From assembly GCA_933822405.4 (NCBI GenBank), contig CAKOGP040000001.1, positions 1,115,036 to 1,179,035 of the forward strand: a stretch of DNA of 64,000 nucleotides, in the 5' to 3' direction. Shown one piece after another: positions 1 through 64,000 of this stretch (position 1 is its first letter; every line of letters begins with the position of its first letter). Source of the stretch: Cylindrotheca closterium. Lineage: Eukaryota > Bacillariophyta > Bacillariophyceae > Bacillariales > Bacillariaceae. The notes below the pieces were generated by a model that ran no database searches, had not been told where the DNA came from, and worked only from the letters and a program-made list of their open reading frames with translations. The position numbers and the translations under genes are program-made.

Positions 1-458
1 GCCTTTTTAGCTTCTTTCTTTGCCTTCTTGGCGGATTTCTTCTCCTCTTTTTTAGCTCTCTTCAACTCCTTCTTATCCTTGCTTGCTGAGCGGCGAGATC
101 CTTTCTCTGAAGTGTCAAGAGAAGTCGATGATTTGGCAGATTCTGGAACCACTGGAGTTGACTCCTCAAGCATTGGTTCTGCGGGTGGTGGGGAGGTCAA
201 CAAATCGGTATCCATTTTCCATTCAACAACTGGTTCTCGACGATGATCGTTCTGTTCCAAAAGCGAGTTGCAAGCCAGGCGAAGGTCGTTCCAGATTTGA
301 GAAGATGTTGAAAGATAGCTTTGTCCAGCAATGTCCAGTGACAAGTGCTTCGCTTTTTCCGCTTCCAGGAATCGCGACATCATGTCAAAAGCTTGTAGAT
401 CCGTCAAAGGGACTGTGGTCTTGACCTTTTCAACAGAGGGAAGATTATTGGAATCCAT
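1..458 (-). CDS. Hypothetical protein, 3' part outside the window
   Basis: An open frame runs leftward from an ATG at 458 to the window edge (152 codons seen). The visible protein begins MDSNNLPSVEKVKTTVPLTD. It then has a helical segment rich in Leu and Ala with FDMMSRFLEAEKAK near residues 24-37, a Pro/Ser/Glu-rich linker, and a strongly basic Lys/Ala run of KKAKK type at the edge. I do not recognise a family. The basic end could be a nuclear or nucleolar signal or a coiled tail. The start is the first in-frame ATG, and the facing WDR55 gene ends about 230 bp away. It is real as an ORF but functionally unassigned. Confidence 0.5.
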   Translation of the reverse strand, partial: MDSNNLPSVEKVKTTVPLTDLQAFDMMSRFLEAEKAKHLSLDIAGQSYLSTSSQIWNDLRLACNSLLEQNDHRREPVVEWKMDTDLLTSPPPAEPMLEESTPVVPESAKSSTSLDTSEKGSRRSASKDKKELKRAKKEEKKSAKKAKKEAKK

Positions 459-687
459 GTTTGCAGCTGGTGTTTTACTTTGCAACCGCTCTAGCTAGTT
501 TGTTTGTTGGTGTGATTTGTGATGAGTGGTCGATTTGTTCATTCCGATGCGCGCGCGTCGCGCAATTTTGGATTGGCTGATCAATCGATCAATGAGAGGA
601 GGTGACATGCCTAGAATTGAGATAGTTTTACCAGTACCAGTAGTGACTTCTATTTCCATTAGGTTCACAATTCAGTTTACTTCCAAT

Positions 688-2010
688 CTAGAGATCGTCA
701 AAGAACTTTTCATTTTCGGTTTTAAGACGTTTCTTTCGTCGGTCGTTCATCGAGGGACCCTCTTCTTCTTCGTCACTGTCGTCGCCATCGCTATCCTCCT
801 CGCTGTCCTCGTCGCCGTCTTCATCTTCGTCCTCCCAATCATCCTCACTATCGTCTTTCGAGGCTGTGTTTACAGCAACTGGTGCAGCAACTGGCTTAGA
901 TGTTCTTTCGTCCTCTGATTCCTCTCCTTCTAAACCTTCTTCCAGGAGCACCTGGGCATCCCAAAGCCGAATGTAATTGTCATGGCCTACACTTCCAACA
1001 ATAGAACGATCACTGTTCCATTCCAACTTTTCGATTGGAAAATCGTTGTGGTTTCCTAATACACCAACAAACTTATCAGGCTGAATCTGGGCAACTCGGA
1101 TCAAGCCGTCAGAGCTTCCTGTAAGGATCGTGTCCTCGTCGACCTTTAGAATGGCGTCGATACTTGAGGGGTGGCCAGGGAAACGGTCACTGCAATCTCC
1201 CCAAGTGTTCCAACTAAAGATACTGAGCACTCCCTCTTGGCTGCCACATACAACCTTGTTGCCTCCCTTTATTATCTTTAGGGATAGTAGTTCATCTCCC
1301 TGATCATCAGACAAGCGAAATGGGCTTTTCCCTGTCACTGGTTCTCGAGCAATTCGTAGATCAAATACGCTGAGTCTTCCATCCGCACATGTAGCTAAAA
1401 GTGTGTTTCCGTCTGCGGAAAGATCAAAGTCTGAGATGTAGTCCTCATTTTCTTTCCAACTAAAGACACATCCTCCAGGGCGATTTGATTTCGATTTCAT
1501 TCCGCTCCCACAAAGTCGTGAATCCCATATCCGCACACCCCCAAAGTCATCTCCCGTGGCGATAAGAGGGCTATTGTGAAACGGATAAATTTTTACAAGC
1601 GGATTGAATTCACCTTCCGTTGCAGGTTCGATATTCCATAGAAGATTCTTTTCTGAATTCGACGAAAAGGTGCAGACTCGACTCGAGTCAATTGCCGTCA
1701 TGTCACCTGCACTCCCTCCAGTATAAATTATTTCTCCATCGGGTGAGAAAGTAATGGCTCTACATGATGCTGGCTTGGTTGTCACTTTTTCGTTGTGCTT
1801 CACGGATAGAACTTGCGTATGTACGCTCATGGAAGAGAGAATGGTATCAGGATCTTCATCTTCATCATCCACTGCGTTTTCAGCCAGGAAATCGTGCACT
1901 TCGACCGTTCCATCGATCAGAGCACATGCACATAGGTTGTCTCGCTTTGGATGAAACGAAACGTCCAATGGCTGGTCACTGCACTCGATCGATTTCACGT
2001 ATTTCGTCAT
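688..2010 (-). CDS. WDR55: WD-repeat protein 55 homologue (WDR55/Jip5)
   Basis: The protein of 440 aa from the ATG at 2010 contains WD40 blades, seen as repeated GH/D...W or F-D elements (GDDFGGVRIWD, GSSDGLIRVAQI, GHDNYIRLWDAQ). An Asp/Glu-rich tail follows and ends in a basic RRKKRLKTENEKFFDDL block. That blade order plus an acidic-basic tail is typical of WDR55/Jip5, a nucleolar protein of rRNA processing and 60S biogenesis. Family length is about 380-490 aa, so this fits. An in-frame ATG at 2205 would add 65 poorly ordered residues. I prefer 2010 because MTKYVKSIECSDQPLDVSFH matches the usual start of the first blade. It is divergent from the glycosyltransferase gene at 2332. Confidence 0.85.
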   Translation of the reverse strand: MTKYVKSIECSDQPLDVSFHPKRDNLCACALIDGTVEVHDFLAENAVDDEDEDPDTILSSMSVHTQVLSVKHNEKVTTKPASCRAITFSPDGEIIYTGGSAGDMTAIDSSRVCTFSSNSEKNLLWNIEPATEGEFNPLVKIYPFHNSPLIATGDDFGGVRIWDSRLCGSGMKSKSNRPGGCVFSWKENEDYISDFDLSADGNTLLATCADGRLSVFDLRIAREPVTGKSPFRLSDDQGDELLSLKIIKGGNKVVCGSQEGVLSIFSWNTWGDCSDRFPGHPSSIDAILKVDEDTILTGSSDGLIRVAQIQPDKFVGVLGNHNDFPIEKLEWNSDRSIVGSVGHDNYIRLWDAQVLLEEGLEGEESEDERTSKPVAAPVAVNTASKDDSEDDWEDEDEDGDEDSEEDSDGDDSDEEEEGPSMNDRRKKRLKTENEKFFDDL

Positions 2011-2273
2011 TTGAGTCCGTCGATCTGTCTTCGAAGGCAAAAGTTGTTGGTTGTCGGATGATGATGTGTTTGGTTGTCGTTTCGCGCGACGGCGCACCGG
2101 GCTATTTCTTTCTGCTGCCAACGAACAACTTGAAACAAATCGAAATTCGTTAAATTCCAAGCAAGCGAGCCGGGCCTTTAGTCCCCGTGTTGTTGGAAAA
2201 ACCATGCTGGTGATGTAACGTCCAAGACATTCCCCACACGGAGTTTCGCAGCTACCTCACAATTTCAGCGATC

Positions 2274-2302
2274 TTTCGAAATTAATTTCGAAACTTTCGA
2301 AA
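2274..2302. promoter_or_regulatory. Triple TTTCGAAA palindrome upstream of the glycosyltransferase
   Basis: Three exact copies of the self-complementary octamer TTTCGAAA begin at 2274, 2286 and 2295. They lie 30-58 bp before the ATG at 2332, in the short spacer shared with divergent WDR55. Their closeness and identity suggest a protein-binding site or 5' UTR element. No binding factor can be named from sequence. Confidence 0.35.
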
Positions 2303-2331
2303 TACCAAAAGAAAGACGCTTACGACGAAGC

Positions 2332-4641
2332 ATGATGAGAAAAACAATTACCATCGTCACTGCGTTCGTAGTGGCTCTTGTGCTCTTGGTAGTGCTCCTG
2401 TCATCTGATGCCCCCACGGAGTCAGAGCCAGGATCTTATTTGAGAAATGGAGGTGGAAAGGAACCATCCTCGCAGAACCTCCAAACTATTGCACCAAGTG
2501 CCGCAAACCCCATTGAATTTCCCTCGGAAGAAGTTAAGGATTCCATCGACTTACCACTTGGTGATGTCAATGAGGAATATGGGTCTCCAAAAGATGGTTT
2601 GAACGATACTGCTGGCGTGTCTTCTCCCGACGATGAATCACCCAAACTGAAAATCGTCGTCTATGAAACTTCTAAACTCAGCACTTCGCTAGAAACTCTC
2701 CTTTTTGTGGCTGAAAGGTATGGAGTTGATACTACCATCGTTGGACAAGGAACAACTTTCAGCGGATTTGGATCCAAGTATGCACAACTCAAGGAAACTT
2801 TGGACGAACTCAACAAGGACAAAAATTCCATCATCGCGCTGATTGATGGAAGAGATGTTTTGCTCAATGTTGCAAGTCAAGTAAGCTATGACGCCTTCCA
2901 CGCCCAAATCCAACAGTTCGTCAGCACTTTTAACGAGCTTACCGAAGGAAAGCCAGATGCAGTATTGATCTCGGGAGAACAGCAGTGCTGTGTTTCAGCT
3001 CTTTGTTACGCAAATTCCCCTGATTACTACTTTGATTCCGTAACTGGAGAGCGAAAGAATAGAGCTTGTCCGTCAGGAGAAGAAGGTTGTATGTGGATGG
3101 ACAATGATAGTGTCAGGTATTGGGAATCAACAATGGTATCGGAAGCAAGAGCACGATCCGGCTCCAACAACTTCAGTCCATACTTGAATGCAGGAATGAT
3201 GGTTGGTACCCCTCAGAATCTCATCAATCTGATCCGCAGGCTGGATCTCGGAGAGGAAGAAGATGACCAAGCAGTTCTTTCTGCTATGTATATACAGTTT
3301 CCTGATTTGATTGTTCTGGACTATCAGCAACAGCTTCTTGGAAACAACGCTTGGCCAAGGGGGTTGGAACATGGTTGCATCTTTGATTTTGATCCAAACT
3401 CAAAAGACCTTGCTTACTTGACGAACAAAGAGACTGGAACAGCACCTCTTTTGCTCCATACCCCTGGAAAGTTCTACGCTTGCTTGGACATTTTAATTGA
3501 TCGTCTCGGAGGAATCAGTGATCACAGATATGCCCAAATCCAGAGCCGTTCCAGTAGTAACTACGGAACCGGCAACTATGGTAACTACGGTAACTACGGA
3601 AACTATGGTAACTACGGAAACTACGGGGGTAACTATGGTCCCAGCAACTATGGCAACTACGGCAACTCCAACTATGGTAACTACGGGGGGTCGTCCAGCA
3701 ACTACGGCAACTACGGCAACTACGGCAACGCCAACTATGGTAACTACGGGTCCAGCAACTACGGCAACTATGGTAACGCCAACTATGGAATCTCCAGTGG
3801 CAACTCTAACTATGGAAACGCAAACTATGGCAACAGTGGCAGCTCGAACTACGGTGGATTCAACTATGGAAGCTCGAACTATGGCAGCGCAAACTATGGG
3901 AGCTCCAGTGGTGGTAACTCGAACTACGGTGGATTCAACTATGGTAGCTCGAACTATGGCAGCGCAAACGATGGGAGCTCTAGTGGTGGTAAGTCGAACT
4001 ACGGTGGATTCAACTATGGTAATGCCAATTACGGGAGCTTAAGTGGAAACTCGAACTATGGTGGATTCAACTATGGTAACGCCAACTATGGCATTTCTAC
4101 GACTGGTCCCACAGCGGCTCCCACAGAAAGTCCAACATCGGTTCCAACCAATGTACCCACAGCGGCTCCCACAGAAAGTCCAACATCGGTTCCAACCAAT
4201 GTACCCACAGCGGCTCCCACAGAAAGTCCAACATCGGTTCCAACCAATGTACCCACGGCATATCCGACATCGGGCCCAACATCAATTCCAACCACTCATC
4301 CTAGCCAAGCTCCTTCGCCATCGCCAACAAGTCTAGAAGAAAGGTGTGAAGGATCTCCGTTTAAGGCATGTTGTCTAGCTGGAAACGAAATCTGCTGTGA
4401 CGTATGTACAGCCGAAGTGCCGGGACCAGCACCAACCAAAAAGCCTACATCCATACCTACATCGATGCCCACTTCCAATCCCACAGGAGAACCATCAATT
4501 GAAATTAGCGCGGCCCCTACTGAAGCCCAAGTTGAATTTGGTGGATTGGCTGATGAAGTTCCATCTTCTTCTCCGACATCAGATTGTTCGGAATGTACGA
4601 CAACGATGTGTGAGATGACTCGTGTCATCTGGGGATGTTAA
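2332..4641 (+). CDS. PLOD-like glycosyltransferase with NYG-repeat and PT-repeat tail
   Basis: This is a protein of 769 aa. Residues 5-25 form a signal anchor (ITIVTAFVVALVLLVVLLSS), so it is a type II Golgi/ER or secreted protein. Residues about 105-400 resemble the glycosyltransferase domain of lysyl hydroxylases (PLOD): IALIDGRDVLLN (DxD-like metal site), SGEQQCCVSALC, SPYLNAGMMVG, DDQAVLSAMY, QLLGNNAW and LLLHTPGKF. Then come about 35 NYG tripeptides (residues about 410-587), a Pro-Thr repeat (PTAAPTESPTSVPTNV three times), a Cys-rich module with two CC pairs, a second PT stretch and a final Cys-rich end. The acceptor is unknown. In animals the family glucosylates galactosyl-hydroxylysine. 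The tail looks like an extracellular matrix or wall-binding region. Its closest visible relative is at 6976-8322. Confidence 0.75.
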   Translation: MMRKTITIVTAFVVALVLLVVLLSSDAPTESEPGSYLRNGGGKEPSSQNLQTIAPSAANPIEFPSEEVKDSIDLPLGDVNEEYGSPKDGLNDTAGVSSPDDESPKLKIVVYETSKLSTSLETLLFVAERYGVDTTIVGQGTTFSGFGSKYAQLKETLDELNKDKNSIIALIDGRDVLLNVASQVSYDAFHAQIQQFVSTFNELTEGKPDAVLISGEQQCCVSALCYANSPDYYFDSVTGERKNRACPSGEEGCMWMDNDSVRYWESTMVSEARARSGSNNFSPYLNAGMMVGTPQNLINLIRRLDLGEEEDDQAVLSAMYIQFPDLIVLDYQQQLLGNNAWPRGLEHGCIFDFDPNSKDLAYLTNKETGTAPLLLHTPGKFYACLDILIDRLGGISDHRYAQIQSRSSSNYGTGNYGNYGNYGNYGNYGNYGGNYGPSNYGNYGNSNYGNYGGSSSNYGNYGNYGNANYGNYGSSNYGNYGNANYGISSGNSNYGNANYGNSGSSNYGGFNYGSSNYGSANYGSSSGGNSNYGGFNYGSSNYGSANDGSSSGGKSNYGGFNYGNANYGSLSGNSNYGGFNYGNANYGISTTGPTAAPTESPTSVPTNVPTAAPTESPTSVPTNVPTAAPTESPTSVPTNVPTAYPTSGPTSIPTTHPSQAPSPSPTSLEERCEGSPFKACCLAGNEICCDVCTAEVPGPAPTKKPTSIPTSMPTSNPTGEPSIEISAAPTEAQVEFGGLADEVPSSSPTSDCSECTTTMCEMTRVIWGC
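3559..4092 (+). repeat. Coding NYG tripeptide array
   Basis: About 35 Asn-Tyr-Gly units are encoded in frame, first as pure NYGNYG runs and then spaced by Gly/Ser/Ala/Phe (GF, SS, SA, NA). AAC/AAT, TAC/TAT and GGx codons vary between units, so selection at the protein level is likely. One unit is changed to NDG near 3970. Confidence 0.9.
3844..3993 (+). repeat. 75-bp tandem repeat inside the NYG array
   Basis: Two near-identical 75-bp copies (3844-3918 and 3919-3993) encode the 25-residue block SNYGGFNYGSSNYGSAN-YG-SSSGG. They are followed by a partial third copy from 3994. Few base differences separate them, which points to recent tandem duplication in frame. Confidence 0.85.
4108..4251 (+). 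repeat. Three exact 48-bp repeats encoding PTAAPTESPTSVPTNV
   Basis: Copies at 4108-4155, 4156-4203 and 4204-4251 are identical by eye and in frame. Each encodes 16 residues rich in Pro-Thr. Absence of synonymous changes suggests very recent expansion or gene conversion. Pro-Thr tracts of this kind are common in secreted algal proteins and are likely O-glycosylated. Confidence 0.9.
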
Positions 4642-4795
4642 AAAGAGACACAATTTCTGTTGAATAGATTGTTATAATCCTATAATACGTGTAATTTATT
4701 ATGGTCCATTATCTGATTGTTCCAGTATTAGGTACTTGTAAAGGCCTTAATCCGTCCAACTTCAACGATCGTATCAGAGGAGGTTAGTGATCTTC

Positions 4796-5848
4796 ATGCA
4801 GACACCTCTGCTTTGCTTCACCCTTCTAATTCAATTGACTCTTGGATCAGATTTCTCTCCACGGTCAGCATTCACCACTACAAATAACAGACCTTTCGCG
4901 ATGTCGCCTGAAACACTTTCCAAGACTTGTTCTTCATTGCAAGATGTTATCGGAACCGATGCTGGAAATCGGGGAATGAAATGTCTCATCGTTCCTGGTG
5001 ATCTGGAAAAAGCTGCCAACGCCATCGCATCCCTTGAACCAAAGTCCACAGTGGTTGTACTTTCTGGCTTTCCCTGTTGTGTATCACATGACCCACCAAC
5101 CGAAACGGATGGGCCTCCAGGCACCTTTGCGATCGCACGAGCAATGGCAGCCTTGGGCCATGAGGTCATCGTGGTGACAGATACGTGCAATGAAGCAGTA
5201 TTTGCTGCTGCCTTGAAGAACTTGGCACTTCCTTCCGAGGACTGTGGGTCGGTCGTTCTTCACGCCTATCCTCCATCATTGTCGGAAGAGGAAGAGAAGA
5301 AGTTTTCCGAACTGGCGAACGACTGTAGTCTGCTAGTGGCTTGTGAGAGAGCAGGGCCATCAAAAGATGGGGTTTGTTATACAATGCGGGCGATAGATAT
5401 GAATGAAAAGGGACTTATCGCTCCGCTTCATCGTCTCGTCAAAGAATCCAATGCACCGTTTATTGGCATTGGGGATGGTGGGAATGAACTTGGGATGGGG
5501 AAGGTGATCGATCAGATTGCAGCAAACATTCCAAAAGGGGCGACGATTGGCTGTGTCGTTCCGGCAGATTATTTGATTGCAGCAAGTGTGTCTAACTGGG
5601 GTGGCTATGTGTTGGCTGCTGTCGCAGCAGTCACGAAAGCGAACGATTCAAAGTCATTGGAGGCGTGGTTGGAAAGATGTTTGCCAAGTGAAGATGATGA
5701 AATAGCTCTTCTAAATCGCTGTGTCGCTGTAGGATGCAGAGATGGAGTCAGTGGGCAAGTAGAGGCTACTGTTGACGGAATGCCTCTTGAAACAAGTATG
5801 CAATGTCTTCGAGACATTCGCAAATCTGCATTGGATGCTGCATCCTAA
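4796..5848 (+). CDS. D-glutamate cyclase-like protein (DUF4392)
   Basis: The protein of 350 aa has a DUF4392 domain across most of its length. Visible hallmarks are VVLSGFPCC near residue 85, ETDGPPGTFAIARAMAALG, ACERAGPSKDGVCYTMRAIDM and the very conserved GIGDGGNELGMG, then VVPADYLIAASVSNWGGY. In animals this domain forms the C-terminal half of mitochondrial DGLUCY, which turns D-glutamate into 5-oxo-D-proline. Here it stands alone with an N-terminal hydrophobic leader (LLCFTLLIQLTLGSDFSPRSAF), so plastid or secretory targeting is possible. The first ATG is at 4796. The substrate is inferred from the family only. Confidence 0.75.
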   Translation: MQTPLLCFTLLIQLTLGSDFSPRSAFTTTNNRPFAMSPETLSKTCSSLQDVIGTDAGNRGMKCLIVPGDLEKAANAIASLEPKSTVVVLSGFPCCVSHDPPTETDGPPGTFAIARAMAALGHEVIVVTDTCNEAVFAAALKNLALPSEDCGSVVLHAYPPSLSEEEEKKFSELANDCSLLVACERAGPSKDGVCYTMRAIDMNEKGLIAPLHRLVKESNAPFIGIGDGGNELGMGKVIDQIAANIPKGATIGCVVPADYLIAASVSNWGGYVLAAVAAVTKANDSKSLEAWLERCLPSEDDEIALLNRCVAVGCRDGVSGQVEATVDGMPLETSMQCLRDIRKSALDAAS

Positions 5849-6079
5849 TAATAAGATACCATAATCATGTTGTGAAATGTTATAGTACGCTATCCACTCT
5901 TTACTGATATCTGCCTCAATGTGGGCAGTACATTGTACCCGCTACTGTACCTGGGACCCAATACGATGGAGTGTGCAGAACTTGGAAAGATTGGAATCAA
6001 ACGACTCAACGCAACCAAAATATCCATCAATCTTGCACTTCACACTTCCATACCGGTACACTTCCATCCATTCCCAATT

Positions 6080-6895
6080 ATGTTGTTCAGGGTATTCCTT
6101 TGGACGACGCTTGGGCCACGGTTATCATTCGCATTTCTTCGTAGTAGACCCTTCAGTGTTCGAAAATCTGCGATGACAACGAGTCAGAACATGGCCTATG
6201 AAGTTGAGGAAAAGTTTCAACTTTCCGAGGCATCAAAGGTGGAGTCCAGATTGAAAGAGTTGGGGTTTGTACCAAAGAAGCAAGCAGAATTCGTGGATTG
6301 GTATTTCGATACTGAGAAAAACGAGCTTTCACTTCAAGATTGTTGGCTAAGGTTTCGAGGGACATCGAATGTGGATGGAGACTGGGAACTGAAGAAAGCT
6401 CATGGCGAGAGCACCAGTACGACTGTTTACGAAGAAATTGCCGGGGAGGAAGCTATTTCTGCCACCAAGACGATACTCGTGGAGAGGGGCTGTAATATAG
6501 GTGAGCAAAGGGCTGACGATGACAATAACTTTGAAGCTCCACCTCTCCCCAACTTTGCAAGTGACCTCCCTCTTCGGGCATTCTGTCGTCTGGAAACTAA
6601 GCGATCTAGCTGGCAATTGGATAAAGAATGGTCTACTCAAACCCACGCAGGGTTATCTGTAGATTTAGATGTGACAAATACTGGCTACTCGGTCGGGGAA
6701 GTAGAGATGGTTGTCGACGACAAGGACAAAATAAAGGATGCTAACAAGCGAGTGCAGCTGTTGATTGCCGAGCTGACTAAAGGTTCGGCACCTTGCGAAG
6801 GGCCAGCAACTGGAAAACTTGAACAATTCTTGATGATTCATCGGCCAAATCATTACGAGGACTGCTTGGAAGCTGGTGTGATCAAGCGAAGATGA
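6080..6895 (+). CDS. CYTH-domain thiamine-triphosphatase-like protein
   Basis: The protein is 271 aa from the ATG at 6080. The CYTH fold signature EVEEKF lies near residue 38 (ExExK, the triphosphate/metal tunnel). It is followed by DWYFDTEKNELSLQDCWLRFR, WELKKAH, CRLETKRSSW, LSVDLDVTNTGYSVGEVEM and a C-terminal AGVIKR. The EVEEKF, WxLRxR, WELKK and ExE strands match thiamine triphosphatase (ThTPase), although the CYTH family also includes inorganic triphosphatases. An N-terminal MLFRVFLWTTLGPRLSFAFL leader may target an organelle. A shorter start at 6173 (MTTSQNMAYEVEEKF) would give the bare domain, and an upstream ATG at 5921 is less likely. Confidence 0.75.
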   Translation: MLFRVFLWTTLGPRLSFAFLRSRPFSVRKSAMTTSQNMAYEVEEKFQLSEASKVESRLKELGFVPKKQAEFVDWYFDTEKNELSLQDCWLRFRGTSNVDGDWELKKAHGESTSTTVYEEIAGEEAISATKTILVERGCNIGEQRADDDNNFEAPPLPNFASDLPLRAFCRLETKRSSWQLDKEWSTQTHAGLSVDLDVTNTGYSVGEVEMVVDDKDKIKDANKRVQLLIAELTKGSAPCEGPATGKLEQFLMIHRPNHYEDCLEAGVIKRR

Positions 6896-6975
6896 ACATC
6901 GTCACTTTTCAGGCTTTGGTATTGTCTGTGTAACGAGATACTAACTATAATTTATTGTTCTAGTGATTTTGGTCT

Positions 6976-8322
6976 CTAGTGGTTGCTCCAAAAATCTGTG
7001 ATGATGCTCCAAAATGATGATGATCTTGCTTGGGGAGCCTCTGTTGGTGCTGCCGTTCCCGGCGTTCCGATTGTCACAGTTCCATCTATTGGTTTCGCAG
7101 TGGTCACTGCGAGCACTGTTGGTGCGGCAGAGGGTGAAGGAGAAGGTGCCACAGACGGCACAATGGAAGGTGCATCGGAAGGTACTTGCGAATCTGATGG
7201 TGATACAGTCTCTGGAAGCTCACCGTAGTTGAAGACATTTGATCCGTATTGATAGTTTCCATATTGATAGTTTCCATATTGGTAGTTTCCATATTGGTTG
7301 CTTCCATATTGAAGTAGTCTCTTGGTTGCGAATTTAGCGCCCTTGTGTCTTGCATCATTGACTCCTCCAAGTCTTTCAATCAATGTATCCAGGCATTCGT
7401 AGAATTTGCCTGGTGTGTGAAGAATCAAAGGCACAGTCTTGGTTTGGACATTTGTCAAGAAAGAGTCATTTCGAGTGTCGGGATCGAAATCATAAATGCA
7501 ACCATGCTCGAGACCCTTTGGCCATGCGTTGTTTCCAAGAAGTTCTTGTTCGTAATCAAGAACAATCAAATCAGGAAATTGCAAGTACATGGCAGACAAA
7601 ACTGCTTGATCGTCCTCTTCTTCGCCAATATCCATTAGTTGAATAAGGTTGATCAAGTTTTCGGCTGTGCCGACCATCATCCCAGCGTTTAGGTATGGGC
7701 TAGCATCGGCAGATTCACTTCTTGCATATGCTTCAGCTTCCATCGTAGATTGCCAATATTTGACATTCTCATTGTTTTGCCAGTAGCAATCCTTCTCTCC
7801 AGATGAGCAGGCTCGGTTCTTTCTAGCTCCAGAGACTGGGTCGAAGTAGAAGTCAGGAGAATCAGCATGACACAGCGCAGCAACACAGCACTGCTGTTCG
7901 GCAGAGATTAGGACAGCATTTGGTTTTTCTTCGGTGAGTTCGTCAAAGACACCGACAAAGTGTTCCAATCTATCTTCAAATTCTTGATGGTCAACTTGAA
8001 CCCCAACGTTCAAGAGGACATCTCGGCCATCAATCACAGCAACGAGAGTTTCAGGCTCTCCTTCAAACTCGGACAAGGCGTCCATGAGTTGCAAATATTT
8101 GGATCCAAAGCCATTGAAAGCACTTCCTTGGCCGACTACCGTGGTTTCGATACCAACTCTTTCGGTTGCGTTGAGAAACATCTGGAGGGAGGTGCTGTGC
8201 TCATCAGTTTCGTAGATGATGATTTTTAACTTTTCGGTGCGCTGGAAGGATCGCACATAAAGTGCACCCAATGTGACGAATACCCCCAGCGTGGTGAGAG
8301 ATAGAAGGACTTGTAGCTTCAT
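6976..8322 (-). CDS. PLOD-like glycosyltransferase paralogue with short QYG tail
   Basis: The protein of 448 aa is clearly a paralogue of the gene at 2332. It has the same N-terminal membrane anchor and the same run of motifs: VVGQGSAFNGFGSKYLQL, VAVIDGRDVLLN, ISAEQQCCVAALC, SPYLNAGMMVG, DDQAVLSAMYLQFPDL, QELLGNNAWPKGLEHGC and LILHTPGKF. The catalytic domain is similar, but the tail is different. About 30 residues of QYG/NYQYG repeats are followed by Ser/Pro/Thr-rich sequence, with no Cys-rich modules. It ends in an aromatic SSFWSIITDFWSNH. It lies convergent to the first copy with two unrelated genes between. The ATG at 8322 is at the start of the anchor. Confidence 0.75.
   Translation of the reverse strand: MKLQVLLSLTTLGVFVTLGALYVRSFQRTEKLKIIIYETDEHSTSLQMFLNATERVGIETTVVGQGSAFNGFGSKYLQLMDALSEFEGEPETLVAVIDGRDVLLNVGVQVDHQEFEDRLEHFVGVFDELTEEKPNAVLISAEQQCCVAALCHADSPDFYFDPVSGARKNRACSSGEKDCYWQNNENVKYWQSTMEAEAYARSESADASPYLNAGMMVGTAENLINLIQLMDIGEEEDDQAVLSAMYLQFPDLIVLDYEQELLGNNAWPKGLEHGCIYDFDPDTRNDSFLTNVQTKTVPLILHTPGKFYECLDTLIERLGGVNDARHKGAKFATKRLLQYGSNQYGNYQYGNYQYGNYQYGSNVFNYGELPETVSPSDSQVPSDAPSIVPSVAPSPSPSAAPTVLAVTTAKPIDGTVTIGTPGTAAPTEAPQARSSSFWSIITDFWSNH
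7225..7314 (-). repeat. Coding QYG/NYQYG array in the second glycosyltransferase
   Basis: The stretch encodes LLQYGSNQYGNYQYGNYQYG and similar repeats, about 30 residues long. It is shorter and Gln-rich compared with the NYG array of the paralogue, so the two tails expanded separately after duplication. Confidence 0.85.
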
Positions 8323-8624
8323 CTTCCTTTGGAAAAGTCTTCAAAATGATTTTTGTGAGCGATCGATATCGGCACTATTTCAAAACATTTTTTTGAATTT
8401 GCCGCATACTAGCGGGACCGGAAGGAGGTCACGCGAACTGTCGCTTTTGGATGCAATTTGAAACGCCGGCATGCGGATACACACGAAAGAAAAAAAACGG
8501 CCAAAAACTCGACGATTGATTCGATTCGCCACCACCATTCGCCAAGATCGCTCACATTTTGTCAACGATTCAAATCTTTGATTCATTCATTCATTCAATC
8601 AACCATTATATAATAATATCTAAC

Positions 8625-9191
8625 ATGAAGATCGCTAGAAAGACTGTTGCTACAACTATATTGGCATTCCTATCTGGAACCAATGCCTTTTCAACTATTT
8701 CGCAATTGGGAGTATCCGGCTCTCGTAAGTCCACGGCGATGTCGTATATGAATGAAAGTCATGAAACATCATTTCTCCTGGAAGAGTTCACCACTTACAA
8801 TGGGGAGCTGGTGAAACCGTATGATATGCTTGGGGTTGGACGGGAGGCTGAACGTTTGGATATTCGACGGGCATATATTGAGAAGAGTAAATTATATCAC
8901 CCAGATGCGGTAAGACATAGTCCATCCCTTCCAAGTGGTTGCAACTCGTTTGATGATGTAAGGGACCAATGGGAACGCATCAAACTTAGCTATGAGATCC
9001 TCAGTGATAGGAAGACGAAAATGAGATACGATAGACACGAATCTCTTGCAGAAGTACTGGAAGATCCAAGCGCCGTGGTAGCACGAGCAGCTGGAGACGC
9101 CATCAAAGCTGGAGCGCTGAATCTAAAAAAGGGTATTTTCGGCGTCGGAACATTTGCTTTTGAGCAGCTGTTGAAAAAGGAAAGAAGCTGA
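8625..9191 (+). CDS. Plastid-targeted J-domain (DnaJ) protein
   Basis: The protein is 188 aa from the ATG at 8625. Residues 1-22 are a signal peptide (KTVATTILAFLSGTNAFST) ending in an AFST motif that fits plastid import. A J domain follows at about 62-135 with YDMLGVGREAERLDIRRAY, KLYHPDA (the HPD tripeptide that stimulates Hsp70 ATPase) and YEILSDRKTKMRYDR. There is no zinc finger or substrate-binding C-terminal domain, so it is a type III J protein. It probably recruits a plastid Hsp70. The long loop between the HPD and the last helix (about 28 residues with Ser/Pro) is unusual. The facing PPR gene ends 340 bp downstream. Confidence 0.8.
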   Translation: MKIARKTVATTILAFLSGTNAFSTISQLGVSGSRKSTAMSYMNESHETSFLLEEFTTYNGELVKPYDMLGVGREAERLDIRRAYIEKSKLYHPDAVRHSPSLPSGCNSFDDVRDQWERIKLSYEILSDRKTKMRYDRHESLAEVLEDPSAVVARAAGDAIKAGALNLKKGIFGVGTFAFEQLLKKERS

Positions 9192-9198
9192 AACGACA

Positions 9199-9253
9199 GT
9201 AAGTACCAGCGCGTCTTCCTTCGCCGCTAACAACTTTCTTCAATCTCCTGCAG
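9199..9253 (+). other. Possible 3' UTR intron of the J-domain gene
   Basis: Just after the stop at 9191 a canonical GTAAGT donor begins at 9199. A pyrimidine-rich stretch with CTGCAG acceptor ends at 9253. Length 55 bp is at the low end for introns here. Without transcripts this remains a guess. The remaining sequence to 9531 holds no further ORF that I would call. Confidence 0.35.
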
Positions 9254-9531
9254 ATGTCAGTCGCCCGATTGATTTCAAAAGGGGCAAGATTCTGCCAACA
9301 AATCCGTAATGGCATATTATTATTCTATCTATACACACCATGCACAGACGCCAAAAACTCCCTTAGTACGGCACACGAAAGCTGCTATATTTACCAAGAT
9401 ACAAGCCAATACACGAAAGCCCCATTGGGAATCACATTTATGACTCTGTCTCGAAAAGTACAAACACACGAACACACACGCATACACATCTAATCACAAA
9501 CAGAGTTTGAGTCTGATATTATATACAACAG

Positions 9532-11996
9532 CTAGAATCTTCGTCCTCCTCCTCGGCCATCATTTCGGCCCCCTCCTCGCCCACCTCCTCGACCTCGACC
9601 TCCCCCTCGGCCTCCTCCTCGGCTATCATTTCGGGGTCGCCCTGTTGGATTCTCGTCAAAGCTTCCTCGATTCTTTCCTGTATCAATCATGCGCCACCAG
9701 TCATTTGGCAAATTCTCGAAATCAATACTCCCGGGTGCGCAATTCAGCAGAGCTCGCCATTCATCCTCGGAAACACTGGCTTCAAGATCCCGAAGTACAA
9801 AATTGTTGACACACCCCGCATCGCGACAAAGATGGAACATCGTCTCAACGAATTTCGTCTTCTTCTCTCCCTCTGGCAAGAGTCGAGAACATGAGATCAT
9901 ATTCCCGAACGTGACATGGTCTGGTCTCATGCCCCTACTCTTAACCTCAGAGAACGTCGCCAAGGCTTGCTTGAAGGCATCAGATTTTGATGATCCTTCA
10001 ACATCTGCGCTTTCCGAACAAGCAAAGATGACTGCATTGTAGGTGAAGATTGTAGGCTCGAGGCTTGTGACTCCCGAATCATACAACTTCTTCATTCTTT
10101 GCAATAGAAGGTCAGCCTTTTTGTACATTTGAGGGGCCTTTCCCTTTGTAAGAGCCCGAATGAAAGTATTGTAAACTCTTTCAGTTGGTTCAACTTCTCC
10201 GGCTTGGAACGACTTCTCCATTAGTTGAAAGACTTGTTGTGATTTTTTCAAATTTGCTTCTGCATCAGTGCGGGTGTTGGCGTCAATGACTCTGCAGGAA
10301 AGCGGTGAGAGAACAATCACAAATGCAAAAAGAGTTTTCGCCACTCAATTACAACGTACCCATTAAAGGAAGAGCAATCCGGTTTCAAGTTCTTCTCGAC
10401 CATGTACTCGAGGTAATTTTGAGCCTCTTGTGCATCACCACTTTGCGTGTACCCAAAGAGCAGTGACTTGTAGACATCTTTCAAATTGTCAGAGGACTCC
10501 TCATCATTGCCTTCTGAGACCAAGTAGTCCTCGTATTTGTCGAGGAGATCTTCGGCTGCAACCATGTCGCCATTCTTCACATAAGCATCTATTACAATCC
10601 TTACAGATCTCGCTGATGGCTTCATTGAGTCGTCGCCGTCCAAGTAGCATTCGTTCATCTCATCGAGCAATTGCTCCGCTTCGGGTGCTCCATCGCCGCC
10701 TTTACTGAAAGCATAAGCATTCATGCAAGTGACATAGGCAATCGCATCCGGTTTGCAGCTAATTTTACCGGATTGGTGAAGATCTTCCATCCGCTTTAGC
10801 AGACGACCAGCTCGTTCCGCAGCCCCATGGCGATTCTTCCTGGATAGTCTTGCCCAAGCGTTAATGACGATAGTCCAAGTGGCAATATTTGGCTCTAAGT
10901 CCTCGTTGCCATCAAGGAACTCGTCCAGCAACTTATTCAACATTCGATCTGCTAAATTGGTTGACTCCCACTCGTTCTTTTGGCCATACGCATCAATCAA
11001 CGACGTAAACGTATTGATGGATGGAGAGCACACTCCGAGACTTCCATTATCAGTATCAATCTGATCCATCAATGTAATGATTGCTTCTGCCTTTTCGGGG
11101 CCATTGCCGTCTCGGCTCTTGGCATAGGCGATGACTACACTGTTAAAAGCATCCTTTGAGATTCCTTTCACACGGCCGTCGACCATTTGGGGTGGAAATT
11201 GTTCTACTGCCTCTCGCAAAAGTTTCTCGGCACGCCCAGCGGCACCTTGACTCCTACTTTTTGCAAGAACGGTAATCATCGACTCATAGGCATCGGCATC
11301 TGGAGCCAAACCAAAATGATTAATGGATTCAAAGACCACAGTTGCTCTTCGGTCAAGTCCTCGTTCACGCGACACAGCAAGTGTTCTCAATACGGAGTTG
11401 ATAGTCGCAATGTTGGGCCGGACAGAAACCAAGCCATCCTCGAAGAGTTCTCGCTGATCCGACAGCAATGCAAGAACTTTGACGACTTTGTCGTCGTTAT
11501 CTGATTTCGCCCATTGCGCAATGGCAGCTTGGAAATCACTAGAAATAGGGCGGAAAATTTCTTCTCGTTCCGTATCTTCGTCTCGCAAAGCTTGTTCCCA
11601 TTCATTCATCAACCGAATCATGAGGGACTCAACGACTGTCGCTGGTTCCCATTCGCCAGCTCCGGCAGGAAAGTTGGCCATGATCTCTCGAATCAATTTA
11701 AGATCTTCGGACTTCATCTCTCCGCGAGGAGTTTCGCTTAGAATCATTTCAATGAAACCAACTACCAAATCTTGTTGCTCATCTTCAGCTTCAAATGCTT
11801 CGGAAACTTCATCACTGGCTACAACGGTTGCTCCCAGCTCTAAGCCGAAGCGGTTGGATGGTTCGAGGAGATCACGCTGATTAGTTCTCGTGTGTTGGAT
11901 ATGAGGTACATTTTGGCGTGCGCCCGGAGAATTCACAAAGCTGACGACGGAGGTGCAGTAACCAGCCACGAGCAAGAGCTGCAATTGATGGATCAT
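9532..11996 (-). CDS. Pentatricopeptide repeat protein with C-terminal RGG box
   Basis: Two exons (10360-11996 and 9532-10291) are joined over a 68-bp intron with GTACGT donor and CTGCAG acceptor. The junction restores SSFNGVIDANT. The product is 798 aa. Residues 1-20 form a signal peptide ending in VVSFVNSPG, so plastid import is likely. The middle contains several 35-residue PPR units (for example VRPNIATINSVLRTLAVSRE, CKPDAIAYVTCMNAYAFSKG, VEPTERVYNTFIRALTKGK). The last 40 residues are RGG/RGGGR repeats, a general RNA-binding tail. PPR proteins bind organellar RNA for processing or translation. A PPR array joined to an RGG box is an uncommon design. Divergent HYPK starts 308 bp away. Confidence 0.85.
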
Positions 11997-12218
11997 TCTG
12001 GGTGATCGATTGGAGCCAGGGTTGCCTTCTGACTTTTCTTTATGATTTGCAAATTTGTTGACAAGTTTTTCTTTTTGTTCGGATTTTATTTGGCCATCAC
12101 ATCATCACGAAGGGAATCAATCAATCCTTTGATCAGATTGGAGTAGATATTATTCACGCGATTCCAAATTCCAAAGTCCCTAATTCCATTCGTACGAATC
12201 AGTCAGTCGGTGCTGAAA

Positions 12219-12241
12219 TGATCGATCACTTCGATCGATCA
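12219..12241. promoter_or_regulatory. Perfect inverted repeat upstream of HYPK
   Basis: TGATCGATC and its exact complement GATCGATCA are separated by 5 nt, 64 bp before the HYPK ATG, in the promoter region shared with the PPR gene. It could be a dimer-binding site or a hairpin in the 5' UTR. No known element is matched. Confidence 0.3.
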
Positions 12242-12304
12242 ACAAAATCATCGAACACAAACCACACACTCTCCATCTATACCCAACACAACAAAGTAGA
12301 CAAG

Positions 12305-12607
12305 ATGACAGCCAAAGACGAAGCCAAACAACTAGATTCCGTCACGGATCGCGTCAAGGACGTTGAATTGGATGCTTCGAAAGCACAAGAAGCTATGACC
12401 GCCTTGAGCAGCGCCAACAAGGGAGATGACAGCAAGGCTGCTGCCCTTGCCTCCATGTCCGTGTCCAAAGAAGATGTTGCTTTGATTGTATCAGAGCTTG
12501 AAGTTAGCGAAGAGGTTGCGGAGCGAGTTTTGAGAGAAGCGGCGCTTGATGGAGCAGAGGGTGACAAAATGTTGGAAGCAGCACTGCGGAGATTGGTGAC
12601 AGCATAG
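12305..12607 (+). CDS. HYPK: HYPK-like protein with NAC-alpha-type UBA domain
   Basis: The protein is 100 aa. An N-terminal helix with DSVTDRVKDVELDASKAQ corresponds to the conserved HYPK helix (VTDxxEEKE...). The C-terminal part VSKEDVALIVSELEVSEEVA followed by ERVLREAALDGAEGDKMLEA is a UBA-like three-helix domain as in nascent-polypeptide-associated complex alpha and HYPK. HYPK binds the NatA N-terminal acetyltransferase at the ribosome and moderates it. The assignment rests on both conserved segments and on length (human 121-129 aa). The ATG at 12305 is chosen because upstream in-frame sequence has no similarity. It is convergent with TsaD. Confidence 0.75.
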   Translation: MTAKDEAKQLDSVTDRVKDVELDASKAQEAMTALSSANKGDDSKAAALASMSVSKEDVALIVSELEVSEEVAERVLREAALDGAEGDKMLEAALRRLVTA

Positions 12608-12730
12608 ATGAATGAAGAAGCACGGAATGAATGAATGAAACATAAACACCACTTTGATACATACAGAACAACAACTTGTAAAACATCCTTGATCCTTGAT
12701 CGTGTTCTTGTCAAAATGATAAGATATTTA

Positions 12731-14209
12731 TTATGAGTCTTGATTATTCTCTGCACTGAGTGAGAAGGGATACCTCGCATAGACATCTTGACCATCGGGT
12801 TCATCTGAGCTTCCGAGCTTCAATCGTTCCACGGCAGCCCATGCACTCATTGCACCTTGATCCGTGCACAATCTTGGCGGAGGTACGGCTAAACTCCAGC
12901 CATGGTTTTCACACAATTCCTCCAATCGGCTTCTAAGTTCCATGTTTGCTGCAACTCCTCCCACTAAGGCCAATGTCTTGATTTCTTCGTCTTCAACATT
13001 TGAAATCGCTCGTTTCAGTCTATGTTCCAAGTGACGAATGGCAATGTGCTGAAAGGATGCAGCAATGTCAGCTTTGTCTCCCCTCGGTAGCTCCGATGGT
13101 AGCTCTACTCCTCGTTCCATGACAAGTTTCTCGGCCGCTCTTCGAACATTTGTCTTTAATCCCGCATAGCTAAAGTCACAATCTTTTCGTTGCAACAATG
13201 GGACGGTCAAAGGAACGGCCGTCCGGTTTCCTTCCAAAGCAAGCTTTTCAACGGCTGGGCCACCACCTCCACCGACCGGTAATCCCAATAATCGTGCTGT
13301 CTTGTCAAAGGCTTCTCCCAGCGAATCATCCAAGGTTCCCCCAATCACGGAATATCTACCAATTCCCATGCATTTTAATATTTGACAGTGTCCTCCCGAT
13401 ACTAAAAGTGACAAAAAGGGAAATTGCAAATCTGGATTTTCCAATCGCGCCATTAGAATGTGAGCTTCCAAATGATGAATTCCCACAAATGGTTTCTTGT
13501 GTTGAATGGCAAGCTCTTTGGCCCGGTTGCATCCAACTCGCAAACAAATTTCCAATCCTGGACCCACGGTCACTCCAATCGCGTCCACTTCATCGATAGT
13601 CAAATTGGCTCTTGATAACGCCAGTTCAATGACTTGATCCAAATTCTCTTCGTGTGCCGTCTTGGCCAATCCCGGTACAACTCCTCCCCACTCTTCGTGA
13701 ATCTCCGCCTGACTGGCCAAGGCTTCTCCGAGAATGATCCCATCGCTTCGGACCACAGCGGCTCCCGTGTCATCACACGAGCTCTCAATGCCCAACACTG
13801 TAAACGGCAGCGATAACGTGGGCAATCCCGATTTATTTTGAAAGGCATCTCCATTGGGACCACCTGGTTGATAGGTGACACTGAATTGACCGCGATCGAC
13901 CGCCTTGGCCAATCCAAGGAATTTTTGTCGTTTGGCCTTGGCTTTGGCGGCGGCTTTGGCTTGTTTTCTCTTGAGCCTTTCAATAAGGTGTTGCTGGTCC
14001 TCATCACTCTCTGTCGTGGGTGATGATTCTGATGATGATTCTGATGATGTGCTAGATAGTGGTCGATTGTAGGTGGGTTGCAACCGCCACCTTAGACTTG
14101 TGGCTGCTGCTGTGGTTGCTGCTGTTGCTGTTCGACGAGAAATAGAAAATCCTTGTGCCAACATTCTTGTAATCGACAGGAAACAGAAAATTGTCTTTAT
14201 GATTGACAT
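12731..14209 (-). CDS. OSGEPL1: Organellar tRNA N6-adenosine threonylcarbamoyltransferase (TsaD/Qri7)
   Basis: The protein is 492 aa. After about 140 residues of leader and basic coiled linker, the TsaD/Kae1 fold begins with VLGIESSCDDTGAAVV. It continues with EEWGGVVPGLAKTAHEENLD, TVGPGLEICLRVG, the metal ligands HHLEAH, LLVSGGHCQIL, GEAFDKTARLL, DFSYAGLKT, LVGGVAANMELR and CTDQGAMSAWAA. It makes t6A37 in ANN-decoding tRNAs. The long leader (LAQGFSISRR, then Ala/Thr/Ser-rich) marks the mitochondrial or plastid enzyme, not cytosolic Kae1. The ATG at 14209 is the start of the leader. Confidence 0.9.
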   Translation of the reverse strand: MSIIKTIFCFLSITRMLAQGFSISRRTATAATTAAATSLRWRLQPTYNRPLSSTSSESSSESSPTTESDEDQQHLIERLKRKQAKAAAKAKAKRQKFLGLAKAVDRGQFSVTYQPGGPNGDAFQNKSGLPTLSLPFTVLGIESSCDDTGAAVVRSDGIILGEALASQAEIHEEWGGVVPGLAKTAHEENLDQVIELALSRANLTIDEVDAIGVTVGPGLEICLRVGCNRAKELAIQHKKPFVGIHHLEAHILMARLENPDLQFPFLSLLVSGGHCQILKCMGIGRYSVIGGTLDDSLGEAFDKTARLLGLPVGGGGGPAVEKLALEGNRTAVPLTVPLLQRKDCDFSYAGLKTNVRRAAEKLVMERGVELPSELPRGDKADIAASFQHIAIRHLEHRLKRAISNVEDEEIKTLALVGGVAANMELRSRLEELCENHGWSLAVPPPRLCTDQGAMSAWAAVERLKLGSSDEPDGQDVYARYPFSLSAENNQDS

Positions 14210-14536
14210 TGAGCAACTAACTTGAATAATTTGGCTCTTGGTTGTTGATTAGAAGTTTTGAGTTTGAGATGTGTGTGATGTTGATTTGATGTGATATGAT
14301 ATGATATGATATGATGTGATGAGGGATGTGATGTGATGTGATGTGATGCTATTCTTCGACTTGAATGAATGAATGATGGGCTTTGTCAATCTGCCGTGGG
14401 ACAGACAGACATCTGCTTCTCCTTTCCTCACTTTCCTCACATCTTGTGCGTGTCTCATCTTCAAGGTGTTCCTCACGAAGTTCCTCCGTCACAAAACTAC
14501 ATTGTTTCAAACAGATCTTCATCCTCAAAGTTCACC
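14210..14536. other. Divergent promoter region between TsaD and KEA genes
   Basis: About 330 bp without a gene. It contains a TGATATGA/TGATGTGA microsatellite and TC-rich stretches before the KEA ATG at 14537. An in-frame ATG at 14369 exists but would replace the clear signal peptide start. Confidence 0.5.
14283..14348. repeat. TGATATG/TGATGTG microsatellite
   Basis: Roughly a dozen 5-bp units of TGATA or TGATG type run in tandem, with one interruption (GAGGGA). It lies in the promoter region between divergent genes. Confidence 0.8.
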
Positions 14537-17071
14537 ATGGGAAGAGGTTTACAGCGGTCTCTCGTCACAATATTATTCTTATCCAAGTTGAGAGCGAGTG
14601 ATGGATTCCAGACTACTACTCCAAGCAGGAGAATACCAAATGTGCCAATACCAAAAGTACTGCCGCCGATAACCACCACCAAAAATCACAACCACCACCA
14701 CTACCACCACCACCAAGCGCTCAAGCATGGATGCAAACGACAAAGACGGTCAACGTCGTCAGAGTTAATGCTGGTGCCAGATCCTTCCATACTACAGCAC
14801 TCAACCTCTGGTACTGCAGAGTTTTTAATGGCCAAGGCGCAACTTGACTTTTCCCTCCCCTTTCAAGACATGGCAAACAATCTTTCGAGATCCATGCGGA
14901 TTGCCATTCCCAACGCCCGTTCCAGTGTCCCAGAAGAGGCGACTGAGATTGTGTTGGGATCCATGGGAATGGATCTCTTGATATTTTTGGCATCTTCTGT
15001 CCTAGTCACCACGGCGGCCAATGCCATTAAAATTACTCCTATTCTGGGCTATTTGATTTTGGGTGCCCTCTTGGGTCCCAATGGGTTGGACATTTTTTCC
15101 AATGCCCAAGCCGACGTCGGACTAGGAGACTTTGGGATTTTATTTTTGTTATTTTCGGAAGGCCTCGAAGTCACTTCCGTCCGACTTCGCAAACTGGCCA
15201 ATTATTTGCCACTGGGCATGGCGCAAATATCACTGACGACCGGTATCATCACAGCAGCCTTGTTGGCCTTGGGAAAGTATGCCCCCTCCACATCGGCATT
15301 TTTGAACATTCGGGATCCGATACAGGCCTGTATTTTGGCCGTCACCTGTACGCTTTCCACCTCGGCATTTATCTTTCCCGTGCTCAAGGAGCGAGAATGG
15401 GAGGAAGAGCAATCGGGAGCTTCGGCCACCACCATTCTCTTATTGCAAGATTTACTGGTAGCACCGTTATTGGTCTTGCTGCCCTATCTAGTGGGATCAG
15501 GACCCACGGATTATGCAGCGATTGGGTTTCTCACACTGAAAGCAACCGTAGGCTTTGGGGGTGTCATCTTTTTGGGATCCTTGATTCTGCAACAAATATT
15601 TGGCATGGTGTCGCAGACAAGATCTTCAGAAACCTTTGTCGCTCTTTGTCTTTTGGTTTCTGCCGGTATGGGAGAGATTGCCAAGACCTTGGGATTGACA
15701 GACACGGCAGGGGCCTTTGCGGCAGGAGTCTTGTTGGCGAATACCAACTACCGAGCACAAATTCAAGCTGACATCCTACCCTTCAAAGGGATTCTTTTGG
15801 GTATTTTCTTCATGGACGCTGGATCCAACTTTGATTTGAATCTAGTGCTTCAAGAATGGCAATATGTCTTTGGAGGATCCGCAGCATTGGTTGCCATCAA
15901 GGCTCTGACGCTCTTTGGAGCCACCAATGTGCCAAAGAGGTTTGAACGAAATCGACTTCCAACTGTGGATGGGATTCGAATAGCAATTCTATTGGCGGGT
16001 GGAGGAGAGTTTGCTTTTGTGGTATTGGCACTTGCCGGGAAAATTGGAGTGCTCTCGGATGACTTGATTGCAATCTTGACGGCTATCGTCCTCGTTACCA
16101 TGGGAATTACGCCAATTCTTGGGGACGTTGCCGCACTTGTATCTCAGCCATTTGAAATCGACGAAACTGACATCGACGAGGTGAATGCTAAAGATGATAT
16201 TCAAGATATTGCAGCACAGATTGAAGTTGCAGAAGATTCCATTGTGGTGTGCGGCCATGCAGAAATTGGCAGAGCCGTTCTTCGGAAACTTGTGGAGTTT
16301 CGAGATTCTTCCAGAGATGAATCATTTTCGAATAGCGAAAGGGGAATTCCAGACATTGTTGCCTTTAGTCGCAATCCCAGCCTCGTGGACTCCGTCCTCA
16401 CTCCAGCACCTGGGGCCATTGTTCTCTACGGCGATGGAAACAATCCCACTGTCATAAAGTCAAGTGGAGTGACGAATCCAAAAGGAATCTTTGTCACCTA
16501 TAATGACGGAAACGTCGTCCTTGCAGCTACTGCGAGACTGCGAGCTGCCTTTCCAGACACTCCAATTTATGCTAGAGCTTCCAAGCGAAGGGACAGTCGC
16601 AATCTTCGACTTGCTGGTGCGACCACTGCGGTTGTCGAAGGTGATGAATTGGCACGGGCCATTCCAGATATCATGAGAGGTGCATGGGAAGGTTCTTTGG
16701 ACGCTGGCGACTATGACGCCTACGACGAACTTCGCCAGTCTGCGGCATCTGCCGCTCAAATTCCGCTCACCGTGGCCGATGAATTGATTGAACTTTACAA
16801 TTCGCTAGACCTATGTGCCACTGGGCTGATTGGACGAGACGAAGTCGTCGAAATGTTTCGAAGAACCAAAAGAGGATTTGTTGCATCCGACTCCGAGATT
16901 GCTGAAATGGAAAAATGGTTGAAGTCCAGCTCGGTTCATGTCATGGATCCCTTGGACCGAGTAGAATTCTGTAGACTCTATGCAAGAGCTCCGGATTTTG
17001 TAAAGAAATCGTTTGGGGTGATCAAACAAGACCAAAAGCCACCACGAAAACAATCCCGAAAGCAATCATGA
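14537..17071 (+). CDS. KEA-type K+/H+ antiporter (CPA2) with RCK/TrkA-N domain, plastid
   Basis: The protein is 844 aa. A signal peptide and ASDGFQTTTP motif open it, so it is plastid targeted. A CPA2 exchanger domain follows with about a dozen membrane helices (LGALLGPNGL, LFSEGLEV, SAGMGEIAKTLGLTDTAGAF, GILLGIFFMDAGSNFDLNL, AILLAGGGEFAFVVLALAG). A Rossmann TrkA-N domain (SIVVCGHAEIGRAVLRKL, ATTAVVEGDELARAI) senses NAD(P)/nucleotides. The tail carries a degenerate EF-hand-like loop DLCATGLIGRDE. Such proteins exchange K+ for H+ across the thylakoid or envelope and tune proton motive force, as plant KEA3 does. Localisation to thylakoid is inferred. The ATG at 14537 gives the cleanest leader. 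Confidence 0.8.
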   Translation: MGRGLQRSLVTILFLSKLRASDGFQTTTPSRRIPNVPIPKVLPPITTTKNHNHHHYHHHQALKHGCKRQRRSTSSELMLVPDPSILQHSTSGTAEFLMAKAQLDFSLPFQDMANNLSRSMRIAIPNARSSVPEEATEIVLGSMGMDLLIFLASSVLVTTAANAIKITPILGYLILGALLGPNGLDIFSNAQADVGLGDFGILFLLFSEGLEVTSVRLRKLANYLPLGMAQISLTTGIITAALLALGKYAPSTSAFLNIRDPIQACILAVTCTLSTSAFIFPVLKEREWEEEQSGASATTILLLQDLLVAPLLVLLPYLVGSGPTDYAAIGFLTLKATVGFGGVIFLGSLILQQIFGMVSQTRSSETFVALCLLVSAGMGEIAKTLGLTDTAGAFAAGVLLANTNYRAQIQADILPFKGILLGIFFMDAGSNFDLNLVLQEWQYVFGGSAALVAIKALTLFGATNVPKRFERNRLPTVDGIRIAILLAGGGEFAFVVLALAGKIGVLSDDLIAILTAIVLVTMGITPILGDVAALVSQPFEIDETDIDEVNAKDDIQDIAAQIEVAEDSIVVCGHAEIGRAVLRKLVEFRDSSRDESFSNSERGIPDIVAFSRNPSLVDSVLTPAPGAIVLYGDGNNPTVIKSSGVTNPKGIFVTYNDGNVVLAATARLRAAFPDTPIYARASKRRDSRNLRLAGATTAVVEGDELARAIPDIMRGAWEGSLDAGDYDAYDELRQSAASAAQIPLTVADELIELYNSLDLCATGLIGRDEVVEMFRRTKRGFVASDSEIAEMEKWLKSSSVHVMDPLDRVEFCRLYARAPDFVKKSFGVIKQDQKPPRKQSRKQS

Positions 17072-17176
17072 TTTATTATACATGGTTGAGCTATAGATAC
17101 ACTTGTATATGCTAGCAATAATACTTAACAATAATTAACACCTACTTGTCACAAACATAGCTTTCCCTCAACTCAT

Positions 17177-19594
17177 TTAGACACAACTGAAACCGAGAAA
17201 GCTAGTCAATGCATCAACAGCACGTCCCTCGGTATACGGTGGTCTGCTGCTGCTTGTTCTGTGCCTTCCCCTAATGATAACATTGCTTGCCCGCGGTTTC
17301 AACCAAGGATCCGGCATCCTTGGGTCGGGTTTCCAATCATCGCGCGACCTTCTCGTCTGAAGACCATATTGAGAAGCCGAATTGGATACCTGTCCTGATT
17401 GGCGGCTACCCGAGGAGCGTTGAGAATACTGCGAAGAAAGCATCGAGTTGGTTACCGCCCTAGAATATGAAGTGGACGACGCATTGGATCGTTTGGAGCT
17501 CCCAAGACTACCTGATTGGATCTGTCGGCGGTCAAAGTTAGAGGACCGAGCCGTGCTGGCACCGGATCCAACGTTGCCACCTGCATGGGAAGACAGTTGA
17601 GATTGCAGTGCCGTTCTACTTGTGGAATAAAACTTTGTACTGACATCGGCTGGATGTCTCGAACTGCCAGCAGCACTTGTACGACCACCAGCCGATGATG
17701 TTTCCGGGAAGAAAATCTTGTTGGAGGCAGTGGACCGATTTGCACTGCTCGCAGCAGACTGTTGTTGTTGCAAGGATTGCTTATTGAAAGAACCCTTTGA
17801 TTGAGCACTAGCGCTATACTGAATACCAGCATCTTTAGAATCCCGGCCAACATGTGAACCATACTTCTTGTGCGAAGAAGCTATGGAGCGAGCAGCCACC
17901 ATGGACAACGGAGTGTCATTTTCCATGGATTTTCTTGCCGCTGGTTGGCTGTACATCTTGGTCTTACTTCCAATATCCGTACTGCGCGACATTGTCCCTG
18001 TTGAAGCAGAGGTGCTACCCTTCGCTGGATTCACTCCCCGGATGGTTCCTTTACTTGGAGGGTCTACTTGCATACGAGGAAGTTTCTTCTTTGAGCTACT
18101 AGCAGCCTGTGCTTGCTTTCCAGTTTTTAATGATTTTTTGGATTTTCCCTTTCCAAACAATCTCTTGAAAAACCCTTTCCTCTTGGGTGACTCTGGCACC
18201 ACGGGAGCAATTGGAGCTCGTTTTTCTTCTTTGCTTGTTTCCACCATATTCGTTGGAGCCAAGTATTCACTGGGCGCTGCAGTCTGATTGCGAAGGAGCT
18301 TTTTAGAAGCTACAATCTTGTTCTTCTTGTTGGAAGTTTTCACTACATCGGCCGTGACCAATTCTGTTGGCACCCACCCTCGTTCCCGCATCAGGTAATC
18401 ATTGTAAGATCGCTCAATATTTCGCTTTCGTTCTCGGGCACTTGTTTGACTCGCTGCAACCTTGTCACTTTGTGGTGGCTGATAGCTTGACATGTGCCGA
18501 TCGTTCATCGGAGGCCGACCAGCAGAAGCCCTCGAAGCTCTTGCTTGGTGCTGTCGATAATAGGTTCCTTGTCCAAAGGTTTCCGGCAAGGTTGTAATTG
18601 TACTCGCATCCATACTATGGGACGCAAGACCTTGTGTTCTTGGAGGCTGCATCGGTTGCTGTCTTATTCCTTGGCTGCGCTGACTACTGGCCACCGGTTG
18701 CTGTGGGATCCCCTGTATTTGCTGTCTTCTTTGGATGGTGCTCCGTTGTTGGCTGCTTGTCACCGAATATTGCGGGATCCCTTGTTGTGTTTGCCGTCCT
18801 CTTTGTTGGCTGCGCTGACTACTGGCCACCGATTGCTGTGGGATCCCCTGCTGTGGTTGCTGTCTTGTTTGAATATTGCTCCGTTGGCTGCTTGCTATGG
18901 AGTCTCCCATGGAATACCTAGATTGTTGCGACCGTTCCCTAATGTACTGCAGCCCAGAATCTACAGAAGGAACATCGCGCAAAGTCGGCACTCGTTCGAC
19001 AGTCTGCCTGCTTTCTTCAGACATGGATCGATGATGATAAGGATGTGATGGTACTTGTTGTCGTTCTTCATAATACCCCTGTGGTGGTCCATATGGCGCA
19101 GAAATTTCTCGTAGCTTTTCAGCTCGTTGCCTCTTTTGTTGCTCGGATAAACGCTGCCGTTGTTCCTGCTCTGACGGTCTCCAGTGACTCTTGCTACCTC
19201 CCGGCTTTTGTATTCTGTTTGACACTTGTGGCGTTTTCTGGTATTTTGATTCGTATTCCTGATGTTCCCGTACTACATCGCCCACCCCTTGCTTATATTG
19301 GGACGACGACGACAACGAAGCCGTATTCCCCGAAATGTCCGAAACTGGCTCTTCGGCATACAGCATTTTGCTCAAATGTTGCACAGTAGAATTATCGACA
19401 GAATGAGAAGGCGCTAGCAACGATGGTGGTGCGTAGTCATACCCAAAGCGACTCGGAATATAAACGTATTCTTCCGAACGAGGCTTCTCATGGAGCGGAG
19501 CTGCTGATTTTGATCGAGCTGCGTGGTGTTGCTGCTGATGATGTTCAGCCTTGTTGATATTATTAGTATTCCGAGATCGTTTGAATAGTTTCAT
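17177..19594 (-). CDS. Large low-complexity Gln/Ser/Arg-rich protein, unknown
   Basis: The ORF encodes 805 aa with no recognised domain. It is basic, and rich in Ser, Gln, Arg and Lys. Several imperfect repeats of the form QQGIPQQSVASSQRSQQRGR lie in the first half. A single well-structured segment occurs mid-protein: RNIERSYNDYLMRERGWVPT followed by ELVTADVVK. A Lys-rich stretch (KRKGFFKRLFGKGKSKKSLK) follows and could bind membrane or DNA. The C-terminus is SFLGFSCV. The ATG at 19594 (MKLFKRSRNTNNI) is chosen; an upstream in-frame start is TTG. It may be cytoskeletal or a scaffold, but nothing shows this. A long intact frame supports a real gene. Confidence 0.6.
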   Translation of the reverse strand: MKLFKRSRNTNNINKAEHHQQQHHAARSKSAAPLHEKPRSEEYVYIPSRFGYDYAPPSLLAPSHSVDNSTVQHLSKMLYAEEPVSDISGNTASLSSSSQYKQGVGDVVREHQEYESKYQKTPQVSNRIQKPGGSKSHWRPSEQEQRQRLSEQQKRQRAEKLREISAPYGPPQGYYEERQQVPSHPYHHRSMSEESRQTVERVPTLRDVPSVDSGLQYIRERSQQSRYSMGDSIASSQRSNIQTRQQPQQGIPQQSVASSQRSQQRGRQTQQGIPQYSVTSSQQRSTIQRRQQIQGIPQQPVASSQRSQGIRQQPMQPPRTQGLASHSMDASTITTLPETFGQGTYYRQHQARASRASAGRPPMNDRHMSSYQPPQSDKVAASQTSARERKRNIERSYNDYLMRERGWVPTELVTADVVKTSNKKNKIVASKKLLRNQTAAPSEYLAPTNMVETSKEEKRAPIAPVVPESPKRKGFFKRLFGKGKSKKSLKTGKQAQAASSSKKKLPRMQVDPPSKGTIRGVNPAKGSTSASTGTMSRSTDIGSKTKMYSQPAARKSMENDTPLSMVAARSIASSHKKYGSHVGRDSKDAGIQYSASAQSKGSFNKQSLQQQQSAASSANRSTASNKIFFPETSSAGGRTSAAGSSRHPADVSTKFYSTSRTALQSQLSSHAGGNVGSGASTARSSNFDRRQIQSGSLGSSKRSNASSTSYSRAVTNSMLSSQYSQRSSGSRQSGQVSNSASQYGLQTRRSRDDWKPDPRMPDPWLKPRASNVIIRGRHRTSSSRPPYTEGRAVDALTSFLGFSCV

Positions 19595-20024
19595 GTTGAG
19601 TGATGATAGATACCAGCGAGGCAAACCTCAAAATGGTATTGCCTATTTGGTTATTTGATATCGAAGTGCTCTGTTGATTTTCTCTTTTTGACACTTGCTG
19701 CACCATGGAGGCATATGGTGAGCAAATTGTGAGTGTTTGGAATCGCCAAAGCAAGAATGGAGCATTTTAGCGATGGTACATCTCCTACTTACGACAATCT
19801 CAGCATTCCGTCCATCTGTCACCCGTTCTTCCATCATTCGTTCAAACGTAAGCATCCATCTCGCGTTGGATTGGTGGCATTTGCACTCTTGTGTATCAGC
19901 TACGAGGTGGTTCAAAGCTGCGAGATTGAAAGAGTTCTAAAATTGGAAATGGCAAATGTGCTAGAGCCTTTGATCGTGCTGCAGCAGGATGGGATTGCTA
20001 CCACTCCGAATGTGATGGGAATCA
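19595..20024. other. Spacer holding sequence shared with 48.65-48.81 kb
   Basis: No gene is called here. The part from about 19895 to 20024, read on the minus strand, follows the stop of the broken MYND gene. It matches 48648-48810 on the plus strand at roughly two thirds of bases by eye (shared blocks CCTGCTGCAGCACGA, TTTAGAACTCT, CGCAGCTTTGAA). Confidence 0.6.
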
Positions 20025-21817
20025 TCAATCCTCCCCAAGCCATCCCGTGTCTTGGGCGACAAGATATAGCATATCCTCTTGCAAAATGTCAATCATGCTC
20101 TTTGGTACTGCACCAAGTCGCATAAGTTCCAAGACGTTGATCGTAAGATCATATGGATTGGACTTCTCCGAAAGGGGCCCAAAGTCTTTGTCCTGGATTG
20201 CACTTCGAAAGGCATCGATCACATCTTCTGGGAATGTGTCGCTGAGCAAACGAAGTTTGATGGAGTAAAGATTAGAGAAACAATTGATCGCAGAGACGTT
20301 GAATCGCAACGATTTTTTGGAACTTACAAAAAATGTGGAGGGCAGCCCACTTGGCCCCCATAGTTGAAAAGGAAGATTGCTGCTCCCGAATCATTTTCAG
20401 AGCATGCATTTTTTATCACGTCAAGTACTACTTCCATGTTTGTACGTCCATGAGAATTATGTTTGTCCAAAAAGAAGTCAGGCTCCTCTGGTGGTGGCGA
20501 CCCCTCGATGTATTTCCGAGCCGGTGCTATCTTGAAGACTGGTGGAGATTGCATTGTAGGAATGATACCTTCGCCGTTGGGCATGAAGTCGAGTTCTACG
20601 ATCATATCCCCTACTCCCATACCAGTTCTGTCACATACTTCGATCATCTTGATCACCATTTCCAGTCAGTGCTTGCGAACGAAATTGGTTAGAATCCCAA
20701 TTGCGGTTTGGGTAATTCTGTTGTTGGTTTTGCTCGACTTGGTAGGTGGTTTGCAATCTTCCTTGTGGATTTTCCAATCAGCCTTGATGCCGTAGAGCAA
20801 GTCGAAGAAGGCGATATGGTCAGACTCGAATTCAGAGCTCAAGAGTAAATACGGCCAAAAATCTTACCTTTTGACATTTTTTGGAGCAATAAGCGACACC
20901 TTTGCAACGGCCACACTTCATGAGCAACGCTCCGGGCATGTCTGAGTTTTCGCAGCGGTGGCATATCAATATAATGCTCGGAAAGGGCTCACCCATAGCT
21001 TCGACCATGGAAGAAATGCCCTTCAGCCGTTTAATGAATTCTGATGATTCTTCAGTGCGAGTACTACCATAATCGCCATTTAGTATCGAAAGTACAACAT
21101 CTCCACAAGGTTCTCCCTTCTTAATCTTTTCCACATAGCGGGACAACTGTCATGCATCGGAGGAATTGTTCCAGGATACCACTCGCCTCCAATTTCTTGA
21201 AGACCTTTTCTTTTCTTTTGTGGCGACTTGGAATGAATTGAGAACAAATGCATTGATTGAATAACAGACTGGTGGTGATGGGAGCGATTCACTTCCTTTG
21301 ATAAAGTCCGTCAAAACACGAAATAAGTCATGTTCGAAAGCCAAAGCGACAAAAGCCGGATGGCAAGAAAAGGTGCTCAGAGTACCCAGAAGCCCATGAT
21401 CGATGTCATTTGTGTCTCCATTTTTCATCCACTTTGAATTGGGGGTCATTGTTTTGACTTCCTGCATTGCATAGTTTACCCAACATTGAATTTCTGCCTT
21501 TGAGATTCGTTCTCGAAAGATCCCTTTATCGACATATTCAGTAAAGTGTAAATCGCACAGCACAGAACCCTGTGCCTCTCGTTGCTTTCCGTCGTCACTA
21601 CTGGGCTGTTTCGGATCTCTTTCAGCGCTAATACTGCATTTGAAAAGAAGTGATAAATGTTGGAATATCCTTGAAGAAAGGCATTCGCTCCTTCTTCAGT
21701 ACCAAGGAGGTCAACGGCACTGCCATCAGACAACAGCACGAGAAACCACGGCTCATTGTTATGGAGGTCTACGTCCGTGTCCCTTTTGTAAATGACTTTC
21801 AGCACTTCTATCGGCAT
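20025..21817 (-). pseudogene. MYND-type zinc-finger gene with interrupted frame
   Basis: Reading leftward from ATG 21817, the first frame (MPIEVLKVIYKRDTDVDLHN...) stops at 21476. Another frame takes over in the overlap and stops at TGA 21150-21152. It continues in the same frame through a complete C6HC MYND finger: CHRC, MKCGRCKGVAYCSKKCQK, then ADWKIHKEDC after an 85-bp intron (20783-20867). A second in-frame TGA falls at about 20667 between FVRKH and LEMVIKMI. An 86-bp intron (20242-20327) joins the last exon, ending at 20025. MYND fingers bind Pro-rich peptides. One frameshift plus two TGA codons suggest decay. Unrecognised introns or sequence errors could rescue part of it, since the splice sites are intact. 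Confidence 0.6.
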
Positions 21818-22131
21818 TGTTGGGATTGAGAGTGTTACACTGTGAATCGAGATGCTTTTAGCCGTTTTCAGTATTTTGTGAGTGAAAGATTGCTTTTTCC
21901 CTCCGTTTTGTGACGATGGTTTTGTTTGAGATTAGTCGATCGAGTCAGTCAGTCGACAACGACGAACAGATGAAGAGAAAGAATAGAAACTCCATCGTCC
22001 GTCCATCGGTCGACGTCCGACACGATTGGCACCAAAGCAGACACCAACTAAAAAACTGAAACACACAATCACATTTGATTTACGACCTTGTTACTGTACG
22101 ATTGCCATTAATTTGCCTCAATACTCAAATC
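21818..22131. other. Divergent promoter region, broken MYND gene / RBM22
   Basis: About 310 bp without a gene. It contains GTCGATCGAGTCAGTCAGTC and other CGATC-rich short repeats, and I see no known element. Confidence 0.4.
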
Positions 22132-23451
22132 ATGCAGGCAGCCATTGTTAAGCGAGACGACAACAAGCAAAAATGGGAGGACACTGAATTCCCTCTCGTC
22201 TGTGAAACTTGTCTCGGAGACAACCCTTATATTCGCATGACCAAGGAGCCCTTTGGCAAGCAATGTAAGGTCTGCGAGCGCCCCTTTACAGTATTTGCAT
22301 GGCAGGCGGGTACAAAAGGACGTCTAAAGCGAGTTGAAATTTGCAAGTCTTGCGCACAAGCCAAGAATGTCTGTCAAGTTTGTATTTATGACATGCAATA
22401 TGGATTGCCGGTCAAGGTCCGAGACAAAATTCTGAAAGAGTACGGCACTGGTGGCGCAATGACTGCTGTTCCACAGTCCATGGCCAATCGTGCTTGGTAT
22501 ACTGCTCAACAAGAACGTACTTTGGCACAAGGGGAGAATATGGTAGGCGACGCCAATGCCTTGGCCATTGCCAAATTGGAAGAAATGGCGCAAATGCAAC
22601 CGAAATACGAACGAAACATGGCCAAACTGTGTAGTTTCTTTGCAAAAGGAGAATGTAATCGTGGGGCCAACTGTCCCTTTCGTCATGAAATGCCAAGGGA
22701 TCGGAATGATCCAATGGTGAAACAAAATACCAAGAACAGATTCTTTGGAGAGAGCGATCCGGTTGCCAATCGAATTTTGGGGCGACAACGACGAAGAGAA
22801 GAGGAAGAAAACAAGGAAGATGAAGATGGTTATGACAAGGCTCGGGCAACATTGTATATGAGATTTCAAGGGGATGCACCGTATCCAGCACTGACGGAAG
22901 CAGCCATTCGGGATAAATTTTATGCCTTTGGGGAAATTGTTTCGGTGCGAGCACAACCCGACAAGGGTCAAGCCTTTGTCGAATTCACACAACCAGATGC
23001 TGCCGAATTGGCAATAGCAAGTATGAACAGGAAAGAATTATTAGATCGACCACTTTATGTCAAGTGGGCGCGGGCACCCAAACGAGGAGAAGTTGCTGTC
23101 AAGAAGCGTGGAGAAGAATCATCGACATCCAATCATGTGGGTATGAAGAAACCATTGGCTCCACCAGGTGGAGTTTCCAAGGCTCGCATTCCAAAAGGTG
23201 TGGTGCCCAAGCCCCCCGCTCATGTGGCTGCCATGATTGCGGCCAGACGGCAACGTGGTGGTGGTGGTGCTGCTGCTGGTGCTGGCGGTGGTATTGCTGC
23301 AGTTCCACGACCGGGATCTCGATTACCTCGTCCTGGCGGTGGTCCCGTTCGTGGTGCTGGAAATAAGCGATCTGCGGGTGACGCTGAAAAGCCCTACTAC
23401 TCGAGTACCGATCCATCTCGGTTTGGAACCAAGACGACCGACACAAAATAA
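22132..23451 (+). CDS. RBM22: Pre-mRNA-splicing factor RBM22/Slt11
   Basis: The protein is 439 aa in a single exon. The N-terminal zinc-binding region has the pairs VCETCLGDNPYIRM, CKVCERPF, CKSCAQAKNVCQVC and YDMQYGLPVKVRD. A CCCH finger follows (CSFFAKGECNRGANCPFRH), then an RRM (ATLYMRFQGD, RAQPDKGQAFVEF) and a Gly/Ala/Pro-rich tail. This is the full domain order of RBM22 and yeast Ecm2/Slt11, a Prp19-related factor that contacts U6 snRNA in the active spliceosome. The ATG at 22132 (MQAAIVKRDD) fits the family, and the upstream GTG/TTG frame does not. Confidence 0.95.
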   Translation: MQAAIVKRDDNKQKWEDTEFPLVCETCLGDNPYIRMTKEPFGKQCKVCERPFTVFAWQAGTKGRLKRVEICKSCAQAKNVCQVCIYDMQYGLPVKVRDKILKEYGTGGAMTAVPQSMANRAWYTAQQERTLAQGENMVGDANALAIAKLEEMAQMQPKYERNMAKLCSFFAKGECNRGANCPFRHEMPRDRNDPMVKQNTKNRFFGESDPVANRILGRQRRREEEENKEDEDGYDKARATLYMRFQGDAPYPALTEAAIRDKFYAFGEIVSVRAQPDKGQAFVEFTQPDAAELAIASMNRKELLDRPLYVKWARAPKRGEVAVKKRGEESSTSNHVGMKKPLAPPGGVSKARIPKGVVPKPPAHVAAMIAARRQRGGGGAAAGAGGGIAAVPRPGSRLPRPGGGPVRGAGNKRSAGDAEKPYYSSTDPSRFGTKTTDTK

Positions 23452-23561
23452 ATCAAGCAATATCAACATTTAATAACTTGACTTTGTACATTTTTCTTGG
23501 TTTTTAATCATTTGAAAATAACAGAGTATCAATCAGTATCACTATCAGGTAATAGTCTATT

Positions 23562-24956
23562 CTATTCTCGTTTGCCTAGTTTGGCAAGGAAGAATCCATC
23601 TCCGAATAGCTCCATGTCCTCCTTGGCCAGGTTGGGATAGAATCGTATTGTTCCCTTTAGTGTGCCTTCCACAATGAGTGTGCTCTTGGCATTAAGAAAG
23701 TTAACAGGAATGGAGTAACAATCGTCGGGATACTTTTCCAGCAGCCATTTCACCACATTTTCATTTTGCGCGTGAGAAAGGGAACAAGTGGAATACACTA
23801 ATTTGCCGCCTGGCTTTAGCAATCGATACCCCGATTCCAACAGTCGCTTTTGCAAATCTACCAATTCGTCCAGTTGCCTTTGGTCCGTGAGCATGTCATT
23901 GGTTTCGATTACTGTCGTTTCTTCAGCTTGCTTGGGGTCGTCAGTGCCACTCTTGAGCCGTTCCTTCATGTGCTTCAAGGAACCATCAGTACTGCATTCG
24001 GCATCCACCAAGACATAATCAAATAGTAGGATCCCCGGAGCACCTGGTGCTTGTGACTCTTGATTGCTGTCCTCATTGGTGGTAGACTGTTGAGACCGTG
24101 TCCAATCTTCGGAAGCAATCTCCTTCAATCGCTTTCGTTCACGAGCTCTTGCGCTCTTGTTCATGCGTTTTCGTTTGCCTCGGACTGAAATATCTTCCAG
24201 CGCCGATCGGGTGTCGAATACTAGGTTTTGCTCCTTCCAGTTCGTACCAAAGCTCGTTCCATCTTGACAATACAGTTGAATGTTGGCTTTCGCTTTTGGA
24301 ATTGAACTGGTATTTGCAGGTTCAGCATCATCACTATGCGACAATTGATATTTTGTGACAATCTTCTTGCACAGCGCCATTCTTGGTTCCGATACATCAA
24401 CACCGATGATTGTTGCCTTTTGGTCTCTGAAATGATCTGCCATAGCACACAGCTTGAGTCCTGGACAACAACACAGATCCAGTACTCGAATCTCGTCACT
24501 GATGTCTGCAGCAGAGTTGTGATCTCCAGTCTGACTTGGATTTGTATCAAATGAATTAGAAAGTAATGCTGCTGCACCTGCTCCAGAGCTCACATCCATT
24601 CCATATACTCGACCGGATGTAAAACTTTCCGACGACGCCAAAGGAAATGATGCTGGCAAAGCAAAAAATCCCCATTCCGAACCGATCCAATTGACAGGTA
24701 TCGGTTTGTGAGGCTCCTTTCCCTCCACCTTGTGCTCACCAACTTCCTTGTTGAGAATCTTGAGGCTTTCTCCTCGATCAAATCGAGGATTCAGACGAAC
24801 AAATCGGAATGGAAAGGGATCCGACTCTCCTGATTTTCCGACCTGTTCCAGTCGAGCTAGATCGACATTGTGCTCAGCATAGAAATTGCGCAATTCTTGG
24901 GATATTCGTGATGGTGGATCCTTGGACAGGTTGTCACCATTGGCTGCCTCAGACAT
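23562..24956 (-). CDS. NSUN/RsmB-family RNA m5C methyltransferase
   Basis: The protein is 464 aa. The SAM-binding motif is VLDLCCCPGLKLCAMADHF, and motif II is GVDVSEPRMALC. Motif IV reads YVLVDAECSTDGSLKHM, and motif VI is KLVYSTCSLSHAQNENVV. Both catalytic Cys positions (ECS and TCS) are present. Motif IV is VDAECSxDGS instead of the usual DxPCSG, a variant I associate with some plant and protist NOL1/NOP2/Sun proteins. It should methylate C5 of cytosine in rRNA or tRNA. A basic insert KRKRMNKSARARERKRLKE between motifs may bind RNA or direct it to the nucleolus. The ATG is at 24956. Confidence 0.85.
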   Translation of the reverse strand: MSEAANGDNLSKDPPSRISQELRNFYAEHNVDLARLEQVGKSGESDPFPFRFVRLNPRFDRGESLKILNKEVGEHKVEGKEPHKPIPVNWIGSEWGFFALPASFPLASSESFTSGRVYGMDVSSGAGAAALLSNSFDTNPSQTGDHNSAADISDEIRVLDLCCCPGLKLCAMADHFRDQKATIIGVDVSEPRMALCKKIVTKYQLSHSDDAEPANTSSIPKAKANIQLYCQDGTSFGTNWKEQNLVFDTRSALEDISVRGKRKRMNKSARARERKRLKEIASEDWTRSQQSTTNEDSNQESQAPGAPGILLFDYVLVDAECSTDGSLKHMKERLKSGTDDPKQAEETTVIETNDMLTDQRQLDELVDLQKRLLESGYRLLKPGGKLVYSTCSLSHAQNENVVKWLLEKYPDDCYSIPVNFLNAKSTLIVEGTLKGTIRFYPNLAKEDMELFGDGFFLAKLGKRE

Positions 24957-25156
24957 TGTCAATGTACTTTGATGAAGTTGAGGTGTTTGATGGGTTTTGT
25001 TTGTTGTTGGTTTCGATTTCACGGGTGGGCGCAAGACGCAAACAGAGTCTACTTCAGTCCCACCAATTGGATGACGTCAGCTGGTCCAGTACTGTAGCAC
25101 TCTATTTCTTGAACCCAACTGTCTACTAGGTAGCGAAGAAAGACACAACAACAAGC

Positions 25157-25576
25157 ATGTGGAAAGTTACATTGATTGCCTCCCTTTGCCTCTTTGCACA
25201 GGCTTTTGCCTTCAGCCCGCTGCATCAGACTCGAAGCGATGGAATTCAATTTCCTTCTGCGCAATTGGAAACTCCAGAGAACCACCCATTGACATCAGCA
25301 CGATTTCCCAATGCATTGATTCCTTCCCTGGCTGGTTTGTCCACTGGTCTCGTTGGTTTTGTCACCAAGGTCTTGGCCGAAGAAGACTACGAACTCGCCG
25401 AACTTCCACCTCCCTATATTCCTGCCCTATTTGGCGTTGTCCTTATTGCTGGAGTTGGAGTTTTGACTGCCAGTCTTGGAGATGTCATGACTGAAGAGGC
25501 ATCCCTTGGAATGCAAAGTGGAGCACAAGCAAAGAAGGAGATTGAACGTAGCCGCTCATCGTATTTCAAGCGATAG
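25157..25576 (+). CDS. Small plastid membrane protein, function unknown
   Basis: The protein is 139 aa. Residues 1-20 are a signal peptide ending in AFAFSP, a textbook diatom plastid motif. After a short linker comes LVGFVTKVLAEEDYELAELP, then a membrane helix (IPALFGVVLIAGVGVLTASL). The conserved-looking tail is GDVMTEEASLGMQSGAQAKK followed by EIERSRSSYFKR. I recall similar tails in algal and plant plastid proteins but cannot name one with confidence. It probably sits in the thylakoid or inner envelope with a charged stromal tail. Confidence 0.65.
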   Translation: MWKVTLIASLCLFAQAFAFSPLHQTRSDGIQFPSAQLETPENHPLTSARFPNALIPSLAGLSTGLVGFVTKVLAEEDYELAELPPPYIPALFGVVLIAGVGVLTASLGDVMTEEASLGMQSGAQAKKEIERSRSSYFKR

Positions 25577-25760
25577 ACTTCACCACTGGAATACAAATAG
25601 AACCATTCTCCATATCATCAGAATAACAAGCACGCAAAGTTGGGATACACGTAGTAGCATACAAGCATACTGTACAAGAATTGTAGGTCATATATAAAAT
25701 ATATTATACAATCAAAAATTGTACGTAGCAGGGCTACCATAATTTCCTTTTTCCTTTTTG

Positions 25761-27170
25761 TCACATGCTATTGTTGGCTTCAATCAGCGCCAAATTCCTA
25801 GCGCTTAGTTCGACCGATAGTTCCTCTACCACTCGATCCAATTCGTTGTGGACATGCCGCATGGACAATCGAGCGGATGGTGCATCAGACCATGTGGATT
25901 TCATCAATTGCTTCAAAGACTTGGGCCAAAACATGGAGACGGTAGGGCGAAGAGATCCACAGTGAACCTTCTGCCGTACCTGTTGTGGGTTCATACCTTG
26001 CCAGACGATGCTCAGATTCATAATCTCAAATAGCAAAATTGAGAATGAATACACATCCGCTTTCTGCAGCCGCGAGGTGAAAGTGAGAGTGAGGCATTGG
26101 CAAGAAAATTTTGACAAGACGATCAGTTTCCTAGAGTCAGTCAAAGCGTCGCTTACCAGGTTGTATTTCTCCCCACGTCCAATTTCCGGTGCCATGTATC
26201 GTAATGAGCCAGTATTTGCAGTGAGCAGGAACTGCTCTTTATCGTGGTTTGGTACTGGCAGAACCTTGGCCAATCCAAAGTCACACAGCTTCACTCTCCC
26301 CGCAGAATCAATTCCAACATTGCTTTGCTTCAAATCCCTATGTATTATGTTTCGGTCATGCAGATATGCCATTGCACTGGCCAGTTGTGACATGACCATT
26401 ATCCGTTCCAATAACATTCCCAATCGAAAGGTCTGCATTCCCTTAATCCCTCGTTTCATTACCCCCGTGTCTGCCGATCGTTCCTTCCATCTAGCAACTC
26501 CATCTTCCAATGTCCCGTGTAACCGTTCTAGAAGGATGAAAAATGAATCTCGTTTTCCACTGGTGAAGCCGTCAATGGAAGCAATAGACCTCCCCCTCAT
26601 GGCAACAATATGTGGATGATCCAATGCTGCCAATAAGGTCGCCTCAGTAATGAGATCAGCAATTCCAGACGCAAAGAGAGCAGGGTTGATCACCAGCTTG
26701 GCTCGTAAAATCTTGACTACAATCTCATGGGGCCGAAATGTTTTCTTGACAGTTTCGGTATCGTAAAACTGTTGTTCGGTGCATGACTTGAAGGATTGAC
26801 TCGGGCTAAAGTTTCGAATGAGATAAATGTCCGAGAAATTCCCTCGCGCCAGTCTATTGTCAAGTTGTATTTCACTGTTGGTAAACCTAGGCACCACCGT
26901 TTCAAAATTTGTAATGTCCAAGCTATCCCCAGCTTCAGCCACACGACTATGGAACAAAGAGTCCCTTGCGTGACTCACCACAGCCTCTGCTTTCTGAGCT
27001 TCTAGGCATCGATCCAACCGTGTGATATCCCAAGTTTCAGAATTCGATAAGCTGCTGCTGTTGCTGTTGCTGGTACCATCACTTTCGGAAATAGGAAGCT
27101 TGGCGATTGTTGGCTGCTGTTGAACCTCATGATGCTCCTCCTCCTCTTCGACAAGATCAGGGTCCATCAT
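25761..27170 (-). CDS. TKL-type protein kinase
   Basis: Exons 26157-27170 and 25761-26063 flank a 93-bp intron (26064-26156, GTAAGC...CTGCAG) that keeps the frame open. Without splicing it would insert 31 residues between EKYNL and KADVYSFSI, where all kinases are continuous. The product is 438 aa. The kinase domain shows a Gly-loop LARGNFSDIYLI, VVKILRAKLV, HRDLKQSNVGI, DFGLA, SLRYMAPEIGRGE and DVYSFSILLFEIM. The N-terminus is acidic (VEEEEEHHEVQQQ) and Ser-rich. The substrate is unknown. The subdomain spelling resembles tyrosine-kinase-like Ser/Thr kinases of stramenopiles. Confidence 0.85.
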   Translation of the reverse strand: MMDPDLVEEEEEHHEVQQQPTIAKLPISESDGTSNSNSSSLSNSETWDITRLDRCLEAQKAEAVVSHARDSLFHSRVAEAGDSLDITNFETVVPRFTNSEIQLDNRLARGNFSDIYLIRNFSPSQSFKSCTEQQFYDTETVKKTFRPHEIVVKILRAKLVINPALFASGIADLITEATLLAALDHPHIVAMRGRSIASIDGFTSGKRDSFFILLERLHGTLEDGVARWKERSADTGVMKRGIKGMQTFRLGMLLERIMVMSQLASAMAYLHDRNIIHRDLKQSNVGIDSAGRVKLCDFGLAKVLPVPNHDKEQFLLTANTGSLRYMAPEIGRGEKYNLVSDALTDSRKLIVLSKFSCQCLTLTFTSRLQKADVYSFSILLFEIMNLSIVWQGMNPQQVRQKVHCGSLRPTVSMFWPKSLKQLMKSTWSDAPSARLSMRHVHNELDRVVEELSVELSARNLALIEANNSM

Positions 27171-27740
27171 GGTGAACAAATAGGTTGTTGGTTCTCCCGA
27201 CGAATCAGGGCGGTTTTGATATAGTCGCTACCTTGTTCGCATCCAAATTCAATGTGTCGTTTCCTGATTTTAAAATGTTTGTGTATGTGATATAGTAGGT
27301 GTGACAGAACAAGGTTCCAATCAATATGCGATCAACGCATTCGTCATGGATCGAGTTTGAGGATTTTTGATTCACTCCAAGCGAGCCAAGTGAAGCTCAT
27401 CGTGCCGGCGCGAATATTGAATCAAAGGGGATCCTCCTCAACTCCAACTTGAAATACTACTGTATGTACTCTGTACTCTACCGATACAATGCAAAGGACG
27501 TGGATGCATGCCCAAATCCTCATCATGACTCCGGAGTACTGTATCAAATGATAGATAGCTCAAGCTCAAGTGTATTCTGAATAAGCCATCCTGCCCTGTA
27601 TTACTCTTAACCACTTGTCTTAACATCTCAAATCGGAGGTACTACACTAGCCCTCATACTCTGCTTGGTATATGTAACAACTATCATACATCACCATGTA
27701 TTATACAACAGTCAATACTACCTATCTGATTTATATATGT
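27171..27740. other. Intergenic spacer, no gene seen
   Basis: About 570 bp between the kinase start and the TRAPPC2 stop, both on the minus strand. AT-rich at its right end. I see no ORF, RNA gene or repeat worth calling; it should contain the kinase promoter. Confidence 0.5.
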
Positions 27741-28456
27741 TTATGATAGATATCTTCTGGCCAATGCCCGCGTTCGTCGATCAAATTCTCTTGACGTAAT
27801 TGGTGTGTCGTGATGATAGAATGGATTCATGGAAAGCTGTGTTGTTTGTGAACGAGGAATGCACATAAGTGAGAAACACGTTCATCAATGCAAATGTGCA
27901 TTGTGTATTGTTTTCATCCACCACATACCTTGACGTAGAGTTCGTAAACTTCATTGAAAAAACTGCGAATGGTATCTTCACTCTTGCCGGCATGCAGCAG
28001 AATGAATTTAATGTTGCCTGCCGTCAGAAATGTAGAGACATGTTGATGGTTCACCTATAGTATGGATAGATCAATGAACAAAGCAAGCATGTGAGTGCAC
28101 GTAGAGTTTGGAATGTTGTCTCTCCCACATCCGATCTGACATACCTTATCCACGACTTTTAGATACATCTGTTGAATCATTTAGATTTCATGAAAGAAAA
28201 GAAGTCAGTGAGATATTGCTCATACGTGCGCAAAAGTGGATTCTCAACAATCATCAATCAACCAAAGCATTTTTCTTACATTTTGTGTTCTCCAAGCTGC
28301 TTGTTCTACCAAATCCAAAGCCGAATGGACCACAAAGTAGTTCTGCCTCGCCACAGCATCCGAATTCCCGGTTCCCCCTCTCTTGTGAATTTCAGCTTCG
28401 TAAAGCGGCTCGTTCGTTCCCACAATTAGAAATAAGATTACTTGATTCCCCGACAT
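27741..28456 (-). CDS. TRAPPC2: TRAPP complex subunit 2 (sedlin), four exons
   Basis: Exons are 28280-28456, 28145-28168 (24 nt), 27929-28054 and 27741-27836, with introns of 111, 90 and 92 bp, all GT-AG and phase 0. The product is 140 aa, the same length as human sedlin. Hallmarks are FLIVGTNEPLYEAEI near the start, FVVHSALDLVEQAAW, the micro-exon MYLKVVDK, HVSTFLTAGNIKFILLH, SFFNEVYELYVK and LSMNPFYHHDTPITSREFD. TRAPPC2 is a longin-fold core subunit that tethers ER-to-Golgi vesicles and activates Rab1. No exon exceeds 177 bp, so simple ORF calling misses the gene. It is divergent from the permease gene at 28727. Confidence 0.92.
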
Positions 28457-28726
28457 GATGATGATAATGATATATTTACTACTGATCGATTGCAATAGTG
28501 TCGCTGGTAAATAGTTGGAATGACCAATGCAACCAAATTGAAATGGATTTCGATTGTTTCAAGTGTAAGTGGGATGTTGAAAGTTCTCTTTAGTCGATGG
28601 AGTCGTACATCTGTTTTTTGAGTTGTCCGAAGACGCCGGCTTGCGCGTGATTGAAACTTTGGAAACAAAACAGTGAACCGACAAACGCATAGTTCGGTTG
28701 TCCGTGTGTTGAAAAAGGCACACAGC

Positions 28727-30693
28727 ATGAACAACAGCATGAACAACAGCATGAAGCTTTCTTCCACCCCCACACAATATGGATACAATAATAGCATGAG
28801 AAGGCCGAAACGACGACGTCTAGTATGGATCGTTGCGATTCTGAGTCTCATGCTTCCACCCGCCATTGCTGAAACATCGAATACTGTGGAAACATTAGAT
28901 TTCAAGCTGCGGCTCCCTCAAGTGGTCGACGGGGGATCGTCATCCTCGTCATCAAGTTCCGACGAGACGTTTCAACAACAAGAACAACAGATAGATCTAT
29001 TGGAAAAGGAGACTTCCGCATCAGAAGAGGAGGAGGAATTGTTTGCAGAAGAACAAGAGACAGAAGAAGAACAAGAGACAGAAGAAGAGCGACGGTTGAA
29101 GAGCTCAAGCAATGATTACTGGGGTTATTCATCAGGCTTTGACGATTACGTAAACAATGATGACGACTTTTACAAGTACATTGATGACGAATTCGGGCCA
29201 TCCCTTTTGCCACTGACCGGTAGGACTGCACTGGGACTCATGCTGGCATCCATTGGCATTGTCTTGGGAAGCAGCGGAGGGATTGGTGGTGGAGGAATTG
29301 TCGTTCCTGTATATATTATCGCAATTGGAATGTCACCTAGAGCAGCTATTCCATTGGGCTCTGTCACGGTTTTGGGTGGATCACTTGCGGCAATTCTGGT
29401 CAATTTCAAGAGACGCCATCCGTTGGCAGATCGTCCAATCATTGACTGGGATCTAATTCTCGTGATGGAACCACTAGTACTGGTTGGCGCCATTATTGGT
29501 TCAATGTTGCATCGAGTTGTCAGTGAAAAGATTCTGGTGGTCATGCTGGTACTGTTATTGAGTGCAGTGGCACACACTACTTTGGCTAAGGCAAAGCGCA
29601 TGTTTGAGGCAGAATCGAGATATATTGAACACTTGAAAGCAGCTCAGTGGGACCAATTGAGTCGGGTTACATCAATGGGGGCATGGAGTGCTCATGCAGT
29701 GGGAGACGGCAGTCCGACAAAAGTCCCAACTGTTGAACAAATTCCTTCCCCTTCTCGTACCATGACCTTTGATTCTGTCCCAACTGTGCCAACAAAACTG
29801 GATGCAGATGAAAAACAACGTATTCTTATTGTCAATCCTGATTTTGTGACTCTGCGGTCGGATATTTTGGAACAAGAAAAGGTTACTCCAACCGGAAAAA
29901 TTTTGGTCATGTTTGCTAAGTTTGCAATCATTATGTTCCTGAACATTACCATGGGAGGTGGTGCTTTTCGCAGTCCATGGGGAATTCTTTGCGGAAGTGT
30001 ATCCTACTGGGTGGTCCACGTTATCATGGTGGCTTTTCTAATGGCCTCTGGTTGGGCGGCTCAGGTAAGAATCACACAATTATACTACTTTTTCAAGTAC
30101 TGTATATTACGGGACTGACAAATGTTCAATTACAACTGCAACTGCAGACTTATCTTATCAACAGATACGAACTGAAAGAGATTATTCGGTATGACTATGT
30201 TCGTGGAGACATCAAGTGGGATCTACGAAATGCTATTGTTTATCCTTTTCTATTCATGTGTTCCGGGTGTTGCGCGGGTATGTTTGGTATTGGCGGTGGA
30301 ATGATTTGTGTTCCCCTGATGCTTGCAATGGGTGTGCATCCAAGTGTTGTTACTGCCACTACAGCGACCATGATGTTCTTCTCAACATCTTTGTCGACCG
30401 CTTCTTTCGCTGTCTTTAACCTGGTTCTTTGGGACTTTGCCATTGTTTGCTTTATCCTTGGTTTCTTTGCGTCTCTTGTGGGACAAGCCATTACCCGAAG
30501 AGCGAAACGAGGATCTAATGTCAGCGGGACTAACTTTGAACGGAATTCCTTTGTTGCCTACATGATTGGTGGAGTTATCATGCTTTCCGCTCTCCTAATG
30601 ACTCTCCAATACGTCTTGCACATTGTCGCTTACAAAGAGTCGTCCAATGAACGAGAAGGGGGGCTGTGCGAAGGATACCGAGTAGGAATGTAG
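28727..30693 (+). CDS. TauE/SafE-type membrane permease
   Basis: Exons 28727-30064 and 30148-30693 are joined over an 83-bp intron (GTAAGA...CTGCAG), giving 627 aa. A signal peptide (RLVWIVAILSLMLPPAIAET) is followed by a Glu/Ser-rich acidic stretch to about residue 140. The TauE domain has two halves: SSGGIGGGGIVVPVYIIAIG with AAIPLGSVTVLGGSLAAIL, and, in exon 2, GMFGIGGGMICVPLMLAMG with HPSVVTATTATMMFF. These paired Gly-rich, Pro-containing hairpins are the family signature. A central cytosolic loop of about 100 residues and an acidic lumenal N-terminus are as in plant TauE-like proteins. Sulfite or other organic sulfonate export is the bacterial role; substrate here is unknown. Confidence 0.85.
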
Positions 30694-30765
30694 GCAGGCA
30701 GACGAGCAGGTGCTTCCACTTGGCCGTATCCAGAAATTAGAACCACGAGGTTTTTGTAAATTAGT

Positions 30766-32115
30766 TCATTTTACATTCGAAAAGCATTTCCACATGTAGA
30801 TTCGATTGTCGTCTGCTCCAGCACTCGCAAGGAGTCCAGAGTGAACCGAATTGGGTGCCCAATCCAAACTATTCATACTGCCCTCGTGGCCTTTCAAAAT
30901 GGCCATGGGTCGACCAGTTGACCGATCGAAAATTCGGGTCCGGTGATCCCATCCACCCACTGCCAGCAACCGACCATCTATAGGTCGAAAGCGACAAATG
31001 GAAACTCCTGGTTTGCCAAACGAAGTATCATCGTTGACACGGCACGTGGACATTCTGGCTCGAATCTTGACATTCCAATCGTCATTGATAAAGTGATGAG
31101 TGGCCTTCAACAGAGCGATTCGCCCTTGTTGGTCGGCTGGCAATTCGTTAATTTCGGAAGCATCTCCAGCCATTCCAGCAGCGACAATTATGGAAGAGGA
31201 TGACTTGGACTTGGAGGAATCATCATCGTGATCATTGGACTGCAATTGGGAGGCGGGTGTGGAAGACGTCGTCATGTCCACCGTCAGCACTGGATCTTGG
31301 GACAAATTGATTTCATGTTTTTGATGGGATCGATCATAGGACAGTTGATTGAACAGGACTGATCCATTTTCCATACCACATACCAGTACAGTTTTTTGAC
31401 TCTCCCCAGCTATGCCAATGGCAAGACTGCTCAACATACCCTTGTCCTTAATGGGTAGAACATACGCTGGCCGCTGATCCCGACGGTCCATGACGGTCAC
31501 AGTGCTATCATTGGTGGACGGCACTGCCAGTAGATTGTCGTCTCCATAACATGGAGATGCCGCGCAAAAATTTTGGGAACGGGATTGAAACTCTTGGACG
31601 ACTTTGCCCTGTGTGGCATCAATAATAGACACAGTGCCATTGGGGTCTCGTCTATGATATAGGAATAGTGGTGATATGGGCTGATTTTCACCTCCTTTGG
31701 GAGAAAGTCGTCGGACACTCAATCCTGGACCACCTTCAAATAGCATTTCTGCCACGGCTATTCGCCGATTCAGATCCCACAGACGCAATGTTCCATCCGA
31801 GTGACAGGACGTCAGTGATTGCTGAGACATTAACTGAGGATCATGGTACATTCGTCCAACATTGACGTCCTGTCGTTGTTGGACCAGTTGGGCTGATCGA
31901 AACTGAAATCCCTCAGAACTGCCGTCGCTACTATCGTTCTCGCTTTCATCCTTCTCGTCGTCGTATTCTTCATCATTGAGATTGTCATCCGCGTTGTCTG
32001 GATATTTCGTTTCAGAACTTGATTTATTACTATTCCCCGCTGGTGCTGTAAAGCAGAGTGATGTGACTGGAGAAGGAACCGCGATTGAGAAGATTGGATT
32101 CAGCTGCTTTGCCAT
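30766..32115 (-). CDS. ASTRA-associated WD-repeat protein (Asa1/GNB1L-like)
   Basis: The protein is 449 aa. It has WD blades at both ends, with a long acidic insert (NDEEYDDEKDESENDSSDGS) between the first blade strands. Motifs are SCHSDGTLRLWDLNRR, GKPGVSICRFRPIDGRLLAV, GGWDHRTRIFDRSTGRPMAI, LKGHEGSMNSLDWAP and LASAGADDNRIYMWK. The KPGV...RxRPDGRxLAxGGWDxRxRxF block is diagnostic of GNB1L/Asa1, which helps assemble PIKK kinases with the TTT complex. The first ATG is at 32115. It is divergent from pyrophosphatase. Confidence 0.75.
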   Translation of the reverse strand: MAKQLNPIFSIAVPSPVTSLCFTAPAGNSNKSSSETKYPDNADDNLNDEEYDDEKDESENDSSDGSSEGFQFRSAQLVQQRQDVNVGRMYHDPQLMSQQSLTSCHSDGTLRLWDLNRRIAVAEMLFEGGPGLSVRRLSPKGGENQPISPLFLYHRRDPNGTVSIIDATQGKVVQEFQSRSQNFCAASPCYGDDNLLAVPSTNDSTVTVMDRRDQRPAYVLPIKDKGMLSSLAIGIAGESQKTVLVCGMENGSVLFNQLSYDRSHQKHEINLSQDPVLTVDMTTSSTPASQLQSNDHDDDSSKSKSSSSIIVAAGMAGDASEINELPADQQGRIALLKATHHFINDDWNVKIRARMSTCRVNDDTSFGKPGVSICRFRPIDGRLLAVGGWDHRTRIFDRSTGRPMAILKGHEGSMNSLDWAPNSVHSGLLASAGADDNRIYMWKCFSNVK

Positions 32116-32441
32116 CTGCTGCAAACGATGATGGGATCACTTCAGTTCTGCCCGAACGAGAGATTGCTTCGTTCTCAATCAGGTTCGTTTCTGGTCTAAA
32201 AATCCCCCGAGATTCGGGAATCGAATCAATCAATTTTGGAAAAATCTAGAAAAAAAAGCGCCCGATTGGAAACGTCATTGAGGTTGGAGCAATTTGATTG
32301 GACACGTCATTTAATTCGAACATCTGGCCAAAATAGACGTGGTTTGTTTCAGGATTCGTTCGAGTATGTGGCGTGATTGGCAATACGTTTACGATCACGT
32401 ATCACGTATACCCTCACAAACTATCATCAAGCATATTCAAA

Positions 32442-33683
32442 ATGGAAGGAGAACAATTGGTACCCATCAAGGACGTAGGCTCAGCTAAGCCGTTGAAGAA
32501 GCAAAGCTCTTTCGGAAGCGACAAGGGACTCAACACTGAGGAAAGAGGCGCAGAAGATACCCTCGAATACAGAATCGACACCAAGAATGCGGCTGGAAAG
32601 ACCATTTCTCTATGGCACGACATTAACGTCAACCACATTGACCCTGAGACTGGCAATGAGACTGAATACTTGAACTTTGTCTGCGAAATCCCCAAGTTCA
32701 CAAGGTACGAATCAACTTAGCAACCACCCAAGGTTCACTGTTGTTCCTGCTCTTGTCGTTGTTCCGAATGCAACGCACCACACACGTACTCGCTCTAACA
32801 TAGTGCGTCTTGTTCCAATACCTATACAGAAAAAAGTACGAAATTGCTACCGACGAAGAATTCACACCCATCAAGCAAGATGAAAAGAAGGGAACGCTGC
32901 GTGAGGTATGTATCTCGGTCACTGTGACGCACCATTTATAGAATCATCAGTTTCTAATTCTTGTCGTTCCTTCGAAAACCACAGTTCAAGAAAGGAGATA
33001 TCTTCTTCAACTACGGATGCCTTCCACAAACTTGGGAAGACCCAACCTTCGTTCACCCTGATGCCGAAGGTTGCCGTGGTGACAATGATCCAGTTGACGT
33101 TTGCGAAATCGGTGCTCGTATTATTCAACCAGGAGTAAGTTATTGAATGTTGTAGTGTTTTATAGCATACGAGGGAGGCATGCACAATGAATGAACCAGA
33201 GGCTAATATGATAATTTGTCCTTCTTGTCACAGAAAGTACGACCTGTCAAGGTTCTTGGTGTCCTCATGATGATTGATGAGGGCGAAGCCGACTGGAAGG
33301 TCGTTACCATTGATGCTGACGACAAGTGGGCCCCGTTTGTGAATGATATTGACGACGTGGAAAAGGAAATGCCTGGTATGCTCGATGCCATTCGTGAATG
33401 GTACCGTACCTACAAGATCCCCGATGGAAAGCCACCCAACACTTTTGGTTTGGGAGAACGCTTCATGGACAAGACATATGCCAAAGCCGTCATTGACGAG
33501 TGCCACCACGCTTGGAAGGAGCTCATTTCGGGAGAGAAGCACCGACAAATCGATGGGGAAGACGAGGAAGTCAAGAAGTTGGTCAGAAAACTGTCCAGAA
33601 ACTCCTTGTTTGAATTGGCTACTGATTTGGATGTCCACCCTGAAGCACATCCAGAGGACTTTGAAGATGCTTTGTCATTCTAA
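32442..33683 (+). CDS. PPA1: Soluble inorganic pyrophosphatase
   Basis: Exons are 32442-32704, 32830-32905, 32985-33134 and 33234-33683, with introns of 125, 79 and 99 bp. The product is 312 aa. Key segments are [52 protein letters not shown], the metal-binding signature [51 protein letters not shown] and a KPPNTFG loop. This is the eukaryotic family I enzyme that splits pyrophosphate to phosphate and drives biosynthesis. There is no obvious transit peptide, so it is probably cytosolic. The ATG at 32442 is the first in frame. Confidence 0.95.
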
Positions 33684-34156
33684 GTGCGGGATTTCACTTA
33701 CAAGGTGTCTATCCGCAAGTCAATGCTACGCTGCATGCTACTACTGAGCTACTGTACTGTATTGCACCCACCCACACAACTTCTGTCATTCTTTTGTAAT
33801 CGTTTTACAAAGATTAAAAAACATATTTTATTTTTATTTATTGTATTAATAAATTGGTCCATATTTTGCTCATTAGATGGTCACATGGTTTGAAGACTCT
33901 TTTCCTAGCATAATATACATTGTTCATCCCAGAGCAAAAGTGGAGCATTTTGAGCGACCGTATTCTTCTTATACAATTGCATCAAAGGGCAGATCCAAAA
34001 CCAAAACCACGGACCATCATTTTCTCAAACTGCTAGGGGTGTATTCTCTCACTCTCTGCTCAAACAACTCACACATCAAGATGACTCAAGTTCAAATAGC
34101 AAAGTGGTCCAAGACGCAGAAAAAACGCTATTCCTTTACTAAAAAATACATGGGAT
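33684..34156. other. Convergent 3' spacer, AT-rich
   Basis: About 470 bp between two genes that point toward each other. AT-rich runs near 33800-33850 may hold polyadenylation signals (AATAAA-like sequence at 33846). No ORF supported. Confidence 0.5.
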
Positions 34157-35207
34157 CTATTTTTTCTTGCCCTTCTTGCTATCCAAGAATCCCTTCTTGA
34201 CTCCACCACTGAAAGCATTTTTGCTGTCCTTCTCCCTTTCCTCTGCCTTAATGAGTTCGGCAGCTGCCTTTTCTGCCGCCTTAATTTTCTCCTCTTCGGT
34301 CATTGTCTTCTTCTTGGCTTGATCTATTGCCATTTTCTTGGCAGCCGCGTCGGCAGCAGCCTTTTGTTCCATTTCATGCTTTTGCTTGAGCATGTTGTGG
34401 TATTGCATTGCCTGTCTCCAAATGACTTGACTCCAGCCGGCTTCGATTTCGTCGGCTTCACCTCGGACTTCTTCCACCTCGGAAGAGACCATGGCTTCGG
34501 CAGCCTGGTAGGAACGCCATTGTTTGACCGAACACATGGATTGCGAATACAATTTATTCATTCCGCTGGATTCCTTTTGTATATGTGTGACAAGTGGGAT
34601 ATCACCAATCGCTCGCTTCATCAACGCTTGTGCGAGCATTCGGTGTTGTGGACTGGGATTGGCCTTGTCGGGTGGCTATACAAGTAGAGAAAATGAAAAG
34701 GAATGCATATAAGAAAGATGACATACAAAAAGGCGCTCATTTTGCCCTGGGAAAAAAAACTTACTGTTCCAGGTTGCCATCCAGCAGCTAAGCATTTTTC
34801 CTTGATGGCATAATATTCATCGACCTCTGCGGGTAGTTTCAAATTGAACTAAAGGCAGTTTGAAAAGAATTGCAAGGTTTGTGAGCATGTTGAGACATCC
34901 AGACCCACGAAAGAGTTTCAGGCCCATCACATATCGATGTACATACCTTCTCTCCATCAAGATTATCAAAGAAATCATCCTCGTCTTCCTTGGACTTTCT
35001 CTTGTAGATGTAAAATAGAACACCGAGAAGCATGACAACTAACAACAAGTAGATTGCTGGGTCTCCGCCTTGTGCGATTTCTTCGAATGCTTCTCCAGCT
35101 GTCTCACCAGCATCTCCGGAATCTTCCACAGGAGGCATGGTGGATTCCTCAGCTCCTTCAAATGTGGTGCTCCCATCAGGGTTGATATTTGCTGTTTCTT
35201 CTGCCAT
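34157..35207 (-). CDS. SEC66: ER translocation protein Sec66/Sec71
   Basis: Exons are 34947-35207, 34765-34848 and 34157-34675, all phase 0, with introns of 98 and 89 bp. The product is 287 aa. An acidic lumenal N-terminus leads to a single membrane span (AIYLLLVVMLLGVLFYIYKR). The cytosolic part shows LPAEVDEYYAIKEKC, RMLAQALMKRAIGDIPLV, QWRSYQAAEAM and EADEIEAGWSQVIWRQA. The LMKRA..D...I and EA..I..GW.Q.I. pattern matches Sec66, a partner of the Sec63 complex in post-translational import. The tail is Lys/Ala-rich and helical (KAAEKAAAELIKAEE). It is convergent with pyrophosphatase. Confidence 0.8.
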
Positions 35208-35545
35208 TGTTTTTTATGTTTGGTTGGTACAAATGCAAGTGTTGCAACAAGTCCTTGTGTCAAGCTGGTAGGTACGATATCGAAACGTTTCCTCAAACCC
35301 CTTTCACTCCAAACACGGTCGGTCCCCGTATTGTTTTCCACGTGGACCTTGGCTAAAAACTGTCCGTCTGCCGTCTGACGTCAGTTGGTCCATGCGTCAA
35401 CCGCAAGATTGGACTGTTTGAAGGGAAATCATGATGCGTGATGCGTGATGATTCACTCCCATCTCTGACTCCTCGCTGACTCCTCTTGTGATCGTTACAG
35501 CAAGTGATCGAACTGGTAAAACTTGTATATATATATATATTGACC

Positions 35546-36943
35546 ATGAAGCTATCTTCGGTATCTACACTACTATTGTTGGCCTCGGCTGCAGAGGCAT
35601 TCGCCCCTACAAAGTTGGCCTCTCGTCCAACGACTACGACTACCGCTCGTTCGTTAATGGTGGACCCAACTCCGCTTCAAGACATCTTCTCTTCGATCTC
35701 CTTGGCGGATGCTGCTGATGCCGTCGCCGATGTTGGCGGTGCCGCTGCCGATGCCGCCGCTCAATCCTCGAATGGATGGTTTGGTTTCTTGACTGGACCA
35801 ATTAAGGGACTCCTTGAGGTTATTCACACTGGCCTTGTCAATGTTGGTGTTAAGGAAAATGCCTGGGGTATCACCATTATCTCCATGACTTTGATCATCA
35901 AAGCTCTTACCTTCCCCTTGACCAAGACTCAATTGGAGAGTACCAACAAGATGCAGGTAGGTTTCCAACAATACAATTGTATTGTACTTCCACGTATCAG
36001 ATTGATTGATGCTATCGAATTCGAATCTAAGACTGACCCATCACTGTGATTTTTTCTTTTCACACCCATCCATTTATCCATCTATCCATCTATCCTTCTT
36101 TCTTTGTACCCAATGTAGGCATTGCAACCCGTCATCAAGGATATTCAAGCTAAGTACCAAAGCAACCCTGAAGTCATGAACCAAAAGATTTCGGAGGTTT
36201 ACCAAACGAACGAAGTCAACCCACTTGCCGGATGCTTGCCCAGTTTGGCCCAAATCCCCATTTTCATTGGGCTCTACCGCGGTGTCTTGGATTTGGCCAA
36301 GAACAACGCTTTGGACGAACCATTCCTGTTCCTTCCAAACTTGGAGGGACCCGTCTACGGTGCTGACCCAACCCAAGGATCTTCTTGGTTGACTGCCAAC
36401 TGGGTAGATGGAGCTCCTTCTCTAGGATGGGACGATACCCTTGCTTTCTTGGTTCTTCCAGTCTTTTTGGTCATTTCCCAATTTGTTTCCATGGAGCTTA
36501 TGCAACCCAAGCAAGAAGGAGAAGCCGCACAACAATCCAATGCAGTCCTAAAGTTCTTGCCCCTTATGATTGGATGGTTCTCCCTCAATGTTCCTGCTGC
36601 CCTGTGCATTTACTGGGTCACCAACAACATTGTCACAACTGCTACTTCACTTTTGATTCGCAATTCCATGTCCAATGCCCCACCTGTTGCTGTTTCCGCT
36701 GGATCTGCCGCTTCCGCGCCCCCAATGACACCAGAAGCAATCTTTGCTCCTTCACCTTTGAAAGAAAAGGCTTCTGGATTCGGATCAGATCCCGATGTCA
36801 CTCCCATTACTGGTGCTATTGACGCTGAAGTCATTGATAATGATTCAGAAGGTGGCGATGACGCTCCTGGAGCAGGCATGATGGCCGAAGCTCCCAGCAG
36901 TAAAAAGCGCGGAGGAAAGAAGAAGAAGAGACGAAAGAACTAA
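35546..36943 (+). CDS. ALB3: Thylakoid membrane insertase ALB3/OxaI family
   Basis: Exons 35546-35956 and 36119-36943 are joined over a 162-bp intron, giving 411 aa. The N-terminus is a signal peptide with EAFAP, then a transit region and an Ala/Asp-rich linker. The YidC/Oxa1/Alb3 core has GITIISMTLIIKALTFPLTK, LQPVIKDIQAKYQSNPEVMN, NPLAGCLPSLAQIPIFIGLY and LNVPAALCIYWVTNNI. It inserts light-harvesting and other proteins into thylakoids. The C-terminus is acidic, then strongly basic (KKRGGKKKKRRKN), a possible ribosome or SRP contact. The ATG at 35546 gives the signal peptide, and the earlier GTG/ATG in frame does not. Confidence 0.93.
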
Positions 36944-37318
36944 ACTTTTTGCACTCCAACCAAAAAGTATAGTACCATTCAATGCATAGTAGAAAGTTGA
37001 TATTTTTTGCCCTCTGGAGAACCAACACAAAAGTCTTTCTTTCGATGAATGAATGAATGAATAATAGTACAACCGCTGTAATTTTTGCCAAGACAACACC
37101 AAGACCAAAAAGGAAGAAGAAAGAAGACCTGTGTGTGCATACAAAAAGTAAACATAAGGAGTCTATTATATCAGCTGTATTTGTTACATTTTTCTTCGTG
37201 GTGTTTTTGTTTTTCATTCAAATGTGTCTCCTTGTTGCACATTTTGTTCCGCAATTGATTCATTCTTCATCTATTCATTCAATGAGCAACACGAATTCAT
37301 GCTCAAACCACTGCAACA
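36944..37318. other. Convergent spacer between ALB3 and SET genes
   Basis: About 375 bp. It contains a short GAATGAATGAATGAATAA microsatellite near 37046 and T-rich stretches. No gene seen. Confidence 0.5.
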
Positions 37319-38320
37319 CTATATTTCTCGAAAGACTTCCTCCAATGCTTGAGTGGCCGTTTGGTATCGAGTCGATACGACGTTCATGGCCGCAAACAAA
37401 TCCTGTGCTGACTCTTTAATTTGTTCTTGTATCTCTTTGGTCATGGGAGCACTGTCTTCATCTCTATATTGGACTCCGATCCAATAGACACAACCGTAAC
37501 TCGTAAAGAGTTCTTGGCCCTTTTTGATTTTCTTGGTGGCCACTGTGGCCATAATGGGGGAAGGTCCAAAGGGAACGTGAATGCAATTCTTGCTGGCTTT
37601 GGAATTTCGGTAATAGTCTTCGACTCCAGCTATTGAATTTTCCCTCAAGGTGGCCCCGTCATTGATGTAATGGGAGACCCAGGCCGGAGAGACGGGCACA
37701 TTGGGATTGACATCCAAATAAACGGGAGCCTCCTTTATTTCTGGAATCGACGACATGAAGGATGGTCGATTGAAAATGGGTTGATCCGTGGCATGCAAAT
37801 AACTGGAAGTGTCGGGTGGATGCTGCTGAAAATACTCTCGATTTTGGTCCGTGTTGGAGACAAACAGGAATTCATCCCCATGTTCGATTCCTAAGGTATG
37901 TGCTGGATAAAAACTGACGATGGATCCAGCCTTGATGTTTTTGGAAGCAAACAACCCTAATCCAGCTCCAGGAATGGATGACTTTTTGACTTCCAAGCTC
38001 TTGACAATTTGCGAATTGAGGGTTTTCAGTTGGCTGCTTTGGCTATTCCAAAATTTGAGGTCTTGGAGTTTGTCCATTTTGTCAAGGCCTGCCTGTAGTC
38101 CCTCCATCAAAACAGAAGCATCCACATGGTCGATTTCTGTCTCCAAGCTAAACAATCTGGTAGAGCGTTGGTGGTGGTGATGATGATGATGACGATGCCT
38201 GGGTATTGGTTGTTGCGTCACAAAGGAATCTGCCATCAAGATGATGGACGACGACATTACTCCAACAACAAGCAGGACAAGCCGCCATGGTCTATGTATT
38301 GTGTACGATGACTTCATCAT
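37319..38320 (-). CDS. SET-domain protein, probably plastid
   Basis: The protein is 333 aa. An N-terminal signal anchor (LVLLVVGVMSSSIILMADSF) is followed by His-rich and helical sequence. The SET domain starts with KSSIPGAGLGLFASKNIKAG and contains SHYINDGATLRENSI (the N-H-like core), then PSPIMATVATKKIKKGQELF and TSYG (the catalytic Tyr region). The NH/CxN tripeptide is replaced by YINDGA. There is no post-SET Cys cluster. ADSFVTQQ fits a plastid cleavage motif, so methylation of a plastid protein is possible. The substrate is unknown. Two adjacent ATGs (38320, 38317) are equivalent. Confidence 0.75.
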   Translation of the reverse strand: MMKSSYTIHRPWRLVLLVVGVMSSSIILMADSFVTQQPIPRHRHHHHHHHQRSTRLFSLETEIDHVDASVLMEGLQAGLDKMDKLQDLKFWNSQSSQLKTLNSQIVKSLEVKKSSIPGAGLGLFASKNIKAGSIVSFYPAHTLGIEHGDEFLFVSNTDQNREYFQQHPPDTSSYLHATDQPIFNRPSFMSSIPEIKEAPVYLDVNPNVPVSPAWVSHYINDGATLRENSIAGVEDYYRNSKASKNCIHVPFGPSPIMATVATKKIKKGQELFTSYGCVYWIGVQYRDEDSAPMTKEIQEQIKESAQDLFAAMNVVSTRYQTATQALEEVFREI

Positions 38321-38606
38321 TCTCTATTTTATTCACCACTTCGGTTTTCGACGTATGAAAGTACAGTAGCAAGGTACAGTACCGGTACTATTAATATCGA
38401 TGTTTCAAATTCAAAACAGTTTGATGGGTGATGGGTGAAGGATGTTGCATCATCATTGGAAGTGAGTCACACAGGCATGTCTGTACTTGGTGCGTATGTA
38501 TCACAGGAAATTCTGGTCGAATGAATCAATCCGATCTTTTATTTTACTCCTTTTTTCATTCTTGTTTTTCTATAGTTGCTCAAAGTCGCAACAACAAGAC
38601 TATGCT

Positions 38607-40766
38607 ATGAGTGATCATCACCACCAGAACCCCATACCAACTCCCCATGTGCCATTGCACACTCAGAATATACTGGAAGAAGACAGAATTAGCCGTGATA
38701 TTGCTTCCTTTTTGAGCCTGTCCGATGTTTTTACGGCGCATGTAACGCGTCGCAACAAAGAAGAATCATCTTCGGAAACCAATGCACCTCTGGGGAACTC
38801 GCCTCCCGTCCTACAAAGTCCATCCTTGTTTGCCACCACATTCAAGAATCAACAGGACGAAGAAGACCATCTACTCACAGCGCAAGGACAAGATGAAGCA
38901 ATGCTGCAAAACATGCGCCATGCCATGACCCAAGAAAAACTAGCAGCTGCCATATTTTCTCATCCAGGCTCGCTTCGATCCTTTTGTCGCGAGGTATTGG
39001 AGGAAGCTCGGAACATTGTACGCACTGACTCCAATTCCCGCAACGAATTGCTACTAATCAAGCAACAGCGAAGCGAAAATGAACCATGGATTCTTATGCT
39101 GGTCGATCTCGTGCTCCAAAATGTGCCACTGTCCGTCTTTTTGGATTTGGTCGAGGGATCGATAGAGATATCACTTGACACTGGTTTCGCAATCATTCAC
39201 ATTTCTTCCAAAGTCGTTAATGGCTGCGTGACATCGCTGGTCGATTTGTTGGCATCGACTGCTACTGCCATTTCCCAATACCATCCATTGGAACTTGTAC
39301 AAATAGTAGTCACGAGACCTTTCAATGCCATGGGGAAAACGACCGAAGTAGTAGTCGGAGGCATTCAATCTGTGGCCACCGTGGCGGGATCCGCCAGTTC
39401 CATGGCCTTGAGAAATTTGTCCAGCAAGGCAACGCCAGCGGGATCCAAACAAAGCACGCAATTTTTGAATACTCTTGTCAATGGACGGGTCAACACCAAA
39501 CTTCTCAACAAACTGTCATCCTTGAACTCGACCGCACCCGTAGTCTCATACACGGAGATTGCCGACGATACGGGTGGTTTGTCGAGACACGCCAAGAGTC
39601 GGGTCCAGCGCATGATGCATTACGAAATTAACCTTCGACCCTTTGTGGCCACAGTCAAGTTGCCTCAAGCTGGTGGTGATGGAGGGTTTGGCGGTCCACG
39701 ACAGCATTCCTTGTCGACAAGCTCGGTGGATACCGTGGGGAGTCAAAATAGTGTCGTGATGGAAGCCACAGCAGCCACCATAACTCCACCCTCTCCCGGC
39801 TCTCCCTTCATGTGCACACCCCAATCCTTCCCGGCCACTCCGGCATCCCGCAAACGAGTATTGGCACGTGGAAGTCGGTTTGCGGACGATGTCATTTTCT
39901 TGGTACGAGATCAATTGAGGGTCCACAATGGGCTCGACAGCAAAGATGAACGAACGAGGGAAATGGCCAAGGCCTTGGCGGAAGGGCGGCGATTGGCCGT
40001 CTTTGATGCGGACGATGCTTCCGCGGGGATTGATTTGACGTGTGGACAACACGTAGCCACCAAGGTGGGGAACATGTTGTACGGATCGACCAGGAGTATG
40101 GTGCCAATCTTGCGAAATTGTTTTGTCTATTTTGAAATGACGGTATTGCCGCGACATGGAGGAACCTTGATTCCTCAAGCAAGCATGGCAACCTTGTCCA
40201 TTGGACTATCCACCAAGGAAATGCCCAATAACACATTGGTGGGTGCCTGGCAAGGGTCGGTTGGCTTGTGTACCACCGGGCAATTATTGACAGCTGGTCA
40301 ATGGTGCAGTCCTGTGGATCCATCAGCCACTGCTTATGGAGATCGGGCGACAGTTGGGTGTCTAGTCTGTCTTGACGATGGATCAGCCTTTGAAACTTGG
40401 GATACTGTCGTGGTGACGGCAGCTGTTACCTTTACGGTAAATGGTAACATTGTCAGTCCACCCTTGTCCGCGCAACCATTTCCCTCCTCATCGGGAGAGC
40501 CGCTTCCGGCATCCCCGCCGCCTCCTCCAATTCCTCCCAGCATATCGCCACCAGCAGCTCCGCCATCCTTTACCTTGCCGCTCTTGGTGCCCGCGGAAGA
40601 AGAGCTCTATCCTACTGTGACGTTACACAGTCCAGGTGTGGCTGTCTTATCACGGTTCAGTGCAGGGGATCTCGTTTCCACTTCGCGAAGAGCAATTGGA
40701 GCACCAACTGGTGTCACTGTCTATTGTGTGGATGGGAGTGTCATTCTCAACGAAACAGACGAGTAA
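38607..40766 (+). CDS. SPRY-domain protein of unknown role
   Basis: The protein is 719 aa from the ATG at 38607. The first 220 residues are charged and helical. Residues about 210-310 contain a hydrophobic stretch (LMLVDLVLQNVPLSVFLDLV, GFAIIHISSKVVNGCVTSLV) and a lipid-like region. A SPRY/B30.2 domain lies C-terminal, with NCFVYFEMTVLPRHGGTLIP, SIGLSTKEMPNNTLVGAWQG, GLCTTGQLLTAGQWCSP, GDRATVGCLVCLDDGSAFET and a Pro-rich loop, then LYPTVTLHSPGVAVLSRF. SPRY domains bind peptides. The combination is one I associate with stramenopile proteins. An earlier in-frame ATG (38496) would add a TM-like leader. Confidence 0.65.
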   Translation: MSDHHHQNPIPTPHVPLHTQNILEEDRISRDIASFLSLSDVFTAHVTRRNKEESSSETNAPLGNSPPVLQSPSLFATTFKNQQDEEDHLLTAQGQDEAMLQNMRHAMTQEKLAAAIFSHPGSLRSFCREVLEEARNIVRTDSNSRNELLLIKQQRSENEPWILMLVDLVLQNVPLSVFLDLVEGSIEISLDTGFAIIHISSKVVNGCVTSLVDLLASTATAISQYHPLELVQIVVTRPFNAMGKTTEVVVGGIQSVATVAGSASSMALRNLSSKATPAGSKQSTQFLNTLVNGRVNTKLLNKLSSLNSTAPVVSYTEIADDTGGLSRHAKSRVQRMMHYEINLRPFVATVKLPQAGGDGGFGGPRQHSLSTSSVDTVGSQNSVVMEATAATITPPSPGSPFMCTPQSFPATPASRKRVLARGSRFADDVIFLVRDQLRVHNGLDSKDERTREMAKALAEGRRLAVFDADDASAGIDLTCGQHVATKVGNMLYGSTRSMVPILRNCFVYFEMTVLPRHGGTLIPQASMATLSIGLSTKEMPNNTLVGAWQGSVGLCTTGQLLTAGQWCSPVDPSATAYGDRATVGCLVCLDDGSAFETWDTVVVTAAVTFTVNGNIVSPPLSAQPFPSSSGEPLPASPPPPPIPPSISPPAAPPSFTLPLLVPAEEELYPTVTLHSPGVAVLSRFSAGDLVSTSRRAIGAPTGVTVYCVDGSVILNETDE

Positions 40767-40879
40767 GGTTTTTTAAAAATAAATCTAAAATCTAAAAGCA
40801 AGGTTGTTGAAGTAACATGTATATAGTGGTAGTCTTGATTGTGATCTATTGTACAGTCTAGTGTTAGCGCGCACGCGTT

Positions 40880-42704
40880 CTATGCTTCATATTCGCGTTC
40901 AAAATCTCTCCACTCATCACCGATGCAGGTCCTCAACTGTTTTAGGCTCTTATTGATGATTCGTCGAACCTTGTCTGGTTTCATTCCCATTTCTTTGCTA
41001 ATTTCGGCAATTGTCAGGGTTCCACTCTTCTTACTCAGGCGAATTGATTCCTCCAGTCCATAACGGAGCATTAGCAATCGGACTTGTTCCTCAGAAAGGT
41101 GACGATTTAGAGTTTCGAGCAAATCCTCACGCATGAACATGTGTTTCAATTTGTTGTAGTCACTGTCATTAGTGTTGCAGGAAATCAATCCAACCAAAGT
41201 ATCCTTTTCACTCTTGGCTTCCGTTGGTTTATTGGGATTCGTCAAAGGACTGTCTAGTGAATAGCATTGCTGGGCCATGGCCGCACAGCACCGATCCACC
41301 TGCATCTCCGACATACCCATCGCATCTCCTAGCTCCTTCTTCGTGGGAGGACGGCCAAGCTCCGTGAACATTTCCTTTTGCAAACGCAAAAGTCGTTTGT
41401 GGTTTTCATATAGTCGCTGAGGAACAGGAATGACTCGAGATTGATAAATTTGACTTCGCTTCACTGCGGAACGAATCCAATACATGGCATAGGTTGAAAA
41501 CCGAAATCCTCGAGTTGGATCGTACTTCTCTGCTGCCCGAATCAAAGCCTAATATATACATAGAAAATCAAACGATGTATCAGAATCCTGACGTCGAAAT
41601 CAAATTCACCAATATTTCTCAGCGATTCATCAAGCCACTTACCATGATGCCCTCTTGCATGAGATCTCCCGCATTGTATTGTCCGCGAAGGCCATTGCGA
41701 ATGTACACGTTAACGACACCCTGCACCATTCGTAGATTGGATGAAACAAGCCTGTTCTTTGCTTCCAAGCCTTCTTCAATTGCCTGGGAAATGGCTTCCA
41801 TATTGATTTTGCCTGCAGCAGCACACCATTCATCGTCGGTTGGTTCTCTGGCTAGCTGTTCCTCCAGTCCATCATATATTCTTTGTAGACGGATGGCCTC
41901 TTGTGTCAATTCTCCAAGCATGATTTCTTCTTTGGGAGTGATTCGGTCAATCTTGTGAATTTCACCTGCGAATTGCAGCATACTATCGGGAACAGCTGCG
42001 CTGGATTGGTACATCTTGAGACCGTGATCGGCACGGCGTTTATTCTTCACTTCCGAGCTCTCAGTGTATTTTCTCCCAGTCCGTTCCTCCTGGAGTCTCA
42101 CACTGCGTTTGAATGCCCGTTGGTTTTCAGTGTTTGCACCACCTTGAAAGCCGGGCATGGTGGAGGACTTGCTCTTGGTGGCCTTTTTCCTTGGCCTTGA
42201 TGTCTTGCTCAATGCTCCCACGGTTGATCCTTCCTTCCTCACGTTTTTCACGGAAAGGCTTCCCTTTGGTACCTTGACAATTCTCCCTTTTCGTCCCTTG
42301 GAATTGTTGGTTGCGCGTTTGTTGTTGGGCGGAATCACCTCGTTATCAACAGCGTTCGCAGGCGGCGACATGGCTGGTTCAATGGATAATAGATAAATAT
42401 CTTCTAGGGCACTTCGTTCATCCGATGACATATCGGTAGACATCAGCTGTGTTGGATCAGTCACGACCCTAAGGCTGGTATCAAGACTCCGCATTACACG
42501 CCGAGGAAGGAAGGCTGAGTTACTCTGAAATGCTCCCGCATACGAATTGGATAGTGCCACAGCAGCGGAAGCAACAATGAAACCTGAACCTCGCAACGCT
42601 CTCTTTCTCGTTGGTCTGCCGGTGCTGCTACTACGATTACTACTGCTAGATGTAGAAGATGCCGAGCAAGTGGAGCTGGAGCTGGAGCTGCAGTCAAGAG
42701 TCAT
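40880..42704 (-). CDS. Plastid RNA polymerase sigma factor (sigma-70)
   Basis: Exons 41643-42704 and 40880-41548 join over a 94-bp intron (GTAAGT...ATTAG), giving 576 aa. The N-terminal leader is FIVASAAVALSNSYAGAFQS, a plastid-type bipartite signal. Region 2 has LVSSNLRMVQGVVNVYIRNG, LRGQYNAGDLMQEGIM, AEKYDPTRGFRFSTYAMYWI and IRSAVKRSQ. Region 3 shows PRPPTKKELGDAMGMS-like sequence (GRPPTKKELGDAMGMSEMQV). Region 4 has LRYGLEE and TIAEISKEMGMKPDKVRRII. This directs the plastid-encoded polymerase to promoters. A basic low-complexity N-terminal domain of about 150 residues precedes region 1.2. The splice falls inside region 2.2. Confidence 0.93.
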
Positions 42705-43227
42705 GTTGTTTGTGTGAAAATAAATGTGGATTGGTTGCTGTCCCTTGGTTGATGGGTGAGTAATAATAATCGTGAAGAGAGCGTGTCGTGAGCAACCGGT
42801 TAATGCCTTGCAATCTGCCTCGCTGATGTGTTCAATGAATGAGAAAACACAAACTCGGTTCGTCACAGAAAGAAGGAAAGCGGTTGTACGAAGCACTGAC
42901 CAATCAACTTCCAGAAAGGCGCTGTCGTGCGTGGAAGCCACAGATGCGTCCAATTCCTACGGACCGTCATACGTTGGTTTCAATGACGTCAGAAACAGAG
43001 AAGGGGGCATTTTGAATATGATATGGTCCACCACCTCAATTTTCAAATGTTCCCCCAAATTAATGAATTGAACTGCAGGCACTTTTTTTTAAAAACTACA
43101 GGAGAAGAGGAGTGACTACTTGTACTGTATCGTAAGTCACTGCTACCAGTAAAACCTTGGAGACAACAAATGTAAAAGTTATGTTCCCTTTTAATTGAAG
43201 TGATTGATTGCGTCCTTTTTCATCTTT
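42705..43227. other. Promoter region of the sigma factor, no gene seen
   Basis: About 520 bp between the sigma factor start and the prolyl hydroxylase stop, both minus strand. An upstream in-frame extension of the sigma factor up to 42953 is open, but lacks a signal-like start. Confidence 0.4.
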
Positions 43228-45093
43228 CTAAAATGTAAAGGTTTGATCCAGTCCTCGCTTTTCCGAAATGTTCCAGGTCTTGACAATCTTCCCATCCACA
43301 AAGATATTCCATACATGTCCCTCGTAAGTATTCACACTCAAAGCGGGATCATTAGGGCCTAAGTCACCCCAGAATTGATTTTCGTAATGCAATTTGGCAT
43401 TCTTCATTTGTTCATGCTCCCCAGTGTTTTGAAAGACTGCTGTGATTCGTTTGAATTCTACAGTGGGCGAGGACACTGTGTTTTCATGTTCCTTTCGAAA
43501 CTTCTCCTTGATGGGTGCTCCACTGAATCCTTGTCGGGGAGTATTCCATACCCAAAGGTTGGCAGCATACTTGACACCCGAAAGAACTGGACATGCCCCG
43601 TGAAGCGATTTGTTGTCAACTTCTCCATTGGGGTGTTGACTGTAGAATAGTACTGCTCTGGAAGAATGAGGCCGAACTGCCAGTCGTGATCTACAAGTTG
43701 CAACCAGGCTTTCTTCCCACGATCCCTCCTTCAAGACACTTCCATTGGGTGATTCTCTCAAATTCGCCAAGGCTGTCTTTTTGTCGAGACGCTCACTTTC
43801 GGCAAGATCCTCTGGCCATCCATGTGGAAAGACAGTTTCACCACCATCTTCTTGGCCCATGTCGGACATGTACATGAGAATGGTAGCAAATCGATTGCCA
43901 CCCACTCCAGCAGATTGATAATCATGCGCCAGCTGATCATTGTCCGCAATCCAGTCCAAATGTGAATTGTAGGCCGTAGTTACATTGTATCTCAATATTT
44001 GCAAACCATCTCCGTGCGAGTCAATATATTCATCAAAACCAAGCGCCGAAAAGCAACGTTTCTTCACAATTGTGGATGTGCTTCCATGTGTATCGAATCC
44101 ACTTTCCGAAGTTCGCCGAGAGTTGATATTGTATCCAGATGCCCCCGTACTACTACGTTTGATGCGATGAGTTTCCGAGGTTTCCGCAATGGCCTTGTCC
44201 ACCAGTTGTTGGGATTCCTCTCGCGAGAAAAAATTAAAGACGTCAAAGACTCGGGGTTCCAAAGACATGACCTTGAGGTAAATGGGCTTGTTCAATGCGC
44301 CATTGACATGGTTCAAATGGAAAATTTCGCCAACGTGATCCGGTGCAAACATGAAAACTCGTCCAGCTGGGACTGCGTACAAGTGAATCTCGGAGGGGAG
44401 ACCTTCTGGTTCGACCACCTGGCAGGTCTGGGTGTTGGCGTCGTCGCCGTCGTCTGTATCCACCATTTCGCAATCAATCGGTTTGCTACTAGCAAGACCG
44501 GTAAGTTGATCCATGTAACTGATGCGCAATCCTTCTCTAGTATGAAAGCGACATGGCAATGAAAATCCCATCAATTCCGACTTGACTGGAACCAAATGAT
44601 TGTGATCCAACAAAATGGGGGTTTTGTCTTTGCCAGCATCGCAAAATCCCAAGAATCCCTTGTCTTCTCGACCAGATTCCGCACAAGTGCTGATCAACTG
44701 CGAAAAGGTCTTGGTCAACAAGGATTCTACTTGGTATTTGTCAAGTTCCGCTGGGCAAGCTCCATCCTTCAATTGGACGTAGTTCTGATAGAGGAGCGCG
44801 TGGAATTTCGAACCCGAACCAGTGTCTCCGCAGTGCTTGGGATCTCCATTCTGGTGCAAGACTACCGAGACGTTCGCGAAAGGATCCGCCTCGGACCGAA
44901 AAAGAACTTGGAATCGTTGTTTGCATTTCTCAGGAGCCACAGTGGTTGGTGTGGCAGTGGGTTCTAGACCACCAGGAGAAGAAACGGGATTGGCAAACAA
45001 TAAATCCGAAACTTTGACATTGGAAAAGAGGAGGCCCAACAAGACTGGAATTACAATCGCAAAGATGGAAGCCGTGGAAAGTTTGATTGCCAT
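43228..45093 (-). CDS. Prolyl 4-hydroxylase-type 2OG-Fe(II) oxygenase
   Basis: The protein is 621 aa. A signal anchor (ASIFAIVIPVLLGLLFSNV) precedes a Cys-containing N-terminal region. The P4H catalytic domain at about 270-500 has FNFFSREESQQLVDKAI, DGLQILRYNVTTAYNSHLDW (the HxD iron ligands in NSHLDW), FATILMYMSDM, GGETVFPHGWPED and SLHGACPVLSGVKYAANLWV with the second His and the 2OG-binding Lys. The order and spacing match algal and plant prolyl hydroxylases, which modify wall proteins in the ER/Golgi. Size is about twice the plant enzymes because of the long N-terminal region. It is divergent from the DUF1995 gene. Confidence 0.85.
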   Translation of the reverse strand: MAIKLSTASIFAIVIPVLLGLLFSNVKVSDLLFANPVSSPGGLEPTATPTTVAPEKCKQRFQVLFRSEADPFANVSVVLHQNGDPKHCGDTGSGSKFHALLYQNYVQLKDGACPAELDKYQVESLLTKTFSQLISTCAESGREDKGFLGFCDAGKDKTPILLDHNHLVPVKSELMGFSLPCRFHTREGLRISYMDQLTGLASSKPIDCEMVDTDDGDDANTQTCQVVEPEGLPSEIHLYAVPAGRVFMFAPDHVGEIFHLNHVNGALNKPIYLKVMSLEPRVFDVFNFFSREESQQLVDKAIAETSETHRIKRSSTGASGYNINSRRTSESGFDTHGSTSTIVKKRCFSALGFDEYIDSHGDGLQILRYNVTTAYNSHLDWIADNDQLAHDYQSAGVGGNRFATILMYMSDMGQEDGGETVFPHGWPEDLAESERLDKKTALANLRESPNGSVLKEGSWEESLVATCRSRLAVRPHSSRAVLFYSQHPNGEVDNKSLHGACPVLSGVKYAANLWVWNTPRQGFSGAPIKEKFRKEHENTVSSPTVEFKRITAVFQNTGEHEQMKNAKLHYENQFWGDLGPNDPALSVNTYEGHVWNIFVDGKIVKTWNISEKRGLDQTFTF

Positions 45094-45354
45094 TGTCAAG
45101 AACCTTCCCTGTCAACCCGTCCTGTATTTCGCAACAACAGCAAAGAACCCAACGGCAAGGAAGGGATGATTGATGTTGATGGAGATGATTTTTTGCAATG
45201 ACTTCTTTGCGTTTTTGCAAAGATTATTGATCGAGATTGGGGTTCGGTCTTTGATTTTCGTATCGCGCGCAGTAATGACAGACGTTATCCGACTCATTGG
45301 ACCTGACAATTGTCAAATCCAAAAAGATCAACAACCAAATCGCATTTCCAAATC

Positions 45355-46539
45355 ATGACGAGAACATCAGCCTTTCTGTTCCTAATTCAGCTGTTTGGGC
45401 TAGCCCTCTCCTTCTCCAATGAACGGCTGCAGCCTCGAAGATACGATACATCCGTTTCCCTATTTGGAGGAGGAGGGGGTGTCTCAAAGCTTCCGTCACC
45501 CAATGGAAGGTAGGTTCTTTTTCGCAACTGAATTGAATTGCGTTCTATTCGATTTTGCACATGACAAGTTTCTCATTTTTCAACTTTGCTCGCTTTCTTT
45601 CTTTTTCGTATTATCATAGGGACAAACAGGCCATTGATTCGATCAAAGCAGCCATTAGCAAACCCAGAAATCCATCATTTCCGCTGGTGGAATGCGAATT
45701 TCCTCCATTGGAGGCGCTTAATAAACTTGGAGATGGATCACAACGATCGGCAGATCAAGTTGATAGCGTAAGTTTCTGTTGTATCGTGTGATGAGTGATT
45801 AGTGATGAACGACGATTCAAGTCTATTGTCGTGCCATGTACAATAGTAAGTGTAACTTACAATGCTCACTTTGCTTTGTCCAACAACAACAGGCCAACTT
45901 TGCATTTGCCGCCAAACTGGTGAAATCTCTGTCAGGAATACCCTTCCTTGGACCCAACGTATATTTATTTCTGAGTGCGGCGTCATCGTCACGGACCATT
46001 AGCAAGGCAAAGAGTATCATCAAGGGTGCCACCTACGTCGGATCACTCAAGGATAGGATTCCAGACACCTTCAAAACCGGCGACGTCGTGGTGGTAGTTG
46101 CCCCATGTATAGGACCAGACTATTCAATAGCATCTCAATTAGCAAAGGATGGTATAGCAAGTGGGGTAGTCATAATCAATGGCCTCGCCAAGGTGAGTTA
46201 AATGAACTTGGCAGTTGTGTCGTCTCAATTTGCACTTGTGTATCCACGAATAACTAACTCTTTCTATATGTTGCATAGAGTGCTAAAAGTGTGAGCGGAT
46301 CTGCCACCATGGCCTACTACCTAAAACCATTGACGTATAATTCGCAAGTGGTAGGTTACCTGTGCCGGAATTATCCCAACGATTGGGCTACCGTAGACTT
46401 GCTGTCCAAACAAGTCTTGAAATCGTACAAAGATGAAGAGATTCTGTTTGGAGACTCCAACGCTCCTGATTTGCGTGGGCCTGGATTTTTGGTACAAAAG
46501 TGCGTGGACGAACGAGCGATTCAATCGCGAAAGAACTGA
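45355..46539 (+). CDS. Plastid DUF1995-like protein (first copy)
   Basis: Exons are 45355-45509, 45620-45767, 45893-46192 and 46279-46539, giving 287 aa. A signal peptide (SAFLFLIQLFGLALSFSNER) precedes the mature part. Segments are KQAIDSIKAAISKP, PLVECEFPPLEALNKLGDGS, FAFAAKLVKSLSGIPFLGPN, GDVVVVVAPCIGPDYSIASQ and MAYYLKPLTYNSQVVGYLCR. The 'ECEFPPLEALNKLGDGS...' spelling followed by 'VVVVAPCIGPDYSIA' fits DUF1995, a plastid family that includes plant LPA3 (photosystem II assembly). The relation is distant. A second member lies at 55701. The splice pattern (phase 2, 0, 0) restores this alignment. Confidence 0.65.
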
Positions 46540-46711
46540 GAAATTCCAAACTACTAATACTTCTAGGTAACATATAGAAACAGAGACTACCGGTAGGCTA
46601 TGAATGATGAATTTTTTCATTATTTTTTTGTCGTTGCAATATTAGCATGGTCTACTTTCTCCTGAAGGTTATCGTTGTGTTGGCTCGTTGTTCTCCTTCG
46701 AGGCAATATGC

Positions 46712-47540
46712 CTAGCTTGGACCACATCCAACAGACAGCCGAGTATCGGCTCCAGTGGTTGGGTTCTCTCCCTTGAGTGTGGGGTTCTTGCATAGATTCT
46801 TCAAGTCGAAACTTCCAATAGCAGCTTCTGTGAAATCAGCACCCTCAACATCGGCGCCCTCAAAACTGGTTCCTGTCAAGACAGCGTTTGTGAAAATGGC
46901 TCCGCGAAGTGAACTTCCCTTGAATGTTGCTCTGTCCACAATTGCGTTTGTGAAGTCGGCTCCTTCAAAGTTCGACTCTATTGCGTTCAAAATTGAAATC
47001 CCAAGCATTAGATACAATTGCTGATGACAGGTGACACTAAAGAAAACAAAATCACATGGTCGATGCGGATATCTTACCCATCAAGTATCCCTTGCTGAAA
47101 TAGGCTTCCTTGAAGTTCACCTTGGAGACATCAGTCTTTGTCATGATGACACCAGAAAGATCGTATCCTGGGGCACTAGAACCAGATAGCTGACATTCTC
47201 TAAGATCGTAAAGCTTGTCGCGTGCTGCATTTGCTTGTCCCATAGAACTACTGTTGAGGGAGCAACGGTTTTTGTCGGACTTGTCGATAGGCGGAAGCTT
47301 GAACTTTTCCGTTTGCCCATCAGCTAGGGCGGGAAGGGGACTGGAAAAGAGAGCGGCTGAAAGGACCGAAGCGAGGGCAACTTGGGCAAAGTTGACCTCT
47401 CCTTCCTTTCCGTCACGGAACAAAGATCTTGATGTGGTGGATGGTGGTAGCTTTCCAGCAGCTGCTGGTGGTGCTGATGTGTGAACAAATGCCGTGGCAG
47501 TAGCAAGGGTGGAAACGATGGCAGCAAAGTGAATCTTCAT
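46712..47540 (-). CDS. Thylakoid lumen pentapeptide-repeat protein
   Basis: Exons 47078-47540 and 46712-46977 join over a 100-bp intron, giving 242 aa. The N-terminus has a signal peptide ending in ATAFVHTSAPP. A second hydrophobic segment (VALASVLSAALFSSPLPALA) ends in an AxA-type site before DGQTEKF, so the mature protein is exported to the lumen. The rest is a right-handed helix of pentapeptides: YDLSGVIMTKTDVSKVNFKE, SNFEGADFTNAIVDRATFKG, SSLRGAIFTNAVLTGTSFEG and ADVEGADFTEAA. Plant lumenal TL15/TL17-type proteins have this plan. The role is unknown. A tail with Cys pairs (NLCKNPTLKG, LSVGCGPS) may form a disulfide. Confidence 0.85.
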
Positions 47541-48426
47541 TTTATGGTCCAAGGTTGTTCTCAATCGCTCTAATGACTCTCTATTGACGAGTCTACAATC
47601 AATACTGACAGGGCGAGATGATGGTTGTTGCCACGAGATTCGATTGATTCATTCACTATTTTCGTGTTCGAACAAGTCAAAGAGAGTACCGCTGACGTCA
47701 GTTCGACACGAATGCTAAATTGGACATCTAAAAGTGAAAAGCTGCTAACATGTACTAACAGTACCTCCTGATACCAGGTACACCAACAAGAAAAGTAGCT
47801 GCGCTTTGAGAATAATTCAATACGAAGAGGTTTTTGAAGGCTCTGTGGTGGGGAGCCACACCACGAGACGTTTCCAATTTTCACGTCAAGCAAATCTGGA
47901 GTTCGTTGGGCAACTGCAGTAGGCGCAAGGTAGGGCAATTTCAAAATGATATATTCTAACGTATGGTACCAGGGTACTCGTACCTGGTATGGCCGCCGAA
48001 TAGAACATCTTGGGATACCGGTAGAAGTTGTTTTTTGTTGGTCCATGGTACTCATACAGTCTCTCTATCGATTTTCATCGACCCGATCGACTCAAGCATA
48101 GCTTTTTTTAAACCACGATCACAAAACTTGAGGGAAAAATCATCTCAATCTTCATCCATAGAACTTCTATGGAACGGCTAAAGCCTCTCGAATCATCACC
48201 TTGTCAAATCTTTCAACCCATACAAAACTCCTGTTGATCTTGGTACCAAAAAAGGAGCGAATGCCTTTCTTCAAGGATCTTCCAACATGGATCACTTCTT
48301 TTCGAAGATCGTAAAGGAGTTGAAAAAGATTCGAAGCAAACCAAGAGTGACGATGCAAGGCTGGGAGAGGCACAAGGTTCTATTCTCTGCGATTATCAAT
48401 GAGATACTACCTATGAGCATCGATGG
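47541..48426. other. Spacer with short inverted repeats, no gene supported
   Basis: About 890 bp. Open frames here (for example 47570-48055 on the minus strand) have no recognisable domain. A short TACCAGG/CCTGGTA inverted repeat with 9-nt spacer lies near 47970-47995. The right part from about 48287 on the plus strand keeps an open frame with MDHFFSKIVKELKKIRSKP; it may belong to the remnant that follows. Confidence 0.4.
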
Positions 48427-48810
48427 ATGTGGTTCCAGGGGATATGCTTTATCGTGTCGCCCAGCAATTGGGGGTGCCTGCTTGAGGACGATCAATTGAT
48501 GACTCCAATCATGTTCGGTGCGCAGAGCATTTCCGACCTACTTCATTCAATACCAGAGAGCATCATCATTATTGACATGATGATGATGCCACGGGATATG
48601 CTAGATCAAATCGCCCAAGAAAGTGAAGCGCTTGAGCAGGAGGATTGAGGATGATTCTCATCATCTTCGGTATGCATACTGTAGCAATTCCGTCCTGCTG
48701 CAGCACGACCATTTTAGGCTTCAATATATTTGTCATTTTCCAATTTTTAGAACTCTTGCAATCTCCTCGCTCGCAGCTTTGAATCAGCCAATCATGCTGC
48801 AAGACCTTGT
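48427..48810 (+). pseudogene. Remnant related to the 3' end of the broken MYND gene
   Basis: The frame ending at 48648 finishes with SIPESIIIIDMMMMPRDMLD and QIAQESEALEQED. This lines up with AVPKSMIDILQEDMLYLVAQ and DTGWLGED at the end of the MYND gene at 20025. A second, shifted copy of the same module (GGGATATGCTTTATCGTG, then CGCCCAGCAATTGGGG) lies at 48440-48510 and reads DMLYRVAQQLGV, then a stop. The DNA after the stop (48649-48810) also matches the spacer at 19895-20024. No MYND finger is seen. It is a fragment, not an active gene. Confidence 0.55.
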
Positions 48811-49221
48811 AGTAGCTAGTACTCCTCATCCTCATCTGATTCTTTTACAAGTTGTTACTGATAACTTGATGCTCTTTGCCAAAAATGCAGGTTTATCTAA
48901 GTCTTGACCAGTCGTTTTCGATTCGATTACGACAGTACAGTAGTCGCTTGCCGCGTTTTGTTGGTCAATGCATTCATTTACTATGTATTCCATCATTGAA
49001 GAATCAATCAATCGATCTTCGAATCATCGATCTTTCTCATTTCTGATAGACGACTCAGTCGATCAGAAGAGGGTTAGGATGGCGCGGACTGTTAGTGATA
49101 GAGTGAGTATTTTAGCCGAGCGCATCCACCCATCCCAATGTCATCATAATGTTGGGCGATTTTCGTGTTCCATCATTCAAACCCAAGCATTCATTCTACT
49201 GTAGGTAGCAATCCAGCAACC
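48811..49221. other. Spacer before the cap methyltransferase, possible 5' UTR exon
   Basis: An ATG at 49079 followed by a GTGAGT donor near 49103, and a CTGTAG acceptor near 49203, resembles a 5' leader intron. The spliced reading does not join in frame with the ATG at 49222, so it would be 5' UTR only. Confidence 0.35.
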
Positions 49222-50740
49222 ATGATTGTTGCTAGGGACACGGATTGGAGGAGCGAAGAAGAGAATGCCCGATCCACTAAACGTAGGAGATCGGCTGGGG
49301 AATCCAACACCACGGATCTTAGGGATTTCTATGATCAGATCGCCAGTGGACATGTTAACGGTCAGATTCGGAGTTCTTGGTTGGCGATTCTTCATCGCAT
49401 TAGCATGCATAACAGGGATTCTGGCATTGTCCAGCCCAATATGGAAGTCTCTGCTGCTATCAAGTCGCTGAGCCGACAATTGATTCAAGCGAAACGTCGT
49501 TTGTGGCCTGCTGCTGAACGATGCGCCGAAGTCACGGGCAGCCGACCGGAACGAGAGTTTGGCGAAGCTCGAAGATTCTGCAATCCAATGGAACCTTTAG
49601 GTGAAGGAAACCAAGGAGGTCTGAATCAAATGTTCATGAATCGGGCTGCTATCAAGCTTGCGAATATTGATGCAATTTTAGGGTTCGCGCTTACACAAGT
49701 CAACTCAGAGAACTTTTTCTTTGCCGACTTGTGTGGTGCTCCAGGGGGGTTTAGTGAGGTACGTTTTACCGTTGAGTACTATGTGTTATTCTACGCCATT
49801 GATTCTAATTCACACTCTTTCGATTTTCCGTTTTTTAGTACCTACTGAAGCGAAGCCAAGAAACACGAACATCTGGCTTTGTCAGGGGATATGGAATGTC
49901 TCTTGTCGGTACCAATGAACATGGGCATGGGACAGGGTGGAACTTGGGTCATATCAATCATCAAAATTTAAGCTATCAAGTCAGCGGAGGTGCGGACGGC
50001 TCAGGTGACATTTACAATTCGGAAAACGTCAAAGCACTTTCACGGGGAATTGAATACGATATGCATTTTTCCAAATTGCGACCGCAAAAGATGCACTTGG
50101 TCGTTGCTGATGGTAAGTCCTTATGAAACCATGAAATGTGTTTGGAGATCGCATTGGAAGCACGTCATCTCACTCAGCTAACTTGTTTGTTCCAGGCGGG
50201 TTTGATGCCCAAAGAAACTCGGAATGTCAAGAAGAGCTAGCGACCAAGCTAATTTTGTGTGAGATTGCAGCAGCTATGTATCTCTTGCAGCAGGGGGGCA
50301 CTTTAGTTATCAAGATGTTTGGATTCCAAACCAATACGATTAGAGTTGCCATGAGAGATTTGTTTGATTTCTTTGACGAGTTGACCATTCTGAAACCAAT
50401 CTCCTCAAGGCCCGCGTCAGCAGAACGATACGTCGTGTGCAAAGGCTACAGGGGAATGCGCGACTTTGACGGGACCGAGTGGATGAACAGTGTCTTTTTG
50501 AGACGAGTGACACCGCAAGACAAGATGCGTTATGCACAGTTTGATAACAAATTGGATGAGTTTGACATGGACTTGCTTCAGCTCAATCTCAAAGCCTGTT
50601 TTGCCATCTTATCGCTCTTGGAACGAAAGGCGGCGGCACAGAGCTCTTGGCAAATCTCAATGCAAGGGGGAGGGGCACCTTGGGACTCTGAACTTCCACC
50701 TTTGAACGTGGAATTCTACAGACAAGCATGGAGACTGTAA
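49222..50740 (+). CDS. CMTR1: Cap-specific mRNA 2'-O-methyltransferase, CMTR1-like (FtsJ)
   Basis: Exons are 49222-49758, 49839-50112 and 50196-50740, with introns of 80 and 83 bp, giving 451 aa. The catalytic K-D-K-E tetrad is visible: Lys145 in MNRAAIKLANID, Asp in HLVVADGGFD (the GGF split by intron 2), Lys in TLVIKMFGF and Glu in SAERYVVCKGY. The SAM site is FADLCGAPGGFSE. Segments RPASAERYVVCKG and GDIYNSENVKALSRGI are typical of CMTR1, which methylates the first transcribed nucleotide (cap 1). No G-patch or WW domain is present, so the protein is the catalytic core. Confidence 0.88.
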
Positions 50741-51087
50741 GGGGCTAGGGATAGTACAGTCGACTTCATTACAGTATACATTATATAACGCGATTAGAGA
50801 ACACATTGTTTGACTTTTTCCACTGTAAAAACGTGCAAGCTGGAATACTTGTACCAGTACGAGTAGCGAGCTGGAATTGAATGATGAATGATGTATTCTT
50901 TCTCCTTTTCACTCTCCTCCGTTGTTCTTGAAGTCCAAGTAGTCGAACCGACTTTGAACCGCGAAATCTGCAAAAGATTTGCCTCAACGACATGTGCTAG
51001 GTTTCTACGTATGCCCACGAAGGCTCGGCTCTGAAAAAATTGTGAAAAGGAAAATATCAGCTGAAAATCTTTCAAAAAAAAGAAACC
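50741..51087. other. Promoter region of the antenna gene
   Basis: About 350 bp. It has a GTACTTGTACCAGTAC element near 50846 and AT-rich stretches. No gene seen. Confidence 0.4.
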
Positions 51088-51834
51088 ATGAACGCTTTTG
51101 CTACCACCGTTTTCGCAATGATGGCCGGGTCGGCCATGGCTTTCGCCCCCACCTTCACCAGCGAAGCCACCACCGCCTTGAAGGCAGGTGCCCCCGATCG
51201 TATGTGGGACAAGATGGTTGACAAGACCGAGCGATCTGCCTCCCTTCCATGGTTGCCCCGTGCCGTCGCTCTTGACGGAAGCATGGTTGGTGATGTTGGA
51301 TTCGACCCCTTCTACTTGTCCTCCATCCCAAAGAACTTTGCTGGATTCATCCAACCTCCTTCTTGGGAAGAGACAGAAGGAATTGAAACTCTATACTGGA
51401 TGCGCGAAGCCGAGCTCAAGCACGGACGTGTTTGCATGCTTGCCTGGTTCGGATGGTTGGCCACTGATGGCGCCTTCGGAATCACCCTTAGATTCCCTGG
51501 AGACATCTACTCTGTCGAATCCATCCCCAACGCTTACAATGCCCACAACATCCTTGTCGAACAAGGATCCATGGGATTCCTGCTTGGTGTTATTGGATTC
51601 ATCGAATTTTGCTCTTCCGCAGCCCTCGTCCAAGTCTCCAAGGGAGAACTTGACCGCGAAGCCGGTGACTTCAGCCTTGATCCCCTTCAATTCCTCAAGG
51701 GAAAGAGCAAGGAAGAATCTGACAGAATGAAGCTCCGAGAATTGTTGAACGGACGTCTTGCCATGCTCGCCTTCAGTGCCGTCTGCACCCAATCTGCTTT
51801 GGGCGAATCCACCCAAAACTTCCCATACTTCTAA
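51088..51834 (+). CDS. Fucoxanthin-chlorophyll a/c-binding antenna protein, LHCR-like
   Basis: The protein is 248 aa in one exon. The signal peptide ends in SAMAFAP, the classic diatom plastid motif. The mature protein has three membrane helices. Helix 1 has the chlorophyll-binding EAELKHGRVCMLAWFGWLA and helix 3 has RELLNGRLAMLAFSAV. The mid helix is QGSMGFLLGVIGFIEF. SLPWLPRAVALDGSMVGDVG followed by FDPFYLSS is the N-terminal loop of red-lineage LHC proteins. This loop and the length suggest LHCR (photosystem I type), not LHCF, but the subclass is uncertain. The start codon begins the leader. Confidence 0.88.
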   Translation: MNAFATTVFAMMAGSAMAFAPTFTSEATTALKAGAPDRMWDKMVDKTERSASLPWLPRAVALDGSMVGDVGFDPFYLSSIPKNFAGFIQPPSWEETEGIETLYWMREAELKHGRVCMLAWFGWLATDGAFGITLRFPGDIYSVESIPNAYNAHNILVEQGSMGFLLGVIGFIEFCSSAALVQVSKGELDREAGDFSLDPLQFLKGKSKEESDRMKLRELLNGRLAMLAFSAVCTQSALGESTQNFPYF

Positions 51835-52321
51835 GCAACAAGAAAGTATGGTTTCTATCATCATGAACAATAGCGGGGTAAACCCAGTTCTGTATAATTT
51901 TTCTTCCACTGAGGAATGATGTCATCAAAATGATGTAAACATGATCAGTTGCAACTTGTAATGCTCCGGCAACTAATACATAGACACAAACTACAGGTTC
52001 TGAATTTCGTTGTATTTGTATGAACATACTGTTATAGATCTATTGTTTCATTGAATAGGAGTAATCACAACAACCAACATCCCTCATTTCAACTCACAAA
52101 CATGTTATACATTCAAAAACTTTTAATCGAACCAGTCAACCCCCCTACGTCATCTTGGATCGTAAATGACAGTAGGTTTCTACGTAGGTACCAATCTTGA
52201 AGTCCAGGATCGCGAGCAGAAAAGCTTGGAAGGCCAGACGTCTGGTACGTATGCTTCGTACAGAATGGACATCACAGTGAAGTAGCACAAATATTTTGCA
52301 AGTCAACAGAACAATATTACC
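51835..52321. other. Spacer between two photosynthesis genes
   Basis: About 490 bp between the antenna stop and the PsbM-like ATG. AT-rich, and I see no ORF or RNA gene. Both neighbours point rightward, so it holds one promoter and one terminator. Confidence 0.4.
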
Positions 52322-52851
52322 ATGAAGACCTTCCAAATCATCGCTCTTTTCTGCGTCATCAGCTCTGCAATGGCTTTCGCCCCTGTCAGCATGCCAGAGG
52401 GTGAGTTTTCTGTTATCGTAGTCGAAAGGAGTTGCTGATGTTCATGGAAACCGTTCGAATTTGATGTGGACTGAGAACTCGTGATGGTTCTTCGGTCGTC
52501 GCTTGTACTAGCAATCGCCCGAACGGCGAAAATCATGCAATTCTTTGTCATAGTTGCCTATATTTCGAAGGTTTCCATTTACTCACTTCAAAATTCTCTA
52601 TTTTTCAACTATCAGCTGCCAAGATCGCCGCCGCTGCTGCCCCTGTCGCTGCATTCTCGGCCCCTGCCTTTGCCATGGACTCCATTGTTGAGGCTCTTCC
52701 CTCTACCGCCGTTGCCCTTGAGGTTCAATTCGGTGCATACTTGGCCGTTCTTCTTGGAACCTTCCTTCCAGTCCTTTTCCTTATCAACTTGTACATCTCA
52801 AGCGAGACCCGTAAAGCCGGTGCTGCGGATGCTTTGAAGGACGAATTCTAA
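52322..52851 (+). CDS. psbM: Probable nuclear-encoded PsbM (photosystem II)
   Basis: Exons 52322-52400 and 52616-52851 join over a 215-bp intron, giving 104 aa. It has a signal peptide (LFCVISSAMAFAPVSM), an Ala-rich transit region, and a second AxA-type site (PAFAMD). The mature part of about 53 residues begins with acidic helix SIVEALPSTAVALEVQFG and a single membrane span AYLAVLLGTFLPVLFLINLY, then a polar tail. 'EV...LAVLLGTFLPVLFLINLYI' resembles PsbM ([20 protein letters not shown] type). Length and one-helix plan agree. Another small one-helix subunit is possible. Confidence 0.55.
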
Positions 52852-53072
52852 ATTGATTTTTTGAGAACAATAGAAGGGTTCATCAAGTTTGTGTCTTTTC
52901 GCTGCTTGGTATAAACGGAGTTCACCGACTTTCTAAATGGGAAAGTCTGGATGATAAAACTAGACTTCAACGTTTATTGCATTTTCGATATATAATACAC
53001 TTCTATCTCGTGTAGCTTTGACATAATGAGCAGGTTCATTGCGGTGATGATACAACTTCCATCGGACTTGAC

Positions 53073-55540
53073 TCAGTTTCTTCCAACTCCCTTCCTCCTT
53101 TTCCCGCTCTTACTTTTCTTTCCGATCTTTCGAGTTGCGCGACCCCCAGTGTATTTCGAAGCAACTTCCCAGACGTCAAAGGGCATGAGTGGAGGTCTTA
53201 CTGACACACCAATTCCCTTTGGAACACTGAGCTTGATCTTTGCTGTTCCAGCCCCCGTGACGGCAACCCATCCGAGGCCAGTCAATGTGATGTCAGCAGC
53301 AGCTTCTTTCCATCCAGATCCCTCAATATCGAAAATGTGAGACTCGAACTCTCCAAGCTGTTCCATTCTCTCTTCACCAGGTTCAAATGGCGGGGTCAGC
53401 ATGGTACCAGCGTGTTTCTTGATGAATTCTTCTGATCTATCTGAGCTTGTTGGGTGAAGCTTGATCTCATTGGCAACAAAGAAGGTAAACAGAAACGGTT
53501 TTGTGTCACCAATGACTTCGATCTTCGCAAGTCCTCCTACAAGGACGCATTTTCCTGAGCTCACTCGGAATGTAATGGGTTCCACTTGTCTGAAAGGAGA
53601 AGCGTTAGGAACAGTACTATATCATCGCCATAAACAAAAAACGCGGAAGTAACTTACTTCTTTGGGCATACAATCTTCAACTCCTCTGGAGTCAACAACT
53701 GGGTGATTGTACCTGGAACGAGCAAACCTGGAGTATCGTATAGGCTCATTCCATCACCGAGATCGATTTTGATGAACTTCAAAGTAGTGCCTGGCAAAGG
53801 GCTTGCGGTGAGCGCTCCTTTGAAAGCATTTCGGTTCCCCGCCCTTTTCTTCTTTTCATCAGTCTTGTCTTCCTCACTGGCCAAGATGTTATTGATGAGA
53901 GTGCTCTTTCCTGCATTGGCCGCACCAACCACGTATATGTCGCATTCCATTTTATCTGCAAGTTTTCGTGCTTTTCCAAGCATTTCAAGGACTCCAAAAC
54001 CAGTCTTGCAGCTAATCAAGCGGACAGCGCCGCCAACATTTGCAATAGACTGAACTCCCATATGCTCCAACTCGCGGCGAACCCAGTTTTCTGCTCTTTG
54101 CTTACCCATGTTTTTTGGCAACAAATCGGCCTTGTTAGCAGCGAGAATCACAGGATTGTCTCCAGCAATGCCATCAAGCTCTCTCAATACAGAACCGCTA
54201 AAGTCGAAAAGGTCAATGAGAGCAATAATGACGGCCGGTTTCTCTCTGATTGGCTTCAGCAAGTTTCGGAACTTCTCTTGAGACATGGTTGGTTCATCGG
54301 TCCACCCGGGTCTGAGCGCCTCTTCAACCTTTCCTGTGTTTTGAAGTGAATGGCACCTCTTGCAAATCACCTTCTTCTTTGAAAGCTCTACTAGATCCAA
54401 CTCCATTTCTTCAGCCATTGCTTCGACATCGATTTCAGCATCATCTTCGGCTCCATCCGCTTCCCCTCCACTTGTCTGAATGAGGTATTCAATCTCGTCA
54501 TCAACCGTCCACTCCTTTGTCTCTGCCTTGTCCTGAAGCTTCTGCATTTCTTCAATCTTTGCAAGCTTCACTTGAGTCTCGAACTTCTGATCTGGAAGGA
54601 ATCCAGGCTTTTGCTCATTTGTCGATTGAAAGCTGGAACCACAAGCTTGGCATGTCATGGCATCGGAGATTAGCGTGTATTGTTTTTTCCTTGGAGTCTC
54701 ATCGTTTCCAAATGGATTGGCCTCTCTCTTGTAGCCAAGTTCTCGAAGGTCGACGTCACTGGCCTCTACCCTTCCACTTTTCGTGTCTCTCCTGGCAGCA
54801 GTGTTGGGAACGTCCATACCATCGTCGTCCCAATCCTCTTCGTCCATATCTTGGAAATCAGCAAGACTCAAATCCAAGGAATCAAAGACATCCTCTTTTT
54901 TCTTAGATTTGAATACATCCTCTTTTTTCTTCGAAGCAAATTCTTCCAGCTCTTTTGGCACAGACACTCTACCGGTTGAAAATTCTTTCTGAGCTGCAGC
55001 AATACGCGCATCCATATCATCATCGGCAGCATCGCTACCAAAGTCCAAGAAATCGTCATCGTCATCCATGAATTCATCATCTTCATCATCTTCATCGCCG
55101 TCAAAGTAGTCTTCGAAGGTATCGTCGTCGGCCATACGGGAAAGAGACGAGTCGAAACCTTCCTTCCTTGCCAGATCATCAAAAGCTGCTGCTAGTGCGT
55201 CTATCTTTTCTGGAGTGATTTCTTTCAGCTTTATCTTCTTGCTCTGTGGTCCTTTCTTTTTTGGCTTTTCTGAATCATCGCGCTCGGAGGATGCCAATCT
55301 TGTGGCCCCAAACCATGAGCTCGGGAGGTGATGTCTTTGATTGAGTAAGTTTGATTTCGTCAGAAGTGATCGATGTGCTGGTGAGCGAGCCGATTGCAAA
55401 CCATTTACAACTGAAGGGTTTTTCAATACTAGCGCTAACACATTGATCATAATATAGAGTGCTGAGTTGATACCCATTCCGTTTTCTCGTTTTGGAATGC
55501 TATCGGGTTGATTGATTCTCTTTTCGAATTGTTGTTTCAT
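53073..55540 (-). CDS. Circularly permuted GTPase, YqeH/NOA1/BPG2-like
   Basis: Exons 53658-55540 and 53073-53589 are joined over a 68-bp intron, giving 799 aa. The N-terminal quarter is an acidic, low-complexity leader after a hydrophobic start. A CxxC zinc site appears as CQACGSSFQ and CKRCHSLQN. G motifs occur in permuted order: G4 AANKADLLPK, G5 SCKTGFG, G1 GAANAGKSTLINN, then G3 DTPGLL. A C-terminal domain (ITFRVSSGKCVLVGGLAKIE) ends in basic KKSKSGKRRKG. Relatives help build small-subunit ribosomes in bacteria and plastids. Plastid or mitochondrial location is inferred from the leader. It has an M22 alternative start. Confidence 0.82.
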
Positions 55541-55700
55541 GATTTTGATGGGTTGAGTGGTTTGTCTCCTCGCGCATGGAATTCGCGCAACTCAATGTTG
55601 AAGATACTTATTTGCTTTCCCTTTTGGAATGAGAAAAAAAGGTCAACGTAAGCACAATTTGTCGTTGTGAGGATACCAAAGCCTAAATAGTCATACAGTC

Positions 55701-56797
55701 ATGAAGACAGGAAGCCTTTTATTTTCCGCACTCGTCCTACCAGCTCTTGTATCGTCATTTGTACCATTTATCGATGGTGGAAAGGGAATGCCCAAGCTAT
55801 ATGACGGATGGTTCAATGAGCAGGTTGCCAAGCAAGCCTCTGCAGCTGTTGGAAGAGCCATTTCTGCTGGCAAAAAGAAAATCGAAGTCAACTTCCCACC
55901 AGTTCCAAATGTCGAAGGTACGTCAGTCAGCGTGGGGTTCACGCACTCTTTCCCCGATTGTGTCTCACTCAACATTCCAATTATAGAGGTTAGATTTGGA
56001 ACCCCGTTGAATCAAAAGTTTGGCAAGGCTGTCCTTGCAAAGTAAGATGAAATTTTGCATTGTGTGAATAGGATGAAATTTTACTGACTCTATCATGTTT
56101 TTGAAGGGATTTGGGTATCGCTGGAGGCTACAAGCCCGGGTCTGATCTTTCTCGACAGCTGATCGCATTCTCTAACGTATATTGGGCCAAAAAGATTGCA
56201 TCTGCAGCTGGTGGTTTGGGTGGCAAAGTTTGTGTTCTGACGACAGAACCGGTCACCTTTGACCAAATCAAATCGAGAGGTCCGATCTCCCGTGTTGGCG
56301 CGGTCATGTCACCAGAAGCACGAAAAAATGGTCGTGATGGCGAAACTATTGTCTGCATCAACCCAGGTGGTGAAGAGAAATGGGATCGTATTGTTTCTGC
56401 ACATTGTTCTCCGAGCTCTCCTTTTGTTGTTTTAAACAATGCTTTCTCGACGACATATGGTCTTGGAAACAATAGGGGGTACGAAGAAGTCTATTATGTG
56501 AAGAGAATCTCCAAGGGATGGGTTTATCGTTCGTTCCCTGGCCCATGGGAGGCATATATTGAGAAACCTGACGGTAATGTTGAACTTTTGAAATCATACA
56601 AGGAGAAACCTGAACTTAGGGATGTTGCCACACTGGTTCGTGAGGAGTCATTCAAGGTATGTCATTACATTTTGCCATTCGTTCATTCTTTCATGGATTC
56701 TACGAAACTGCATCGCTCACTTGTGCAATTTTCTCAATTATAGCGTTATGCCATCAACAATGATCGATGGACTCCAGGCTTCGGTGAAAGGCTTTAG
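55701..56797 (+). CDS. Plastid DUF1995 protein (second copy, LPA3-like)
   Basis: Exons are 55701-55917, 55987-56041, 56107-56656 and 56744-56797, giving 291 aa. Intron 1 is 69 bp and in frame, so it could be missed; splicing gives PNVEEVRFGTPLNQKFGKAV, whereas reading through inserts 23 odd residues. A signal peptide (SLLFSALVLPALVSSFVPF) is plastid-type. Further segments are SAAVGRAISAGKKKIEVNFP, VCVLTTEPVTFDQIKSRGPI, ETIVCINPGGEEKWDRIV, EVYYVKRISKGWVYRSFPGP and a C-terminal NDRWTPGFGERL. These follow the DUF1995 plan. Plant relatives act in photosystem II assembly. Confidence 0.8.
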
Positions 56798-57014
56798 GGC
56801 GCCGAATGCTTTTGATTCTAGATTCATAGAAAATCTTGCATGTGATTTGATGTCTATTGATGACCTTACTTCTATATGTGTCATGAGATAAGAGCTAAGC
56901 TGTACCCGTTCGCTTCGATTGTCATCCTGATATTACAGTGCTGTCGACTGTCCAATGTAGACTACAGACAAATCAATAGGGATCCTCCCAATTTGTTTGT
57001 TTCCGAAAAAAACA

Positions 57015-57433
57015 TTAACCGCTTTTGAACAATAAGACAGCAACCTGCCCAAGGTAGAAGTAGATAAAGTGCTTTGTCTCGTGCGTTACATAGCTTCCAA
57101 AATTTCTGCCAACAATAACGTGCCTGTGTGGACGGAACAATTTGAGTGAGACGCGTTTGCTTCCTGCGATAAAATGCGAATTGCAGTGGTTCCTTACCAT
57201 GTTGGGTTGTACTTTTTGTCAAATTCTTTCTTGATATAAGCGGCAACATCCTGGAAAACGAAAAATAATGTTAAAGACTACAATGACAGCGCCACAACGA
57301 TATCGAATTGACGCCTACAGACCTTCTCGATGTTGTATTTTGATAGAGCCACTGACGCAACATCGACGGCATCTTGTTGCATTGCTTCTGACATATCGGC
57401 ATTTTTGATAACTGCTTTTCTTTGTTCGGCCAT
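57015..57433 (-). CDS. DYNLL1: Dynein light chain LC8
   Basis: Exons are 57323-57433, 57198-57250 and 57015-57123, with introns of 72 and 74 bp, giving 90 aa, the normal size. Segments [60 protein letters not shown] and [19 protein letters not shown] match LC8 nearly residue by residue. It forms a dimer hub on dynein and other partners. Donor 1 is GTCTGT, canonical GT but weak. Being split over three small exons, it is easily overlooked. Confidence 0.95.
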
Positions 57434-57840
57434 TTTGGTCTATTCTGTTCTCCTTGAGGGTAATGGGTGGATTATGAGCGGCTATGTGAGCTGACGAGGT
57501 GATCTTTGCTTGGATTGTCGGTCCTGGGTGCCTCGTAGGATGGGCTTTGGTGATCATGGGTGCTCGGTTCATCAATTTCGTTCGATTTTCCTCCACAGTA
57601 CAAAAGCTACGTGCGAAATATTTCGCCTCGCCAACGGCTATCTGAAGTTTTGTCACAAACCCGCTTTTGACCCAAGATCAACTTCACTCCGAGCGTTAGT
57701 AGCAGTGAAGAAAGATAAGAAAGATCCAGGTTTTCATCTTATTGCTTGGAGTATATCTATGTAATAAATTTTCAAGCGTAAATATACAGTATATTATTAT
57801 TAATATTAGCATTGGTGATTTCAGAAAAAAATGGAATTTT
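57434..57840. other. Spacer between LC8 start and RNA polymerase stop
   Basis: About 410 bp. The far right is AT-rich (ATTATTATTAATATTAGC). No gene seen; it should hold the LC8 promoter. Confidence 0.4.
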
Positions 57841-60800
57841 CTATTGGAAAAAGTAGGTTGCATCCTTGACTTCATTCAGATCCAAATCACCTAGTTCGGG
57901 AAGCTCTGGAAATTCAACTTCAGGATATCGTAGTTCCCAGGATTGCTTCAGATCTTTTAGCAGGGGTTGCGTGTAGAGTTCTACAAAACAGTCTCGGAGA
58001 GCTTCATTCATCTCGTCCACATCGCATGCGTGGGTCCAAAATGAGTCATGCACTGCCGAGAATCTCAATCCTCGTCTGTCCATTTCCATTGCTGTCAAAA
58101 GCATGTGAGACGAATCCAACGAGTGCACATAGTTTGGAGGGAATGCTGTCACTTGGCGAGAACTATGGACGGGGAGATCATCGTTTTCATCTGCCACTGT
58201 AACTGATTGCATAACAGTCACCACAGTCCTAGGTCGCTTCTGGCGGTAAGGCTGAATGGCAGGGATTCCAATAGGAGAAATCCATGCAACAGGGTGACCT
58301 TGTTGCGTGATCATTCGGGCACAATCCGCTAGCCAACTCTTTGTCTTCTTTGCACCCTGGAACAAGTCACCCATAACCTCCATTGTCACGGTTGCAAGAT
58401 ATCCAGCTGCGATGAAAATCTCTCTGTCAATTTCGTCAATATCGTAACCTTTCTCTTCCAACTTATCATGGCAAAAAACATGCATTGAGAAAGATTTGTT
58501 GATGAATTGAGGAATCAACCGCAATGCGTACCTTTTCTTCAATTTTCTCTTGAATCTGAGTTCGTGCACCGATGTAAGTGACACCGTACACACTAGTCAT
58601 CACAGTCCGCTTCACGACACCACGATCAATGAGACCGTCGACTAGTTTGGCAGCTAAATTGTGCTTCCATTGCTTCTTTTGTGGCTTTCCAAGTGCGTCA
58701 GGATCAGAGACATCAAAATCTAACTCTCGTTTTGCTTCTTCGCGAACTCGACGGATTACTTCGTGCATGACACCGACGTAAACATCCTCTGGCCCATCAC
58801 CTTCCAACAAGTTGACAGCCTTTCCTCCGACTGTGTCACGACCGAGAGCTGCATAATGCTGAAGACCGTTGCAAGAACCATCCATGTGAACAGGCAGGTT
58901 GCACATGTACGATTCTGGATCTCCAGAATCAATGGCCTTGACGATTTCATGGCATGTTGCAAGGCCTTGGAAAGGATCGTCAAGCGACATCCACCAGGGA
59001 TCCTTTGAAAATGGATTTTTTGCTGACTCTCTGACATCGTCAATGTGATCGTCGACGAATTTAGCACGATCGTCAAATGACATCTTATCTTTTCCTGCAA
59101 AATTGGCAAGATGCACCTTGAGCCAGTAGAGCCCCCTCTTCCCGAGTGGCTTCGCCTCAGAGAATGTTAGCATTCCACGGCACAAATCGGATCCCACATT
59201 CGAGAGATGTGGTGGTACAGGGTCTATATATCACGTTAGTCATGTTGAGCTGGTAATGCACAAATCTTCGAATTCGCATACTTACAAGCCCTTCCGCGGA
59301 AGTCAAGGTTGTACGGGAAGTAAATTTTATCAAAGTCCTTGAACTCATTAGCTTGGTTCAATTTCAATGTAGCAGAGCATCGAAGAGATCGAAGATCCTG
59401 CAGAGACGCGTCGTGTTAGAGTAGTCTGCCAAGACCGGCACAAAGATAAAACCACTTGACTGTTCTCTTACCATATTCTTCTGATGTATTCTTTGAACCT
59501 TGTACATGCTTTCCCGGTAGATTCGGTTTGCTTCCTTGGCAGCAATCGTTTCCGGTGCAGCCTCATCGCTGTACACGGCAGGGTCTACTTTTGGTGGCCG
59601 CATGGGTTCTACTGGCAGTTTCAAGTCGGTTCGAGATGGAATATCTCCAATTGGAATATTGTTATTCCAGCAGTATTCGCCGACTTTCAAGATTTCCTTG
59701 TTGATTTTCCACGGTGTCTTTCCTAGAGTGTTCAATCCATCTGCAACGAGAGAAAGATCTCCATGTTGCAATGCCTCTCTCTGGATATTTGATCCATGAG
59801 TTCGCATCAAGTCCACCTGTAGCCAGCGATAACCTCCTTCGTTGGGTCCAGTCCAGTTGGATGGAGGGACAATCATGGGCTTGTGTCGTGTTGTATTGGC
59901 AGCCCACGACAAAAAGTCATCTTCCAAAAAAAGTTTGGTTAGGTAATCGTTGAGGTAGACGTACGAAGTGCTCTTTTTGTCCTTGGACCACCGTTTCTCA
60001 ACGCGAAAAGCTGGGTCTTCTTTTCCATTCTGATTAATGGTAGTATGTTCGACAACAATGGAGAGAAGAGCAGCCCCGATATGAGTCAAATCTTCTTTGC
60101 ACCATTTCTGTTCGGTGTTCATAGCTTGCTTAGCCCGACGCATAGCATAGTTAATAGCCCGTTTGCTCTTTCCAAGTTTTGGATCAATTCGTTTCAGCTC
60201 GTCCATGTACATTTTCAAATGTGATGCACTGAACTTCCAGTGATCAACTGCAGTCATCTTTGCCTCTTTGACAGATGTTGTTTCGGCATTCTCATCAGTG
60301 TCGCCCATTTTCTCTTCTTGCGCCTTGAAGGTTGCAAACCGCTCCTTCATTCGTCGTTGCGAAACAACTTCTGTTTCAATCGCAGCTCCAATCAACTGCG
60401 CAAGCTTTACCAAAGGCACACCTTCTTTGCCATTCTTTCCACTCAGTAGTAGCGTTTGAGTGATTGCCTCGTGACTAGAAATGACTGCCATCTTTTCGGG
60501 ATGTAGCGAACAAAGAAATGGACCATATCGCTTTCGCGCTGGACGGGTATCTTCGTTGGAAAGGTACTCCTTTTGCCGGACCTCAATGGCATCGCGGAGG
60601 TCTTGGTACCATTGCACGACATGGCGTTGCATCAAACTCATCGAATCAAATGCTTTCCTGTCTCGAGCCTTTTCAATCAACTTTTGGTATTTCATGACAG
60701 CTTCACGCTGGGCAGCGCACTCAAGCCATAATTGGAGCTCTTCCAAGTTGTCCCGTGAAGGAGGTTTTTCGATATCGAAATCTCTGAGTATTTCCATTGG

Positions 60801-61400
60801 AGTCTTTTGCACTGTTAGTATCTCTTTTTTTGAAGCAGCTACTGTGTTTGGATTCGCAAGGCTGGATATTGGCTCACGATCCATATCTTCTTCCACAATG
60901 TAATCCATACCCTGTGCAATCCCTATTTCATGATCCCACATTGAGCCTTCTCCCAATTCCAAATCTAGCGAACCATTACTATCACTGATAGGTTCTTCTC
61001 CCTGTCTGTAGAATATTTCTTCTGGCAATGACGATGGCGGTAGGTACTGTGACAATGCTGATGATGTTAGCAATTCAATTTCTTCTGACATGAGCTCATC
61101 GTCGTCCAATGAACTGCTGTCATCGTTGTCGTCTCGCAATGCCATCGCACTGGACGGTGACATTTTTTTGGTGCTGGTGTAATATCTTGGAAAAGATACC
61201 CCAGGTGCCGAGAATCGAGGGCCATCGCTGGTATTGTTTTGGTGATGAAGCGGTCCTCGACCAGTGACAGCTGTGGAAACCGTTCGATTTAGAGGAGAAG
61301 ATTGAAGCATCCGCCGTTGGCTGGCCGAGAAAAGTTCTCGATGTCGCCGAATGGATTCACCTCGAGCACGGGCTGTTAGTAGACTTAGCCGAGTGTGCAT
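57841..61400 (-). CDS. POLRMT: Mitochondrial-type single-subunit RNA polymerase (T7-like)
   Basis: Exons are 59472-61400, 59286-59397, 58532-59223 and 57841-58461, with introns of 74, 62 and 70 bp, giving 1117 aa. Polymerase motifs: [20 protein letters not shown] (motif A region), SDLCRGMLTFSEAKPLGKRG, VHMDGSCNGLQHYAALGRD (the T/DxxGR-type catalytic Asp and Asn/Gln), VTAFPPNYVHSLDSSHMLLT and SAVHDSFWTHACDVDEMNEA (palm Asp-His-Asp). The long N-terminal domain of about 450 residues is less conserved, with a mitochondrial-type Arg-rich leader (LSLLTARARGESIRRHRELF). It transcribes mitochondrial DNA, though a plastid paralogue cannot be excluded. It has no visible PPR repeats. Confidence 0.93.
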
Positions 61401-61656
61401 GATGGAAGATGATTCAGTTGGAGTGAAATGAAAGAAAGAAGAAAAATATGATGATTGGTTTGTTTTACTGTTGGCTCAAAACGTTGGCGCCAACTTTGCT
61501 ATGCTGGCGAGGCTGACAGACCATACGAGTAATTCGACTACTGTGATTGATTCCTTCCAAAGAATTCTGAAGGACTACAGTAGGTGAGGGAGGTAGTGTC
61601 CATCGAGTACCCTAGTACTCTATTGACTACTGAACAATTTTAATCAAAAGCTTCTT

Positions 61657-63008
61657 TCAAGCCAAATGGGCACCAATGGGAACGACAGTGTCAAAAAGAA
61701 TCCCGGAAGTTCCACAAACAGAAACTGCTTTTGGGACAATATCATTACCACTGTCATCCTTGGTACACGCAACACCATCTGTGGGTGTCACATCCATCTT
61801 GCAATCGGATGCAGGATCATCGAGAAATGAAGGGTCAGTTCGCTTGAGACGAATGTAACCGTCCTCGCCCCACATTGGGCCCCAGCTGTAAATGGATAAG
61901 GAGCGATGTCGTTCGCAATTGAATATCAATACTTGATGGAACATGCGCGTATAACATGAACTGTGTCCTCTTACCTGTTTCGAACCAGCCAGTAATCTTG
62001 CCCAGTTTCTTCGTCAGTTCCATATCCTTCCAATACGACTGCATGATTGATATCACGATTCTTACTGGTACTATCGTCATAGATTCCACCATGGTAGAGA
62101 CCCCAACCAGTGGCTGAAACACTAATGGCGACTGGTCCAACCAGAGCAACAGCCGCCAACAAGGAATCATATTTATTTGTGGGTAAGTTGGAGAAACCAA
62201 CGACTGATGCAACCGATCCTTTGATTTTGGTAGACTTTTCACCGCGAATATGATGCTCCTTTGAGTCGTGGTCATCCATAATCGTACAGTTCACTTGTTC
62301 TCCGTGCCCACTTTGGTAGCCAAACGACCATTCATCCACCATACCATGCTTGGCAATGAAATCAAAACCTAGTTCAGCGGTTGCTCCAGCACATCCGCCT
62401 GTTCCCCCGCATTGATTGGGGTTCGGCATGCAAGACACCAATTCCTGTACGCTCAAGGTGAACAGCTTCCCTGTTTGAATAGCGACGTGAGATTCCATAC
62501 ATGCTGTTGTAGCAAACGCCCAGCAGCTACCACAGTGAAGTTGATTCTTGACTGCAGTTGTAACACGTCCATTGGTTCGCCAATCGACACTTTTGGGAAG
62601 CTTCTTTAGGTCTACTGCCTCAAAGGTTGACAATGTTCTTCGTTCCACGGCTGTGTCAGAAGACCATGCCGGGTGCGAGGACTTGTCATATCCAAGTGGA
62701 AGCTCATTATCCAACTTGTCGGAAAAATGATTAATGTCCTTGTAGTGCTGGGAGGAATCACGATTCGAGTTGTGGTCCAAGATATGCGCTAGATTTTGCA
62801 GAAAAACTCCTTCCCGTTGCTTGTACTCTTCGTCAGAGGAATACTCCTTGTCGAAATCCTTCACATACTGTTCAAAGGAATACTCATTGGAAGCTCTAAG
62901 TTTCAATGACGATACAGAATGCGCAACCAACAAGTATAGGCTCAAACTTAGAAACAACATGGTCAAGTATTCTGCCATGAATGAAAGAAAGACTGAATGA
63001 TCTTGCAT
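61657..63008 (-). CDS. Papain-like cysteine protease (C1A) with I29 propeptide
   Basis: Exons 61975-63008 and 61657-61885 join over an 89-bp intron, giving 420 aa. A signal peptide (YLTMLFLSLSLYLLVAHSVS) precedes the I29 inhibitor propeptide (YSFEQYVKDFDKEYSSDEEY, INHFSDKLDNELP). Mature protease begins around LPKSVDWRTNGRVTTAVKNQ, with catalytic Cys in LHCGSCWAFATTA, His in INHAVVLEGYG and Asn in RNSWGPMWGEDGYIRL (split by the intron). GCAGATAELGFDFIAKHGMV and disulfide Cys residues fit cathepsin L/papain. The enzyme is secretory or vacuolar. It has a C-terminal extension with about four Cys. Confidence 0.92.
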
Positions 63009-63043
63009 TCAGTCGATGAAGTCAAAAGAATTTTTCTGTTTTT

Positions 63044-63055
63044 AAAAAAAAAAAA
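63044..63055 (-). terminator. RNA polymerase III poly-T terminator of 5S rRNA
   Basis: A run of 12 T on the minus strand directly follows the 3' end of the 5S gene. T4 or longer is the normal Pol III stop. Confidence 0.75.
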
Positions 63056-63173
63056 GAATATAACACCTGGGATTCCAACGTGGTCCCCCACCGTAGTACT
63101 AACCAGGCCCGAACATGCTTAACTTCGCTGAGCGGACGGGAAGCGGTGCTGTCATGTTGGTATGGTCGTATCC
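63056..63173 (-). rRNA. 5S ribosomal RNA
   Basis: The minus strand reads GGATACGACCATACCA at the 5' end, AGCACCGCTTCCCGTCCG, then GCGAAGTTAAGCATGTTCGG, GCCTGGTTAGTACTACGGTG and GGGGACCACG. These are the conserved 5S segments, including the internal control region for TFIIIA. Length 118 nt fits. The 3' end (GTGTTATATTC) pairs with the 5' end with one mismatch. It lies alone, between the protease and bestrophin genes, with no second copy in the window. Confidence 0.92.
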
Positions 63174-63392
63174 ATCATAGGCGCAAAACAATCAGTTTTT
63201 ATAATGTAGTATTTTAGCATTATCCTCTTTTCTTCCGGCTTTTTGACAGATTGACCTAAATCTTTGGTCGCGAAGAAGAGTTTTATGAAAATTCAAAGTA
63301 TAAAAAATATAAAAAGTAGGAGTTGCATCATCTGGAAGAGAAAAACACAATCCGTTACTTCATCCAGCCATCACACAACAAGCAAGGATATC

Positions 63393-64000
63393 ATGTCACA
63401 GAAGACGATCGAACACTTGATTTCCTTCAGCGATTTCCAAGATGGTGGACCATCACCGCCACCGAGAGGCTCGTGGCGACCGTCCTTCTTTTCGACCATC
63501 GATCAGTCCATTCATCGAGAAACCACTATGAATACTGTGCGCCAATTCGTGGGATTATACAAGAATTTCAAACTTGCTGATGATATCCTAAAGGGAGCGC
63601 CCAAACGCAAAAAGGCATTCAAGGCGAGTGGAAAGAAGCAATTGAATCACGTCCGAGGAACTGATGGTTGGTTTCGATCGATGCTGGTGCTGGAGGTAAG
63701 ATTCGTGTGCACCAAAAGATCCTTGTTTTGAAATCATCCACGAATCTCAATTGTGCAAACTTTCCAGGTTCGAGCCATAGACAAGTACTTTGAATCCTGG
63801 GCCTTTGTGACGTTGAATGCGATCCTAGCATCAGTGTTGAGCAAGTCTTTTCAAACCAAGATGTCTCATGAACTGATTCAACACTGGGATACAGTGTATG
63901 CGTTGATATTGAAAACGAGTCTCGCGTTTCTCCTTGTCTTTCGTCTCAATCGGTGTGCCATGAGATTTTGGGAATCAAGAGGTTATTGGGGAAATTTAAC
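63393..64000 (+). CDS. Bestrophin-like anion channel, 3' part outside the window
   Basis: Exons 63393-63695 and 63768 to the edge join over a 72-bp intron (GTAAGA...TTCCAG). The visible 178 residues include an N-terminal polar region (LISFSDFQDGGPSPPPRGSW, RQFVGLYKNFKLADDILKGA), then VRAIDKYFESWAFVTLNAIL and LKTSLAFLLVFRLNRCAMRF with WESRGYWGNL. The last block is the signature of bestrophins (FR.N....RWWE.R..WG). They are chloride or bicarbonate channels; in diatoms and other algae some lie in thylakoids near the pyrenoid. The start ATG 63393 is preferred over 63285. It begins 220 bp after the 5S gene. Confidence 0.7.

Follow-up and report, generated by a model that had tools for sequence, protein, structure and literature searches.

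An RXL-(N/Q)Y tail module in a PLOD-type glycosyltransferase family that includes two convergent genes of Cylindrotheca closterium

Analysis of a 64,000-nucleotide window of the Cylindrotheca closterium genome (the whole stretch of DNA examined; contig CAKOGP040000001.1) revealed two glycosyltransferase genes, A and B, which are convergent but not adjacent, as two plus-strand genes lie between them (Table 1). The products of genes A and B scored 40.6 and 46.2 bits, respectively, against the Pfam family GT_PLOD (PF25342), and that of a third paralogue in the genome, gene C (P0003), scored 47.1 bits; all are above the curated cut-off of 27 bits. The catalytic halves of A and B share approximately 64% protein identity. 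These values bear out the preliminary description of the locus as an inverted pair of paralogous PLOD-like glycosyltransferases with N/QYG tails. DNA identity between the two genes ranged from 57 to 81% per 30-codon block and the longest exact match was 20 nt, which indicates that the duplication is not recent. Each protein has one N-terminal hydrophobic segment. This segment may act either as signal anchor or as signal peptide, so that the earlier term "membrane-anchored" is certain for neither protein.

Table 1. Features of the locus, with positions counted from the first nucleotide of the window.
Feature	Position	Strand	Remark
Gene A, GT_PLOD glycosyltransferase; tail of NYG array, PT repeats and Cys modules	2332..4641	+	769 aa, intronless frame
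Gene A hydrophobic N-terminal segment, residues 5-23	2344..2400	+	signal anchor or signal peptide
Gene A catalytic domain (residues 105 to 401)	2644..3534	+	limits set by hand by comparison with relatives
Gene A DGRD	2845..2856	+	catalytic domain motif
Gene A EQQCC	2977..2991	+	catalytic domain motif
Gene A EEDDQ	3256..3270	+	catalytic domain motif
Gene A LHTPGK	3454..3471	+	catalytic domain motif
Gene A NYG array, 35 NYG units, residues 410-587	3559..4092	+	domain and array not separated by an RXL
Gene A PT-rich repeats, first block	4105..4329	+	about 3.1 exact 48-bp copies at 4108-4256
Gene A Cys module 1 (CEGSPFKACCLAGNEICCDVC)	4345..4407	+	a PT-rich protein on contig C555 has a related module
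Gene A PT-rich repeats, second block	4420..4497	+	
Gene A Cys module 2 (CSECTTTMCEMTRVIWGC), C terminus	4585..4638	+	retained, slightly altered, in P0001 and P0002
GLUCM-like_C gene (PF14336), between A and B	within 4787-5848	+	
CYTH gene (PF01928), between A and B	within 5921-6895	+	
Gene B, GT_PLOD glycosyltransferase; tail with RXL and QYG array	6976..8322	-	448 aa
Gene B QYG array, 5 QYG and 1 NYG	7222..7311	-	
Gene B KRLL (RXL motif), directly ahead of first QYG	7312..7323	-	probable processing site
Gene B catalytic domain, residues 29-326	7345..8238	-	
Gene B hydrophobic N-terminal segment, residues 5-23	8254..8310	-	

The GT_PLOD domain has the glycosyltransferase fold of LH3 and of R699; a structure model of gene B residues 28 to 334 (mean pLDDT of 93) was matched to both. 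Comparison of 58 sequences revealed that the Mn2+-binding DxxD, the twin Asp (DD) and the donor-site H and N are conserved in 51 to 58 of them and align with D83/D86, D162/D163, H216 and N138 of R699. Two cysteines (CC) are invariant or nearly so (58 and 57 sequences). The family thus has, by computation, the fold and the metal and donor residues of these enzymes. The acceptor site is different. The acceptor-sugar contact N218 of R699 corresponds to Pro in 57 of the 58 sequences (HtPg aligned over HGNG), and the position of the gating Trp (LH3 W145, R699 W118) would fall on Cys119, also in 57, if placed by equal spacing from the conserved Glu rather than by alignment. This altered acceptor site warns against calling the genes procollagen glucosyltransferases. 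In a Pfam search at E values up to 1, neither A nor B showed a 2-oxoglutarate/Fe lysyl hydroxylase domain beside GT_PLOD.

The tail of gene A had been described as about 35 NYG units with PT repeats and Cys modules; exactly 35 units were counted, along with the PT repeats and two Cys clusters. The array draws on all four codons for Gly and on both for Tyr, which fits a sequence conserved at the protein level; Asn is encoded by AAC in 34 of 35 cases. A random simple repeat is unlikely, given this use of all Gly codons and the conservation of N/Q-Y described below. The same order of glycosyltransferase, NYG, PT and Cys modules is found in P0001, from a metagenome-assembled genome of another species (62% identity, 100% query coverage). 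This match rules out an assembly join as the origin of the NYG region and answers the earlier concern that the tail might be missing from orthologues. Searching the whole genome for NYG-x-NYG gave 36 matches (28 in gene A, 5 in gene C on contig C457 and 3 isolated singles on other contigs), and the reversed pattern gave 13; NYG clusters of this genome are thus concentrated in this gene family. Runs of YGxYGxYG occur elsewhere, on contigs C191, C351 and C569, and the gene A array had weak matches on C435, C36 and C569 (E values of 0.008 to 0.2).

The tail of gene B agrees with the short QYG array reported for it previously. In gene C, RRL precedes the first NYG, and the protein is ordered into a lumenal part, a transmembrane segment and a cytosolic tail. 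Lysine is scarce in both tails of the locus, with 4 residues among the 374 after residue 395 in A and 1 among the 114 after residue 334 in B.

Since a query that includes the array biases a search toward NYG, searches with the catalytic region only and with a profile (A2) were added. Profile A2 includes P0064 with its complete tail and two complete short-tailed proteins (P0076 and P0082); the best 120 of its 189 matches were used, a set that may favor Cys-rich tails like that of P0064. Among 162 relatives, RXL, a weak three-letter motif, was found at most 60 residues after the domain in 142 and was absent from this stretch in 20, and NY or QY followed the domain in 150 and was absent in 12. 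RXL lay upstream of NY/QY in all 134 proteins having both. Tail conservation exceeded shuffle controls, although shuffles and cluster representatives leave phylogenetic dependence in place and the representatives were picked by longest tail, which favors motif detection. With the catalytic region only, 5 of 44 relatives had fewer than 20 residues after the domain, and NY/QY was absent in 8 of the other 39. Some of the 12 proteins without NY/QY are probably unspliced gene models. Judging from the proteins alone, several of the seemingly tail-less relatives look like such models: P0073, P0077 and P0078 depart from the alignment at one common place, and P0074 ends at KMTQQ, where its sibling P0085 continues into NYG. 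The new observation is that RXL followed by NY/QY is conserved in the segment behind the domain across the wider family.

Copy number of the N/Q-Y element varies widely. Many divergent relatives have a lone NY, often within a CNYxxC-type loop (a single N/QY in 38 of 50 tree rows of the divergent group), and long NYG or QYG arrays occur in Bacillariaceae; the element is kept from single-copy up to 35-copy forms. The NYG arrays look like an amplified RXL-NY module. The earlier statement that the tails of A and B "differ completely" is correct superficially, but most relatives have the RXL-(N/Q)Y module amplified to unequal degrees, A being the exception in lacking RXL. Array segments contained 0 to 3.2% lysine in 43 proteins. 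A lysine content of at least 10% was found in 0 of 61 array tails versus 25 of 101 non-array tails, so that "Tyr-rich, lysine-poor" suits the arrays and not the whole family.

RXL is given as the probable processing site of silaffins in a section of PMC4557024, and its processing role is termed hypothesized in a section of PMC5647440. The gene plan reads as an ER-targeting segment, the catalytic domain, RXL and a module with an N/Q-Y core. In most members, including B and C, a silaffin-type RXL-directed protease of the secretory pathway would probably cut between enzyme and N/Q-Y peptide; the freed peptide might then reach the wall or mucilage, and the enzyme would stay lumenal or be secreted. 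RXL processing is not universal, as A, P0001 and P0002 have no RXL ahead of the tail. Its absence in A, together with the PT repeats and the Cys modules, one of them common to another PT-rich protein, suggests that the enzyme of A would stay covalently joined to a matrix-type tail. The proposal that the proteins are self-anchoring may thus fit A; in B and C, RXL lies between enzyme and array, and the array is more likely cut off than used as an anchor. The most likely explanation, to which we give an about even chance as a whole, is that these genes encode precursors of a putative lumenal glycosyltransferase and a separable N/Q-Y peptide, the enzyme being of the GT-A fold, presumably dependent on Mn2+ and UDP-sugar, and kin to the glucosyltransferase half of LH3 and to R699, with a different acceptor site.

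Three other explanations were weighed against this precursor model. The YG-rich low-complexity tail may act as a structural sticker, whether by phase separation, cross-linking or binding to the wall, and hold the enzyme in the wall, the mucilage or a Golgi subdomain, with other secreted proteins or polysaccharides as substrates. The tail of gene A favors this, with its array joined to PT repeats and Cys modules and no RXL ahead of it, and the relatives P0050 and P0084, which are fused to a sulphotransferase, would suit a role in making sulphated glycans on other molecules. The RXL between enzyme and tail in B, C and most relatives speaks against it, and the single N/QY of the divergent group is by itself too short for a sticker; we consider a sticker possible but doubtful. 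That the genes function as the Pfam name implies, as collagen-type hydroxylysine glucosyltransferases with an irrelevant simple-repeat tail, agrees with name and fold, and hydroxylysine derivatives occur in diatom walls according to a section of PMC4557024. This function is very improbable given the tail conservation above shuffle controls, the replacement of N218 by Pro and the lack of a lysyl hydroxylase domain in A and B. Pfam Collagen had 41 matches in the genome, and the two loci that were read (C45 and C161) proved to be antisense of PTEPSSP repeats.

Glycogenin primes on its own Tyr. By analogy, the NY/NYG/QYG module could be the acceptor of its own enzyme, which would glycosylate Tyr or Asn/Gln side chains of its tail; RXL cleavage would free the glycopeptide, and arrays would multiply acceptor sites. 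Retention of N/Q-Y at every copy number, the genomic NYG clusters in A and C (three isolated single matches aside) and the altered acceptor-sugar contact are consistent with such a fusion, and the lysine-poor array tails make a hydroxylysine acceptor inside the arrays unlikely. Against it, LH3 and R699 use sugars attached to hydroxylysine as acceptors rather than Tyr, and some single-NY relatives are lysine-rich in the tail, where a lysine acceptor is possible. An AlphaFold2 model of P0121, full-length with a short tail, left the CNY loop unplaced (pLDDT below 50 at residues 340 to 350 and 352 to 372) and decides nothing. We regard this enzyme-substrate fusion as unlikely. The same holds for its extension to the family, in which fusion precursors would combine a PLOD-fold glycosyltransferase, its own N/Q-Y acceptor and an RXL site that releases the glycosylated peptide to wall or mucilage, the acceptor having multiplied in raphid diatoms to as many as 35 copies or more. 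If true, this amplification would have made a matrix polymer out of a peptide that serves for priming, and a glycan matrix linked through Tyr or Asn would arise by a route that is self-contained and encoded in the genes.

To our knowledge, glycosylation of wall and adhesive proteins in diatoms has been assigned to few enzymes. In the present family, a glycosyltransferase whose donor-site residues are conserved is linked to the RXL signal known from biosilica precursors and to a very small conserved NY motif of widely varying copy number. It bears on the targets of the RXL protease and on the enzyme and acceptor that start a diatom matrix glycan. The preliminary description knew of no described family with this design; this stands for the architecture, as no paper on diatom PLOD-type glycosyltransferases that carry NYG tails was found by title among the matches listed from the open-licence PMC literature, but not for the catalytic domain, which is a described Pfam family.

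Compared with the glucosyltransferase domain of human PLOD3/LH3 (PDB 6fxr and 6wfv), the present proteins have HTPG instead of HGNG and no lysyl hydroxylase domain was found, whereas the CC pair and the RXL-NY tail are added. In the mimivirus collagen glucosyltransferase R699 (PDB 9dyt, 9dzs and 9e92), compared over the catalytic part, N218 aligns with Pro and W118 falls, by spacing, on Cys. Glycogenin is likewise a GT-A enzyme with a Tyr acceptor in its own chain, a likeness that holds if the module is an acceptor in cis; it belongs to another glycosyltransferase family and has another tail. The Tyr-rich wall protein AC3362 of Amphora coffeaeformis and its relatives (described in part of PMC4220933, the main text of which contains no word beginning with "glycosyl") are similar in having a Tyr-rich sequence secreted to the wall of a raphid diatom but are rich in both lysine and Tyr, with KG repeats. 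Silaffins carry a lysine-rich peptide for polyamine modification, and the tails of A and B, being nearly lysine-free, are not silaffins. Silaffin-type RXL precursors (C. fusiformis silaffin-1, silacidins, frustulins, SAPs and silicanin-1) differ in that the present precursors contain an enzyme domain. They share ER targeting and an RXL, often RRxL, beside a low-complexity region, and gene C resembles silicanin and SAPs in its order of lumenal part, transmembrane segment and cytosolic tail.

Because an array in the query would bias the result, relatives of genes A and B, two paralogues in the window, were collected with the catalytic region alone (44 matches) and with a domain-based profile (the best 120 of 189 matches were used). 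The PLOD-like glycosyltransferase domain (GT_PLOD) was found in 172 of the 174 proteins among the matches listed, the exceptions being P0067 and P0068. Tails were counted if at least 20 residues followed the domain, which gave 162 proteins among these matches. Judged from the protein sequences of the relatives, several tail-less models probably reflect intron effects on gene models.

Genes A and B are convergent, with a GLUCM-like_C gene and a CYTH gene in between. The tail of A combines 35 NYG units (residues 410 to 587) with PT repeats and a pair of Cys clusters, and that of B contains QYG five times and NYG once. By hydropathy alone, the N-terminal segment of each may be either a signal anchor or a signal peptide. 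A gene for a WD-repeat-like protein with an acidic tail, recognized by eye, adjoins gene A.

Coordinates of the features (positions within the window unless a contig is named)
Feature	Position	Strand	Description
Gene A	2332-4641	+	uninterrupted frame, 769 aa
Gene B	6976-8322	-	uninterrupted frame, 448 aa
WD-repeat-like gene	688-2205	-	adjoins gene A
Paralogue C (P0003, L007)	C457:26158-27057 region		565 aa
L028	C555:34630-34731 region		Cys-/PT-rich protein

Analysis of the 162 tails among the matches listed revealed NY or QY in 150 and an RXL motif, the probable processing motif of silaffin-type precursors, within 60 residues past the domain in 142. RXL preceded the first N/QY in all 134 listed proteins with both, including 101 of 101 when both lay within the first 60 residues. 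At least two N/QYG units were present in 75 of the 162 listed tails and at least four in 61. In the set from the catalytic region only, NY/QY and RXL were each found in 31 of 39 proteins. Clustering at 75% identity gave 64 clusters, of which 62 were represented by the longest-tail member and two were left out for their short tails. Among these 62 representatives of the matches listed, in which shared ancestry is lessened and still present in the counts, 51 had RXL, 61 had NY/QY, and 44 had RXL with NY after it. In 1,000 tail shuffles, the corresponding means were 13.8, 26.6, and 2.5 and the maxima were 26, 36, and 10. The composition controls L.R and K.L were found in 9 and 11 representatives, and YN, DY, and SY in 5, 12, and 9. 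The 48 array-free representatives among the matches listed contained NY in 44, RXL in 40, and CNY in 20 cases (shuffle means, 7.3, 12.5, and 0.4). In an alignment of 54 hand-picked members, nearly all from the divergent group, N346 and Y347 were the sole tail columns at or above 90%. Among the matches listed, C(x)N/QYx(1-8)C was found in 34 of 172 proteins and strict CNYx(1-8)C in 30 of 162 tailed proteins.

Array tails are lysine-poor; none of the 61 listed reaches 10% lysine. At least 10% lysine was found in 25 of the 101 non-array tails among the matches listed, with up to 42% in P0156. Since lysine content varies among the tails, only RXL and N/Q-Y appear to be family-wide, the remaining tail being free to vary. 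In P0067, a metagenome protein of 482 aa without a GT domain in its model, NYG arrays alternate with RRxLQ-P-x-ITDSSDAE blocks; it has the look of an RXL precursor for multiple peptides, unless it is one exon from a larger gene.

A tree of 83 domains had two groups (support, 100/99): one of 33 rows, including those of C. closterium, Nitzschia inconspicua, and Pseudo-nitzschia multistriata, and one of 50 rows. The tree is midpoint-rooted, so that its direction is not proven, and the program flags long branches, including P0066 and P0168. A single N/QY was present in 38 of the 50 rows of the second group, to which P0052, with a small array of five NYG units, also belongs. Because RXL-NY occurs in both groups, the best reading of the midpoint-rooted tree is that the module would be ancestral and the arrays a later amplification.

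The window corresponds to C1:1115036-1179035 in the C. closterium genome (47.6 Mb, 572 contigs), which was searched for further members. Pfam GT_PLOD matches were found in A, B, C, and no other gene in an exon-wise search, which heavily split genes could escape. Of 36 NYG-x-NYG matches, 28 fell in A and 5 in C, and the other 3 were isolated singles outside these genes; the reversed pattern matched 13 times. Further YG-rich runs lie on C191, C351, and C569. In C, the GT domain is followed by RRL, eight NYG units, a hydrophobic segment (residues 429 to 447), and a long tail ending in RRNRTVHW. Its N terminus is signal-peptide-like by eye and below the hydropathy threshold used. A VHW or IHW end was found in 14 of 174 proteins among the matches listed for the family.

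P0001 (SGBAC_001058), an A-type protein with the complete NYG-PT-Cys tail, and P0069 (SGBAC_001055), 88% identical to B and carrying KRQLQYG, are each assigned to a 65,189-base contig of a Bacillariaceae MAG. The tag numbering leaves two genes between them, as in the window, which suggests a shared gene order. The transcript-derived relatives P0035 (685 aa, 22 N/QYG) and P0026 (9 N/QYG) show that transcripts carry the array tail in one reading frame with the GT domain. The metagenome protein P0002 has a B-type start and an A-type NYG-PT-Cys tail, with the change from B-like to A-like sequence near residue 260 to 280; either the paired genes recombined or the contig is a chimera. In another genome, P0051 and P0083 are each assigned to an 83,566-base contig and are possible neighbouring paralogues.

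Most likely, the precursor would enter the ER, the GT domain would use UDP-sugar and Mn2+ in the lumen, and RXL cleavage would release the N/Q-Y peptide, which would join the extracellular matrix. For B, the released peptide would be lysine-poor QYG (one K in 114 residues). The acceptor may be another wall or mucilage molecule; that it is the fused N/Q-Y peptide itself seems unlikely. The NY loop was left unplaced by AlphaFold2. A sulphotransferase accompanies the GT domain in P0050, P0084, P0104, P0105, and P0159 (PF03567; PF09037 in P0084), the calls for the last three being precomputed Pfam, and these fusions would fit the building of sulphated glycans. No paper on the GT-NYG-tail architecture was found among the matches listed in the open-licence literature.

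In B, C, and most relatives, RXL lies between the enzyme and the N/Q-Y module. Of 20 chosen close relatives (B and C included), 18 have it no more than 20 residues from the end of the domain; the two exceptions are A-type P0001 and hybrid P0002, and A also lacks it there. Thus, among the three paralogues, A alone would keep the enzyme joined to the array. Behind the array of A come PT repeats and a Cys module, the latter recurring in a PT-rich protein on C555. This protein (L028), whose end resembles Cys module 1 of A (CDGSPFKNCCLKGSSFCCHVC), has a similar PT-rich frame alongside. Long mucin-like PTEPSSP repeats are present at L029 (C161) and L030 (C45), where Pfam Collagen matches proved false, being antisense of these repeats. 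L029 also contains a GDPHFKTW stretch similar to the GDPH motif in adhesion proteins of diatoms.

In C. fusiformis silaffin-1, RRIL/RRNL closing each repeat is absent from the mature peptides, and RXL has been put forward as an endopeptidase signal of general use in diatom precursors (PMC4557024). RXL is likewise described in silicanin-1 (PMC5525289) and in SAPs, for which the authors consider the precursor-processing role hypothesised but unproven (PMC5647440). The layout of C recalls silicanin/SAP topology. The non-array tails of P0119, P0128, P0130, P0137, and P0156 (26-42% lysine) have, behind RXL, a lysine-rich composition similar to that of silaffins and unlike that of the NYG arrays.
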